Assembly: GCF_004793765.1 (NCBI RefSeq)
Contig: NZ_SRYM01000025.1
Coordinates: forward strand, 1 to 52,464
Source: Parabacteroides distasonis
GTDB taxonomy: Bacteria; Bacteroidota; Bacteroidia; Bacteroidales; Tannerellaceae
DNA: 52,464 bases
Reading direction: 5' to 3'
Below the pieces are notes generated by a model that saw only the letters and a list, made by a program, of their open reading frames with translations, ran no database searches and was not told the origin of the DNA. This document shows, piece after piece, positions 1 to 52,464 of the stretch (within the stretch, counting starts at the first letter, position 1; each line of letters starts with the position of its first letter). Both the position numbers and the translations under genes were made by a program.

Positions 1-177
1 AAGTACCTTAGAAAATAACAGTAAAATCTGTGAAGTAAATTTAGGCATAGTCAACATTTTCAATGCGCCGACATAAAAGTACGACTTATTTCGTGAATGA
101 AGTACATATCCTATGACACATGCAGTATATGTCCTATAGTATTCGAAGTATATCTTCGTAAAGAGGAGTTTCAGGTC

Positions 178-213
178 AAAAATAAAAAAGGCGAGGATAT
201 TAACCCTCGCCTT
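178..213 (-). terminator. Rho-independent terminator of the nqr operon
   Basis: Read on the minus strand, a 9-bp perfect stem (AAGGCGAGG / CCTCGCCTT, arms 205-213 and 188-196) with an 8-base loop is followed by a T-rich tract (TTTTTTATTTTT). It lies 27 bases past the nqrF stop codon, where the operon should end. Bases 1-177 hold no gene I can support. Confidence 0.85.
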
Positions 214-239
214 CTATTTGTAGATATAGAAATCCTATT

Positions 240-1526
240 TTATCCGCCGAAATCGTCGAAATGTAACATCTCACGAGGTACACCCAAGTTATCCAGCATA
301 TTTTCCACGGCCTTTGACATCGGGCCCGGACCACACATGTAGTATTCAATATCTTCCGGAGCCTCGTGATCCTTTAAGTAAGTATCATGAATTACTTGAT
401 GAACAAAACCAGCCGTATATTTAACACCCGCAGCATCAGCGGCAGGATCAGGACGGTCAAGCGCCAAGTGGAACGTAAAGTTCGGGAACTCTTTCTCGAT
501 TTCCAAGAAATCTTCCAAATAGAACACCTCGTTCAAGGCACGTGCACCATAGAAGTAAGACATCTTACGATCCGTTGTCTTCAACGTCTTCGTCATGTGC
601 ATGATTTGGGCACGCAACGGAGCCATACCTGCACCACCACCAATCCACATCATTTCTCTCTTAGAATCGAAAATTGGGTGGAAATCACCATAAGGGCCAC
701 TCATAGTCACTTTATCACCCGGTTTCAATGTAAAGATATAAGAAGAAGCGATACCCGGCATCACATCCATGAAACCTACTTGTGGTTTCGGTTTGAACGG
801 AGGCGTAGCGATACGTACGGTCAACATGATACGGTCACCCTCAGCAGGATAGTTAGCCATAGAATAAGCGCGGATAGACGGTGAGTCGTTCTTACACTTC
901 AAATCGAATAAACCAAATTTCTCCCAAGCTGGCAAATACTCAGAACCAATCAAACTCTTATCGATATCCTTGTTATAATCCATTGAGTATGTAGGGATCT
1001 TGATTTGGGCGTAAGAACCCGGAATAAAGTCCATGTGCTCACCTTTAGGCAACGCAACGATAAACTCCTTGATAAAGGTAGCGACGTTCTTGTTACTGAT
1101 AACCTCGCACTCCCATTCCTTAACGCCAAATACCTCGTCCGGTACCTGAACGACCATATCCTCTTTCACCTTGCATTGGCAAGCCAAACGCCAATGATCT
1201 TTCACTTGTTTACGAGAGAAGAAACCTTTCTCAGTAGGTAGGATCTCGCCACCGCCATCAATAACTTGAGCACGGCACTGACCGCATTTACCACCACCAC
1301 CACAGGCTGAAGACAAGAAGATGCCACCACTCTGTAACGCACCTAACAAAGTTCCACCAATCGGAGTCTCAATATTTTTCTCTCCATTAACCTTCAAGCT
1401 TACATTGCCCGAAGGAACCAATTTTGCTTTGGCGAACAAAAGCAAACCGACCAAGATTAGCGTGATCAGCAAGAACACCACCGCACTGGCACAGATCGTA
1501 AGTCCGCTCGACATTAATAAAGTCAT
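240..1526 (-). CDS. nqrF: Na+-translocating NADH:quinone reductase subunit F
   Basis: This is the NADH-oxidising entry subunit of Na+-NQR. It passes electrons from NADH through FAD and a 2Fe-2S cluster into the membrane complex. The 428-residue protein has one N-terminal membrane helix (about 9-33), then a plant-type ferredoxin domain whose cysteines (C75, C81, C84, C116) match the spacing known in the family. A ferredoxin-reductase module follows, with the FAD-binding RAYSMANYP motif, the nucleotide-binding GGGAGMAPLRAQ motif and a C-terminal YYMCGPGPM stretch. It is the last gene of the operon, 28 bases after nqrE and just before the terminator. A start at internal Met5 is possible. Length and domains are normal for the family. 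Confidence 0.97.
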   Translation of the reverse strand: MTLLMSSGLTICASAVVFLLITLILVGLLLFAKAKLVPSGNVSLKVNGEKNIETPIGGTLLGALQSGGIFLSSACGGGGKCGQCRAQVIDGGGEILPTEKGFFSRKQVKDHWRLACQCKVKEDMVVQVPDEVFGVKEWECEVISNKNVATFIKEFIVALPKGEHMDFIPGSYAQIKIPTYSMDYNKDIDKSLIGSEYLPAWEKFGLFDLKCKNDSPSIRAYSMANYPAEGDRIMLTVRIATPPFKPKPQVGFMDVMPGIASSYIFTLKPGDKVTMSGPYGDFHPIFDSKREMMWIGGGAGMAPLRAQIMHMTKTLKTTDRKMSYFYGARALNEVFYLEDFLEIEKEFPNFTFHLALDRPDPAADAAGVKYTAGFVHQVIHDTYLKDHEAPEDIEYYMCGPGPMSKAVENMLDNLGVPREMLHFDDFGG

Positions 1527-1554
1527 CTTTATATTTTGTTTAATGCGTTAATAC

Positions 1555-2172
1555 TTAAATCTTCAGACCTGAGAAACACATGAATGCCATACCCATCAAA
1601 CCCGTGATGATGAAAGTGATACCCAAACCTTTCAATGGTTTGGGGACATTTGAATATGCCAATTTCTCACGGATAGCCGCCATTCCTACGATAGCTAGCA
1701 ACCAACCGATACCAGATCCTAAACCATAAACAGTAGCGACACCCACATTAGGGAACGCTTTTTGTTGCATAAACAGAGAACCACCCAAGATAGCACAGTT
1801 TACAGCGATCAGCGGCAAAAAGATACCAAGGGAAGCATACAAAGACGGAGAGAATTTCTCGACTACCATCTCGACCAACTGCACGAAAGAAGCGATAACG
1901 GCGATAAAGATAATAAACGCCAAGAAACTAAGATTCACCTCAGTATATTCCGGACCTAACCAGCTTAATGCACCTTCTTTCAATACATAATTCTCAAGCA
2001 TATAGTTAATCGGCAGTGTACAGAAAAGTACGAATGTCACTGCTATACCTAATCCTAAAGCGGTCTTCACGTTCTTTGAGACAGCCACGAAAGAGCACAT
2101 ACCCAAATAGTATGCGAAGATCATGTTGTCAACGAAGATCGAGCGGACGAATGTGCTTAATAATTGTTCCAT
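1555..2172 (-). CDS. nqrE: Na+-translocating NADH:quinone reductase subunit E
   Basis: Integral membrane subunit of Na+-NQR, 205 residues with about six hydrophobic helices. It pairs with NqrD in an inverted arrangement. C26 and C126 sit in the half-membrane helices, where the family supplies two of the four cysteines for the intramembrane iron-sulfur centre. A conserved VNCAILGG motif surrounds C126. It lies between nqrD (25 bases upstream) and nqrF, in the usual order. The homologous RnfA/RnfE proteins are similar, but the adjacent nqrA, nqrB and nqrF settle the assignment. Confidence 0.96.
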   Translation of the reverse strand: MEQLLSTFVRSIFVDNMIFAYYLGMCSFVAVSKNVKTALGLGIAVTFVLFCTLPINYMLENYVLKEGALSWLGPEYTEVNLSFLAFIIFIAVIASFVQLVEMVVEKFSPSLYASLGIFLPLIAVNCAILGGSLFMQQKAFPNVGVATVYGLGSGIGWLLAIVGMAAIREKLAYSNVPKPLKGLGITFIITGLMGMAFMCFSGLKI

Positions 2173-2197
2173 TCTATTATTCGTTTAATCGTTAACA

Positions 2198-2827
2198 TTA
2201 ATTTTCTTGAAGTTCCTTGTTCTTAGCACGATGAACCCAAATAATAACAGCGATCACGATCAACGCCATCGGAGGCAAGATCATCAAACCATTGTTCACG
2301 TAACCCAGATCATAGAAAGCCTGCGGAATCACTTGGAAACCCAATAAGGTACCAGAACCCAGCAATTCTCGGAAGAAACCTACGATAATAAGAATAATCG
2401 CATATCCCAAACCGTTACCTACACCATCCAAGAACGATTCCCATGGGCCATTACCCAAGGCGAACGCTTCTAGACGTCCCATCAAGATACAGTTCGTAAT
2501 GATCAAACCGACAAATACGGAAAGCTGTTTGTTTACGTCATAAGCAAAAGCTTTCAATACCTCACTAACGATTGTCACCAAAGCGGCAACTACCACTAAT
2601 TGAACAATAATACGGATACGGTTCGGAATCGTATTACGCATCAATGAAATGATCACGTTAGCGAAAGCTACAACAGCCGTCACCGAAATACCCATCACGA
2701 TTGCCGGCTCAAGTTTTGATGTTACAGCCAACGCAGAGCAAATACCCAGCATCTGTACGACAACCGGGTTGTTAGCGCTCAACGGGCCTAACAGAACTTC
2801 TCTATTCTTTTCAGATAATAATCCCAT
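2198..2827 (-). CDS. nqrD: Na+-translocating NADH:quinone reductase subunit D
   Basis: Integral membrane subunit of Na+-NQR, 209 residues and about six helices. C30 (in LGICSALAV) and C113 (in TNCILMGR) are the expected ligands for the iron-sulfur centre shared with NqrE. The C-terminal WVHRAKNKELQEN tail is cytoplasmic-like. The start codon is 7 bases downstream of the nqrC stop, so the two are probably translationally linked. Nothing is unusual in length or motifs. Confidence 0.96.
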   Translation of the reverse strand: MGLLSEKNREVLLGPLSANNPVVVQMLGICSALAVTSKLEPAIVMGISVTAVVAFANVIISLMRNTIPNRIRIIVQLVVVAALVTIVSEVLKAFAYDVNKQLSVFVGLIITNCILMGRLEAFALGNGPWESFLDGVGNGLGYAIILIIVGFFRELLGSGTLLGFQVIPQAFYDLGYVNNGLMILPPMALIVIAVIIWVHRAKNKELQEN

Positions 2828-2834
2828 CTTCTAC

Positions 2835-3647
2835 TTAATTTTGTGAGGTCAAATATTTAACATAACCGCTCAAGCTATCAAAAAGCATAGCACTAACACC
2901 TTGACTTGTAATCGTACCACCAGAGATACCATCCACATAGTCTTGTCCGGCAACGCTTTTACCCGGCTTAACAACAGCGACTGACTTGAATTCTCCACTC
3001 ATGAAAATCTTCTTACCTTTAAATTTGTTGCTGAACGCTGGTTTAGAGATCTCAGCTCCCAAACCCGGGGTTTCACCTTGGTGGCTGAAGTCTGCACCAT
3101 AAATAGTATTCTTATCACTATCTACAGAGATGTAACCCCATAACGGACCCCAAAGACCTGCTCCATGCAAAGCCATGATATATTTCGGTTGACCATCTAC
3201 ATTTGCGATGAAAACCGGATATTGATGCTCAGCGGCAGCCTTAACTACATCCGTAGCGAAAGCGTCGCCTTCAACCTTCTCACCACTCTCGTTCACCAAG
3301 AAAGCATCCTTGATCAACTCGTTGTACTTAGCCTCAGCCTCAGAAGAAGAAACATTTACATTGATAGAACGCAGAATTTGCTGTCTCTTATCGTTGTCCT
3401 CGTTCTGTTTCTGGAAACTTCTCAATGACTGTGAAGTAAACGCCAATACGACAGCTACTAGCACAACCATCACAGCCGCATAAACAACCGTATAAACATT
3501 GCTATCCCGGTTTATGCCTTTCTTAGCGGTACCCTCCTCCTTGATTTCCTCAAATTCGGAAGCAGGAGCGGAACATACCGGACAAGTGTCAGGAGCCTTA
3601 TTTCCCTCGTGGACATAGCCACATACCTTACATTTATATTTAGCCAT
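2835..3647 (-). CDS. nqrC: Na+-NQR subunit C with an N-terminal rubredoxin-like domain
   Basis: The body is NqrC: one membrane helix (about 50-70) and a periplasmic FMN-binding domain. The flavinylation motif SGGTITS lies at about 242-248, with Thr245 the predicted FMN acceptor; a Gly replaces the usual Ala before it. The first ~35 residues are an extra rubredoxin-like domain with paired CxxC knuckles (C6, C9 and C22, C25), as in the C-terminal domain of rubrerythrin. They precede the helix, so they should face the cytoplasm, while the FMN domain faces out. There is no frameshift: both domains share one frame and the ATG sits 13 bases after nqrB. The canonical NqrC would start near residue 45. 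The domain may give the complex an extra electron exit or entry; that role is inference. Confidence 0.94.
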   Translation of the reverse strand: MAKYKCKVCGYVHEGNKAPDTCPVCSAPASEFEEIKEEGTAKKGINRDSNVYTVVYAAVMVVLVAVVLAFTSQSLRSFQKQNEDNDKRQQILRSINVNVSSSEAEAKYNELIKDAFLVNESGEKVEGDAFATDVVKAAAEHQYPVFIANVDGQPKYIMALHGAGLWGPLWGYISVDSDKNTIYGADFSHQGETPGLGAEISKPAFSNKFKGKKIFMSGEFKSVAVVKPGKSVAGQDYVDGISGGTITSQGVSAMLFDSLSGYVKYLTSQN

Positions 3648-3660
3648 ATTCCTTCTTACT

Positions 3661-4863
3661 TTATTTTATTACACGTTTCAATCTGCGAGAGACGTTAGCT
3701 TCCACAACATAATAGTCGATCAGCGGAGCGAACACGTTCATCAACAGGATAGCGAGCATCATACCCTCTGGATAACCCGGGTTCAACGCACGAATAATAA
3801 TGGCCATAGCACCTACAAGGAAACCATAGATATATTTACCTGTCTCCGTACGAGCGGAAGTCACAGGGTCTGTAGCCATGAACACGGCACCAAAAGCGAA
3901 ACCACCTAAGAACAAGTGATCCAGAGGAGATACACACATGGCGACCGTAGTACCGATCATATTAAAGATCAATGACATGAAAGCACCACCTACAAACACA
4001 GAAACCATTGTCTTCCAACTTGCGATACCTGTAACCAACAAGATTACTGCACCGATCAAGATAGCCAGTACAGAAGTCTCACCAATAGAGCCTGGGATCA
4101 AACCAAGAAATGCGTCCCAAGTAGAGATCGGGTTGCCTAATACGTCAACGGCTTGGAAAGAACCGATCATCTCCTTACCAGCGATAGCGACTTGTCCCAA
4201 CGGAGTAGCTCCGGAAAAGCCGTCAACCACTTGGCCAGCCCCAATACCAAACGTATCAGCCGTACGAACGAACACTTGATCACCAGACATTGCTGCCGGG
4301 TAAGCGAAGAATAAAAACGCACGTGTAACCAATGCTACATTAAATATATTATATCCCGTACCACCAAATACCTCTTTTGCGAAAACAACCGCAAAAGCAG
4401 TGGCTACAGCGATCATCCATAACGGAGTATCGACCGGTACGATCATCGGAATCAAGATACCGGAAACCAAGAATCCTTCTTGAATCTCTTCCTTCTTCAC
4501 TTGGGCAACAGCGAACTCTATACCCAAACCTACCACATACGAAACAATGATCTTAGGCAATACCGCCAAAAATCCAAAAATAAAAGTCATCAAAAATCCC
4601 GGATCAGCCCCTACAGCTAAATTGTGCTGATAACCGACATTATACATACCAAAAAGCAAAGCAGGCAACAAAGCGATGATAACCACGGTCATGGCACGCT
4701 TTGAATCAATACAGTCATGAATATGTACGCCCGTTTTAGAGGTCTCGTTCGGAACAAATAAGAATGTTTCGAAACCGTCAAAAACAGAACGGAACATCGC
4801 CAGCTTTCCGCCTTCCTCAAAGTTAGGCTTAATCTTGTCGAGATAATTCCTTAACGCTTTCAA
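3661..4863 (-). CDS. nqrB: Na+-translocating NADH:quinone reductase subunit B
   Basis: Large membrane subunit (400 residues) of Na+-NQR. It carries covalent FMN and riboflavin and contributes to the Na+ pathway and quinone reduction. The flavinylation motif SGATPLGQ is present, with Thr220 the predicted acceptor. About ten hydrophobic segments follow an N-terminal soluble stretch of roughly 55 residues. The start lies 23 bases downstream of nqrA. It resembles RnfD, but the N-terminal region and the neighbours fit NqrB. Confidence 0.97.
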   Translation of the reverse strand: MKALRNYLDKIKPNFEEGGKLAMFRSVFDGFETFLFVPNETSKTGVHIHDCIDSKRAMTVVIIALLPALLFGMYNVGYQHNLAVGADPGFLMTFIFGFLAVLPKIIVSYVVGLGIEFAVAQVKKEEIQEGFLVSGILIPMIVPVDTPLWMIAVATAFAVVFAKEVFGGTGYNIFNVALVTRAFLFFAYPAAMSGDQVFVRTADTFGIGAGQVVDGFSGATPLGQVAIAGKEMIGSFQAVDVLGNPISTWDAFLGLIPGSIGETSVLAILIGAVILLVTGIASWKTMVSVFVGGAFMSLIFNMIGTTVAMCVSPLDHLFLGGFAFGAVFMATDPVTSARTETGKYIYGFLVGAMAIIIRALNPGYPEGMMLAILLMNVFAPLIDYYVVEANVSRRLKRVIK

Positions 4864-4886
4864 TGTATTATAAGTTTTTTATGTTA

Positions 4887-6233
4887 TTAATTCATTTCCT
4901 TATACAACAGATTCAATCCATCGCGAACGATCTTTTGCAGCTCGATCTTGGAAGTGTCCACGAACTCGCAAAGAGCGAAATCCTCAGGAGCCACCTCATA
5001 GATACCTAAATTCTCCATCTTGTCGATATCGAACGCAATAATCGCTTTCAACAAATATTCCGGATAGATATCCATCGGGAACACTTTATCGTATTCATTA
5101 GACATGATCATGGCACGTTTACCACCTTTGATACGGGCATCAATCACATACTCCTTGCTAGTACCTAACCAGCTAAAGTAACTATGGCTAGCGCTGAACT
5201 GGTTAAAACGAGGCATAGCGAAACCTAAAAACTCATGCGTCTCATCGCCTTCTGGAATCACGGTGATCTGGTTATCATAAGCACCTAGGTAACCATCTAT
5301 ATTTACCTTGGTACCTGTCAAAACATTACCGCTGATAATACGGATATGTTCCTGTCCTAACACTTTACCGTTAACCAAGCTCTTAATCGTACAACCTGAA
5401 ATCGTTTTAACGTAGCCTCTCTCGGTAGTCTCGGAACCGGTAATAGCAACCATACGGCTGAAATCAGCCACACCCTTGTTGAACAAGCGTCCGATAACAA
5501 TCACGTCCGCCGGATTAACCGTCCAAACGACCTCACCCTTGTTAACGGGCTTGATATGATTGATCTGCACACCAACGTTCGCTGCGGGATGCGGACCTTC
5601 TACTTCCACGATCTCCACACCTTTCATTCCGCTCACGACAGAACCACTTCTTACACCCACATACACTTTTCCATTCGTTAATTTAGCTAGAGCGTTTAAT
5701 CCAGTCTGGAAATCAGCCTCCTGACCTTTTACGATAAAATCGAAGTTTGGAGCCAACGGAGCGGAGTAAAAAGCCGAAACGAAGATATCACGCGGAGTAT
5801 CCAATGGAGCGGCGATGATATCGTATGGGCGTTGCTTGATAAACGGCCACATACCAGCGTTCAGAAGCGCCTCTTTCACCTCTGCTCCCTGTAGGGATGC
5901 CACGTTCTTCTTACCAAACTCCTCATACTCGATCTGCGCATCCGGCTTCACAACGATGCTTAGCACCTTACGCTTCTCTCCTCGGTTTACGGCAGTTACC
6001 TCGCCACTGACCGGCGAAACAAACTTGATCTCGGGGCGGTTCTTGTCAATCATCAGTACAGAACCGGCTTTGACTTTTTCTCCTACTTTCGCAACAACTT
6101 TGGGGAGAATACCGTTATAATAATCGGGGACGATCGCGTAAGACTCGCTCTTGCCGCCGTTTAACAGTACATCCGAAGCTTTGCCCTTCAGATTAATGTC
6201 TAAACCCTTTTTAATCTTAATCACATTTGCCAT
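4887..6233 (-). CDS. nqrA: Na+-translocating NADH:quinone reductase subunit A
   Basis: Peripheral cytoplasmic subunit of Na+-NQR, 448 residues, first gene of the operon. I chose the ATG at 6233 (protein starts MANVIKIKKGLDINLKG) because that is the family's usual N-terminus. The frame stays open 26 codons further, but that extension is not family-like and would overlap the promoter. Conserved features include the biotinyl-lipoyl-like N-terminal repeat (PVSGEVTAVNRGEKR), the GPHPAANVGVQINHI motif and a C-terminal CEFVDTSK segment. A promoter box lies about 36 bases upstream. Confidence 0.96.
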   Translation of the reverse strand: MANVIKIKKGLDINLKGKASDVLLNGGKSESYAIVPDYYNGILPKVVAKVGEKVKAGSVLMIDKNRPEIKFVSPVSGEVTAVNRGEKRKVLSIVVKPDAQIEYEEFGKKNVASLQGAEVKEALLNAGMWPFIKQRPYDIIAAPLDTPRDIFVSAFYSAPLAPNFDFIVKGQEADFQTGLNALAKLTNGKVYVGVRSGSVVSGMKGVEIVEVEGPHPAANVGVQINHIKPVNKGEVVWTVNPADVIVIGRLFNKGVADFSRMVAITGSETTERGYVKTISGCTIKSLVNGKVLGQEHIRIISGNVLTGTKVNIDGYLGAYDNQITVIPEGDETHEFLGFAMPRFNQFSASHSYFSWLGTSKEYVIDARIKGGKRAMIMSNEYDKVFPMDIYPEYLLKAIIAFDIDKMENLGIYEVAPEDFALCEFVDTSKIELQKIVRDGLNLLYKEMN

Positions 6234-6268
6234 GATACAACTAAAATTGTTTATATGTAATTTTCCTG

Positions 6269-6276
6269 CAAAAGTA
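6269..6276 (-). promoter_or_regulatory. Promoter -7 box for the nqr operon
   Basis: The minus strand reads TACTTTTG, an exact match to the Bacteroidetes TAnnTTTG -7 element, about 36 bases before the nqrA start. No convincing TTTG -33 box lies 19-21 bases further up. It shares the 132-base divergent region with the promoter of the T9SS plug gene. Confidence 0.55.
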
Positions 6277-6332
6277 AACATTTTTTCATGCTTTAGAGCA
6301 GGGAAAGGCAAATAAATAGAGAAATAATTCCA

Positions 6333-6340
6333 TAATTTTG
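6333..6340 (+). promoter_or_regulatory. Promoter -7 box for the T9SS plug gene
   Basis: TAATTTTG matches TAnnTTTG and ends 25 bases before the ATG at 6366, the usual distance in Bacteroidales. A -33 box is not obvious. Confidence 0.5.
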
Positions 6341-6365
6341 CGTCGTTAAAGAAAGTAATAAGAAA

Positions 6366-7634
6366 ATGAAAGTTTTTAAAATTCTATTCCTACTGCTTAT
6401 CACGGTTTTAGTGCCGTTGAACGCTCAAGTGACTTACTTCACCAACGTTAGCGATAAGCAAATAAAGACCCTCCAAGTGAAGGTTGCCGGCGAGATGTTC
6501 TCCGATCCTTTCATCGAATTGGGCGGAGAGAATCGTATCGAGGTTAATTTCGATGCATTTAATCCGGGCTTCGAGCGATACGCCTATAATTTGGTCCACT
6601 GCAATGCGGATTGGACGCAATCGAATCTTTCCCCAATCGAGTATATGAATGGTTTCCAAGGGAGCACGATCGAGGATTTCGCCAATGCGATGGGTACTAC
6701 GGTGCAATACACCAACTACCGATTACTTTTCCCAAACAATGACGTTCAACCGAAGGTCTCGGGGAATTATGCCTTGCAAGTATATAACGAGGATGATCCC
6801 TCCCAGATAGTATTTACCGCTTGCTTTTCTATTTTCGAGCCGATGGTTAGTGTCGCCGCTACGGTGAGCGGAAATACGGATATCGATACCAATCAGTCAC
6901 ACCAACAAGTCAGCTTTGCGATCAATAACAAGAATTTCCCCATCACCTATCCTCAGACCGACTTGAAAATCTGGGTTTATCAGAATAACCGCAGGGATAA
7001 TGCCGTAACAGGTCTTCAGCCTATGACTATATTAGAGAACCAGATCTCCTATACGAACAATCAGAACTTAATCTTTCCCGCAGGAAACGAATATCGCCGT
7101 ATGGAATTTTTGAGCAACAAATACAATGGCATGCACGTAGAAAGTATCTCGTTCCATAATCCATACTACCATGTAGAGTTGATGACGGACTATCGGCGTG
7201 ACCAATTATCGTATCAATACGATCAAGACCAAGACGGGCGTTTCTTCATCCGTTGCAGCAATTGTAACGACCCGGATACGGAAGCGGACTATTACATTGT
7301 TCACTTTACCCTCGCCATGGACTTAATTCCCGATGGAAACGTGTATTTGAACGGCGAATTATCTAATAATGTGTTGGACGAAAAAAGTAAGATGGGCTAT
7401 AATCCGGAGACGCATCAATACGAGAAATCCGTTTTACTGAAACAAGGCAGTTACAACTATCAGTACCTCTTTGTCCCTAACGGACAGACCGTAGGACAGA
7501 CCGGCCCTATCGAGGGTAATTTCTTCCAGACGGAGAACGAATATAGCATTTACGTTTATTATTGCCCGATGGGAGCACGGTATGATCGTTTAATCGGTGT
7601 AACAAGTATCAGAAATACAATGCCTTTGCTATAA
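6366..7634 (+). CDS. Type IX secretion system plug-domain protein (DUF5103)
   Basis: This 422-residue exported protein starts with a signal peptide (about 1-20, cut after LNA). Its tyrosine- and asparagine-rich beta sequence matches the DUF5103 family, now called the T9SS plug protein in Bacteroidota. The plug is thought to close the SprA translocon from the periplasmic side. Family signs are the NLVHCNADW motif near residue 80, the NPYYHVEL segment in the middle and the C-terminal EGNFFQTENEY segment. It stands alone, divergent from nqr. A T9SS type B cargo protein at 33936-35279 fits with an active system. The assignment comes from recalled family features, not a search. Confidence 0.8.
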   Translation: MKVFKILFLLLITVLVPLNAQVTYFTNVSDKQIKTLQVKVAGEMFSDPFIELGGENRIEVNFDAFNPGFERYAYNLVHCNADWTQSNLSPIEYMNGFQGSTIEDFANAMGTTVQYTNYRLLFPNNDVQPKVSGNYALQVYNEDDPSQIVFTACFSIFEPMVSVAATVSGNTDIDTNQSHQQVSFAINNKNFPITYPQTDLKIWVYQNNRRDNAVTGLQPMTILENQISYTNNQNLIFPAGNEYRRMEFLSNKYNGMHVESISFHNPYYHVELMTDYRRDQLSYQYDQDQDGRFFIRCSNCNDPDTEADYYIVHFTLAMDLIPDGNVYLNGELSNNVLDEKSKMGYNPETHQYEKSVLLKQGSYNYQYLFVPNGQTVGQTGPIEGNFFQTENEYSIYVYYCPMGARYDRLIGVTSIRNTMPLL

Positions 7635-7640
7635 TTATTT

Positions 7641-7663
7641 GCGTAAAAGGCATACTTTTACGC
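7641..7663 (+). terminator. Hairpin after the T9SS plug gene
   Basis: Perfect 9-bp inverted repeat GCGTAAAAG / CTTTTACGC (7641-7649 and 7655-7663) with a 5-base loop, 6 bases past the stop codon. No long T tract follows, only ATAAAAT, so it may be a weak terminator, an attenuator before the next gene (start 16 bases on) or a protein site. Confidence 0.45.
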
Positions 7664-7678
7664 ATAAAATAATTGAGC

Positions 7679-8647
7679 ATGAAAACGAGACGTACTGTTA
7701 TCATTACCGTGTTGTTAGTCGGGGGACTTCTCTCGACCGTTCAAGTCATGCCTAAAAATCCATTGTTAATAGGCGAAAGGTTATTTCCGCACGGAGGATG
7801 GATACAGGTGATACTTGCCATGCTGTACGGTGGTTGGCTTTGCTATAAGATGCAAGATCGGCAAGAACGCCCTAAATGGAGAAAACGAGCGTGGTTGTTA
7901 TTCTCGATCGTTTTTTTCGGGCAACTTGCTCTAGGGATTTTTGCCGATCCTATTTTCCTTATGACCGGAAAACTGCATTTACCGATCCCTGCGGTAATCT
8001 TGGCCGGACCGCTTTATCGCTTCGAGGGATTATTCATGCCCATACTTTTTATCAGCACCTTATTACTATCCGGTCCCGCTTGGTGTAGCCAGCTTTGTTA
8101 CTTCGGGGCATTCGACGCATGGAGTGCCCGGGGAAAATTGGAGCGAAAAAGGTTCCCCTATCACAAGCAAATGCGATACAGCATATTATTTCTGGTTATG
8201 TTGGGGGCCATCCTACTCCGAATATTCGGAGCGAGCGGCAGGATAGCCACCGCTTTTGGAATAGCGGTCGGAGTTATCGGCCTACTTGTCATGCTATTGT
8301 TTTCCAGAAAGAGACGGAAGATGGTGCATTGCAGTAGTTATTGTCCGATCGGGACTTTAGTGTCTTTCCTCAAATACCTCTCTCCTTTCCGGGTACGACT
8401 GACCACGGATTGTTGCCATTGCATGGCTTGCACAAACGCTTGCCGTTATGATGCCCTACATAAAGAAGAGATCGAGAAGGGAAAGATCGGCTATACCTGT
8501 ACCTATTGCGGAGATTGCCTCTCCGCTTGCAAGCACGGGGCTATAGAATATCATTTCCTGGGATTGCGCCCGACTACTGCCGAGCGCCTATGGATCGTCG
8601 TAACGGTCGTATTACATACTTGCTTCTTGATGATCGCACGAATCTGA
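7679..8647 (+). CDS. NapH-like membrane-bound 4Fe-4S protein
   Basis: Polytopic membrane protein of 322 residues with several hydrophobic helices and a C-terminal double 4Fe-4S ferredoxin domain. Both clusters show the full CxxCxxCxxxC pattern (CCHCMACTNAC and CTYCGDCLSAC). Two upstream cysteine pairs (CSQLCYFG and CSSYCPIG) recall the CxxxCP motifs of NapH/CcoG-type electron-transfer proteins. I chose the ATG at 7679; a TTG two codons earlier is less likely. Members of this group pass electrons between quinol and periplasmic or cytoplasmic reductases, but no reductase gene is adjacent, so the partner is unknown. Its last 36 bases overlap the end of the convergent guanine deaminase gene. Confidence 0.75.
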   Translation: MKTRRTVIITVLLVGGLLSTVQVMPKNPLLIGERLFPHGGWIQVILAMLYGGWLCYKMQDRQERPKWRKRAWLLFSIVFFGQLALGIFADPIFLMTGKLHLPIPAVILAGPLYRFEGLFMPILFISTLLLSGPAWCSQLCYFGAFDAWSARGKLERKRFPYHKQMRYSILFLVMLGAILLRIFGASGRIATAFGIAVGVIGLLVMLLFSRKRRKMVHCSSYCPIGTLVSFLKYLSPFRVRLTTDCCHCMACTNACRYDALHKEEIEKGKIGYTCTYCGDCLSACKHGAIEYHFLGLRPTTAERLWIVVTVVLHTCFLMIARI

Positions 8648-9946
8648 GCCGTATACTTGCTTGCCCATTATATAAGTACATACCGTATTCCGGTCATCGC
8701 CGAGGGTTTGCAGGCCAAACAGCTTATTCTCAATCGTCCATTTATCTCTCGAACGAAGATACTCCATACGCAATTTCTGGACAGAGGTAGCGGCATAATC
8801 CACGACTATGAAATCCGCTTCACGGCCAGGGAGGAAACTTCCGATTCGGTCGTCCAACGATAAGGCCCGTGCAGAGCCTAGCGTACATTTATAGATAGCC
8901 TCCAAAGCTGTCATCGGATAACCGTTCAACTGTTGTACCTTATAGGCCTCTCCCATCGTACGCCACATAGAGAAAGATGTACCCGCACCGACATCTGTCG
9001 CCAAGGTAGTACGTACGCCGTAACGGTTCGCTTCCTTCATATCGAATAATCCGCTTCCTAGGAAAAGGTTTGAGGTCGGACAATGGGCAATAATGCCTCC
9101 CGTTTCCCCCAACCGCTTATATTCCCGATCGGTTAGATGGACACAATGCCCGAATATCGAACGATCGGTCAGCAACCCAGCACGCTCATAGACCTCCAGA
9201 TAGTCCGCATGACCGGGACTGAGCGATAAGACAGATTCAATCTCTCCCAGATTCTCCGAAAGATGTGTCTGTATATAGGTATTGGGATATTCGGTATGTA
9301 AATGACCGGCAGACTTTAATTGATCCGGCGTACTGGTTATGGCGAAACGGGGCGTGATCACATAGTGATTCCGTCCTTTTCCGTCCCAATCCTCGATTAA
9401 GCTACGGCAGGCCAACTCACCCTGATGCGTGGTATCCATCAGATAATCCGGAGCATTCCGGTTCATCATCACCTTTCCTGCCAAGATACACATATTATAC
9501 TCCGTAGCCACGGAAAATAATGCGGTTACGGAAGCAGGATGAACCGTGGCATAAGCGGCACAAGTCGTAGTTCCGTTCTTCACCAGTTCCTTCACGAAAA
9601 AACGAGCGATATCTTGTGCGTATTCCACGGAAGAAAAAGCGTCCTCGGTGGGAAACGTATATTCATCCAGCCAATCCAGAAGTTGCTTGCCATACATTCC
9701 CAGTATCTCCGACTGGGAGAAATGGATATGGGAATCAATAAAGCCGGGTGTAATCAATTTACCGGAATAGTCTGTCACCGGGAAATCCGGATAACGGGAA
9801 CGCATCTCCTCGAACGGCCCCGCCTCTACAATCTTTCCATCAACAACAGCCAATCCCCCATCCTCAAAATAGCGGTAAGCCTCCACATGATCCAGCGGGG
9901 AAGCGATCAAATAGAACACTTCTCCCCTATATAAGTTCTTCATCAT
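8612..9946 (-). CDS. guaD: Guanine deaminase-like amidohydrolase
   Basis: Predicted zinc amidohydrolase of 444 residues that would hydrolyse guanine to xanthine and ammonia. The PGFIDSHIHFSQ motif supplies the HxH zinc ligands and is close to the guanine deaminase signature. THLSE, GHCVHL and ATDVGAG give the remaining histidines and the catalytic aspartate. The HCPTSNLFLGSGLF segment is also typical. I chose the ATG at 9946 over a TTG two codons upstream. It follows the CDF transporter gene by 18 bases, probably in one transcript. Related deaminases of other purines or of S-adenosylhomocysteine cannot be excluded by motif alone. Confidence 0.85.
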   Translation of the reverse strand: MMKNLYRGEVFYLIASPLDHVEAYRYFEDGGLAVVDGKIVEAGPFEEMRSRYPDFPVTDYSGKLITPGFIDSHIHFSQSEILGMYGKQLLDWLDEYTFPTEDAFSSVEYAQDIARFFVKELVKNGTTTCAAYATVHPASVTALFSVATEYNMCILAGKVMMNRNAPDYLMDTTHQGELACRSLIEDWDGKGRNHYVITPRFAITSTPDQLKSAGHLHTEYPNTYIQTHLSENLGEIESVLSLSPGHADYLEVYERAGLLTDRSIFGHCVHLTDREYKRLGETGGIIAHCPTSNLFLGSGLFDMKEANRYGVRTTLATDVGAGTSFSMWRTMGEAYKVQQLNGYPMTALEAIYKCTLGSARALSLDDRIGSFLPGREADFIVVDYAATSVQKLRMEYLRSRDKWTIENKLFGLQTLGDDRNTVCTYIMGKQVYGSDSCDHQEASM

Positions 9947-9964
9947 GGTCAAATAACAATTCGT

Positions 9965-10867
9965 TTATTTAATTGGTTCCACGTGCAAAGCGATGTGCGT
10001 AGCCTCACCGAACTTATCACGCAGATTCTGTTCGATCTCTTTCGTCAAGTCATGGGCACGAGTCACGGTTATCTGTCCGTCCACCCGTATATGCGCCTCG
10101 ATAGCAAAATTATTACCGATGCGGCGGGTACGTAGATTATGCGGGCTCTTTACCTCGGGAACCTTACTAATGATCGCCAAGATCTCATCCTCCACCTCCT
10201 TCGGCAAAGATTTCTCCAATAAGTCATTGATTGCGGGGATCACCAGCTGCAAGGCTACTTTTACGATAAACAAACTGACAATCACAGCCGCTAACGGATC
10301 CAACACACGCCAATTATCCCCCAACAAAATCGCCCCTCCGATACCTAAAGCCGTACCGATCGAGGAAAAGGCATCCGAACGATGATGCCAAGCGTTAGCG
10401 ATAACGACTTGACTATTCTGCTTCCTTCCTACCCAAACCGTAATATGATACAGTAATTCCTTGATCACAATGGAGATAAGAGCGGCAACTAAAGCGATCA
10501 TTCCCGGACTTTCCAACGGAATCCCCTTGAAATAAAAGTCATAAATCTTGTTCGCTCCCTCCCAGAAAAGGCCAAAACCTACACAAAGCAAGACGATACC
10601 GACAATTGAAGTCGCCAAAGTCTCGTATTTACCATGCCCGTAATCATGGCTCTCGTCCTTCGGCTTGGAAGATATATTGACAAAAAGAAGTACAACTATA
10701 TCCGTTACGAAATCAGATAACGAATGCACCGCATCAGCGATCATAGCGCTACTATGCCCCCAGATACCCGCCACGAACTTGAATACCAATAAAACAAAAT
10801 TAGCGAATGACCCTAAAAGTGTCACTCGCATAATCTCTTTTTTCCTCGCCTTTGGTGCCTCCTCCAT
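9965..10867 (-). CDS. Cation diffusion facilitator (CDF) family metal transporter
   Basis: Membrane antiporter of 300 residues, likely exporting Zn2+, Fe2+ or a similar divalent metal. Six helices fill about residues 10-205. Both halves of the transport site are visible as HxxxD pairs: DAVHSLSDF in helix 2 and AWHHRSDAF in helix 5. A cytoplasmic C-terminal domain of about 85 residues with an HIRVDG segment follows. Substrate cannot be read from the sequence; the HD-HD arrangement suits Zn2+ better than Mn2+. It sits 9 bases after the cysteine desulfidase-like gene, so a role with iron-sulfur or thiol metabolism is possible. Confidence 0.9.
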   Translation of the reverse strand: MEEAPKARKKEIMRVTLLGSFANFVLLVFKFVAGIWGHSSAMIADAVHSLSDFVTDIVVLLFVNISSKPKDESHDYGHGKYETLATSIVGIVLLCVGFGLFWEGANKIYDFYFKGIPLESPGMIALVAALISIVIKELLYHITVWVGRKQNSQVVIANAWHHRSDAFSSIGTALGIGGAILLGDNWRVLDPLAAVIVSLFIVKVALQLVIPAINDLLEKSLPKEVEDEILAIISKVPEVKSPHNLRTRRIGNNFAIEAHIRVDGQITVTRAHDLTKEIEQNLRDKFGEATHIALHVEPIK

Positions 10868-10876
10868 AAAATCCTA

Positions 10877-12169
10877 TTAACAAGATTTACCGGTCATGAT
10901 ATCTAGCACCAGACGGTCCGTCGCCTCCATTCCTTTAGAACCGATAGCGGTCAAGTTGGCGATCGATTTATCCACATCCTCATCGATGATACCTTCCACG
11001 GAAGTCACCACCTTATCCTCCATTGCCATCAAAGCGGAAAGCATCGCCGTAGATACGCCACTAGATACTTTCATCGCACAGCTTGGCTTAGCTCCATCAC
11101 AGATCATTCCAGTAATATTACCGATCATATTCTTGATCGCATAAGAAATCTGCATCTTATTCCCTCCCATCAAATAGGTGATAGCGCAGCTTGCTCCCGT
11201 AGCGGCAACCACACAACCGCAAAGGGCGGACAGACGTCCCAGACTTTGCTTGATATAGATTACCATCAAATGGCTTAACATCAACGCACGGATCAGTTGC
11301 TCTTCCGAACATTGGATATCCTCAGCAAAAGAAAGAACCGGAAGTGTAGCGGCGATTCCTTGGTTACCGCTTCCCGAATTACTCATCACCGGGATCATAG
11401 CGCCGTCCATACGAGCGTCGCAAGCGGCGGAAGTCATGATCAACATATGTGTATAAGCAGAATCTCCCATGAACTTACGGCCGAAAACACCCGAGACCGT
11501 CTTACTTACCGTATGTCCGTAATTGCCTTTCATAGAAGCTTGGGCGGCTTTCTTATTCAACTCGGCCGTCTCTAAAATAAAACGAATCTCATCTAATGGC
11601 ATTTCCATGGCAAACTCATAGACCATAGAGAAGGAAAGACGTAAATCCTTATTTTCACATACTTCCTCGCCAGAGACGTTTGCTGTACGCAAATCAGTCA
11701 ACACCTCCCCATTTTTCTCTACATATATTATATGGGTATGCTCATGGCAAATGATCACCCTTGAACGATCCTCCCCTGCGGAACTTATAATCTCGATATA
11801 AAGTTTATCCACATTCTCTTTCAGGTCTATACCGATACATTTCTTGCAGACCATTTCCTTACCTTCTTCCAATCCCTCCGGAGTCAGGTCTTTCAGCACC
11901 TCTAGCCCATAAGCAGACTTACCGATGATAGTCCCCAAGGCGATAGCGATAGGTAATCCCACCATGCCAGTCCCCGGGATTCCTACTCCCATCGCATTCT
12001 TTAAGATATTAGCACTCAGATAAACTTCTATTTTCTCAGGCTTACGTCCCAGCACTTCGGCCGCTTTTGCGGCTGCCAAAGCCACGGCAATAGGTTCCGT
12101 ACATCCGATAGCGGGGATTACCTCCCTGTGAATCAGATCTATAATTTGAGTTTTTAGGATAGTATCCAT
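10877..12169 (-). CDS. cyuA: L-cysteine desulfidase / serine dehydratase-like protein (CyuA, UPF0597)
   Basis: Cytoplasmic iron-sulfur enzyme of 430 residues, predicted to break L-cysteine into sulfide, ammonia and pyruvate. It matches the CyuA/YhaM (UPF0597) family: an N-terminal IGCTEPIAVALA motif with the cluster cysteine C23, a central MSNSGSGNQGI loop, and cysteines in LCGCVV, ICDGAKPSC and GASCAITY near the end. The catalytic chemistry in this family depends on a 4Fe-4S cluster rather than pyridoxal phosphate. The gene is the first large one of the cluster with the CDF transporter and guanine deaminase. Activity on serine rather than cysteine is possible. Confidence 0.82.
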   Translation of the reverse strand: MDTILKTQIIDLIHREVIPAIGCTEPIAVALAAAKAAEVLGRKPEKIEVYLSANILKNAMGVGIPGTGMVGLPIAIALGTIIGKSAYGLEVLKDLTPEGLEEGKEMVCKKCIGIDLKENVDKLYIEIISSAGEDRSRVIICHEHTHIIYVEKNGEVLTDLRTANVSGEEVCENKDLRLSFSMVYEFAMEMPLDEIRFILETAELNKKAAQASMKGNYGHTVSKTVSGVFGRKFMGDSAYTHMLIMTSAACDARMDGAMIPVMSNSGSGNQGIAATLPVLSFAEDIQCSEEQLIRALMLSHLMVIYIKQSLGRLSALCGCVVAATGASCAITYLMGGNKMQISYAIKNMIGNITGMICDGAKPSCAMKVSSGVSTAMLSALMAMEDKVVTSVEGIIDEDVDKSIANLTAIGSKGMEATDRLVLDIMTGKSC

Positions 12170-12217
12170 ACTGATAGACTTTATTTAGAATTAGAATTGT
12201 TATTAATACACATTAGA

Positions 12218-12337
12218 TTAAGAGCGAAACTCAACAACGATATCTCGCACGGCATCGTATTGTTTTCCCAATGCATCTTTATACCGCAACGCTTCTTCCA
12301 GACTCTCTTCTCTCAACAGCGATAATATATTATTCAT
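12218..12337 (-). CDS. Small hypothetical ORF (39 aa)
   Basis: A short ORF from ATG 12337 to TAA 12218, encoding a charged helical peptide (contains LREESLEEALRYKDALG). Its start overlaps the end of the 31-residue ORF before it by 8 bases, suggesting coupled translation, or one older gene broken by a frameshift. I do not recognise the product. It may be the tail of a decayed gene or a true leader of the cyuA transcript, whose start is 48 bases downstream. Confidence 0.35.
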   Translation of the reverse strand: MNNILSLLREESLEEALRYKDALGKQYDAVRDIVVEFRS

Positions 12338-12425
12338 CACTATTCATAAAACGATTTAAGATATTCTCTTTATCCCAAGCAGCCACATCTATTAATGTGT
12401 TATAATTAGCATCGTTCTCATTCAT
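12330..12425 (-). CDS. Small hypothetical ORF (31 aa)
   Basis: Short ORF from ATG 12425 to TAA 12330, with a peptide beginning MNENDANYNTLIDVAAWDKE. It starts 26 bases below a good promoter box (12451-12458) and runs into the following 39-residue ORF with an 8-base overlap. It resembles no family I know. Position and promoter argue for expression, while the small size is also consistent with a gene remnant. Confidence 0.35.
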   Translation of the reverse strand: MNENDANYNTLIDVAAWDKENILNRFMNSDE

Positions 12426-12450
12426 TGTTTTTATGATATTAGTTTTCGTA

Positions 12451-12480
12451 CAAAATTAGGAATTTTATAGACACTACCAA
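12451..12480 (-). promoter_or_regulatory. Promoter before the small ORFs and cyuA
   Basis: Minus strand: TTGG (12477-12480), 18 bases, then TAATTTTG (12451-12458). This fits the Bacteroidetes TTTG/TAnnTTTG promoter pattern. It should start transcription near 12444, giving a leader that carries both tiny ORFs ahead of cyuA. Confidence 0.55.
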
Positions 12481-12545
12481 CGTTAAATGAAAATATTCAA
12501 CCTAGTAAACTTGTCAGCAACTCTTTTATGCGAGCTACCTGATAG

Positions 12546-12613
12546 AGTACTTACTAATCTAAGTCAGTATATATCCTTTGCCACATGCTATATTCTATGG
12601 GCTAGTAAGTACT
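12546..12613. repeat. Inverted repeat in a 300-base gene-free stretch
   Basis: AGTACTTACTA (12546-12556) and its exact complement TAGTAAGTACT (12603-12613) are 46 bases apart. The stretch 12481-12773 holds no gene I can support: an open frame of 73 codons at 12487-12708 has no family likeness and an odd composition. The repeat has no T tract and no transposase nearby. Confidence 0.5.
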
Positions 12614-12773
12614 ACTGCCTTTTTCCGGTTATAGTTAACTACCCTACAACTTGTTCCATTTTATCAAGCAAGACACAACATGTAATCATTTCTCCACCCT
12701 TATTGTAAGTCACGATCACTGATGCTATGCGATCTAAGATGGAGATAACGTGACAACATACCTCCAACAGGCA

Positions 12774-12804
12774 TTGCCGGGTTCGCTATTTTTCCGTAAG
12801 TTTG
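12774..12804 (+). promoter_or_regulatory. Promoter of the helicase gene
   Basis: TTG (12774-12776), 20 bases, then TAAGTTTG (12797-12804), a good match to the Bacteroidetes promoter. It places the transcript start near 12811, which rules out the upstream in-frame TTG at 12802 and supports the ATG at 12835. Confidence 0.65.
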
Positions 12805-12834
12805 CGCCCTCATGAACAAAAAAGTCGATCTAGA

Positions 12835-14763
12835 ATGGCAAAGACGATTTTATCCCCAATAACGGATTTGCTCCGACAGCAGGAGCTGCTTAAGAAGGAA
12901 TATGAATATGAGAAGGAAACATACCGACAGCAATCCGAGCGTACGGGTTTGCGAAAACGAGTGACGCAAGGCCTTTGTTGGTATCCGGTCGCTCCGGGAC
13001 GCAGTTATTACAATTCCTTAAACCAATTGGTGATCGAGATCGAAAGGACAGGAGACCGGGAGATTGAGCATAATTTCGAATACGGGCGACCGGTTTGCTT
13101 CTTCACGGCAGACAGCAGTGGTAAATTTAAGTATCTGGATTTCTCCGCCACGATCAGCTACGTGCAAGACGACCAGATGATGGTAGTTCTCCCCACTCTT
13201 TCCGCCTTGATGGATATACAAGGAAAAAGTTATGATCTCGGCGTGCAACTCTACTTCGACGAGACCAGCTATAAAACGATGTTTTCCGCTCTCTCCGACG
13301 TGATCCGGGCAAAAAACAACCAACTCTCCCATCTAAGGGACATATTACTGGGACAGGAAAAACCGGAACAGCGGGAATTATTCCCGATCCGCTTCCCTTG
13401 GCTGAATCGCTCGCAGGAAGAAGCTGTAAACAAGGTATTAGGAGCGAAACAAGTATCTATCGTACACGGCCCTCCCGGAACCGGGAAAACAACCACCTTG
13501 GTGGAAGCCATTTACGAGACCCTTCACCGGGAGAATCAAGTGATCGTTTGCGCTCAAAGCAATACCGCCGTAGACTGCATCTCGGAGAAGCTGGTAGATA
13601 GAGGTATTAAAGTACTGCGCATAGGGAACCCCACTCGTATCAACGACAAGATGCTCTCTTTCACTTACGAACGTCGTTTTGAGTCGCATCCGGATTATCC
13701 CGAGTTATGGAGTATCCGAAAAGCGATACGGGATATACAATCCAATATGCGAAAGAAAAGCAGGGAGGAACGGGATACGATCCGGAACCGCCTCTCCCGG
13801 TTAAAATTCCGAGCGACCGAACTGGAAGTCAAGATCGATATGGAACTGTTCGACGAGGCTCGTGTTGTCGCTTGCACCCTGGTCGGTTCCGCAAACCGGG
13901 TTATGATGAACCGGCACTTCACCACCTTGTTTATCGACGAGGCCGCCCAAGCCTTGGAAGCCGCTTGCTGGATAGCGATCGGCAAGGCGGAACGGGTCAT
14001 ACTAGCGGGCGATCATCACCAATTGCCCCCTACTATTAAATGTATAGAAGCAGAACGGAAAGGTCTAGGACGTACCTTAATGCAAAAGATAGCCCATGCA
14101 AAACCGGAAACGGTCTCTCTCCTGAAGATCCAATATCGTATGCACGAGGATATCATGCGCTTCTCCTCCCAATGGTTCTATCATAACGAACTCGAATCCA
14201 CTCCCGAGGTAAGTGGGCGAGGAATCTTGCGATTGGATACTCCCATCGTATGGTTCGATACGTCCGAGTGCGATTTCACGGAAAATACGAGAGAGGAGAC
14301 CATGAGCCGTGTCAACAAGCAAGAGGCGGAATTGCTCGTAGAACAATTACGCTTCTATATACAGAAAATATCCAAAGAGAGAGTACTGGAGGAGAATATC
14401 GACTTCGGATTGATCTCCCCTTATAAGGCGCAGGTACAATACATCCGTAAATTAATCAAACAAGACGCTTTCTTCAAGCCTTTACGCAGACTGATCACCG
14501 TACATACCGTTGACGGTTTTCAAGGGCAAGAACGCGATGTCATCTTGATCAGTTTGGTAAGGGCCAACGAGAATGGAAAGATCGGTTTCTTGAACGACTT
14601 GCGGCGCATGAACGTAGCGATCACCCGTGCCCGTATGAAACTGATGATCATGGGAGACGCTTCCACCCTTACCCGGCACGCATTTTATAAAGAACTCTAT
14701 AATTATATCTCCCAAAGAGGTAAAATAATCACGATCAACACAAAACAAAAGCATGAACTATAA
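12835..14763 (+). CDS. Superfamily 1 UPF1/IGHMBP2-like helicase
   Basis: ATP-dependent nucleic acid helicase of 642 residues. The start ATG (MAKTILSPITDLL) is fixed by the promoter just upstream. Motif I is GPPGTGKTTT at about residue 212, motif II is DEAAQALE, then QYRMHEDIM, the motif V region VDGFQGQERDV, and motif VI NVAITRARMKL. An N-terminal beta-rich region of about 190 residues precedes the motor, as in UPF1-like proteins. It may act on DNA or RNA; substrate is unknown. The last 11 bases overlap the start of the HAD phosphatase gene, so the two are translationally coupled. Confidence 0.88.
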   Translation: MAKTILSPITDLLRQQELLKKEYEYEKETYRQQSERTGLRKRVTQGLCWYPVAPGRSYYNSLNQLVIEIERTGDREIEHNFEYGRPVCFFTADSSGKFKYLDFSATISYVQDDQMMVVLPTLSALMDIQGKSYDLGVQLYFDETSYKTMFSALSDVIRAKNNQLSHLRDILLGQEKPEQRELFPIRFPWLNRSQEEAVNKVLGAKQVSIVHGPPGTGKTTTLVEAIYETLHRENQVIVCAQSNTAVDCISEKLVDRGIKVLRIGNPTRINDKMLSFTYERRFESHPDYPELWSIRKAIRDIQSNMRKKSREERDTIRNRLSRLKFRATELEVKIDMELFDEARVVACTLVGSANRVMMNRHFTTLFIDEAAQALEAACWIAIGKAERVILAGDHHQLPPTIKCIEAERKGLGRTLMQKIAHAKPETVSLLKIQYRMHEDIMRFSSQWFYHNELESTPEVSGRGILRLDTPIVWFDTSECDFTENTREETMSRVNKQEAELLVEQLRFYIQKISKERVLEENIDFGLISPYKAQVQYIRKLIKQDAFFKPLRRLITVHTVDGFQGQERDVILISLVRANENGKIGFLNDLRRMNVAITRARMKLMIMGDASTLTRHAFYKELYNYISQRGKIITINTKQKHEL

Positions 14764-15559
14764 ATTATTGGTACTGGATTTAGACGGTACACTGACAAAC
14801 AGTAAAAAAGAGATCACCCCATTTACGAGGGAAACCCTTCTACAAGCGCAGGAAAAAGGATTGCATCTGGTCTTAGCCTCCGGCCGGCCCACCTACGGTA
14901 TCATGCCTTTAGCCGAGGAACTGAACATGAAGCAGTATGGAGGCTTTATCCTTTCCTTCAACGGCGGTAAGGTGATCGACTTGATGACAAACAAGATACT
15001 GTTCGAACAGGCTTTGCCTCCCGATATCGTACCTGTTTTATACAACCGCTCTAAAGAAGCGGGACTGGCTGTCCTTTCCTACAACGGTAAATATATTTTA
15101 AGCGAGTACCCGGAAAATAAATATGTACAATACGAATCATTCTTAACAAAGATGAAGATCAAGGCTACCAACGATTTCCTGCGGGATTTACACCAACCTG
15201 TCGATAAATGCTTGGTGGTAGGCGAACCGGAGATGTTGGTACCGTTGGAAGAGAAGCTCCGCCAAGAATTAGGGAAACGTATCAACGTATATCGTTCCGA
15301 GGCATTCTATCTGGAGCTTGTCCCCAAAGGCATCGACAAAGCTGCCTCATTATCCCGCTTACTAGAGCGAACCCGGATAAAACAAGAGGAAGTGATCGCT
15401 ATCGGCGACGGCTTCAACGACGTATCCATGATCCGTTTTGCCGGATTGGGAGTCGCTATGGCCAACGCCCAACCCCCTGTCAAGGCCAATGCCGACCGCA
15501 TCACCCAATACACGAACGATGAGGACGGAGTGGCTCGTTTCATCCAAGAAATACTTTGA
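14753..15559 (+). CDS. Cof-type HAD-IIB phosphatase
   Basis: Cytoplasmic sugar- or cofactor-phosphate phosphatase of 268 residues. The HAD motifs are complete: DLDGTL (nucleophile D10), ASGRPTYG, a lysine region before RSEAFYLELVPKG, and GDGFNDVSM. The cap is of the C2B type. It overlaps the helicase by 11 bases. A close paralogue fused to a thioesterase follows 188 bases downstream, so the pair looks like a tandem duplication. Substrate is not predictable. Confidence 0.88.
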   Translation: MNYKLLVLDLDGTLTNSKKEITPFTRETLLQAQEKGLHLVLASGRPTYGIMPLAEELNMKQYGGFILSFNGGKVIDLMTNKILFEQALPPDIVPVLYNRSKEAGLAVLSYNGKYILSEYPENKYVQYESFLTKMKIKATNDFLRDLHQPVDKCLVVGEPEMLVPLEEKLRQELGKRINVYRSEAFYLELVPKGIDKAASLSRLLERTRIKQEEVIAIGDGFNDVSMIRFAGLGVAMANAQPPVKANADRITQYTNDEDGVARFIQEIL

Positions 15560-15560
15560 A

Positions 15561-15668
15561 AAAAACACCGGTATAGGCACAGGCCAATGCCTATACCGAC
15601 ATACGCCTACACCAGTAGTGCCGTAGGGCTACGCCAGTATAGGCGTGAGCTTGCGCCGATATACGTAA
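15561..15668. repeat. Hairpin-rich intergenic repeat
   Basis: Three adjacent palindromes fill the gap between the two HAD genes. The first is a perfect 10-bp stem GGTATAGGCA / TGCCTATACC (15570-15579, 15588-15597). The second has arms ACGCCTACAC and GTATAGGCGT (15603-15612, 15637-15646, one mismatch) enclosing a smaller GTAG...CTAC hairpin. The third is GGCG...CGCC around 15642-15657. The motif TATAGGC recurs. The first may also end the helicase-HAD transcript, though no T tract follows. Confidence 0.6.
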
Positions 15669-15712
15669 ATTCCTTTCATGGAAATGTCTTCTAACTATTC
15701 AACTATTTTGCG

Positions 15713-15720
15713 TATATTTG
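15713..15720 (+). promoter_or_regulatory. Promoter -7 box of the men operon
   Basis: TATATTTG matches TAnnTTTG, 27 bases before the ATG at 15748. No clear -33 TTTG. It would drive the whole menaquinone cluster to 22764 and beyond. Confidence 0.5.
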
Positions 15721-15747
15721 TGTCGTAAACCATAAAAATAAGACGCC

Positions 15748-16980
15748 ATGAAGTACAAATTATTAGTCTTAGACGTAGATGGGACGTTGCTTAACGACAA
15801 GAAAGAGATAACTTCCCGGACCCATGCCGCCTTGTTAAAGGCTCAGCAGATGGGAATTCATGTTGTATTGGCATCCGGCCGACCCACCAACGGAGTTCAA
15901 CCCTTGGCGGAGGCCCTTGAATTGAATCATTACGGTGGTTTCATATTATCTTATAACGGAGGTCAGATCATCAATGCCCAGACCGGAGAATTGATGTTTG
16001 AGAAACGAATCGATCCGGCCATGATTCCTTATTTAAACCGGAAGGCGAAGGAAAATGGTTTCGCTATCTTCACGTATCACAAGGACTATATCCTGACCGA
16101 TAGCCCGGAAAACAAACATGTCCAAGAAGAGGCCGAGCTCAATAAAATGCGTATCATCGGCGTAGAGAATTTTCCGGAAGCGGTGGATTTCGCACCCTGT
16201 AAATGTATCCTTACCAGCGACGATGAGAACAATCTGGTGGGTTTGGAAAATCATTGGAAGAAACGTCTAGACGGTGTACTGGAAGCTTTCCGCTCCGAGG
16301 ACTATTTCTTGGAGGTAGCCCCTCATTTCATCAATAAGGGAAATACGTTGGCGGTATTGATGGAGATGTTGAACATCACGACTGAAGAGGTTGTCGCTAT
16401 CGGTGATGGCGTAGCCGATGTATCCATGCTTCAATTGGCCGGTACCGGCGTGGCGATGGGTAACGCACGCGACTCCGTAAAGGCTTGCGCTGATTTCACG
16501 ACCTTATCTAATAATATGGAAGGCGTGGCAACGGCAATCGAGAAAGTGATCCTTGCCACGATCAAGCCCACGGAGGTTCCGCTAGATCAGCTAAACGCAC
16601 GAGCCAAACATGCCTTAATGGGTAATCTAGGCATCCAATATACCTATGCGTCCGAGAATCGTGTGGAAGCGACCATGCCTGTAGACGAACGGACTCGCCA
16701 GCCTTTCGGAATCTTGCACGGAGGCGCTACGTTGGCTTTGGCGGAGACCGTGGCCGGGCTAGGTTCCATAATTCTGGCGAAACCAGATGAGATGGTAGTC
16801 GGCATGCAAGTTAGTGGCAGCCATGTTTCGTCCGCTCACGAGGGAGACACGGTACGTGCCGTTGGGACGATTATCCACAAGGGGCGTTCATCCCATGTGT
16901 GGAACGTAGACATATTCACCTCTACCGACAAACTGGTTTCCTCGGTACGGGTAATCAATAGCATACTAAAGAAGAAATGA
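15748..16980 (+). CDS. HAD-IIB phosphatase fused to a hotdog thioesterase (DHNA-CoA thioesterase candidate)
   Basis: Two enzymes in one 410-residue chain. Residues 1 to about 268 are a Cof-type HAD phosphatase (DVDGTL, ASGRPTNG, GDGVADVSM). Residues about 278-410 are a hotdog-fold thioesterase of the PaaI/MenI type, with the HGGATLALAE active-site helix containing the likely catalytic Glu, then QVSGSHVSSAHEG. Position at the head of the men operon suggests the thioesterase releases 1,4-dihydroxy-2-naphthoate from its CoA ester, the step after MenB. The HAD half has Ala in place of the Asn usual in GDxxND, so its activity may differ from its upstream paralogue. The stop overlaps the menF start (ATGA). 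The specific function is inference. Confidence 0.85.
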   Translation: MKYKLLVLDVDGTLLNDKKEITSRTHAALLKAQQMGIHVVLASGRPTNGVQPLAEALELNHYGGFILSYNGGQIINAQTGELMFEKRIDPAMIPYLNRKAKENGFAIFTYHKDYILTDSPENKHVQEEAELNKMRIIGVENFPEAVDFAPCKCILTSDDENNLVGLENHWKKRLDGVLEAFRSEDYFLEVAPHFINKGNTLAVLMEMLNITTEEVVAIGDGVADVSMLQLAGTGVAMGNARDSVKACADFTTLSNNMEGVATAIEKVILATIKPTEVPLDQLNARAKHALMGNLGIQYTYASENRVEATMPVDERTRQPFGILHGGATLALAETVAGLGSIILAKPDEMVVGMQVSGSHVSSAHEGDTVRAVGTIIHKGRSSHVWNVDIFTSTDKLVSSVRVINSILKKK

Positions 16981-18074
16981 TTCCAAAAGATTCTTACGAA
17001 ATAATAGACACGTTAATCAAGCAAGGTCGGAGTTTCGCTATTTGGCGTATTCCTAGTGAGGATAGGCTCCATTTCAGGATGCAAAGCGCCGGCTCTCCTT
17101 GCCTATTATACGACATAAAAGACTTAAATGAACGGAGCGGTTTTGTAATCGCTCCGTTTCAGGTGACAGCGGAACGACCTATCGTATTAATCCAACCGGA
17201 TTGCTTTGAAATCCCCTCCGAATCCGATTGGGATTTCTCTCGAGAGAAAAACGAATTCCCTTCGAATGAAATCGAAATCCCGTCCGAATCCGAGGAGAAG
17301 GAACGATACGCTTACCATTTCTCCCTGTTTACCAACCCTTTGCTAAAAGGAAGCCAAGATAAACTAGTCCTATCCCGTAGCAAAACGATCTGGAAAGATC
17401 CCTCTTTCTCACCCGGCAAGGCATTCTTCGCCGCGGAAGAACGATATATCCGCTCCTATGTCTACCTTTGCCATACCCCGGAAACCGGAACTTGGATGGG
17501 TGGGACACCGGAAATCTTGTTATCCGGCGAGAAAGGTGACTGGCAAACGGTAGCTTTGGCCGGAACCCAATCCTTACGAGACGGGAAATTACCGAAAAGC
17601 TGGGACCATAAGAATTGGAGAGAACAGCAATTAGTCGCCTCCTATATACGCCGCCAGCTGTCCACCTTGGGTATTACTCCCGAGGAGAAGGGGCCTTATT
17701 CAGCCCGGGCCGGAGAGGTTTCTCATTTGAAAAGCGATTTCTTCTTCTCCTTGCCCAATCCCGAGAAGCTGGGTGATGTCCTTCAACTATTACACCCTAC
17801 TCCAGCCGTCTGCGGTCTTCCCAAGGAGGAGGCTTATCATTTCATCATCGAAAATGAGGGGTACGATCGTAGCTATTACTCCGGTTTCATCGGTTGGCTG
17901 GATCCCAAAGGCAAAACAGATCTGTACGTAAACCTCCGTTGCATGAATATCCTCCCCCAAACCTTTACGCTGTATGCCGGAGGCGGTCTGTTGGCGGCCT
18001 CGCAGCTAGAGGATGAGTGGCAGGAGACAGAGGATAAATTAGATACAATGCGGAGAATAGTGGGTAATTTATAA
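16977..18074 (+). CDS. menF: Isochorismate synthase
   Basis: Converts chorismate to isochorismate, the first committed step of menaquinone synthesis. The 365-residue protein has the chorismate-binding C-terminal half: ALAGTQSL, then [14 protein letters not shown], and the [10 protein letters not shown] and [10 protein letters not shown] segments with the magnesium ligands. The N-terminal third is poorly conserved and rich in Ser and Glu, normal for the family. The ATG overlaps the stop of the preceding fusion gene, so translation is coupled. An EntC-like role in siderophore synthesis is unlikely given the men neighbours. Confidence 0.93.
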
Positions 18075-18088
18075 TTTTATATCATATA

Positions 18089-19777
18089 ATGTATAGCGAT
18101 AAAAAGAACATCCTTCAATTGGTAGCCTTGCTGATAGAGCACGGCGTAAGTAATATCGTGCTATGTCCGGGAAGCCGGAACTCTCCGATTGTTCATACAT
18201 TGGCAAACCATTCATTCTTCAACTGCCATTCCGTGATGGATGAGCGAAGCGCAGGATTCTTTGCCGTAGGGCTAGCGTTGCACGGAGGTAAGCCGGCGGC
18301 TGTTTGCTGTACCTCGGGCACGGCCCTACTGAATATACATCCGGCAGTAGCGGAGGCTTTCTATCAGAAAGTTCCGCTTGTCGTGATATCTGCCGACCGT
18401 CCCACCGCATGGATCGGGCAAATGGATGGACAGACCTTGCCACAACCCGGGGTGTTCGGCTCGCTGGTAAAGAAGTCGGTGCAGCTACCGGAAATACATA
18501 CGGATCAAGATGAATGGTATTGCAATCGATTGATCAACGAGGCGTTGTTGGAACTGAACCATCACGGCAAAGGACCGGTGCATATCAACGTTCCGATCTC
18601 CGAGCCTTTATTTCAGTTCACGACACCCGAATTGCCGAAGGTACGGGTAATCACCCGTTATCAAGGCTTGAACGTGTACGACCGGAAATATGATGACCTG
18701 ATCGAGCGCTTGAACAAATATAGCAAGCGGATGATGATAGCGGGACAAATGAGCTTGATCTATCTCTTCGAGAAGAAAATATGCAAGTTACTATACAAGC
18801 ATTTCACTTGGCTCTCCGAGCACATCGGCAACCGTATCGTACCGGGATTGCCGATCAAGAATTTCGACGCTATCCTGTATGCTACCCCGGAGGAGGAAAA
18901 AGAGAAGCTAGTTCCCGAGCTCGTAATCACCTACGGTGGCCATATTGTCTCCAAGCGGCTGAAAGAGTTTTTGCGGAAACACCCGCCTAAGGAGCATTGG
19001 CATGTCTCATTGGATGGAGAGGTAGCGGATTTATTCGGTAGCCTGACCACGGTGATCGAGATGGACCCCTTCGAGTTTCTGGAGAAAATCGCTTATATGC
19101 TGGAGAATAGGCAGATTGAATATCCGAAGGCTTGGGAATACAAATCCCGGAACCTGCCAGAGCCGGAGTTCGCTTACTCCGAAATGGCGGCGATCGGCGG
19201 TTTGATACGCTCGCTTCCGGCTGAATCGGCCTTGCATCTGGGGAATAGCTCCACCGTACGTTACGCACAATTGTACACCGTACCCGAGACGGTTGAGGTT
19301 TGTTGTAACCGAGGTACGAGCGGGATCGAAGGCTCCTTGTCTACGGCCATCGGATACGCCTCGGCCTCGCAAAAACTAAACTTTATCGTTATAGGCGATC
19401 TTAGTTTCTTCTATGATATGAATGCGTTGTGGAACGGTAACTTGCACAATAACCTTCGCATCCTGCTCTTGAACAACGGAGGTGGCGAGATCTTCCAAGC
19501 CTTGCCGGGATTCAAGATGAACGAGCGTACGCACCGTTACGTTACCGCCTCCCACCAGACCTCAGCGGAGGGATGGGCCACGGAAAGGGGATTCTCCTAC
19601 TCCGCTGTCCATAATGCCGAGGAGTTGGCAGCGGCGATGAGCGCCTTTACCCAAACGGAGCAACCGAGCGAACATCCCCTATTTATGGAGGTTTTCACGG
19701 ACAAAGCGGAAGACGTACGATTGCTCAAGGAATATTATCATCAACTAAAAAATTCATCCCAAGCACAAAACATATAA
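18089..19777 (+). CDS. menD: SEPHCHC synthase (2-succinyl-5-enolpyruvyl-6-hydroxy-3-cyclohexene-1-carboxylate synthase)
   Basis: Thiamine diphosphate enzyme that adds 2-oxoglutarate to isochorismate. The 562-residue protein has the N-terminal [14 protein letters not shown] motif, the [12 protein letters not shown] segment with the catalytic glutamate, TSGTALLN, and the cofactor-binding [14 protein letters not shown] motif near the C-terminus followed by [11 protein letters not shown]. It starts 14 bases after menF. Length is normal. Confidence 0.96.
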
Positions 19778-19780
19778 TAT

Positions 19781-20605
19781 ATGGAAACGAAAAGAGAATG
19801 GACAACCATCAAGGAATATGAGGAGATCTTATTTGATTTCTACAACGGCATCGCCCGCATTACGATCAACCGGGAACGGTATCGCAACGCTTTTACCCCG
19901 ACTACGACCACGGAGATGAGCGATGCCTTTTACATCTGCCGGGAACGCCCAGACATTAACGTAGTCGTTCTGACAGGAGCCGGAGATACGGCCTTTTGTG
20001 CGGGAGGCGATATGAACGTGAAAGGACGTGGCGGCTACGTGGGTAAAGACGGCGTACCTCGCTTGAACGTATTGGACGTACAAAAGCAGATCCGTTCTCT
20101 CCCGAAACCCGTCATCGCAGCCGTGAACGGTTTCGCTATCGGCGGCGGACACGTATTGCACGTGGTTTGTGACCTTACGATCGCTTCCGAGAACGCTATC
20201 TTCGGACAGACAGGCCCTCGTGTGGGTAGCTTCGACGCCGGGTTCGGCTCTTCTTACCTCGCCCGTGTGGTCGGACAGAAAAAGGCCCGTGAGATCTGGT
20301 TCCTATGCCGCAAGTATAATGCACAGGAGGCTTTGGATATGGGTTTGGTAAATAAGGTAGTCCCCTTGGACAAGCTAGAGGACGAGTACGTTCAATGGGC
20401 CGAGGAGATGATGTTGCTCAGTCCATTGGCTTTGCGCATGATCAAGGCGGGCTTGAACGCCGAGTTGGACGGACAGGCCGGTATACAGGAGTTGGCCGGA
20501 GACGCTACCATGCTTTACTATATGACGGACGAGGCGCAGGAAGGCGGTAAGGCATTCTTGGAGAAACGCCGTCCCCGCTTCGAGGATTACCCGAAGTTCC
20601 CGTAA
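19781..20605 (+). CDS. menB: 1,4-dihydroxy-2-naphthoyl-CoA synthase
   Basis: Crotonase-fold enzyme that closes the naphthoquinone ring from o-succinylbenzoyl-CoA. In 274 residues it shows [12 protein letters not shown], the oxyanion-hole segment [18 protein letters not shown], the [17 protein letters not shown] motif, and [20 protein letters not shown], which is specific to MenB among crotonases. It starts only 3 bases after menD. The order menD, menB, menC, menE is typical of Bacteroidales. Confidence 0.97.
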
Positions 20606-20634
20606 GAGGATTGAGAATGAATAATTAAGAATGA

Positions 20635-21693
20635 ATGGTAGAGGAGAGGTTATATAGGATTAAGGTGGTTCCCCAGTGCTTGACTTTCAAGCGACCGGCA
20701 GGAACTTCACGGGGGGTTTACACAACCCGGAAATTATGGGAGATTCTAATCCATAAGGAGGAAGATTCCTCGGCTTTTGGCATCGGTGAATGTGCCCCCC
20801 TGCCGGATCTCAGTTGCGATTATGGAGTGGATTACGAGATCATGTTATCCAAGGCTTGCCTCGATCTGGAACAGAAGGGATATGTTGACACCGAATCTTT
20901 GCGCCATTACCCATCCATCCTTTTCGGATTGGAAATGGCCATGCGTCATTATGAACAGGGTGGTTGGCGGCATTACGACACGCCCTTCTCTCAAGGCAAG
21001 ACGGGTATCCCTATTAACGGACTGATCTGGATGGGCGATTATAAGTATATGCTGGAACAGGTAGAGGAAAAGATGAAGGAGGGCTTTCGCTGCGTCAAGC
21101 TGAAGATCGGCGCTATCGATTTCGACTGGGAACTCTCTTTATTGAAACACATCCGTGCGCATTTCTCTGCCAATGAAATAGAGCTTCGGGTAGATGCCAA
21201 CGGCGCTTTCACACCCTCGAAGGCGATGGACAAACTGAAGCGGCTCGCCGAGATGGACTTGCATTCCATCGAGCAGCCTATCCGTGCCGGGCAGTTGGAA
21301 GAGATGGCACGCCTTGCGGCAGAGTCACCCCTTCCCATCGCTCTCGACGAGGAACTGATCGGCTGTAACGCCCCAGACGAGAAACAGCGGTTGTTGGAAA
21401 CGATCCATCCCCAATACATTATATTAAAGCCTTCCCTCCACGGAGGTATCTCCGGATGTACGGAATGGATTCACTTAGCGGAAACTATCTTAGGAAGTAC
21501 CCTTGAACAACCTAAATGGTGGGTCACCTCCGCTCTGGAATCGCAAATTGGACTGAACGCTATCGCCCAATGGTGTGCCACGCTAGGTAACCCGTTACCG
21601 CAAGGTCTGGGAACCGGCGAGATTTTCAAAGATGATAAACATACGTTAATCCAACGAAAAGGAGACACCATCTGGTTCTCCAACGACCTTTGA
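20635..21693 (+). CDS. menC: o-Succinylbenzoate synthase
   Basis: Enolase-superfamily dehydratase that turns SHCHC into o-succinylbenzoate. The 352-residue protein has the catalytic lysine motif VKLKIG, metal ligands in RVDANGAF, EQPI and DEELIG, and the second lysine in ILKPSLHGG. Two ATG codons lie at 20631 and 20635; only 20635 is in frame. The 29-base gap from menB is AT-rich. The related muconate cycloisomerase and dipeptide epimerase families are excluded by context. Confidence 0.93.
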   Translation: MVEERLYRIKVVPQCLTFKRPAGTSRGVYTTRKLWEILIHKEEDSSAFGIGECAPLPDLSCDYGVDYEIMLSKACLDLEQKGYVDTESLRHYPSILFGLEMAMRHYEQGGWRHYDTPFSQGKTGIPINGLIWMGDYKYMLEQVEEKMKEGFRCVKLKIGAIDFDWELSLLKHIRAHFSANEIELRVDANGAFTPSKAMDKLKRLAEMDLHSIEQPIRAGQLEEMARLAAESPLPIALDEELIGCNAPDEKQRLLETIHPQYIILKPSLHGGISGCTEWIHLAETILGSTLEQPKWWVTSALESQIGLNAIAQWCATLGNPLPQGLGTGEIFKDDKHTLIQRKGDTIWFSNDL

Positions 21694-21696
21694 CCT

Positions 21697-22764
21697 ATGC
21701 CAATACAAGAAGATTTACAGGCATTCTTAGCTGAATGGCACGATCCGTCCCCTTTTTTAGAGGTCCAGACTTCTGGCTCCACCGGTACGCCCAAGCGGAT
21801 ACGAGTACGCAAAGACCAGATGCTGAACAGTGCTCGGCTTACCTGCGATTATCTGGGCCTTAAGAAGGGTGACAAGGCCCTCCTATGTATGCCCCTGCGC
21901 TATATAGCCGGAAAGATGATGGTAGTCCGCTCCCTATACGCCGGACTGGATCTGGAGGTATGCGAACCCTCCGGACACCCGTTAGCGGATTGGGAAGATA
22001 CACCCTTACGCTTTGCCGCCATGATCCCCTTGCAGGTTTACAATACGTTGCGAGTACCCGAGGAACGTAAACGGCTGGAGCAAACGGATATCCTGATTAT
22101 CGGCGGCGGAGCGATCGATGCTGCCTTGGAACAAGAGATACGGCAGATGTCAAATACGGTTTATTCCACCTACGGAATGACGGAGACGCTGTCCCACGTC
22201 GCCCTGCGCCGGCTGAACGGACCGGAAGCCTCGCCCTATTACCATCCCTTCCCCTCGGTGACGTTATCCTTGTCTTCGGAGAATACCTTGGTGATAGACG
22301 CCCCATTGGTTTGCGACGAGCGGCTGGTGACGAACGATGTCGCCCGCCTGCTGCCGGACGGGAGTTTCGCCATTATCGGAAGGAAAGATAATATCATCAA
22401 TAGCGGAGGTATCAAAATCCAGATCGAGGAGGTGGAAGAGCGGCTACGGCCCTACCTCAACCGCCCCTACGCCATCACCGCCGCCCCCGACCCTCGATTG
22501 GGAGAGGCGGTAGTCTTGCTAATCGCCCCAAGGCCATGTGAAACATTATCACCCCCTCGGGTGACACCACACATGAGAGCTATCACTAACGACTCCGCAC
22601 AGCTATTATGTGAGGTATCGACAGCGGCTCTCGCCAGCCTGCCCAAGTACCTTCATCCGAGACACATCATAAAGGTAAGCGAGATTCCCCAAACCGGAAG
22701 CGGCAAGATCAACCGTGCCGCTTGCCGGGAGCTAGCGAGAAATATCATCACAAAAACACTATAA
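21697..22764 (+). CDS. menE: o-Succinylbenzoate-CoA ligase
   Basis: Adenylate-forming enzyme that makes o-succinylbenzoyl-CoA, the MenB substrate. At 355 residues it is shorter than the 450-490 residue enzymes of Firmicutes and enterics, as in other Bacteroidales. It still has the P-loop TSGSTGTPKRI, the YGMTETLSHVAL motif, GRKDNIINSGGIKIQIEE and the catalytic-lysine region QTGSGKINR. The shortening is in the N-terminal domain. It starts 3 bases after menC. No menH or menA gene follows. Confidence 0.92.
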   Translation: MPIQEDLQAFLAEWHDPSPFLEVQTSGSTGTPKRIRVRKDQMLNSARLTCDYLGLKKGDKALLCMPLRYIAGKMMVVRSLYAGLDLEVCEPSGHPLADWEDTPLRFAAMIPLQVYNTLRVPEERKRLEQTDILIIGGGAIDAALEQEIRQMSNTVYSTYGMTETLSHVALRRLNGPEASPYYHPFPSVTLSLSSENTLVIDAPLVCDERLVTNDVARLLPDGSFAIIGRKDNIINSGGIKIQIEEVEERLRPYLNRPYAITAAPDPRLGEAVVLLIAPRPCETLSPPRVTPHMRAITNDSAQLLCEVSTAALASLPKYLHPRHIIKVSEIPQTGSGKINRAACRELARNIITKTL

Positions 22765-22766
22765 AC

Positions 22767-23291
22767 ATGAAAAGGATTCTAACAATCACCGCAGTCTCCC
22801 TATTGGCTTTATCGCCTATGTACGGGCAGGAAGCCTACGCAGGATACGACTGCGTCACCTTGCTGGACAGCACCGCCGTAACGGTACAACCTACCGGCTC
22901 GGGGGCTTTCGCCGTATACAAGGCTTTTAAGGTACAGACTCTCAAGGGAGCCGTCGCCAACCGTATCATTAAATACGATTACGACCCGCTGACGGCGCAC
23001 GCCGAGTTCCGCTACGCCACGATCTACCGTGCGAACGGCGACGTGATCAATCTCGACGTAACCCAAGCTTGCGACTACGCCGCCCCCGCACGTGCCATCT
23101 ACTGGGGCGCCCGGCAGATCATGCTGGAAGTGGGCCGCCTCCAACCGGGAGATGTCGTGGAGTACGAGATCGCCAAGAAAGGTTTCACCTACGCCTTGCT
23201 GACGGCAGGCGACGACGGATACTTCAACCGTGCCCATGGACTTGATTTTTGTTTTAACATCATAGCTATTCGCTTTTTAAGTGAACTGTGA
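22767..23291 (+). pseudogene. Truncated DUF3857-domain exported protein
   Basis: The 5' part of a gene for a DUF3857/transglutaminase-like exported protein, usually over 600 residues in Bacteroidales. The signal peptide (ATG 22767, cut near YGQ) and the family-like segments AGYDCVTLLDST, YDYDPLTAHAEFR, APARAIYWGARQ, GRLQPGDVVEYEI and KKGFTYALL are intact. Family likeness stops after TAGDD at about 23216. The next codons are antisense to the neighbouring BlaR1-like gene, and a stop follows at 23289. The C-terminal two thirds are gone. It starts 2 bases after menE and is probably still transcribed. Confidence 0.8.
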
Positions 23292-24028
23292 TTAAAGCTG
23301 TTGGCCATAGAAGTGAAGCGCTGTGCACCAACAGCTTTCTTAATTAATAATAATTGATATTTTTTTGCGTCGACGCCTTGATTTAATACGCTTTCATCGG
23401 CCTCGTATTCATGGATATTTTGTAATTCCTGTCTCAACAACCAAGCAGATGGGTTGAACCAATGGAACAGGATACAAACCTCGGAGATCAACAGATCAAT
23501 GGAATGACGGGCTTTTACATGCGCCATCTCATGTGTCATGATCTCTATCCCACTTTCCTCAAAATCCTTCCGGCTTATTACGATCGTTCGCATCCAACTG
23601 AACGGGGCGACTGATTGGTCCGTAAGAATCAGATGGATTCCGTCCACCAGCTTTGGTGTACCTTGTCTCATCAACCAGAACAAGGCATAAAATGAATATG
23701 CGAATTGACAAAGCGTTAATATCCCTCCGATTATATAGGCTATCACCATAACTCGTAACCATACAGATTGGCTAGCGGACTCTGTTGACGTTCTCATGGA
23801 AACCGCCACTAGCAAATTCTCCAAATCCATGACCGGACGCTGAATGACCGTAGTTTCCTCTAGAGTAATCTCACAAAATGGAATGATAACCGAAAGCATG
23901 ATCAAGCTTAATAAAGCGATCCAGTTGAAACGATGGAAGGTATCACGGCTCAACAATAGTTTATAAAACAGATAAAACATCGTCAAGCACACGGATGATT
24001 TAAGGATATATACAAAGAAGATTCCCAT
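23189..24028 (-). CDS. BlaR1/MecR1-like M56 metallopeptidase, C-terminally truncated
   Basis: Membrane zinc peptidase partner of the BlaI-like repressor. The 279-residue product has hydrophobic helices at about 5-25, 35-55 and 90-120, then a cytoplasmic gluzincin domain with HEMAH (166-170) and the downstream zinc-ligand segment HEYEAD. The last family-like residues are SSPWARLKY; paralogues that I recall continue from there into a fourth helix and a long exported domain. Here nine unrelated residues follow, encoded antisense to the DUF3857 remnant. It may no longer sense its signal. The catalytic half is intact. Its start is 8 bases after the repressor gene. Confidence 0.8.
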   Translation of the reverse strand: MGIFFVYILKSSVCLTMFYLFYKLLLSRDTFHRFNWIALLSLIMLSVIIPFCEITLEETTVIQRPVMDLENLLVAVSMRTSTESASQSVWLRVMVIAYIIGGILTLCQFAYSFYALFWLMRQGTPKLVDGIHLILTDQSVAPFSWMRTIVISRKDFEESGIEIMTHEMAHVKARHSIDLLISEVCILFHWFNPSAWLLRQELQNIHEYEADESVLNQGVDAKKYQLLLIKKAVGAQRFTSMANSFNHSSLKKRIAMMLKQKSSPWARLKYPSSPAVSKA

Positions 24029-24036
24029 ACTCGCAC

Positions 24037-24402
24037 TTATTTACAATTCCCTTGTTCTACATCATCTATTAGTTTTCGCAGATCATCCACAGAGATATCC
24101 TCTTCCTTGATCAGCGTAGAGACAACCCCCAGATAAGAATTATTGAAATACTTAGCGATCACATTTTTCAACGTACCATTACTATACTCCTTTTCCGTTA
24201 AGACCGCATAATATTGATAGCTATTCCCAAAATTCTTATGGGCAAGGAAACCTTTCTCCTCCAAGCCTCGGACAATCGTAGAAAGGGTATTGAAATGAGG
24301 TTTAGGCTCCTCGTAATATTCAAGTAGCTCTTTCACGAACAATGAGCCTTTCTGCCAGAACCAGCCCATGATTTCTTCTTCTTTCGCCGTGAGTCGTTTC
24401 AT
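24037..24402 (-). CDS. BlaI/MecI/CopY-family transcriptional repressor
   Basis: Winged-helix repressor of 121 residues, probably a dimer that is cleaved or displaced when the M56 partner is activated. The N-terminal DNA-binding domain (KEEEIMGWFWQKGSLFVKEL, then HFNTLSTIVRGLEEKGFL) is well kept. The C-terminal half (ISVDDLRKLIDDVEQ) is the dimerisation region. It is followed by the M56 gene in one transcript. Palindromes in its promoter suggest it represses itself. In Bacteroidales such pairs often regulate genes other than beta-lactamases; no beta-lactamase is here. Confidence 0.88.
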   Translation of the reverse strand: MKRLTAKEEEIMGWFWQKGSLFVKELLEYYEEPKPHFNTLSTIVRGLEEKGFLAHKNFGNSYQYYAVLTEKEYSNGTLKNVIAKYFNNSYLGVVSTLIKEEDISVDDLRKLIDDVEQGNCK

Positions 24403-24425
24403 AACTTTATCTTGTTTGTGACAAA

Positions 24426-24490
24426 GTAACTAAAACTTTTAGTTACCAAACTAATTTGTATAGTTAATAAACTAAAAGAGATAGTTTATT
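24426..24490 (-). promoter_or_regulatory. Operator-like dyads in the repressor promoter
   Basis: Two perfect dyads lie just upstream of the BlaI-like gene. The first (24426-24446) has arms GTAACTAAAA and TTTTAGTTAC around one base. The second (24466-24490) has arms AATAAACTA and TAGTTTATT with a 7-base spacer. On the minus strand the first lies between a TTTG box and TTACTTTG, a near match to TAnnTTTG, so bound repressor would block the promoter. Confidence 0.7.
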
Positions 24491-24502
24491 CTTTGATTCC
24501 AC

Positions 24503-24533
24503 AAAAAAACCGTCCCGGGAATATCCAGGACGG
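24503..24533 (-). terminator. Terminator of the V-type ATPase operon
   Basis: Minus strand: stem CCGTCC / GGACGG (24528-24533 and 24510-24515) with a 12-base loop, followed by seven T residues (24503-24509). It lies 29 bases after the subunit K stop codon. Confidence 0.85.
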
Positions 24534-24561
24534 CCTCTATTATATCCAGATGTTTGAATGA

Positions 24562-25044
<483 letters not shown>

Positions 25045-25071
25045 TTATTGTTTTATTTTCTCGTTTAATTG

Positions 25072-26892
25072 TTATGCTTTTCTGAATGGCTCATAAGCCT
25101 TACCTCCACCTTCGAACTCTGCGTTCTTGTAATATTCCACGAAGATCAAACGAAGTGGGTGTACCAAGGAGCTGATCGTACAAAGAGCGATATTGATAGA
25201 GTGACCCACTAACAAGATCAACAACATACTGATCGCACGTGCCACGATATTCATACCGTCTGTCATCGTAACCGCCAACGTATTAAATACGCCACCCAAG
25301 ATGGAACCGGTCAGACCGATAGCGAACAAACGAATGTATGATAACGTATCACCCAGCAATCCGGAGGCCATATTATACGTGTTCCAAAGTCCGGTACCAA
25401 AGTTCAGGAATACGTTCTTGCCTGGTGTATTGTACAAATAAGCGACAACCAGTCCTAGAATGGCGATTCCGTAACATACCATAACGACAGCGTTTGGCAA
25501 GTGAACGTTCAACATCGGAAGACCGAACGCCAATGCCAAGGATATGATCACGAACACCCAAGCGAACGGAGCGATACTGTGTTTCGTTCCTTTCTGTATC
25601 TTGATCTTGTAAGCAGCGACACATTTACCGAATATGATCTGTACCAAACCGATGACAATAGAGAATGTCATCAAGTTATCGCTATTCACAAAGTAGTTCT
25701 TGATCTTTGACAAGGCCGGGATATCCGCCAAGGCCACTCCGAAGAAAGATCCCGTACAAGTACCCACCAACAAGGCTGCGAAACCTAAATACTGGAACAA
25801 GGTCAGATAAGGCTTGAAATCCGGGTTCACCTTCTTCTTCAAGATCGTACAAGCGATCATGACCAGTAAACCGTATCCACCATCACCGAAACAAAGTCCG
25901 AAGAACAGCATAAAGAACGGGGCGAACAACGGGGTCGGATCAAGTTCACCGTAATTAGGCAAGGAGAACATCTTCGTGATAGGCTCGTACAGCTTACTGA
26001 ATTTATTATTCCGTAACTTGATAGGCACCTTATCCCCATCCTCGATCTCTAATTGCTGGAAGAAATAACCTTGCTTATCTAGCTCGTACTCCAAGGCCGG
26101 AGTGTTCTCCATCGGCACCCAACCTTCCAACAACATGAGCTTATCACCCGCTTGCCGGTCTGTCTGCACTAACGCATTAAAAAGATTAAACTCGTCCTGC
26201 AGGCTCTTATCGAATTCCTCCAACGTTTTATAATCCTCCACGGCACGATGTTTCAGCTCATCCTCCACATGCTGGATATCCTTGATACGCTGATCCAGAC
26301 GGGCACGCAACTTCGCCAATCCTTGAACTGGCATCTTCGGACGTTCAGCGTCTATATCAATCAAGGTACCTTCCTTGGTGATCGTGATAAAATACGTTAC
26401 CGATTGGAAGTTATTGATCAGAATGGCGTTATACAACACGCTCCATTCCGGCTCGTACTTAGCGGTAGGACAGGTAAAGAACGTAACATCATATCCCGCT
26501 CTTTTCAGACGGTTGATATTCTGATAACTGAACTCACCCCATAATTCCATATAAGCCAGATCCTTCTCGATTGCTTGCTTGGAAGCAATCAATTGCGCTT
26601 TCTTATCTTGCAATTCCTCTATCTTACGCACCAACTCCAGGCCTTCCTCTTTCGTCAACTCACGAACCGAGGCGAACTTAACGTCTTTCTTCGCCACATG
26701 GAGGTTCTTAAAGTAACGCATCAGCGTATTGATCTGTTTACGCTCAGCCAGAAGCTCTTGCAACCTCTCGTTATCCATCACGGAGTTTGTCTCCTTGATA
26801 TGTACGACACCTAAGTCACGAAGCGTAGAAAGGAACGTATCATACTCCTTATGGTACACCATAAAAGCATATTTACTCATCTTTACTATCAT
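25072..26892 (-). CDS. V-type ATP synthase subunit I (a subunit)
   Basis: Stator membrane subunit, 606 residues. The N-terminal half is cytoplasmic and partly coiled coil (LQDKKAQLIASKQAIEKDL region). The C-terminal half from about residue 310 has seven or eight helices. The essential arginine facing the rotor ring is in LSYIRLFAIGL, and a GHSINIAL segment follows. The ATG overlaps the last bases of the subunit D gene (ATGA), so the two are translationally coupled. Confidence 0.95.
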   Translation of the reverse strand: MIVKMSKYAFMVYHKEYDTFLSTLRDLGVVHIKETNSVMDNERLQELLAERKQINTLMRYFKNLHVAKKDVKFASVRELTKEEGLELVRKIEELQDKKAQLIASKQAIEKDLAYMELWGEFSYQNINRLKRAGYDVTFFTCPTAKYEPEWSVLYNAILINNFQSVTYFITITKEGTLIDIDAERPKMPVQGLAKLRARLDQRIKDIQHVEDELKHRAVEDYKTLEEFDKSLQDEFNLFNALVQTDRQAGDKLMLLEGWVPMENTPALEYELDKQGYFFQQLEIEDGDKVPIKLRNNKFSKLYEPITKMFSLPNYGELDPTPLFAPFFMLFFGLCFGDGGYGLLVMIACTILKKKVNPDFKPYLTLFQYLGFAALLVGTCTGSFFGVALADIPALSKIKNYFVNSDNLMTFSIVIGLVQIIFGKCVAAYKIKIQKGTKHSIAPFAWVFVIISLALAFGLPMLNVHLPNAVVMVCYGIAILGLVVAYLYNTPGKNVFLNFGTGLWNTYNMASGLLGDTLSYIRLFAIGLTGSILGGVFNTLAVTMTDGMNIVARAISMLLILLVGHSINIALCTISSLVHPLRLIFVEYYKNAEFEGGGKAYEPFRKA

Positions 26893-27512
26893 ACCTCGGC
26901 CTCCTCTTTTTCTTCTTTTGCCTTACGTTTCTCCTGATTGGCTCTCATGATCTTCTGTGAGGACTTAGAAAGACTCTCCTCGTCTTCCATAAACCGTTTC
27001 ACCTTACGGATCGCATCCTTATAACCCGGAATCTGTACCTTCTCAAACAGGTTCACCTTCTGAGTGGTCTTTTTCCTAGCATGCTCCAACAACTCCAGCT
27101 TCATGCCCGAGAACTCCGCCTCAATACCGGTACGAGCCAGCTTTTTCAGCAACTCGATACCATCCGTATACCATGCGGGAGCATTAAAGAGACTATAGTG
27201 TCCGATCTCGAACTCGATCTCGTCCAATAACGGGATGATCACGCCGGCGATCTTCTTCGTGGAAAGCGTAACATCCTTCACGGAGATCAACTCCGGATTG
27301 AACTCGTTCCACAAAGCCACCATATTCTCGTAACTCTGAATCTCTCGTTCTAGCTGAAGTTCCAATTTATTCACTTCGTCCTTGGTCCGCTTCACCTCGA
27401 TACGCAGGGCGCTCTCCTTGCTCTTGATCGTAGGCAGGGAGCGTTCACGCATCTTCAGTTGCTTTTCCAATTGCTGAAGAGAGGTTTTATTATATTGAAA
27501 CTTTATTGCCAT
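26889..27512 (-). CDS. V-type ATP synthase subunit D (central stalk)
   Basis: Central rotor shaft of 207 residues, mostly long antiparallel coiled coil. The N-terminal KFQYNKTSLQQLEKQLKMRE and the C-terminal FEKVQIPGYKDAIRKVKRFMEDEE segments are characteristic. It links catalytic AB rotation to the K ring. Eleven bases separate it from subunit B; its stop overlaps the subunit I start. Confidence 0.94.
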   Translation of the reverse strand: MAIKFQYNKTSLQQLEKQLKMRERSLPTIKSKESALRIEVKRTKDEVNKLELQLEREIQSYENMVALWNEFNPELISVKDVTLSTKKIAGVIIPLLDEIEFEIGHYSLFNAPAWYTDGIELLKKLARTGIEAEFSGMKLELLEHARKKTTQKVNLFEKVQIPGYKDAIRKVKRFMEDEESLSKSSQKIMRANQEKRKAKEEKEEAEV

Positions 27513-27523
27513 GTTTATTTAAT

Positions 27524-28840
27524 TTACTTCCAGTACTTATCAACCAATCCTTGTTTGATATTTACCTCCTCCGGGCTGAAATATCTAGCGAACAATCCCC
27601 AAGCTACGTCCAGCATCTCGGTCGTATCCAAGTTTACGTCGATAGCCAACAACTTAGAAGAATAATCCTTGGCAAAAGACAAGGTACGGTTGTCGTAGTC
27701 GGTCAAGTCGAAACCGTTCTCCAGCTTGGTCTTAGCATTGGCGGCATCGGCATACAAACGTACGGCGGCGTTCATTACCTGTGGATGATCCTCACGGGTC
27801 TTCTTTCCGGTTACCAGCTGTTTCAAACGAGACAAGCTTCGGAACGGATCGACGATTACCTTACCCACATCGCTATCACGACGCAAATACAACTGACCTT
27901 CCGTGATATAACCCGTATTATCGGGTACGGCATGCGTGATATCACCACCTGATAAGGTCGTTACGGCGATAATCGTGATGGAACCTCCCGCTGGGAATTG
28001 AACAGCTTTCTCGTAAATCTTCGCCAAATCCGAATACAAGGAACCTGGCATAGAATCCTTAGACGGGATCTGATCCATACGGTTTGATACGATCGCCAAG
28101 GCATCGGCGTAATTGGTCATATCGGTAAGCAGTACCAAGACCTTCTCGTTCTTCTCCACAGCAAAATACTCAGCGGCACTCAATGCCATATCCGGGATCA
28201 AGATACGCTCTACGGACGGGTCCTCGGTCGTGTTGATAAAACTAACGATACGATCTAGAGCACCGGCATTACTAAATGTATTCTTAAAGAACAGGTAGTC
28301 GTCGTTTGTCATACCCATACCTCCCAAGATAATCTTATCGGACTTCGCACGCAAGGCTACCATCGCCATAACTTGGTTGAAAGGCTGGTCGGGGTCGGCG
28401 AAGAACGGGATCTTCTGACCGGTTACCAAAGTATTATTCAAGTCGATACCGGCGATACCCGTAGCGATTAATTCAGACGGTTGCTTACGACGTACCGGGT
28501 TCACGGACGGACCACCGATCTCGACCTCGCGTCCCTCGGGGATCGGGCCTCCATCAATAGGCTCGCCATAGGCGTTGAAGAAACGTCCGGCTAACTGGTC
28601 ACCTACTTTCAAAGAAGGGGCCTTCCCCATGAACACCACCTCGGCATTCGTACGGATACCTTCCGTTCCGGAGAATACCTGCAACGTCACCTCGTCGCCG
28701 ATAATCTTTACCACCTGAGCCAGCTTTCCGTCTACAGAGGCCAACTCATCATACCCAACTCCCGTTGCTTTCAGCGAACAGGTCGCTTTTGTGATCTGGG
28801 TAATCTTCGTATATATTTTTTGAAATGCTTTTGTTGCCAT
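27524..28840 (-). CDS. V-type ATP synthase subunit B (non-catalytic)
   Basis: Non-catalytic hexamer subunit, 438 residues. It has the FNAYGEPIDGGP segment, PFFADPDQPFNQVMAM in place of a working Walker A, VLLTDMTNYADAL and the GSITIIAVTTLSGGDITHAVPD region. The absence of a P-loop identifies B rather than A. Seven bases separate it from subunit A. Length is slightly short, normal for Bacteroidota. Confidence 0.95.
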   Translation of the reverse strand: MATKAFQKIYTKITQITKATCSLKATGVGYDELASVDGKLAQVVKIIGDEVTLQVFSGTEGIRTNAEVVFMGKAPSLKVGDQLAGRFFNAYGEPIDGGPIPEGREVEIGGPSVNPVRRKQPSELIATGIAGIDLNNTLVTGQKIPFFADPDQPFNQVMAMVALRAKSDKIILGGMGMTNDDYLFFKNTFSNAGALDRIVSFINTTEDPSVERILIPDMALSAAEYFAVEKNEKVLVLLTDMTNYADALAIVSNRMDQIPSKDSMPGSLYSDLAKIYEKAVQFPAGGSITIIAVTTLSGGDITHAVPDNTGYITEGQLYLRRDSDVGKVIVDPFRSLSRLKQLVTGKKTREDHPQVMNAAVRLYADAANAKTKLENGFDLTDYDNRTLSFAKDYSSKLLAIDVNLDTTEMLDVAWGLFARYFSPEEVNIKQGLVDKYWK

Positions 28841-28847
28841 AACTCTT

Positions 28848-30605
28848 TTAATTTTCGATTCTCTCCTTCAAAAGTTCATCCAGTTCCGTATTAAACTTCT
28901 TGAATTGGTCACTCTCATATTCCGAATAGTTCATCTGCTTAAAGATGTTGATCATCTTCTTGAAGTAGTCCATAACCTCTAAGAAGGTATCAAACTTAAA
29001 CTCTGAACGGCAAACGTTCACGACCCTATCCAGCATGAATTCCTGACGTCGCAACGGAGTAACCGCATCGATGGCATCGAAAGCATCCTGTTGCAAGATC
29101 ACGAAGTCGATCAACTCGGACTTCCAGAATGTAACGTGATACTCGACAGGCACACCATCATCACCCAAGATATTGATTTGCTCGGAGATCTCCTTTCCAC
29201 GCAACATACGGGTCTTGATCTCGTTTACTTTCTCGATCCATTCCGGGGAAATATGTTTAGCGATGTATTCCTGAAACTCGGGATACTCAAGATATTTGGA
29301 ATAACTATCAATCGGGTTTACGGCCGGATAACGTTTACGGTCGGCACGCTCTTGCTCCAAGGCATAGAAACAACGGGCCACCTTCTTCGTATTCTCGGTC
29401 ACCGGCTCCTTCAAGTTACCACCGGCCGGCGATACCGTACCGATGAAAGTGACAGAACCTGTAGCGTTGTTATTCAAATGGACGAATCCCGCACGAGCGT
29501 AGAAGTTCGCCACGATAGCAGACAAGTCCATCGGGAAAGCATCTGGTCCGGGCAACTCCTCCAAACGGTTGGACATCTCACGCAAAGCCTGTGCCCAGCG
29601 GGAAGTAGAGTCGGCCATCAACAGAACCTTCAAGCCCATGCTGCGATAATACTCGGCGATGGTCATCGCCGTATATACGGACGCTTCACGAGCGGCTACC
29701 GGCATGTTGGATGTATTGGCGATAATGATCGTACGTTCCATCAATTTTCGTCCCGTATGTGGATCTACCAATTCCGGGAACTCCGTAAATACCTCCACGA
29801 CCTCATTCGCACGCTCACCGCAAGCAGCGATAATCACTATATCCGCTTCCGCTTGTTTAGAGATAGCGTGCTGAAGCACCGTCTTGCCCGTACCGAACGG
29901 ACCGGGGATAAATCCGGTACCACCCTCAACGATCGGGTTCACAGTATCTATCGTACGAACGCCCGTCTCCAGCAATTTGAATGGACGGGGCTTTTCCTTA
30001 TAACAAGTGATGGCTTTCTTTACCGGCCATTTCTGGATCATCGTCATGTTTACGTCCGTGCCATTTTCGTCCGTAAGGACAGCCATCGTATCATTGATGG
30101 TATATTGTCCGGCTGGAGCCACCGATTTCACAATATAAGACCCCTTGAACTTAAAGGGGACCATAATCTTATGAGGTTGGAAATTCTCGTCCACCTCTCC
30201 CAGCCAATCACCGGCGCTCACGGTATCGCCCGCTTTAGCCAAAGGCTTGAAATCCCACTTCTTATCATTGTCCAACGCAAACGTATAATCGCCACGTTTC
30301 AAGAATACACCTTCCATCTTGTCCAAGTCGTTCTGCAAACCGTCATAGTTGCGGGACAACATACCCGGACCTAGCGTAACTTCCAACATATGCCCTTGGA
30401 ATTCAGCCTCGTCGCCGACACGCATACCACGTGTGCTCTCAAATACTTGTACAAAGGCATTCTTTCCTATCACCTTGATTACTTCCGACATCAGCTTCAC
30501 GCCTCCGACAGAAATGTAACAGATCTCATTCTGAGAAACCGGACCATCCACCTCTACAGTTACTAGGTTGGATACGATTCCCTTTACAATTCCTTTCGTA
30601 GCCAT
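28848..30605 (-). CDS. V-type ATP synthase subunit A (catalytic)
   Basis: Catalytic subunit, 585 residues. It has the Walker A motif GPFGTGKTVLQ (about 238-248), the catalytic-glutamate region ACGERANEVVEV, and LLMADSTSRWAQALRE for Walker B. The bulge domain typical of V/A-type A subunits lies between residues 110 and 200. It may hydrolyse ATP to expel Na+ or H+, or run in synthesis mode. It starts 3 bases after the DUF2764 gene. Confidence 0.96.
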   Translation of the reverse strand: MATKGIVKGIVSNLVTVEVDGPVSQNEICYISVGGVKLMSEVIKVIGKNAFVQVFESTRGMRVGDEAEFQGHMLEVTLGPGMLSRNYDGLQNDLDKMEGVFLKRGDYTFALDNDKKWDFKPLAKAGDTVSAGDWLGEVDENFQPHKIMVPFKFKGSYIVKSVAPAGQYTINDTMAVLTDENGTDVNMTMIQKWPVKKAITCYKEKPRPFKLLETGVRTIDTVNPIVEGGTGFIPGPFGTGKTVLQHAISKQAEADIVIIAACGERANEVVEVFTEFPELVDPHTGRKLMERTIIIANTSNMPVAAREASVYTAMTIAEYYRSMGLKVLLMADSTSRWAQALREMSNRLEELPGPDAFPMDLSAIVANFYARAGFVHLNNNATGSVTFIGTVSPAGGNLKEPVTENTKKVARCFYALEQERADRKRYPAVNPIDSYSKYLEYPEFQEYIAKHISPEWIEKVNEIKTRMLRGKEISEQINILGDDGVPVEYHVTFWKSELIDFVILQQDAFDAIDAVTPLRRQEFMLDRVVNVCRSEFKFDTFLEVMDYFKKMINIFKQMNYSEYESDQFKKFNTELDELLKERIEN

Positions 30606-30608
30606 AAT

Positions 30609-31487
30609 TCATTTTATATTGTTTCTTTTAAATTCTTCCAACGCATTCTCACTACCCATCTTCATGGCACCTACCAATTCACGGAAAGTCTTCTCGCCTC
30701 TGGCCTTATCCAAAGTTACCCAGCGTTCTATCATCTCCAATTTCAATAAATAAGCGAATACACTCTCTATGTCGAACGTCTTGAAGAAGGTATTATCGTC
30801 CAGCCATTTCCATTTCAAAAGATCGATTTTCTTCTCACGAACGATCAGATCAGTCTCTTCGGCGATGCGTTGTAACTCGGGCAAATATTCTACGGAATCG
30901 CCCAAGCCGAAATCACGGGCGTTCGACGTACGGATATTTTCTGCTATCTCATTATGCCCCACGATATAATTGGTCTTATCAAATCCATATTTACGGCAAG
31001 TGATCGCAGTAAGAACATTGTTGATATTCAGGTTAAGCTCGAACCAGTCGGCCACGAACTTATTCCCACATTTCATAGCATATTCATAATATAACGCAGC
31101 TAAGCGGTCTTCCCATGATATATATTCTTTTTCATTTTTGGTGTCTTTAGCCTCTTCAGCTAGATACAGTTTAAAGAATTCCACGAAATAAGGCGGGAGA
31201 TTATCATTTTTGGGAATTTTTTCCTCATCCTTCAACGCTTTATATAAAGTATTGAATTCATCATACGTTATTCTTCCTCTTGGATCCGGATCGGAGTCCG
31301 GTCTTTTAGCATGAGCCAGCAGATTTATATTATCATATTTCAAATAAAATAAATCAATCAACTTTTTATCCTTAGAAGATAGCATATCCTCTATTTCCGT
31401 CCGGAACTCACAGACCGAATAGGCTAGTTTGCTATCATCCAACGCTATGTTAGGAAGTCCGGAGATTAAGTAGTAATACTTACTCAT
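30609..31487 (-). CDS. DUF2764 protein of the V-type ATPase operon
   Basis: Soluble, mainly helical protein of 292 residues with conserved YYYLISGLPNI at the N-terminus and FDIESVFAYLLKLEMIERW near the end. DUF2764 genes sit between subunits E and A in Bacteroidota, spirochaete and chlamydial V-ATPase operons, where the canonical subunit C gene is missing. A role as a C-like link between rotor and stalk is plausible but unproven. It lies 1 base after the subunit E gene. Confidence 0.85.
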   Translation of the reverse strand: MSKYYYLISGLPNIALDDSKLAYSVCEFRTEIEDMLSSKDKKLIDLFYLKYDNINLLAHAKRPDSDPDPRGRITYDEFNTLYKALKDEEKIPKNDNLPPYFVEFFKLYLAEEAKDTKNEKEYISWEDRLAALYYEYAMKCGNKFVADWFELNLNINNVLTAITCRKYGFDKTNYIVGHNEIAENIRTSNARDFGLGDSVEYLPELQRIAEETDLIVREKKIDLLKWKWLDDNTFFKTFDIESVFAYLLKLEMIERWVTLDKARGEKTFRELVGAMKMGSENALEEFKRNNIK

Positions 31488-31488
31488 A

Positions 31489-32079
31489 TCAGAACAGCAT
31501 TTCTACTAATTGCGGGCGCAAGAACTCTTTAAAGAACTCGATGAACTCGTCTTCGCCAAACGTCACTTTATAAGAGCCATCCGCCGGGATAATAGAGAAA
31601 GACGCTTTCTTTCCGCTAACCTTCTCGATCTTATACCCTTTCTCTAGCAAGCCTTTGGCATTGGCTTCAAAATATGCCTTCAAGCCATCGGAATCAGAAG
31701 TTTGGATAGTCAAGAACTCATTAACTGGCCAGCTTTTCACAAGCTCAAGGATCACTTTCTGCATATAAGCGGGATCCATCAACGCCGCTTTCACATTCGA
31801 ACTAGCGATATCACCAGTGATAAGGTTTGTCACCTCGCTCTTTAATGCCTCGACAGACTGGGTGGCGAACAATTTCAATTCGGCTTCCGTATTCTTCTTC
31901 AACTCGGCAGCTTGTTTCTCGGCAACCGCTACGATACGTTTCGCTTCCGCTTCCGCATCTTTAAGAATCGTATCCTTTTGAGCATTGGCCTCAGCGATTA
32001 TACGCCCCGCTTCTTCGTTCCCCTTCTCTACACCTTCCTTGTAGATCTTGTCTGTTAGTTCCTGAATCTTTGTATCCAT
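31489..32079 (-). CDS. V-type ATP synthase subunit E (peripheral stalk)
   Basis: First gene of the operon, 196 residues. The N-terminal ~90 residues are an Ala/Glu/Lys-rich coiled coil (ILKDAEAEAKRIVAVAEKQA) typical of the peripheral stalk; the C-terminal half is a small alpha/beta head. No separate gene for subunit G, the usual partner, occurs in the operon, so either E pairs with itself or G lies elsewhere. Confidence 0.9.
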   Translation of the reverse strand: MDTKIQELTDKIYKEGVEKGNEEAGRIIAEANAQKDTILKDAEAEAKRIVAVAEKQAAELKKNTEAELKLFATQSVEALKSEVTNLITGDIASSNVKAALMDPAYMQKVILELVKSWPVNEFLTIQTSDSDGLKAYFEANAKGLLEKGYKIEKVSGKKASFSIIPADGSYKVTFGEDEFIEFFKEFLRPQLVEMLF

Positions 32080-32124
32080 TTCCTATTATGTATTTGAATT
32101 GTATTTTTCAATAGTAAACGCCCA

Positions 32125-32132
32125 CAAAGTTA
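32125..32132 (-). promoter_or_regulatory. Promoter -7 box of the V-ATPase operon
   Basis: Minus strand TAACTTTG matches TAnnTTTG, about 46 bases before the subunit E start. A TTTCA at 32153-32157, 20 bases upstream, could act as a weak -33 box. Confidence 0.55.
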
Positions 32133-32212
32133 TTATTTTTCGCGGATTAACATGAAAATAAGTGTGAAATCAAGCTAAAAAATAACATCAGTCAAGTAAA
32201 ATTCTATTTACA

Positions 32213-32253
32213 TTCGTCTATATTGTATTTTTGTTCGTCTATTTGTATCTTTG
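32213..32253 (+). promoter_or_regulatory. Duplicated promoter element before the acetyltransferase
   Basis: TTCGTCTAT occurs at 32213 and again at 32234, exactly 21 bases apart, each followed by a -7 box: TATTTTTG (32226-32233) and TATCTTTG (32246-32253). The second has TTG at 32223-32225, 20 bases upstream. The ATG follows at 32276. Confidence 0.6.
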
Positions 32254-32275
32254 TGACTCAAAATACAAAATTAAC

Positions 32276-32782
32276 ATGTTTACGATTAGAAAAGCGACTA
32301 TTGAGGACCGTTCTCTCATACATGACCTTGCTTCACGCATTTGGGAGAACACGTATGGAAAGATACTTTCTAAAGAGCAATTGGATTATATGTTCGACAT
32401 GATGTACGCTCCGGATAACATTCTTAAACAAATGGAAGAGTTGCATCATCAATATTTTATTATATTGGCGGACGATATGCCGGCAGGCTATTTATCCATA
32501 GAGAAAACAGGTGAAAACACGTACAATTTTCAAAAGATCTATTCCCTACCGGAAATGCATGGCACGGGAATCGGTCGTTTTATCATCGAACAAGGTATTA
32601 AATATTTGAAGGAGATACACACCGGACCTTTTACCATAGAACTATACGTAAACCGTTACAATCCCGCCATAGGCTTTTACAAGCATATGGGATTACAGGA
32701 AATAGGCACACGGGATCATCATATAGGAAACGGCTATTTCATGAATGATTATATCATGGGCATGGAGGTGGAGAATAAATAG
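32276..32782 (+). CDS. GNAT family N-acetyltransferase
   Basis: Acetyl-CoA-dependent acetyltransferase of 168 residues. The start at 32276 (MFTIRKATIEDR) is the normal GNAT N-terminus and lies below the promoter; an upstream in-frame start would not be transcribed. The acetyl-CoA-binding region is LPEMHGTGIGRFIIEQG (motif A), then ELYVNRYNPAIGFYKHMG and a final YFMNDYIMGM. The likely substrate is an amine on a small molecule or protein, not predictable. It stands alone. Confidence 0.88.
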   Translation: MFTIRKATIEDRSLIHDLASRIWENTYGKILSKEQLDYMFDMMYAPDNILKQMEELHHQYFIILADDMPAGYLSIEKTGENTYNFQKIYSLPEMHGTGIGRFIIEQGIKYLKEIHTGPFTIELYVNRYNPAIGFYKHMGLQEIGTRDHHIGNGYFMNDYIMGMEVENK

Positions 32783-32902
32783 ACAGTCATCCCCTATCCA
32801 TAATTTGTAATGAATAAACTCGAGTTGAACGTGTTCAACGGTCACCGTGTAACGATCATGACTATATAGACTGAATCCGTTTAAACGAAACGTAGTATAG
32901 AA

Positions 32903-32951
32903 AAAGTGTTTCATTACGACGGATTGTTATACCATCAAAATGAAACACTTT
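32903..32951. terminator. Inverted repeat between convergent genes
   Basis: A perfect 12-bp inverted repeat (AAAGTGTTTCAT at 32903-32914, complement at 32940-32951) with a 25-base loop, between the acetyltransferase and lytic transglycosylase genes. Short A/T tracts flank both ends, so it may end both transcripts. Smaller dyads GTTGAAC/GTTCAAC (32824-32839) and ACGGT/ACCGT (32838-32848) lie just before it. Confidence 0.5.
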
Positions 32952-32977
32952 ATTTCTTGTACTAATTAGGAACCAGA

Positions 32978-33961
32978 TCAATTCTCCGACACGACCCAAG
33001 CCGAATCGTATACTTCCGTATTCGGGATCTTATAATACATATCCTTTTCTTGAGGAATACTTAATTTATAGGTCTTCCCACCTGTCACCAATTTTCGATC
33101 ACGGAGCCAAGGATTAAAACGTTTCAAGTCCGCATAAGTGATTCCATGCTCTTTAGCGAAATCCGACAGATTCTGTATATCTTGGCTTACAGCCACATCT
33201 ACGGTAGAGATCGGCTTATACAGGTCACGGGCACGAAGCACAAAACCGTACTTCGACGGATTCTCGAAAATTTGCTTGATCGCCATGATTCGATAAATAT
33301 AACGGGTAGTCTCTTCCACCAACCAGAGATCGAAGGAAGAATCCACATCTTGTTTGACCAGCTCACCGGAAATACGTCCCATGCCACCATTATAAGAAGA
33401 GGCTACCGCTGCCCAATCTCCATATTTCTTATAGGCAGCTTTCAAATAACGGCAAGCCGCCTCGGTCGCTTTCTCGACATGACAACGCTCATCGACCGTT
33501 GGGGTGATTGTCAAACCATATTCCCTTGCCGTACCCTCCAGTAATTGCCACATCCCGACAGCACGGGCTGGAGAGGATACGCGGGGATCCAAATGGCTTT
33601 CTATCACCGCCAGATATTTGAAATCATCGGGAACGCCGTTCGCCTTCAGGATTGGCTCGATTACCGGGAAATAACGGTTCGCCCGTTTGATCAGAAGCAT
33701 CGTCGTAGAATGGAAATAAGTAAAGCTACTCAATTCACGGTCGTAGGCTTCCCGCATATCATAGCGGGTAATATCGATTAGTTTCCCACAAAAAGAGACC
33801 GAGGCCGGAATATCCGGCGATAGGGTCATGGATGAGACGACCGGACGACCCTCTATCACTTTCTCTACGTCATTCGAACCCATCGAAATACATGCGGTCA
33901 AGCAAACAACGCCTCCGCATAAAAAACCAGCTAAATTATTCTTGGATATTCTCATTTTCAT
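32978..33961 (-). CDS. Lipoprotein lytic murein transglycosylase (SLT/MltD-like)
   Basis: Peptidoglycan-cleaving enzyme of 327 residues, exported as a lipoprotein: the signal segment ends in the lipobox LTAC (lipidated C24). The SLT domain has the catalytic E121 in YLAVIESHLDP, then VGMWQLLEGTAREYGL and SSYNGGMGR. A LysM-like region closes the chain (about 265-315: DLKRFNPWL...KTYKLSIP). The gene starts inside the end of the T9SS cargo gene (26-base overlap), so the two are co-transcribed. Confidence 0.9.
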   Translation of the reverse strand: MKMRISKNNLAGFLCGGVVCLTACISMGSNDVEKVIEGRPVVSSMTLSPDIPASVSFCGKLIDITRYDMREAYDRELSSFTYFHSTTMLLIKRANRYFPVIEPILKANGVPDDFKYLAVIESHLDPRVSSPARAVGMWQLLEGTAREYGLTITPTVDERCHVEKATEAACRYLKAAYKKYGDWAAVASSYNGGMGRISGELVKQDVDSSFDLWLVEETTRYIYRIMAIKQIFENPSKYGFVLRARDLYKPISTVDVAVSQDIQNLSDFAKEHGITYADLKRFNPWLRDRKLVTGGKTYKLSIPQEKDMYYKIPNTEVYDSAWVVSEN

Positions 33962-35279
33962 CTTGAATTGTTTTAGGTCTAAGAATGTTTATATCACCTT
34001 TTTTCTTATACTTAATACCATCGGAACCTTCGGCTTCTATCACATAAAAATACACGCCCGGCTGAACGTATTTACCACCTTTCTTTCCGTCCCATCCTTG
34101 GGCCGGATCTGTCCAGTAATACATCTGTAGGCCCCAGCGATTAAATATCCATGCCTTAAATTTCACCAACGACTTATAGGCTACCCGGAACTCGTCATTA
34201 ATTCCGGGCGTGGTACCCGGAGAGAATGTGTTCGGTATCATCAGATAAGATTCAGAGATATCAATTTGAACCTCATCTTCCGTGCTGCAAGTAGTGCTTT
34301 GGTCACTTACTTCCAACTTGATGATAAAAGTTCCAGATTGGTTGAACGTATAATCCACCTCCTCACCCGTAAAACGGACCACTGGATTATCTTCCTCCCC
34401 TTGCCGATAGATTTTCCAATTAAACAAGGCGGCTGTCGGCGTATTCGCGATAGCCGAGAATTGGACAGTGGCGGGAGCACAATAACCGCTCTTCGTCATA
34501 TTCATATTCGGAGCCTCTTGCTCAATCAGCAACGTATCAATATGGGCATCCACAGCAGCAGCCTGATATTCATCGATACAAAGCGTGATCTCCTTTCCAA
34601 AATGACGGGCGAAATAATCGCCTTTCACACAGATCTCCGTATCACACCAAGGAGCGGGAATGGATTTACCGAACAAATTACCCTCAAGAACCGCCGTCTC
34701 TTGTTTAGAGGTATATTCTTTTTTATCCGAATTATATTCCAATGTATTATAAATAACATCAAATTGGCGAAACAGTTCACGTCTTGTGCCTGTATTCGGC
34801 CAATAATAATAAATAGGTTGGATCGTGCCTGTTCCTGCCAAGACCAATCCGCTACAAGGGTCACTATTATCGGAGACATGCAGGTTGGATATGTTTAACG
34901 TGTATTTGCTATAATCAACGATCCAGACGTAACGAGATACGGCCCCTTCCTCGACAAAATAGCCATATCCTTCCTCGACATTCCGAATGGTGGAAGTAGT
35001 TCCATTTTGGGTGGAAGCCACTTTCTCAGCCTCCAATCGCTTGGTATTATAACGGTACCATTGATGCGAAGAAGAAGAGGATGAAGTATAACTAATCGTT
35101 ACGTTATCCATTCCATACACCAAATAAACCTCAAGTCGCTCGGCCGAATCGCCCGAACTCTGCGTGGCTTTCATCGGGCTACCACTTCCCCCCGTCACCA
35201 CATATTGGGCACACGAGACAGCCGCTACAAACACAAAACTTAGCGATAACAATATCTTTCTTAATTCCTCCTTTAGCAT
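33936..35279 (-). CDS. Secreted PKD protein with T9SS type B (CHU_C) sorting domain
   Basis: Exported surface or secreted protein of 447 residues. I start it at ATG 35279 (MLKEELRKILLSLSF), giving a clean signal peptide; the longer frame to 35345 lacks one. It has a PKD-like domain (about 285-355: ATVQFSAIANTP...FIIKLEVSDQSTTC) and the gliding-motility-associated C-terminal domain: IPNTFSPG, NDEFRV, FNRWG, GWDGKKGG and GVYFYVIEA. That domain sends proteins through the type IX secretion system. Function of the N-terminal part is unknown; residues 60-85 hold a serine run (SSSSSS). Confidence 0.85.
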   Translation of the reverse strand: MLKEELRKILLSLSFVFVAAVSCAQYVVTGGSGSPMKATQSSGDSAERLEVYLVYGMDNVTISYTSSSSSSHQWYRYNTKRLEAEKVASTQNGTTSTIRNVEEGYGYFVEEGAVSRYVWIVDYSKYTLNISNLHVSDNSDPCSGLVLAGTGTIQPIYYYWPNTGTRRELFRQFDVIYNTLEYNSDKKEYTSKQETAVLEGNLFGKSIPAPWCDTEICVKGDYFARHFGKEITLCIDEYQAAAVDAHIDTLLIEQEAPNMNMTKSGYCAPATVQFSAIANTPTAALFNWKIYRQGEEDNPVVRFTGEEVDYTFNQSGTFIIKLEVSDQSTTCSTEDEVQIDISESYLMIPNTFSPGTTPGINDEFRVAYKSLVKFKAWIFNRWGLQMYYWTDPAQGWDGKKGGKYVQPGVYFYVIEAEGSDGIKYKKKGDINILRPKTIQDENENIQE

Positions 35280-35352
35280 ATATAGTCTAAAAATTACGGT
35301 TCCAAAATTAGGGAAATAAAAGGACATACGTAGCATGATAAGCAAAATTCAC

Positions 35353-35360
35353 TATCTTTG
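35353..35360 (+). promoter_or_regulatory. Promoter -7 box of the LysM gene
   Basis: TATCTTTG matches TAnnTTTG, 23 bases before the ATG at 35384. The -33 region is not clear. Confidence 0.5.
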
Positions 35361-35383
35361 TCACAAAATACTCCGAACAACAA

Positions 35384-37192
35384 ATGAATAAGATTAGTAT
35401 ATACGCATTGACGTTCTTTTTAAGTTTATCGAGCGTAACCGTTCATTCCCAAAAGAATAATAAGCAAGTTATTTTTAATAACGAACAAGGGGGAGATATA
35501 TTTTATCATACCATCGAACGCGGACAAACCGTATATGCCATAGCTACCATGTATGGTGTAAGCGTAGAGGATATTTACCAGTTGAATCCGGAAAGTAAAG
35601 AAAAGATCAAGGCCGGTTCTACGTTAAGAATCCCGCAGAAGGATTCCGCTATCGCACCTTCCGGCAAAACAGATAACTATACATACCATACGATCCAGCC
35701 GAAAGAGACCTTGTACTCTTTATCCATTAAATATTCAGTGCCTGCCACGGATATTATCGCCGCCAATCCGGGCCTCTCCACATCGACATTTACGGCTGGT
35801 AAGAATATCCGGATCCCGCCGACACGACTGGAAACCTTGCCTACCACGGAAAAAAGGACCGTACAAAAGGAAATGGAATATACCATACAGAAAAAAGAGA
35901 CCATGTATCGTATCTGCCGGAAGTTCGATATTTCCAGCGTGGAGCTTTTAAGACTCAACCCTGAGCTGAAAAATGGAGTGAAAGCAGGCATGGTTATCAA
36001 GATTCCGATAGTCAGTGAAGAAGTGATCACCCAAAACAAGAGACAACCGGAAGAGCGTGAGGTGAACGCCCTCCTCTCTACTCCTAAAGATATAAAGAAG
36101 GTGAACCGTATCCAAGTCGCCTTATTGTTGCCGTTCATGACGAACGAGACAACGCAATCATCCGCGACCTCCCGTTTCGTGGAATATTACGAGGGATTGC
36201 TATTGGCGGTTGACAGCTTGCGAAATATGGGAACCTCTATCGAGCTATCGGTATATGATACTGGAAACGGTACGAAGAAAGTCAAGGAGATATTGAAAGA
36301 AGATGCGTTATCAAACGCTAACTTAATCATCGGCGCCGTACAGAACGACCAAATCGGATTGATCGCGGATTTTGCCCAAAAGCATAATATTAAGTACGTG
36401 ATCCCTTTCACCTCCAAGAATGATGATGTCTTGTCAAACGCGAATGTTTATCAAGTAAACACACCTCATTCTTATTTATACGCCAAAGCGGCACAAGCCG
36501 GATGTGATTTGTTCTCGGATTATAATATCATACTTGTTAATATAAAGGATAAAGAAGAGAAACCGGAATTTATCAAAGCCTTCAAAACGGAGATGCAGCA
36601 ACGCGATATCCCGTTCAAGGAAGTAACTTATAAGGGGGATACTTTCGCCACGGATATAGAGACTGCCATGGTAAGGGACAAGCGGAATGTGGTATTGCCA
36701 ACCTCCGCTTCCTTAGATGCGGTGAATAAGATCAAGGCACCGCTCCGTATGCTTTCCGAGTTGAGAGAGGAGGAGAAAGAACCTTATATGGTCAACCTAT
36801 TCGGTTATCCGGAATGGCAGACGTATACAAGAGAATGTCTGGAGGATTTCTACGCATTAAACACCTATATCTATAGTAATTTCTATGCGGACAACTTATC
36901 TCCGGAAGTCCATGATTTTTATTCCGATTATAAAAACTGGTACAGCAAAAATTTAATCAACACATTCCCGAAATATGGAATCCTAGGCTTTGACACGGGT
37001 ATGTATTTCATAGGCGCCATCAATAAATATGGTTCCAACTTCGAGAATAACTTAGACAAGATCCATTATAAGAGCATCCAGGCCGGATTCGATTTCCATA
37101 GGGTGAATAACTGGGGAGGCTTTATCAATACGAACTTGTTTATAGTACATTACAAGAACGATTATACGGTAACCCGCAGTGAGGTAAGATGA
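35384..37192 (+). CDS. Triple-LysM protein with a periplasmic-binding-protein fold
   Basis: Exported 602-residue protein. A signal peptide (about 1-22) is followed by three LysM repeats (about 40-85, 103-148 and 165-210), which bind peptidoglycan. From about 240 to the end it resembles type I periplasmic-binding domains (IQVALLLPFM, EYYEGLLLAVDSL, IIGAVQNDQIGLIADFA, VIPFTSKNDDVL), as in branched amino-acid receptors or LpoA-like regulators. There are no permease genes, so a structural or enzyme-regulating role is likelier than transport. Its stop overlaps the following barrel gene. Confidence 0.82.
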   Translation: MNKISIYALTFFLSLSSVTVHSQKNNKQVIFNNEQGGDIFYHTIERGQTVYAIATMYGVSVEDIYQLNPESKEKIKAGSTLRIPQKDSAIAPSGKTDNYTYHTIQPKETLYSLSIKYSVPATDIIAANPGLSTSTFTAGKNIRIPPTRLETLPTTEKRTVQKEMEYTIQKKETMYRICRKFDISSVELLRLNPELKNGVKAGMVIKIPIVSEEVITQNKRQPEEREVNALLSTPKDIKKVNRIQVALLLPFMTNETTQSSATSRFVEYYEGLLLAVDSLRNMGTSIELSVYDTGNGTKKVKEILKEDALSNANLIIGAVQNDQIGLIADFAQKHNIKYVIPFTSKNDDVLSNANVYQVNTPHSYLYAKAAQAGCDLFSDYNIILVNIKDKEEKPEFIKAFKTEMQQRDIPFKEVTYKGDTFATDIETAMVRDKRNVVLPTSASLDAVNKIKAPLRMLSELREEEKEPYMVNLFGYPEWQTYTRECLEDFYALNTYIYSNFYADNLSPEVHDFYSDYKNWYSKNLINTFPKYGILGFDTGMYFIGAINKYGSNFENNLDKIHYKSIQAGFDFHRVNNWGGFINTNLFIVHYKNDYTVTRSEVR

Positions 37193-37866
37193 TGACAAAA
37201 AAGATATTTGTAGTGATATTTCTGTACATGGCAAGCTTATTGATTTGCCATGCGCAGAAAAGTACTTTTAAGCAAGAGCTTGCGGTTGGCGCATCTTTCG
37301 GGTTAAATTTCTCTAGCGTAAGCTTTGCCCCAAAAGTCCCTACGAAGATGAAACTTGGATTTAACGGGGGAGCGACGATACGTTGGAATACGGAACCCAA
37401 TTTAGGCATACAGACGGAATTGAACTTTACCCAACATGGATGGGAAGAGAAGTTTGAGGAGAAACCTCAATATAAATATAGCCGTACGGTAAACTATATG
37501 GAGCTTCCGTTCTTGACCCACATCCATTTCGGAAGCAAGCGAGTGCGTGTATTCGTCAATCTAGGGCCTAAAATTGGTTATGCGCTGAGCGAAAGCACGG
37601 AGTCGAACCTGAATGGCGAAAACCCGAACGCGAACCGTCCGGACGAACAACATACATTGGAAGTCCAAAAGAAGTTCGATTGGGGGCTTTGCGGCGGACC
37701 AGGTATCGAGTTCCGCACCGGAATAGGCTCTTTCCTGTTGGAAGGTCGTTATTACTATGCGCTGGGCGATATGTTCAATAGCCGCAAAGGAGACACTTTC
37801 TCTAAATCTTCCAGCCAAATAATATCCGCGAAACTAACCTATCTTATTCCCATCTTTAGTAAATAA
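37189..37866 (+). CDS. PorT-family outer membrane beta-barrel protein
   Basis: Small outer membrane barrel of 225 residues with a signal peptide (about 1-22, cut after CHA). Alternating amphipathic strands and motifs such as LGFNGGATIRWN, LGIQTELNFTQHGW, YMELPFLTHIHF and NLGPKIGYAL match the PorT/outer-membrane beta-barrel 2 family; the chain ends in Lys rather than Phe. It overlaps the LysM gene at ATGA, so the barrel and the LysM protein are made together. Direct membership in T9SS (true PorT) is not shown. Confidence 0.8.
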   Translation: MMTKKIFVVIFLYMASLLICHAQKSTFKQELAVGASFGLNFSSVSFAPKVPTKMKLGFNGGATIRWNTEPNLGIQTELNFTQHGWEEKFEEKPQYKYSRTVNYMELPFLTHIHFGSKRVRVFVNLGPKIGYALSESTESNLNGENPNANRPDEQHTLEVQKKFDWGLCGGPGIEFRTGIGSFLLEGRYYYALGDMFNSRKGDTFSKSSSQIISAKLTYLIPIFSK

Positions 37867-37974
37867 AGGGGATAGACCCGTGATATCGTAACAATCAGTT
37901 GAAGATCTGTGCCACAAGTCATCCCACTCAAGAGATAAGAACAGTGGATAGTATAACCAAGTTCCGGACAATCT

Positions 37975-38062
37975 GATCTTTTCACACCCGTGAAGAGATC
38001 TTTTCACGCTCGTGATACGATCTTTTCACAAGGGTGAAACGATCATTTCACATCCGTGAAAT
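37975..38062. repeat. Tandem array of four 22-bp dyads
   Basis: Four units of exactly 22 bp start at 37975, 37997, 38019 and 38041. Each begins GATC, then TTTTCAC or ATTTCAC, four variable bases, then GTGA. The inner four bases differ each time (ACCC, GCTC, AAGG, ATCC) while the flanking dyad TTCAC-N4-GTGA(A) is kept. A fifth GATC follows at 38063. Bases 37867-37974 and 38063-38191 hold nothing else I can support. Confidence 0.85.
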
Positions 38063-38191
38063 GATCGTTGGATACAAGCGTACAAGCTACTTCCGATAAT
38101 ACCTTTATCCAACAGGAAGGTGCTACAGTAACAAATCATGAATACAATGGGGAACGCATCCAACTATCATTATTGTTGAGGTGACCTACTA

Positions 38192-38262
38192 TAAAAGAAA
38201 AGGCCATCCGTCACGGACAGCCAATCTCATTGTTAACCTTAAATCTAATACCATGAAAAACA
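38192..38262 (-). ncRNA. Predicted small RNA with its own promoter and terminator
   Basis: On the minus strand a perfect TATATTTG box (38268-38275) is followed by about 65-70 bases ending in a terminator: hairpin built on TCCGT / ACGGA with GGC/GCC at the base (38202-38222), then TTTTCTTTTA. No ORF of note lies in it. The inner segment GGTATTAGATTTAAGGTTAAC is, as I recall, repeated in other Bacteroidales genomes, so this may belong to a known family such as Bacteroidales-1 or FopS; I could not verify that. Confidence 0.55.
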
Positions 38263-38267
38263 CAGTG

Positions 38268-38299
38268 CAAATATAGGGACTTTATGTTATGCAGCATAA
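38268..38299 (-). promoter_or_regulatory. Promoter and dyad of the predicted small RNA
   Basis: The -7 box TATATTTG (38268-38275, minus strand) has a perfect 13-bp palindrome TTATGCAGCATAA (38287-38299) upstream, at the place of the -33 region and spacer. The palindrome could be an operator. Confidence 0.5.
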
Positions 38300-38467
38300 T
38301 TTTCCAACAAGAAAAGCCATTTTATTAACCTTAATTAAGACAAACATGCTATACAACATAGGATTCAGCTCTTTTTATCTCGTTTTTTCTATTAAAAGCG
38401 AAATACTACCATTATAAATATTTATTATCTTTACTTTTATCAACATAAATAATGGATTAATCTAATT

Positions 38468-38580
38468 GAGCGTCTTATCCGTGTGATCCAACGATATGCC
38501 GACCTAATTATACCCGAAGGAGGAAGCAACCAGATCGCCATCAATATCTTGAAAATGTTTATCGAGAACAATCTGGGGCT
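38468..38580 (+). pseudogene. Uridine kinase 3' remnant
   Basis: This in-frame stretch encodes RYADLIIPEGGSNQIAINIL, the conserved C-terminal end of uridine kinase (Udk). The upstream frame meets a stop at 38450, so the P-loop and most of the enzyme are absent. Downstream the frame drifts into unrelated hydrophobic residues and overlaps the end of panB. It is probably a leftover of a deleted or transposed udk copy. Confidence 0.65.
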
Positions 38581-38626
38581 TCCCCATATAGAGAAAATCA
38601 GTAAACCAATCTCATGTATTCTGTTT

Positions 38627-39448
38627 CTAATATTGCTCCTTCTCGTTCGGGAAGTCTTGAGATTTCACGTCTTCAATATACGCTTGTACGGCATGGGTAA
38701 TCTCCTCCCCTAAATTAGCGTAGCGACGTAAGAAACGGGGAGAGAAGCCTTGATTGATACCGAGCATGTCGTGCATAACCAACACTTGACCATCTACGCC
38801 TCCACCAGCGCCAATGCCGATAACCGGGATCGTAAGCTCCGAAGCGACACGAGCCGCCAGCTCCGCCGGGATCTTTTCCAACACCAAGGCGAAACAACCT
38901 ATCTCCTCTAGCAAATGGGCATCCTCAATCAACTTCTTAGCCTCGGCCTCTTCACGGGCACGTACCGTATACGTACCGAATTTATTGATCGATTGCGGCG
39001 TCAATCCTAAATGCCCCATAATTGGAATACCGGCACACAAGATACGTTCGATAGATTCCCGAACCTCGGCACCGCCTTCCAGCTTGATACAATCGGCATG
39101 CGTCTCTTTCATCACCCGGATAGCGGAGGCCAAGGCTTCCTTGGAGTTTCCTTGGTACGTACCGAAAGGCAAGTCTACCACCACCAGCGCACGATTCACC
39201 GCTTTCACGACCGATTTGCCATGGTAAATCATCTGGTCGAGCGTAATCGGCAAAGTGGTCACGTTTCCAGCCATTACGTTAGAAGCGGAGTCTCCCACCA
39301 AAATCACATCCATTCCTGCTTGATCGATTAATTTCGCCATCGAATAATCATAAGCGGTAAGCATGGATATTTTCTCACCACGCTGTTTCATCTCTACCAG
39401 ACGATGTGTGGTCACCTTTCTATTATCATCTACTTTTGCGACAGACAT
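38627..39448 (-). CDS. panB: 3-Methyl-2-oxobutanoate hydroxymethyltransferase
   Basis: First enzyme of pantothenate synthesis, moving a hydroxymethyl group from 5,10-methylene-THF to 2-oxoisovalerate. The 273-residue protein has [15 protein letters not shown], the metal-binding [37 protein letters not shown] and [18 protein letters not shown]. It is a single gene with its own promoter just upstream; no panC or panD is adjacent. Confidence 0.96.
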
Positions 39449-39476
39449 ATTATATTTTTTTTAATAGTTTCGGCCA

Positions 39477-39505
39477 CAAAGGTAAGTATTATTATTTATT
39501 TTCAA
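39477..39505 (-). promoter_or_regulatory. Promoter of panB
   Basis: Minus strand: TTG (39503-39505), 18 bases, then TACCTTTG (39477-39484), 28 bases before the panB start. The -33 part lies inside the 3' end of the cold-shock gene. Confidence 0.6.
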
Positions 39506-39938
39506 GACAAACATTCACGGCACTTAAGCCTCTGTCGCCACGTTCAAGGTCGAACGTCACGATATCGTTCACTGAGATATCATCCACAACATTGTTCACG
39601 TGAAAGAAATACTTTTCCGTCCCCGACAAGTCACGGATAAACCCGAACCCTTTTGCCTCGTTAAAATAGTCTACCCTACCCCTTAAGATAACAGGAGCCA
39701 CATCCTCTCTCTTAGGAGTCGAGATCAGGATATCTTCCTGATTTATCTCTTCTTTTTGACGAAATTCGGGAGGAACAGAGGTGATCATCCCGTTTTCATC
39801 CACATAAGCGATCATATCCTCAAAGCAAGTTGCCTTACCAGACGATTTTCTTTCCTCTTTCCTATTCTGTTTCTCTACTCGACGAGCTTGTTTCTTTTTC
39901 TCGTTTTCACGTTTACCAAATGATACGCATTTTGCCAT
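39492..39938 (-). CDS. Cold-shock-domain protein with a basic N-terminal extension
   Basis: RNA/DNA-binding protein of 148 residues. The C-terminal 65 residues are a cold-shock domain with both RNP-like motifs (KGFGFIRD and KYFFHVNNV). The first 35 residues are Lys/Arg-rich (NEKKKQARRVEKQNRKEERK) and may be disordered and nucleic-acid binding. Such extended forms are common in Bacteroidales, where plain 67-residue Csp proteins are less frequent. It likely acts as an RNA chaperone. The promoter box sits 150 bases upstream, leaving a long leader. Confidence 0.9.
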   Translation of the reverse strand: MAKCVSFGKRENEKKKQARRVEKQNRKEERKSSGKATCFEDMIAYVDENGMITSVPPEFRQKEEINQEDILISTPKREDVAPVILRGRVDYFNEAKGFGFIRDLSGTEKYFFHVNNVVDDISVNDIVTFDLERGDRGLSAVNVCLENK

Positions 39939-40096
39939 ACAGTCAATTTTAATTTATACTAGGACCTCACGTTCCGTGAAGCGTGTTTATACTAACTTAG
40001 CGTGAGAATTGATGATTAAAGGAGAGATCCACTTAATAAATATAAAAAGAAGAACTATGTCGATAATGATTCTAGACTCAAACTTTCGCAAAGATA
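39939..40096 (-). promoter_or_regulatory. Cold-shock gene promoter and structured 5' leader
   Basis: Minus strand TATCTTTG (40089-40096) predicts a start near 40082 and so a leader of about 140 bases. The leader contains the dyad TCACG-TTC-CGTGA (39967-39979) with further CGTG repeats around it. Cold-shock mRNAs often carry long, temperature-sensitive leaders, but function here is inference. Confidence 0.45.
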
Positions 40097-40151
40097 GAAA
40101 AATAAATGGAGAAAACCTTATAGATCCTCTCATTTAAGAATAAAAAAACCT

Positions 40152-40159
40152 TACTTTTG
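40152..40159 (+). promoter_or_regulatory. Promoter -7 box of the exonuclease gene
   Basis: TACTTTTG matches TAnnTTTG, 22 bases before the ATG at 40182. Confidence 0.5.
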
Positions 40160-40181
40160 TATCCTATACCAAAAAGCATTT

Positions 40182-40760
40182 ATGAAACTACTTTTTTTCG
40201 ATTTAGAGACTACCGGCATAAAATACTGGAGAAACGGAATTCACCAAATAAGTGGGGAGATCATAATCGATGGGGTTACAAAGGAATCCTTTAATTTTAA
40301 TGTCTGCCCGCATCCCCAATGCGAGATAGAGGAAGAGGCACTTCGCATTTGCAACGTGTCCAAGGAACAGATACAAGCATATCCGTCCATGCGAGAGGTG
40401 TACGTTAAATTCGTAAACATGTTGTCTAAATACGTAGATAAATTTGACAAAAAAGACAAATTCTTCCTTGTAGGGTACAATAATGCCGCTTTCGATAATC
40501 ACTTCTTGAAAGCCTTCTTCGTACAAAACGGAGATAATTATTTCTACTCATGGTTTTGGGTGAACTCGATTGACGTAATGGTATTGTCTACCCAGCATTT
40601 GATGCGCAAACGGCATGAGATGACAGATTTCAAGCAGGAAACGGTGGCAAGGACTTTAGGCATACAAATAGACTCCGCAAAACTGCACGACGCATCTTAT
40701 GATATTCAATTAACCAAAAAGATTTATAATAAGATATCCTCCCTTTCATTTATGGGTTGA
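40182..40760 (+). CDS. DnaQ-like 3'-5' exonuclease (DEDDh)
   Basis: Exonuclease of 192 residues. ExoI is FFDLETTG (D and E), ExoII is VGYNNAAFDNHF (D), and ExoIII is LHDASYDIQLT (H and D), making it DEDDh. The HQISGEI strand lies between. It lacks polymerase or helicase domains and may act in RNA or DNA trimming or proofreading. It stands alone between divergent promoters. Confidence 0.88.
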   Translation: MKLLFFDLETTGIKYWRNGIHQISGEIIIDGVTKESFNFNVCPHPQCEIEEEALRICNVSKEQIQAYPSMREVYVKFVNMLSKYVDKFDKKDKFFLVGYNNAAFDNHFLKAFFVQNGDNYFYSWFWVNSIDVMVLSTQHLMRKRHEMTDFKQETVARTLGIQIDSAKLHDASYDIQLTKKIYNKISSLSFMG

Positions 40761-40785
40761 TTGATTCTTTTTATAAATTATCGTT

Positions 40786-40815
40786 TTTGACTATAGGTTG
40801 ATTTAATTATCTTTA
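40786..40815 (+). promoter_or_regulatory. Promoter of the amidase and two-component operon
   Basis: TTTG (40786-40789), 18 bases, then TATCTTTA (40808-40815), one base off TAnnTTTG. The GTG start at 40844 follows by 28 bases. Confidence 0.5.
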
Positions 40816-40843
40816 CGGCGTAGAATCAATTTTTAAGATATCT

Positions 40844-41833
40844 GTGAAACATAGTATCCATATTTTCTTCATCTTTATTACCGCTCTCGTATATACAGGT
40901 CCCTTGACTGCCCAAGAAAAGGCGTATCCGAAAAACGGAGAGGGCATCACTCTTTTTCTCAAACGTTTCAACCGTACCGGCGAGGCGTACCAGAAAAAGT
41001 TTATCGAGCTTAATAAAGGGAAGTTGGGTAAAAATAACAGTTTGCGCATGGGCGTAAAATATACCTTGCCTCCGCTCGCCTCCCCCCCTCAGAAAAAGAA
41101 TTATCAGCCCCTGTTCGGTAAGTCGCTAGCCAGTTACCAAGTAACCTCTTCCGATTTAAAAGGAGCTTGCTTTTATCTGGTCAGTGGGCATGGCGGTCCG
41201 GATCCCGGAGCAATCGGCAAAATGGGTTCCCATGAATTACATGAGGATGAATACGCTTACGACATCATGCTACGTCTGGCACGTAATCTTTTAACACGAG
41301 GCGCCAAAGTACATATTATCATCCAAGACGCAAAGGATGGAATACGTAATCAACAATTCCTCAATAACAGCAAACGGGAAACTTGCATGGGTAGCCCGAT
41401 CCCCCTTAGCCAAGTGAGCCGTCTGGATCAGCGCTGCGCCAAGATAAACAGCTTAAGCCGGAAAGACAAAGAAGTTTATAAAAGAGCTATATTCATCCAT
41501 GTGGACAGCCGGAGCAAGCATAAAAGAACCGATGTCTTTTTCTATCATAAACCCAAAGATCAAGCGAGTAAGCGCTTGGCTAAGACGATGAAATCCATTT
41601 TCTCGCACAAATACAACCGCCACCAACCCGGCCGGGGATTCTCGGGTACAGTAGACGATCGTAACTTATATGTATTACGTCATACAACCCCGACCTCCGT
41701 CTTCGTCGAATTGGGCAACATACAAAACCAATACGACCAACAACGGATCATCCTCAGCAACAATCGGCAAGCCTTGGCTAATTGGCTTTGCGAAGGATTT
41801 ATTACGGATTACAAATATTATAAGAAGAAATAA
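40844..41833 (+). CDS. N-acetylmuramoyl-L-alanine amidase (Amidase_3)
   Basis: Zinc amidase that cuts the peptide from the glycan of peptidoglycan, 329 residues, with a GTG start. A signal peptide (about 1-23, cut after LTA) leads a LysM-like segment (about 33-78: GEGITLFLKRF...LRMGVKYTLPPL). The catalytic domain supplies H116 (SGHGGPDPGA), a glutamate in ELHEDEY, H219 (IFIHVDS) and the catalytic E289 (VFVELGN). It is 8 bases before a histidine kinase gene, in one transcript with a two-component system. Confidence 0.87.
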   Translation: MKHSIHIFFIFITALVYTGPLTAQEKAYPKNGEGITLFLKRFNRTGEAYQKKFIELNKGKLGKNNSLRMGVKYTLPPLASPPQKKNYQPLFGKSLASYQVTSSDLKGACFYLVSGHGGPDPGAIGKMGSHELHEDEYAYDIMLRLARNLLTRGAKVHIIIQDAKDGIRNQQFLNNSKRETCMGSPIPLSQVSRLDQRCAKINSLSRKDKEVYKRAIFIHVDSRSKHKRTDVFFYHKPKDQASKRLAKTMKSIFSHKYNRHQPGRGFSGTVDDRNLYVLRHTTPTSVFVELGNIQNQYDQQRIILSNNRQALANWLCEGFITDYKYYKKK

Positions 41834-41841
41834 TAGATCCC

Positions 41842-43374
41842 ATGAATACCAGACTTCGTTTCAAGCTAATCGCCCTGTTGATCGTCTTATCGTTGACAGG
41901 ACTTTTGGTTTTCCAAGGATATTGGCTGAAAGGTTTATACGATACCCTATATAAGCAGATGGAGATTAATATCGAGGAGGCGATGAAAATAGCCGATTAC
42001 AAGGAACTGTTCCTACGTATCCGTACGATCAAGGAAAAACAGGGAAACCTAGGTCCACAGACCCAAGAAGTCTACTTTGGATCGGACAAAGGCTCGCCCA
42101 ACGCACACTTGGATATGAGAAGCGAGCTTCCTTACGGACAGCAACCGGAACAGCAGCCAATAGGGCTGGACCGGGAAGAGATATTCCGGATGGTTAACCC
42201 TAACTCACGCATGCAACTACATATCGATTATGGTGATGACGAGGATTTCAGTTCCATAGACTCTACCTTAGTAGATTACTTATACGTGATCGGCGAGATA
42301 GAGAATATGGTACAACAAGCGATGCATGCCAATGTAGACACCATAGAGCCTATCGATTTCCAAAAATACAACAAGCTGCTCGCTTTAGAGTTGAAAGCTC
42401 GCAATATCGATACCCCACATGAGTTAGTAACTATCTACAAACCCCAAAAAGAAAACGTAAAAGGCTGGATGCATATAGATAGCCCACAGCGATTCGCCAA
42501 TTGGACATCCCCCGTGCATTTCGATTATGCGATCCAGAATGAGAAGACTTTATCATACCGCCTGTACCTAAAATCCCCGTCGAGTGTCATCCTTACTCAA
42601 ATGAAAGGCATCTTGACATCTTCTTTCCTGCTGCTTTTGCTTATCATCAGTGCTTTCATCTATCTTCTCCGAACAATACTCAAGCAGAAGACGGTAGAAG
42701 AACTGAAAACCGATTTCACCAATAATATGACCCATGAGCTGAAAACCCCGATCAGCGTAAGCTACGCCGCCGTGGACGCCTTGTTGAACTTCGGCGATCC
42801 CGTCAGCGGAAAGCAGCAGAAGTACCTGACTATCGTGAAAGATCAGCTCGTACATCTGACTGGATTGGTAGAACAGATATTGACACTCGCCGTGGAGAAC
42901 CGTAGTACGTTCCGGCTACGCCCTGAGACGATTTCACTGAACGGACTATCGCAATCACTAATCGAACAATATAAGCTGAAAGCAAACAAGCCCATAGAAT
43001 TCATCTGTTCCATTCCCGAGGACATAGAGCTGGTAGCCGATCGTACTCATCTATATAATATGCTGAGCAACCTTATCGATAATGCCATCAAATACGGTGA
43101 TAAGGAGCCTTGCCGAATTAATCTGGTGGCTCGTCAAAACAGGCAAGAAATAACGATCTCCGTCACGGACAACGGGCCGGGAATCAGCGAAGCCAACCAG
43201 CGGCAGATATTCGACAAGTTCTTCCGGGTTCCCAGCGGGAATATCCACAACGTGAAAGGTTACGGATTGGGATTGTATTACGTGAAAGATATGATGAGCA
43301 AACATGGAGGAACGGCCAGCGTGGAAAGTTCTATCGGCAAAGGTGCGACCTTCACCCTGCATTTTAAACCATGA
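41842..43374 (+). CDS. Sensor histidine kinase
   Basis: Membrane kinase of 510 residues. Helix 1 (about 10-30) and helix 2 (about 253-277) flank a periplasmic domain of about 220 residues. There is no clear HAMP domain: helix 2 leads almost directly into the phosphoacceptor helix, with H298 in NMTHELKTPIS. The N box is LIDNAIKYGD, then DNGPGIS and GYGLGLYYVKDMM. The arrangement is like the RprX kinase of Bacteroides fragilis, a tentative match from memory. Its response regulator follows 21 bases on, and the amidase precedes it. Confidence 0.93.
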   Translation: MNTRLRFKLIALLIVLSLTGLLVFQGYWLKGLYDTLYKQMEINIEEAMKIADYKELFLRIRTIKEKQGNLGPQTQEVYFGSDKGSPNAHLDMRSELPYGQQPEQQPIGLDREEIFRMVNPNSRMQLHIDYGDDEDFSSIDSTLVDYLYVIGEIENMVQQAMHANVDTIEPIDFQKYNKLLALELKARNIDTPHELVTIYKPQKENVKGWMHIDSPQRFANWTSPVHFDYAIQNEKTLSYRLYLKSPSSVILTQMKGILTSSFLLLLLIISAFIYLLRTILKQKTVEELKTDFTNNMTHELKTPISVSYAAVDALLNFGDPVSGKQQKYLTIVKDQLVHLTGLVEQILTLAVENRSTFRLRPETISLNGLSQSLIEQYKLKANKPIEFICSIPEDIELVADRTHLYNMLSNLIDNAIKYGDKEPCRINLVARQNRQEITISVTDNGPGISEANQRQIFDKFFRVPSGNIHNVKGYGLGLYYVKDMMSKHGGTASVESSIGKGATFTLHFKP

Positions 43375-43395
43375 ACGGAAAAACAAGTATCAGAC

Positions 43396-44079
43396 ATGGA
43401 AAAGATAAAAGTATTATTAGTAGAAGATGAGCCAACATTGGCCATGATCATCAAGGATACGCTGGATGGGAACGAGTTCAATATCACCCTAGCGGCGAAT
43501 GGCGAGGAGGGCCTCTCCCGTTATGCGGAGATCAATCCGGACATTATCGTAGCGGACATCATGATGCCCAAGATGGATGGTTTCACTATGGTCAAGTTGA
43601 TCCGTAAGACGGATACCCATACCCCTGTCCTATTCCTATCGGCCCGTTCTGCAGCCAATGACGTGGTAGAGGGCTTCGAGCTTGGCGGCAACGATTACCT
43701 GAAAAAGCCTTTCGGCATGGCGGAATTAATCGTGCGCATCAAGGCGTTACTGCATAAGGTGTCCGTCCAAAGACCGGAAGCCACCTCTTTCCGTATCGGG
43801 CTTTATACGTTCGATTCCATCACGCAGACATTGGTCTACCAGGGAGAGAAACAACTCCTCAGCAACCGGGAATCCGAGATATTGAAGCGCCTTTGCGATA
43901 ATAAAAACCAAGTATTACCGATGAAAGAGATCTTGATAGACCTTTGGGGGGATGATTCTTTCTTCAACGCACGCAGCCTGCATGTCTTTATCACCAAACT
44001 GCGTCATAAGTTATCGAAAGACGAGTCTATCAAGATTTTGAATATCCGGGGTATCGGATATAAACTGATCATTGATTGA
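43396..44079 (+). CDS. OmpR/PhoB-family response regulator
   Basis: Response regulator of 227 residues. The receiver domain has E10-D11, the phosphoacceptor D54 (VADIMMPKMDG) and the KK pair in YLKKPFG (103-104). The C-terminal winged helix (about 130-227) ends in HVFITKLRHKLSKDESIKILNIRGIGYKL, quoted here only as its two halves HVFITKLRHKL and ILNIRGIGYKL. It is the partner of the preceding kinase and may resemble RprY. Its last 11 bases overlap the convergent TSCPD gene. Confidence 0.93.
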   Translation: MEKIKVLLVEDEPTLAMIIKDTLDGNEFNITLAANGEEGLSRYAEINPDIIVADIMMPKMDGFTMVKLIRKTDTHTPVLFLSARSAANDVVEGFELGGNDYLKKPFGMAELIVRIKALLHKVSVQRPEATSFRIGLYTFDSITQTLVYQGEKQLLSNRESEILKRLCDNKNQVLPMKEILIDLWGDDSFFNARSLHVFITKLRHKLSKDESIKILNIRGIGYKLIID

Positions 44080-44326
44080 ATTGCTTCAAAGCCTGTGCCA
44101 TCTGGTCCGGGCATGAAGTTCCTCTTCCATGACAATCGATGCCAGACAAACGGCCGATAGCGTCTTGGACACGCATACCTTTCAATAAGGCGCACATGCC
44201 TTGCCCGTTACCGTGGCAACCTCCTACAATCTGTACATTCTCGATCACGCCATCCTTCACGTCGATCACCATCAACTTAGAACAAACGCCTCCTTGAGGC
44301 GTATAGGCTATACGTAATGTTTCCAT
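44069..44326 (-). CDS. TSCPD-domain protein (TIGR03905-like)
   Basis: Small 85-residue protein with the TSCPD domain also found at the end of some class II ribonucleotide reductases. Conserved cysteines lie in GGVCSK, GGCHGNGQGMC, GIDCHGR and TSCPDQ. They may bind metal. Function is unknown. A good -7 box (TACCTTTG) and a purine-rich AAGGAGAGAAAAG site precede the ATG. Confidence 0.85.
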   Translation of the reverse strand: METLRIAYTPQGGVCSKLMVIDVKDGVIENVQIVGGCHGNGQGMCALLKGMRVQDAIGRLSGIDCHGRGTSCPDQMAQALKQFNQ

Positions 44327-44357
44327 TTTCTTTTCTCTCCTTTTTATAAATGAGTCG

Positions 44358-44387
44358 CAAAGGTATAAATAAAATTAACTACATTTG
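44358..44387. promoter_or_regulatory. Divergent promoter pair for the TSCPD gene and folC
   Basis: Minus strand TACCTTTG (44358-44365) faces the TSCPD gene; plus strand TACATTTG (44380-44387) faces folC, whose ATG is 21 bases on. The two -7 boxes are only 14 bases apart, so the promoters probably compete. Confidence 0.55.
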
Positions 44388-44408
44388 TAGCATCTAATTT
44401 ACAAAAGC

Positions 44409-45725
44409 ATGACATACGAGGAAACACTACACTATCTATATACCAGTATCCCGGTCTTCCAACACAGCGGAGCTGCCGCTTACAAACCCGGTCTTGGTAC
44501 AAGTATCGCCCTAGATGATTATCTGGGAAATCCGCATAAAGCCTATAAAACCATCCATGTAGCCGGGACAAACGGCAAAGGTTCGGTCAGCCATCTATTG
44601 GCGGCCATTCTCCGACAATCCGGTTTCAAGGTCGGACTTTATACCTCTCCCCACTTAGTGGACTTCCGGGAGCGCATCCGGGTAAACGGGAAAAAGATCT
44701 CCCAAGATTACGTGGTCGATTTCGTCGAGCGTCATCGCTCTTTCTTCGAACCTCTCCATCCTTCTTTCTTTGAGTTGACATCCAGCATGGCTTTTGAGTA
44801 TTTCCGTGACCAGCAGGTCGATTACGCGGTTATCGAGGTCGGGCTTGGCGGTCGTTTGGACAGTACGAACATCATCACCCCGATCTTGAGTATCATCACG
44901 AATATCAGTCTGGATCATACGCAATTCTTGGGAGATACGGAGGAGAAGATAGCGGCAGAAAAAGCCGGTATTATCAAGAAAGGCGTACCGGCACTCTTTG
45001 GGGAAACGGAGAAACACTCGGTTTACGACGTTTTCAAGAACAAGGCAGAAGAAGTTGGCGCACCTTTTTACTGCGCCCTACAAAACTTGTTTAAAGAAGA
45101 AAGCCGGTTGACGGTCGGTGGCAAATGGTTCTTCCATTCCATTGAATATGGAGAAATCCAAGGAGAACTTGGCGGTGAGGTGCAAGTAAGAAATGCTGTC
45201 ACCGTATTATCCGCCATCCATATATTACGAACGGAATTGGGTGTAGATATCATCCCGGAAGCGGTACACGAGGGTTTCGCCCACGTAACGAGGCTGACGG
45301 GGTTGATGGGACGTTGGCAAACCTTGCGATCCAAACCGACCGTCATTTGCGACACGGGGCATAATGTAGGAGGCTGGGAGCATATAGCGGAGCATCTGAA
45401 AGTCTTGCGTCAATATTGCGGGCAGATCTATATGATCGTCGGCATGGTAAACGATAAGGATATTGACGGCGTATTATCCTTGATGCCACAAGACGCTTTT
45501 TATTTCTTTACGCAGGCCTCTGTGGAGAGGGCGATGCCCGTAGAGGATTTCGCAGTGAAAGCTATGTGGCACGGACTGTCTGGTACCCTTTGCAATACCG
45601 TGCAAGAGGCTGTTGAAAATGCGTTAGAAAGTGCCCGTGAGAATGACCTGATCTTTATCGGCGGAAGCACCTTTATCGTAGCGGACGCTCTCCCCTTGTT
45701 CATGAAAGAAGACGAATACAAATAA
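44409..45725 (+). CDS. folC: Dihydrofolate/folylpolyglutamate synthase
   Basis: Mur-ligase-fold enzyme of 438 residues that joins dihydropteroate to glutamate and extends folate glutamate tails. The P-loop is HVAGTNGKGSVSH, followed by YTSPHLVDFRERI, ELTSSMAFEYF, GLGGRLDSTN and the C-terminal GRWQTL and DTGHNVGGWEH motifs. It may be co-transcribed with the MFS gene 23 bases on. Length and order of motifs are normal. Confidence 0.94.
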   Translation: MTYEETLHYLYTSIPVFQHSGAAAYKPGLGTSIALDDYLGNPHKAYKTIHVAGTNGKGSVSHLLAAILRQSGFKVGLYTSPHLVDFRERIRVNGKKISQDYVVDFVERHRSFFEPLHPSFFELTSSMAFEYFRDQQVDYAVIEVGLGGRLDSTNIITPILSIITNISLDHTQFLGDTEEKIAAEKAGIIKKGVPALFGETEKHSVYDVFKNKAEEVGAPFYCALQNLFKEESRLTVGGKWFFHSIEYGEIQGELGGEVQVRNAVTVLSAIHILRTELGVDIIPEAVHEGFAHVTRLTGLMGRWQTLRSKPTVICDTGHNVGGWEHIAEHLKVLRQYCGQIYMIVGMVNDKDIDGVLSLMPQDAFYFFTQASVERAMPVEDFAVKAMWHGLSGTLCNTVQEAVENALESARENDLIFIGGSTFIVADALPLFMKEDEYK

Positions 45726-45748
45726 TATAACTCTATAAAACAAATATC

Positions 45749-47164
45749 ATGATAGAAAAAATTCATCAGAAACTAAGTGACTCGAAAGTCGCACGCTGGA
45801 GTGTACTCGCTTTGGCGGCATTCACGATGCTTTGCGGATACTTCCTTACGGATGTAATGGCTCCGCTTAAACCGATGTTGGAAGAACAGTTAAGTTGGAC
45901 GAGTACGGAATATGGTTGGTTCACCAGCGCTTACGGTTGGTTCAACGTATTTCTTTTCATGTTGATTATTGGTGGTATCGTTCTGGATAAAATGGGTGTC
46001 CGTTTCACGGGTGTCGCTTCCTGTATCTTGATGATTATCGGTTGTTCCATTAAATATTACGCCATCTCGGACGCATTTACGATGGAAGGAGAGCTTTTCG
46101 GATGGAAAGCACAAGTGATGGTGGCCGCCCTCGGATATGCGATCTTCGGTGTCGGCGCAGAGACCGTCGGTATCACGGTATCTAAGATTATCGTACGGTG
46201 GTTCAAGGGAAAAGAGATGGCGTTGGCTATGGGCTTGGAGATGGCTACAGCTCGTTTGGGTACGGCCTTGGCTTTATCTATCACGGTTCCCGCCGCCAAG
46301 TACTTCGGTAGTATCTCCGCTCCTATCTTGCTTTGTCTTTGTATGTTGTGTATCGGTTTGATCGCCTTCCTCGTATTTTGCGTGATGGATCGCAAGCTGG
46401 ACGCTTCGATGGACGCTATCGAGCAAGCCGAGGAGGAAGAGCCTTTCCGTTTGAAAGATATCTTATTGATCGTTACCAATAAGGGTTTTTGGTTGATCGC
46501 TCTGCTTTGCGTATTATTCTATTCGGCCGTATTCCCTTTCTTGAAATACGCCACGGACTTGATGGTCAATAAATATAACGTAGATCCGGAGCTGGCGGGA
46601 AATATCCCGGCTATCTTACCTTTCGGTACGATTCTTCTGACTCCGTTCTTCGGCAACTTATACGACCGCAAGGGAAAAGGAGCGACGATCATGATCTTTG
46701 GAGCCTTGATGTTGATCGGCGTACATTTATTATTCACGCTTCCGATCTTGAATCAATGGTGGTTCGCCACGATCGTGATGATCGTATTGGGTATCGCTTT
46801 CTCCTTGGTTCCATCGGCGATGTGGCCGTCTGTTCCGAAAATTATCCCAGAGAAGCAATTAGGTACGGCTTATGCCTTGATTTTCTGGGTACAGAATATC
46901 GGTCTGAGTATGGTTCCCTTATTAATCGGCTGGATATTGGATACGTATTGTAAAATAGACAATGGTACGGGCAAACCGGCTTACGACTATACGATACCGA
47001 TGGCAGTCTTCACCTGCTTCGGTGTACTCGCCCTCTTCATCGCCTTGATGTTGAAACGTGAGGACCGGATCAAAGGCTACGGCCTTGAATTGCCGAACAT
47101 CCAAAAGGACGCCGATAAAGCCGAGGCCGAGATAATCGCTAAAGAGATGATCGCGGAGCCTTAA
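45749..47164 (+). CDS. MFS transporter
   Basis: Polytopic transporter of 471 residues with about twelve helices and a cytoplasmic loop rich in Glu (EQAEEEEPFRLKD) between the halves. The MFS signature GGIVLDKMGVRF after helix 2, and NLYDRKGKG in the second half, are present. The general look recalls the MFSD1 group, which moves dipeptides in eukaryotes, but that is a guess. Its C-terminal tail is acidic. A good terminator follows. Confidence 0.88.
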   Translation: MIEKIHQKLSDSKVARWSVLALAAFTMLCGYFLTDVMAPLKPMLEEQLSWTSTEYGWFTSAYGWFNVFLFMLIIGGIVLDKMGVRFTGVASCILMIIGCSIKYYAISDAFTMEGELFGWKAQVMVAALGYAIFGVGAETVGITVSKIIVRWFKGKEMALAMGLEMATARLGTALALSITVPAAKYFGSISAPILLCLCMLCIGLIAFLVFCVMDRKLDASMDAIEQAEEEEPFRLKDILLIVTNKGFWLIALLCVLFYSAVFPFLKYATDLMVNKYNVDPELAGNIPAILPFGTILLTPFFGNLYDRKGKGATIMIFGALMLIGVHLLFTLPILNQWWFATIVMIVLGIAFSLVPSAMWPSVPKIIPEKQLGTAYALIFWVQNIGLSMVPLLIGWILDTYCKIDNGTGKPAYDYTIPMAVFTCFGVLALFIALMLKREDRIKGYGLELPNIQKDADKAEAEIIAKEMIAEP

Positions 47165-47186
47165 TAAAGCTCGATGCTAAGCGATG

Positions 47187-47220
47187 AAAGGTGCGGTAAG
47201 CGATATTTCCGCACCTTTTG
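47187..47220 (+). terminator. Terminator after the MFS gene
   Basis: A 10-bp stem AAAGGTGCGG / CCGCACCTTT (arms 47187-47196 and about 47209-47218) with a 12-base loop runs into TTTTG. It lies 22 bases past the stop. Confidence 0.8.
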
Positions 47221-47252
47221 TATTTACAGCCCCATGATAGACCGGGCACGTA

Positions 47253-47681
47253 TCATTCCAACCGGAAGCGACCCACATCTGCCGGGGAAGCGCGTAACTG
47301 GTAGCGTCGCTCGAGGGGGCTGATCCCAAAGTCGCGCTTGTAGGCGAAGAAAAGGTTGACGCGCTTGCCGTGGCCGGAACGACGGGCCACCTCATCGAGT
47401 GTCATGGAGGTGTAGCGCAACAGGTCATCAGCCAAGCGCACCATATACCTTAAGCGGAATTCCGCTCCCGGCATCCCGGTGAGCAGGAAGCAAAGCGAGT
47501 CCATATCGCCCGTGCGTGCGCCGTAGCATTCGCAGAACCTGCCTAGATTACTGTTTCCCGCCGTGAGCCGGCGCAAGTAAGCGTCCATCACCTCAACGCC
47601 GGATGGCGACATCTCTCGCTCCACGGGGATGTACTCCACCACTTCTTCCTCGGTGTCCGCCCCTGCCGCCTCCCATACCAA
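47253..47681 (-). CDS. AraC-type helix-turn-helix protein
   Basis: Protein of 119-142 residues ending in an AraC/XylS-type DNA-binding domain (LRYTSMTLDEVARRSGHGKR and FFAYKRDFGISPLERRYQLR). The N-terminal half (ECYGARTGDMDSLCFLLTG) has no recognisable effector domain. The only in-frame starts are TTG 47681 and ATG 47612, and no good ATG lies further up, so the start is uncertain. Its base composition is richer in G+C than its neighbours. It is divergent from ispE and has GTTATCC-like repeats upstream. Confidence 0.65.
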   Translation of the reverse strand: MVWEAAGADTEEEVVEYIPVEREMSPSGVEVMDAYLRRLTAGNSNLGRFCECYGARTGDMDSLCFLLTGMPGAEFRLRYMVRLADDLLRYTSMTLDEVARRSGHGKRVNLFFAYKRDFGISPLERRYQLRASPADVGRFRLE

Positions 47682-47708
47682 CGATCTTTCACGATATGTT
47701 TCTCCTTG

Positions 47709-47854
47709 TTTTCGTTATCTTAATAATTATCAGGATAACGAAAATCCAACTCATCGTTATCTCATCCACTAATATATAAACAAAAATCCGATTTATTGTT
47801 ATCCCAATCACAAATAGGATAATATCAAGCCGGAAACGGATGATTGTTTATCCG
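47709..47854. promoter_or_regulatory. Repeated GTTATCC half-sites between the regulator and ispE
   Basis: A perfect 11-bp inverted repeat TTTTCGTTATC / GATAACGAAAA (47709-47719, 47734-47744) is followed by CGTTATC (47755-47761), TTGTTATCC (47796-47804), AGGATAAT (47816-47823) and TTTATCCG (47847-47854). This looks like a multi-site operator for the divergent AraC-type protein or another factor. Confidence 0.55.
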
Positions 47855-47883
47855 ATAGACGAGCATTTATAAGGATATCTTCT

Positions 47884-47891
47884 TATCTTCG
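47884..47891 (+). promoter_or_regulatory. Weak promoter -7 box of ispE
   Basis: TATCTTCG, one base off TAnnTTTG, ends 29 bases before the ispE ATG. Confidence 0.35.
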
Positions 47892-47920
47892 CGTATCATA
47901 TAAAACAAACATTAAATACT

Positions 47921-48736
47921 ATGATCTGTTTCCCGAATGCCAAGATAAACCTAGGTCTGAACGTGGTAAGCAAACGTCCGGACGGTTATCATAATATAGA
48001 GACCATCTTCTATCCGATCCCCGTGAAGGATGCCCTCGAGATCGTCGCCTCGGATCAGCCCAGTTTCACGCAAACCGGAATCCCGGTAGACGCTCCCCAA
48101 GAGAAGAACCTCGTCATAAAAGCGCTGAACGCCCTAAAGACGAGATACGAGATTCCCCCGCTAGAGATCCATTTGTTGAAAGCGATACCTTTTGGCGCCG
48201 GGCTTGGAGGAGGTTCCGCCGATGCCGCTTTTATGTTGAAGCTGGTCAATGATTTCTGCGGTTTGGATATTCACCCGGATGAGTTGGAGGCGATAGCGTC
48301 CACCATCGGAGCCGATTGCCCGTTCTTTATCCGTAACACGCCGGTATTCGCGACCGGCACGGGAAACCAATTCGAGCCCGTGGACTTGTTCTTGAAGGAT
48401 TATTATCTATGCTTGGTAAAACCGGATGTAGCCGTCTCCACCCCCGAAGCCTATTCGATGGTATCACCCGCCGCGCCCGAGACCTCCTTGAAAGAGATCA
48501 TCCGGCTACCGGTATCCGAATGGAAAGAGCGGATGGTGAACGATTTCGAGCGAAGCGTATTCCCGAAACATCCCGTGATCGAGCGGATCAAGGATACCTT
48601 ATACGAGGGAGGCGCCTTATATGCCACCATGTCCGGCTCCGGATCGTCCGTGTTCGGTTTGTTCGAAAAACCAACCCATTTCAAGGAACAATCCCTGTTC
48701 AGCGATTGTTTTCTATGGGAAGGACAATTATCATGA
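47921..48736 (+). CDS. ispE: 4-Diphosphocytidyl-2-C-methyl-D-erythritol kinase
   Basis: GHMP-family kinase of the non-mevalonate isoprenoid pathway, phosphorylating CDP-methylerythritol. In 271 residues it shows PNAKINLGLNV, the ATP-binding PFGAGLGGGSADAAF motif, IGADCPFFI and the C-terminal TMSGSGSSVFGLF. Its product feeds the side chain of menaquinone among other isoprenoids. The stop overlaps the start of the methyltransferase gene. Confidence 0.96.
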   Translation: MICFPNAKINLGLNVVSKRPDGYHNIETIFYPIPVKDALEIVASDQPSFTQTGIPVDAPQEKNLVIKALNALKTRYEIPPLEIHLLKAIPFGAGLGGGSADAAFMLKLVNDFCGLDIHPDELEAIASTIGADCPFFIRNTPVFATGTGNQFEPVDLFLKDYYLCLVKPDVAVSTPEAYSMVSPAAPETSLKEIIRLPVSEWKERMVNDFERSVFPKHPVIERIKDTLYEGGALYATMSGSGSSVFGLFEKPTHFKEQSLFSDCFLWEGQLS

Positions 48737-49314
48737 ATCAAATAGAGACCTTTTTTGATACGATGGCAGAACGCTGGGACGCTGTCTGCGTACATGATCC
48801 GGGAAAGATCCGGACGATATTGGATCGTACCAACCTGCGGCAGAACGCCCGCATCCTCGATGTCGGTTGCGGCACGGGGATATTGGAAAGTTACCTGCTG
48901 CCGTACGAACCCCGCCAAATCGTAGCTATCGATATAGCGGGCCAAATGATCGAGAAAGCACGCATGAAATATCCGGATCATCCGCTCATCGAGTTCCTCC
49001 AAGAGGACGCTATGAATTACGAGGGGAAAGGATTCGACTATATTATCCTGTATAGCGCTTACCCGCATTTCATGCGGCCGGAACGGTTGATCGAGCATAT
49101 GAGCGGTTTGCTCGTGCCCGGCGGCAAGCTGGTTATCTGCCACAGCGAGAGCAAGGAAAAGATCAATACGCACCACCATCGGCACGCCGATCAATTATCG
49201 CTGCCCTTGCCCCCGGCCCGAGAGGTGGCGGCATTGATGGAGCCTTATCTTCTTCCGCTCGTCATAGAAGATACCGAACAGCTTTACATCGTTTGTGGAA
49301 AACGTTTATCCTAA
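48733..49314 (+). CDS. Class I SAM-dependent methyltransferase
   Basis: Soluble methyltransferase of 193 residues, starting MNQIETFFDTMAERWD. The ATG overlaps the ispE stop (ATGA). Motif I is ILDVGCGTGILES, with AIDIAGQMIEKA binding the ribose and EFLQEDAMNY motif II. An HHHRHADQLSLPLPP segment is His-rich. The N-terminal form recalls MenG/UbiE-like and small-molecule methyltransferases, but the substrate is not clear. It is probably co-transcribed with ispE. Confidence 0.87.
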   Translation: MNQIETFFDTMAERWDAVCVHDPGKIRTILDRTNLRQNARILDVGCGTGILESYLLPYEPRQIVAIDIAGQMIEKARMKYPDHPLIEFLQEDAMNYEGKGFDYIILYSAYPHFMRPERLIEHMSGLLVPGGKLVICHSESKEKINTHHHRHADQLSLPLPPAREVAALMEPYLLPLVIEDTEQLYIVCGKRLS

Positions 49315-49325
49315 ACTAATTATAT

Positions 49326-51818
49326 ATGAACAGAAAAACTAACTTAATTCCGGCATTGCTTCTTTCCGCCCTTTCGCTTTACGCCATGGAAGACGTGAAA
49401 GTAACGCAATTCCAGCACGCAGGCCCGTTTACGGTCAACAAGCCGATCCTAGCGGACAGCCTCAACGTAAATGGCAAGCCTTTCGAGGCGAAGAACCTAT
49501 TAAAAGCGACCTTACCGTTCGAGCAAACGCTTGCGAACGCCACGGTACTCGACGCTGACACGGCAGGCGCGATCACCTTCGCCGCCCCGCAAAAGGGATA
49601 TGCCTTGCATCTATTCTCTTTCTTCTTGAACAGCGACCGGTACGTAAAAGGTACGCTCGATATATCCGGCCCCGGAGCGTTCGAGGTATTCGTCAATGAT
49701 AAACCGGTAGGAGCCTCTTCCGAGTTGGTGATGGAACCCCGTCGCTATCAAGTAGTCGTCAAATACCTGGCAGCGGAAACAGACACTTGTCCTCCCAGCC
49801 TAAAGGCTACCTTCAAAAGCGAGGCGGAAGCGAAAGTCGTAGCTTCCTTGAACCCGGAGAAACGCTACACCCTTCTGAATATCATAGAAGGTAAAGATTT
49901 CCAAGGCGTAAGTCTCTCCCCGAACGGGAAGTATGCCTTGGTAAAATATGTCAACCGGTTCCCGGAAGGCAAGAGCGAATCATACGGGCAATTGATGGAT
50001 GCCGCTACGGGACGGGTCTTGTTGCAAGACGGAAGTTTCTTGACAACCGCCAAATGGATGCCTAAAAGCAACCGATTGTATTACACCCGCACCGGTCTGG
50101 ACGGTACGGAGTTGGTAACCGTAGATCTGGCGACCTACCAACAAACGGTATTAGTCCCGAATCTTCCGAAAGGGCGGTTCGTATTCACCCCTGATGAGGC
50201 CACGCTTCTCTATACCGTAGAAGAGGAAGGTCCAAAGGAAGGGACGGACTTGATCCGTGTATTAGAGCCGGCAGACCGTATCCCGGGTTTCCGCAATCGC
50301 TCCTTCATCTGGCGTTATGACTTAAAAACAGGTTTGTACGAGCAACTTACTTTCGGGCATACGGACACTTATATCAATGATATCAGCGCTGATAGCCGCT
50401 ATCTATTGTTCAGCACCAGCGACCGGGTGTACACCTCCTTGCCACACTCCCGCAATTCCCTTTATAAATTGGATTTACAGACCATGGCGATCGATACGAT
50501 CTGGGAAAAAGCCCCGTATGTAAACCAAGCCGCCTTCTCGCCCAACGGTAAACAGTTATTGGTAGCCGGGGCAGGCGACGCTTTCGACGGAATCGGACGT
50601 AATATCAAGCAAGGACAAATCTCCAACTCGTACGACGGACAGTTATTCCTATACGATCTGGCAAGCCGTAAAGCCTCCCCTCTCACCAAGGACTTCAATC
50701 CGAACGTGATCGATGCCGTATGGAATCGCTTCAACGGGCAAATCTATATCCTCTGTGAGGATGAGGATTATCAACGGATCTATACGTGCGACCCAGCAAA
50801 CGGGAAGATCAAGCAAGTAGCGGCCTCAGAGGATATCATTATGTCCTACGCATTGGCCGACAATGCCCCGGTTCTCTTCTATTACGGACAGAGCGCATCC
50901 AATGCTAATCGCCTTTACGCTTACGACCTGAAAGGTGGAAAGAACCGCTTGGTGTATGATCTCTCGCAAGATAAATTAAAAGATATCGCCTTGGGCGAAG
51001 CACACGACTGGAACTTCAAGTCGGATGACGGGACAACTATCCAAGGCCGTTATTACCTGCCGCCTCATTTCGATCCGAATAAGAAATATCCGATGATCGT
51101 TTATTACTATGGTGGTACTTCCCCGACGAACCGTGCGCTGGAGATGCGTTATTCCATGCATATGTACGCCGCTCTCGGATACGTGGTCTACACCTTGAAC
51201 CCTAGCGGAACGACAGGTTTCGGACAGGAATTCGCCGCCCGCCACGTAAACGCATGGGGCATAAAGACCGCCGATGAGATCATCCAAGGTACCAAGCTGT
51301 TCTGCAAGGAGCATTCTTTCGTGAACGAGAAGAAGATCGGTTGCATCGGTGCCAGCTACGGCGGATTCATGACACAATACCTACAAACCCGTACGGACAT
51401 TTTCGCCGCCGCTATCAGCCATGCCGGTATCAGCGCGTTGAGTAGCTATTGGGGAGAAGGTTATTGGGGATATGGCTATTGCTCCGTAGCGAACGCCGGC
51501 ACTTATCCTTGGAACGCCCCGGAGTTCTTTACCAAGCAAAGCCCGTTGTTCAACGCCGATAAGATCAAGACCCCGCTCCTGTTGCTTCACGGCAACGCCG
51601 ATACGAACGTACCCATCGGGGAAAGTATCCAGATGTTCGCCGCCTTGAAGATCCTAGGGAAAACCGTGGAATTCGTACAAGTGGATGGCGAGAATCATGG
51701 TATCGTAGGCTATCAGAAGCGTATAGGTTGGCAAAATACCATCTACGCATGGTTCGCCAAATGGCTGAAAGACGAGCCGGAATGGTGGAAAGCCTTATAT
51801 CCGGATCGTACTTTATAA
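49326..51818 (+). CDS. S9 family (DPP-IV/POP-like) serine peptidase
   Basis: Exported oligopeptidase of 830 residues. A signal peptide (about 1-20, cut after LYA) is followed by a beta-propeller-like half of about 550 residues (repeated SPNGK and KLDL/YDL strands). The C-terminal alpha/beta hydrolase has S677 in GASYGGFM, D759 in HGNADTNVP and H791 in GENHGI. It likely trims peptides in the periplasm. It starts 11 bases after the methyltransferase and ends before a terminator. Confidence 0.92.
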   Translation: MNRKTNLIPALLLSALSLYAMEDVKVTQFQHAGPFTVNKPILADSLNVNGKPFEAKNLLKATLPFEQTLANATVLDADTAGAITFAAPQKGYALHLFSFFLNSDRYVKGTLDISGPGAFEVFVNDKPVGASSELVMEPRRYQVVVKYLAAETDTCPPSLKATFKSEAEAKVVASLNPEKRYTLLNIIEGKDFQGVSLSPNGKYALVKYVNRFPEGKSESYGQLMDAATGRVLLQDGSFLTTAKWMPKSNRLYYTRTGLDGTELVTVDLATYQQTVLVPNLPKGRFVFTPDEATLLYTVEEEGPKEGTDLIRVLEPADRIPGFRNRSFIWRYDLKTGLYEQLTFGHTDTYINDISADSRYLLFSTSDRVYTSLPHSRNSLYKLDLQTMAIDTIWEKAPYVNQAAFSPNGKQLLVAGAGDAFDGIGRNIKQGQISNSYDGQLFLYDLASRKASPLTKDFNPNVIDAVWNRFNGQIYILCEDEDYQRIYTCDPANGKIKQVAASEDIIMSYALADNAPVLFYYGQSASNANRLYAYDLKGGKNRLVYDLSQDKLKDIALGEAHDWNFKSDDGTTIQGRYYLPPHFDPNKKYPMIVYYYGGTSPTNRALEMRYSMHMYAALGYVVYTLNPSGTTGFGQEFAARHVNAWGIKTADEIIQGTKLFCKEHSFVNEKKIGCIGASYGGFMTQYLQTRTDIFAAAISHAGISALSSYWGEGYWGYGYCSVANAGTYPWNAPEFFTKQSPLFNADKIKTPLLLLHGNADTNVPIGESIQMFAALKILGKTVEFVQVDGENHGIVGYQKRIGWQNTIYAWFAKWLKDEPEWWKALYPDRTL

Positions 51819-51835
51819 GAATATTTATTTGAACG

Positions 51836-51884
51836 AAAGCGTCTGTGTCTCCCGCAAGGGAATCGCAGGCGCTTTATTCGTTTG
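51836..51884 (+). terminator. Terminator after the S9 peptidase
   Basis: Stem AAAGCGTCTG / CAGGCGCTTT (51836-51845, 51866-51875; one G-T pair) with a 20-base loop, then ATTCGTTTG. A small internal CCCGC-aa-GGG helix is also possible. It starts 17 bases past the stop. Confidence 0.6.
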
Positions 51885-51984
51885 CGCATGGCCCCGGCTG
51901 TCATCCGGATCAGCTCCGTTTACGAACGGTAATTTTGATACAAAGATCCGTAATATATATACATATACTTGAGATAAATCCGAA

Positions 51985-51992
51985 TACCTTTG
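51985..51992 (+). promoter_or_regulatory. Promoter -7 box of the monooxygenase-like gene
   Basis: TACCTTTG matches TAnnTTTG. Transcription would start near 51999, after the ATG at 51995, so the ATG at 52019 is the likely start. Confidence 0.5.
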
Positions 51993-52018
51993 TGATGTCA
52001 AACAATAACGATATCCTC

Positions 52019-52408
52019 ATGAAAACAAAAGTAATCGCACTCTTCCTGCTAGGCTTCATACCAGCCTTCGCACAAGATATTTCTCAGCCCGCCCCAGAGA
52101 AGAACTTAGTCCGCCTATCCAAGATCACGGTCGATCCCGCCCAGTTGGAGCGTTATAACGCCTTCCTGAAAGAAGAGATCGAGGCCTCCATGCGCCTAGA
52201 GCCGGGTGTCCTTACGCTGTATGCCGTATCGGAGAAAGAGTATCCGAATAAAATAACCATCCTAGAGATTTACGCAGATCAAGACGCTTATAAAAGCCAT
52301 ATCCAAACGCCCCATTTCCAGAAATACAAACAAGAAACATTACAGATGGTGAAAGAGTTAGAGCTGGTAGATAGCACACCCCTGATCCCCGGATTGAAGA
52401 TAAAATAA
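52019..52408 (+). CDS. Exported ABM-domain (quinol monooxygenase-like) protein
   Basis: Small exported protein of 129 residues. A signal peptide (MKTKVIALFLLGFIPAFA, then QDI) precedes an antibiotic-biosynthesis-monooxygenase/YgiN-like ferredoxin fold (VRLSKITVDPAQLERYNAFL, EEIEASMRLEPGVLTLYAVS, ITILEIYADQDAYKSHIQ). Cofactor-free members oxidise quinols, but export is unusual for them and the activity is unproven. I reject the in-frame ATG at 51995 because of the promoter. It ends 56 bases before the window edge. Confidence 0.78.
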   Translation: MKTKVIALFLLGFIPAFAQDISQPAPEKNLVRLSKITVDPAQLERYNAFLKEEIEASMRLEPGVLTLYAVSEKEYPNKITILEIYADQDAYKSHIQTPHFQKYKQETLQMVKELELVDSTPLIPGLKIK

Positions 52409-52464
52409 TTATTGCTGTCCGATAAACCTTTTTATTGCAAGATAAAATTAGGGTCGATTCCATT

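Follow-up and report, generated by a model that had tools for sequence, protein, structure and literature searches.

NqrC, the subunit considered here, is known from structures of the Na+-NQR of Vibrio cholerae, where its single membrane helix carries an FMN domain on the periplasmic side (PMC10643135, PMC9325719). The helix contacts TMH3 of NqrD and TMH1 of NqrF (PMC9325719), and the ferredoxin domain of NqrF is flexibly linked, mobile and able to approach NqrD/E (PMC10643135). For Parabacteroides distasonis, the structure 3LWX is that of the flavin-binding domain of NqrC (PMC4348036). In Bacteroides fragilis, NQR provides over 65% of the NADH:quinone activity and an NQR deletion mutant is unable to compete in the mouse gut (PMC7002350).

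NADH electrons are also linked to rubredoxin in other described systems. The class F flavodiiron protein FdpF of C. difficile contains a short rubredoxin domain between an NADH-oxidising domain and a diiron core (PMC6033852). In Bacteroides and Clostridium, rubredoxin-dependent reductases of O2 and H2O2 are proposed to receive NADH electrons through NADH:rubredoxin oxidoreductase (NROR) and a free rubredoxin, and for B. thetaiotaomicron it is reported that rubredoxin electrons do not come from NROR alone (PMC5210497). C. difficile is said to encode no free rubredoxin, and its reverse rubrerythrins were reduced in vitro by an E. coli rubredoxin domain together with its reductase (PMC7482061).

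We analyzed a 52,464 nucleotide stretch of P. distasonis DNA (the window). It contains an intact nqrABCDEF operon on the minus strand, running from position 6233 to 240 according to a Pfam scan (Table 1), with nqrC located between nqrB and nqrD. The nqrC product scores 199.3 bits against the NCBIfam nqrC model TIGR01938 (cut-off 144), and its FMN_bind domain (PF04205) covers residues 164-257 (E=5.9e-17). This domain includes the motif SGGTITS, whose T245 and T247 are invariant in 40 aligned rows. The protein thus resembles NqrC of V. cholerae (7xk3/8a1t) and of P. distasonis (3lwx) in its membrane helix, FMN_bind domain, flavinylation-type motif and place in the operon. The 3lwx chain is 94% identical to residues 73-270 of the window NqrC (rmsd 0.9 Å over 196 columns) and covers only the part equivalent to these residues. 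The alignment with V. cholerae NqrC begins only at residue 46 and shows no rubredoxin domain in that protein.

Table 1. Features of the nqr operon in the window, and free-standing rubredoxin-like ORFs of family f42
Feature	Position	Strand	Basis or remark
nqrA	4890..6233 (stop codon not included)	-	Pfam NQRA domains
nqrB	3661..4863	-	PF03116
nqrC CDS with N-terminal rubredoxin-like domain	2835..3647	-	270 aa, stop included, ATG start
Short rubredoxin (RUBY_RBDX) domain of NqrC, residues 1-36, C6/C9/C22/C25	3540..3647	-	PF21349 and AF2 model
Linker of NqrC, residues 37-49, variable length	3501..3539	-	pLDDT <50 at 38-47; model and alignment
NqrC membrane helix, residues 50-72 (model helix runs on to 93)	3432..3500	-	AF2; V. 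cholerae NqrC alignment
FMN-binding domain of NqrC, residues 164-257, SGGTITS, periplasmic	2877..3158	-	PF04205; 3lwx
nqrD	2198..2827	-	PF02508; product D in P. distasonis public record
nqrE	1555..2172	-	PF02508; product E in P. distasonis public record
nqrF, NADH/FAD/[2Fe-2S] subunit	240..1526	-	Pfam Fer2, FAD_binding_6, NAD_binding_1
Free rubredoxin-like ORF and reverse-rubrerythrin-type ORF	L224:10095-10837, L261:4021-4763, L263:3801-4524	-	f42, three read

The first-pass annotation of this DNA had noticed a rubredoxin-like domain fused in frame to the N-terminus of NqrC. This is borne out by an open frame of 270 amino acids, in which residues 4-33 match the Pfam model RUBY_RBDX (PF21349) with 54.4 bits (E=8.3e-15, cut-off 26.5). 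The two cysteine pairs C6/C9 and C22/C25 lie within MAKYKCKVCGYVHEGNKAPDTCPVCSAPASEF and are separated by 12 residues, the spacing of short, rubrerythrin-type rubredoxins. Over 35 residues, it shares 57% identity with the N-terminal domain found in the genome's own reverse rubrerythrin. It shares with the corresponding domain of rubrerythrins and reverse rubrerythrins the spacing and the Pfam model, and its model superimposes on 1b71/1ryt within 0.6-1.1 Å. Unlike rubrerythrins, however, NqrC is tethered to a membrane redox pump and lacks the four-helix diiron domain: the Pfam scan of the 270 amino acids detected no ferritin-like diiron domain.

Structure prediction is in line with the sequence matches. 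The AF2 model of the whole NqrC (40 rows) has a mean pLDDT of 87.7, with about 86-90 over residues 1-30, less than 50 at residues 38-47, a helix at residues 50-93 and more than 90 in most blocks of the FMN domain. When residues 1-42 were modeled alone, from an alignment of 25 rows of which one is the reverse rubrerythrin L002, the mean pLDDT was 86.5 and reached 91-94 over residues 1-30. This predicted fold superimposes on rubrerythrin 1b71 with 0.6 Å over 33 columns. Its top PDB matches in a structure search are rubredoxins and rubrerythrins, and the best Foldseek E value of 0.0075 (probability 1.00) is only modest, as expected for a model of 42 residues. The full-length model also matches 1ryt/1b71. 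Thus, the N-terminal domain is predicted to adopt the rubredoxin fold.

The fused gene is not an accident of assembly, since the same open frame recurs in 29 further genomes of the genus (71-97% identity), three of which are single contigs (G004, G011, G014), and in an annotated public P. distasonis record. The latter has the same nqr gene order and the same nqrC start and length, and its product is 99% identical to the window NqrC over the first 96 residues, but its annotation names only subunit C. Moreover, nqrB and nqrD matches flank nqrC in 45 of the 46 fused loci with more than 2.5 kb on each side, some of these loci representing one genome counted twice. In L079, a record titled Tannerella, a fused nqrC (4001-4825) lies outside an intact operon; unrelated genes are found upstream of it, and about 3.5 kb of other ORFs separate it from a partial nqrD.

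A fused frame could still yield an ordinary NqrC, if translation began at a later codon. That NqrC normally begins just before its helix, as had been assumed, is right for the unfused relatives, whose proteins typically start with MN[RT][DN]SN, the sequence found at the junction between linker and NqrC in the fused proteins. In the window, the codon at this ancestral start position is ATA. At this position, 7 of the 76 distinct fused sequences have ATG, 15 have TTG, 1 has GTG and 53 have another codon. Because of the ATA in the window and the mixed codons elsewhere, an internal start is not maintained and a later start, by which the mature protein would lose the domain, is unlikely. The long form is therefore very probably the product of nqrC.

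To describe the conservation of the domain we used 100 fused loci, 76 of them with distinct first 60 residues; several loci represent the same genome twice. The four cysteines are present in 76/76 sequences, a circular result since they served as the criterion for calling a sequence fused. Other residues of the rubredoxin site are nearly as constant: G10 and P23 in 76/76, P19 in 75/76, and Y11, G15 and F32 in 72/76, and position 4 is aromatic in 76/76. The ratio pN/pS, calculated at pS values of 0.53-0.86 that are near saturation, was 0.17 for the domain, 0.33 for the linker, 0.18 for the helix, 0.18 for the coil and 0.19 for the FMN domain in 24 Parabacteroides sequences. The corresponding values are 0.15, 0.40, 0.32, 0.40 and 0.33 in 14 sequences of the family f42, and 0.29, 0.52, 0.25, 0.56 and 0.42 in 23 sequences of f60. 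As judged from these substitution patterns, the rubredoxin domain is under purifying selection and the linker less so. Finally, we looked for eroded copies in an unfused set of 156 loci (137 distinct sequences), 153 of which could be placed by motif. None of the 153 has two cysteines in an N-terminal extension, and thus no decaying copies of the domain were seen.

Two groups of atypical N-termini were observed along the way. Four divergent fused NqrC, all from f60 (L229:3473-4363, L232:4130-4918, L233:3717-4442, L249:3133-4041), have CGQ/CGK instead of CGY and EA instead of EG. Three of them were scanned (L229, L232, L249), and RUBY_RBDX scores best among the Pfam models; these domains may have been acquired separately or may represent derivatives that bind zinc. 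Some unfused NqrC, from T. forsythia and others (L100, L108, L110, L157, L128, L213, L214), carry short Lys/Glu-rich N-terminal extensions, which contain no cysteine and resemble the end of the fused linker. They could be remnants of the fusion.

How far the fusion extends was determined by searching NqrC homologues, as the first-pass annotation had suggested. In a whole-protein search of 38 genomes of the genus, 30 have a fused NqrC with a match starting at query residue 1-3, six an unfused one (G005, G008, G012, G018, G019, G031), and in two (G009, G025) no nqrC was found at the threshold. For the wider survey we used a profile of 13 fused N-termini and counted rows that cover the whole profile; the samples share genomes, and their denominators include genomes without a readable nqrC. 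With this profile, fused NqrC was found in three Bacteroidales families (10/20 genomes of f19, 17/81 of f42 and 25/81 of f60), in 8/393 genomes of an order-wide Bacteroidales sample, and in 4/395 and 2/395 genomes of class and phylum samples, every such match being inside the order. Named carriers include P. massiliensis, P. acidifaciens, P. chinchillae, P. faecalis and P. bouchesdurhonensis, besides records titled Tannerella and Dysgonamonadaceae. Unfused NqrC occurs in P. goldsteinii, P. faecis and T. forsythia. The patchy occurrence across the genus, the three families and the order sample means that the domain is neither unique to the window nor general in Bacteroidales, where it might have been a common feature of all NqrC. 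Since it is absent in most relatives, it is dispensable for the pump.

Trees were used to ask how often the fusion state has changed. All of them are quick trees with SH-aLRT support only. A tree of NqrC alone, for which 177 of 215 distinct rows were retained (58 of them fused), requires at least 23 changes between fused and unfused, 15 of them forced by well-supported branches. A multi-family tree of the five other subunits (69 rows, 30 fused) requires at least 15, of which 12 are forced. A five-subunit tree of 44 mostly Tannerellaceae rows (20 fused) requires three, of which two are forced; L079, whose nqrC is accompanied only by the partial nqrD, was left out of the 45 loci chosen for it. 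As the 44-row tree needs only three changes, we prefer the multi-family five-subunit tree over that of NqrC alone, and by this tree the fusion state needs at least 12 switches across Bacteroidales. The 44-row tree suggests that Parabacteroides gained the domain once, after the split of P. goldsteinii, with an unfused pair nested inside, and that the fused Tannerella and Dysgonamonadaceae are separate fused lineages. Even near-twins differ: the fused L245 (from the same genome as L202) and the unfused L246 lie 0.012 and 0.021 from their fork. Any single switch may have been a gain or a loss.

Loss by simple deletion was considered and is not shown by these data. The 5' DNA of P. goldsteinii, P. 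faecis, L067 and L069, compared by eye with that of fused Parabacteroides, looks like the unfused type (L064) and not like a fused gene from which a piece was removed, and the comparison of L202 and L246 for a deletion scar is ambiguous. We also compared, in 30-base steps, the DNA of two cross-family pairs (L049/L194 and L122/L186) that were selected because their domains are among the most similar. Identity is 83-97% within the initial ~90 nt of nqrC, against 33-80% elsewhere. A systematic test of 68 of the 76 sequences, those with a readable nqrB tail, found 5/1543 cross-family pairs in excess after Bonferroni correction, compared to 2/1543 for the nqrB-tail control, the pairs not being independent. 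In this test L105 and L111 were put in f60 by assumption, whereas the operon tree places them next to Tannerellaceae. Horizontal spread of the domain, or recombination of the nqrC 5' end, is thus suggestive only.

A possible source of the domain was observed in f42, where a free-standing rubredoxin-like ORF of 38-39 amino acids immediately precedes an ORF of 181-183 amino acids that has the domain at its N-terminus (Table 1). In the hit list of this family, a short free copy just upstream of a rubrerythrin-sized ORF occurs in 8/81 genomes. In L224 (G851), such a pair of free copy and reverse rubrerythrin lies ~4 kb from the fused nqrC; this is the one genome in which a reverse rubrerythrin was read near nqr. 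In L244, from the related genome G876, the hit list had led us to expect a rubrerythrin beside nqr, and we found only a 37-aa free rubredoxin-like ORF near 9000-9100 (minus strand), at a distance of ~4 kb from its fused nqrC. By eye, the preceding frame resembles the end of a Fur/PerR-type regulator, and there is no rubrerythrin directly after the ORF. It is possible that the short free domain beside the reverse-rubrerythrin-type gene is the source of the NqrC cassette. A CxxC pattern scan for separate copies of the domain next to an unfused nqrC gave one match, in L181 (35 aa), which is not rubredoxin-like by eye.

The earlier suggestion of a link to rubrerythrin is plausible insofar as the window genome encodes two rubrerythrins, by domain order one reverse, with the domain at the N-terminus as in NqrC, and one canonical. 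The link is nevertheless unproven, since rubrerythrin-sized PF21349 genes are present whether NqrC is fused or not and since a fused NqrC does not go with loss of free rubredoxin. Two rubrerythrin-sized PF21349 genes occur in five of the six unfused genomes of the genus, and the sixth, which is 75% complete, gave no match. A search of the window's contig for further RBDX genes found none. Free rubredoxin (PF00301) is absent in 33/38 genomes of the genus, including the window genome, and within the genus it was found in 3/30 fused versus 1/6 unfused genomes (p=0.53). Nor did f60 provide evidence that the fusion replaces free rubredoxin, as PF00301 is present in 19/25 fused versus 47/56 other genomes (p=0.54).

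The position of the domain can be deduced from the V. cholerae structures. A single membrane helix and a periplasmic FMN domain (PMC10643135, PMC9325719) put the N-terminus of NqrC, and with it the rubredoxin domain, in the cytoplasm, in agreement with the first-pass annotation. The contact of the NqrC helix with TMH1 of NqrF should place the domain near NqrF. The reading we put forward, tentatively and as somewhat short of probable, is that NqrC carries a short rubredoxin, tethered on the cytoplasmic face of the pump next to NqrF, which redirects NADH electrons to cytosolic rubrerythrins or similar enzymes. The domain would bind iron in an [Fe(SCys)4]-type site and would be held next to the anchor helix of NqrF by the flexible linker. 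The swinging [2Fe-2S] domain of NqrF could then reduce it, in the order NADH, FAD, 2Fe-2S and rubredoxin, and the rubredoxin would pass the electrons to a soluble acceptor, most likely the cell's own rubrerythrins or a different protein that reduces O2 or peroxide. In this way NQR would gain an optional, non-pumping electron outlet once O2 or peroxide appears. We infer both the iron binding and every electron-transfer step in this route. That the domain acts as a tap draining NADH electrons past the pump, and is in addition a cassette of ~100 bp which is repeatedly added and removed, perhaps via interfamily recombination confined to the 5' end, is an extended version that we regard as unlikely.

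The motifs CRNC and CAH of 1ryt contain what we take to be the potential-raising Asn and His of D. vulgaris rubrerythrin. Residues of this type are absent in all 76 fused NqrC (positions 8 and 27, with one gap at 27), in which the domain differs from D. vulgaris rubrerythrin, but present in the canonical rubrerythrin of the window genome. A downhill order from NADH via NqrF and the NqrC domain to rubrerythrin is therefore plausible. The Asn and His near the cysteines have been related to the high potential of D. vulgaris rubrerythrin, and potentials of rubredoxin sites in rubrerythrins are given as +185 to +280 mV (PMC6033852). The short rubredoxin domain of C. difficile FdpF, which carries NADH electrons towards the diiron centre, has a potential of about -110 mV, a value called unexpected by its authors (PMC6033852), and this precedent may fail to carry over to the NqrC domain. 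FdpF resembles the fused NqrC in joining a short rubredoxin domain to an NADH-oxidising flavoprotein (PMC6033852). Its acceptor, however, is on the same soluble chain, whereas the proposed reductase of NqrC, NqrF, is a separate, membrane-anchored subunit. The proposed route of NADH electrons to rubredoxin-dependent reductases is likewise shared with the NROR system (PMC5210497), from which NQR differs in that NqrF is a [2Fe-2S]/FAD protein in a Na+ pump and in that the rubredoxin of NqrC is not free.

Short CxxC-CxxC domains can also be zinc ribbons, and the domain might therefore be a structural or docking knob, holding Zn or Fe, that stabilizes or positions the ferredoxin domain of NqrF or the NqrC helix and transfers no electrons to the outside. 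NqrF is indeed its neighbor, the domain is dispensable in most relatives like an add-on, and the divergent L229, L232 and L249 also match zinc-ribbon models, weakly and below RUBY_RBDX, the best of the Pfam models. What makes us consider this reading doubtful is that conservation falls on residues typical of a rubredoxin site, that RUBY_RBDX scores far above its cut-off and that the structure search returns rubredoxins and rubrerythrins, even if the Zn-substituted rubredoxin 1irn shares their fold. The patchy distribution would suit a neutral passenger left by an accidental fusion. Yet the domain is under purifying selection of much the same strength as the rest of NqrC, the 153 unfused loci showed no decaying copy and the domain has appeared recurrently, so that this reading is highly improbable and already largely refuted.

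Two further readings keep a redox role for the domain. Exposed single-iron cysteine sites can be oxidised, and the domain could be a redox or O2 sensor that switches NQR activity when, in the presence of O2, its site becomes oxidised or gives up its metal. Recurrent gain and loss would fit a tuning to habitat, but no conserved effector region was seen, and the linker is variable and of low confidence in the model; we deem a sensor rather improbable. Quite improbable is an electron inlet, in which a soluble reductant would feed NQR and the menaquinone pool through the domain. Menaquinone has a potential of about -75 mV. The potentials of the FdpF and rubrerythrin sites (PMC6033852) are near or above that of menaquinone, which leaves an inlet with little or no driving force, even though the geometry would suit electron flow both ways and oxidised NqrD/E is open towards the cytoplasm (PMC10643135).

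Our analysis thus concerns a known enzyme subunit, NqrC of Na+-NQR, in a variant architecture that is undescribed in the literature as far as searched: no description of an NqrC-rubredoxin fusion was found in the accessible parts of that literature, and the word rubredoxin is absent from the main text of four NQR papers (PMC12174285, PMC10739449, PMC4014512, PMC7002350), though domain databases may well show the architecture. The fused NqrC is real, conserved and patchy, and its proposed role is plausible. If a rubredoxin fixed to NQR does act as we suggest, NQR would be a branched enzyme, and some relatives could deliver NADH electrons directly to rubredoxin-dependent detoxification. Because the domain has come and gone repeatedly, there are natural matched pairs for comparison, for example L245/L246 or P. 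goldsteinii versus P. distasonis.

The surroundings of the nqr operon contain other genes of note. Beyond a DUF5103 gene, and divergent from nqr, positions 7673-8647 (plus strand) encode a probable membrane 4Fe-4S protein (Fer4_5, Fer4), whose neighbors are also found in the public P. distasonis record. About 20 kb from the Na+-NQR operon, at 25072-30605 on the minus strand, lie V/A-type ATPase genes (V_ATPase_I, ATP-synt_D and two ATP-synt_ab proteins in Pfam), together with a DUF2764 gene at 30609-31487.
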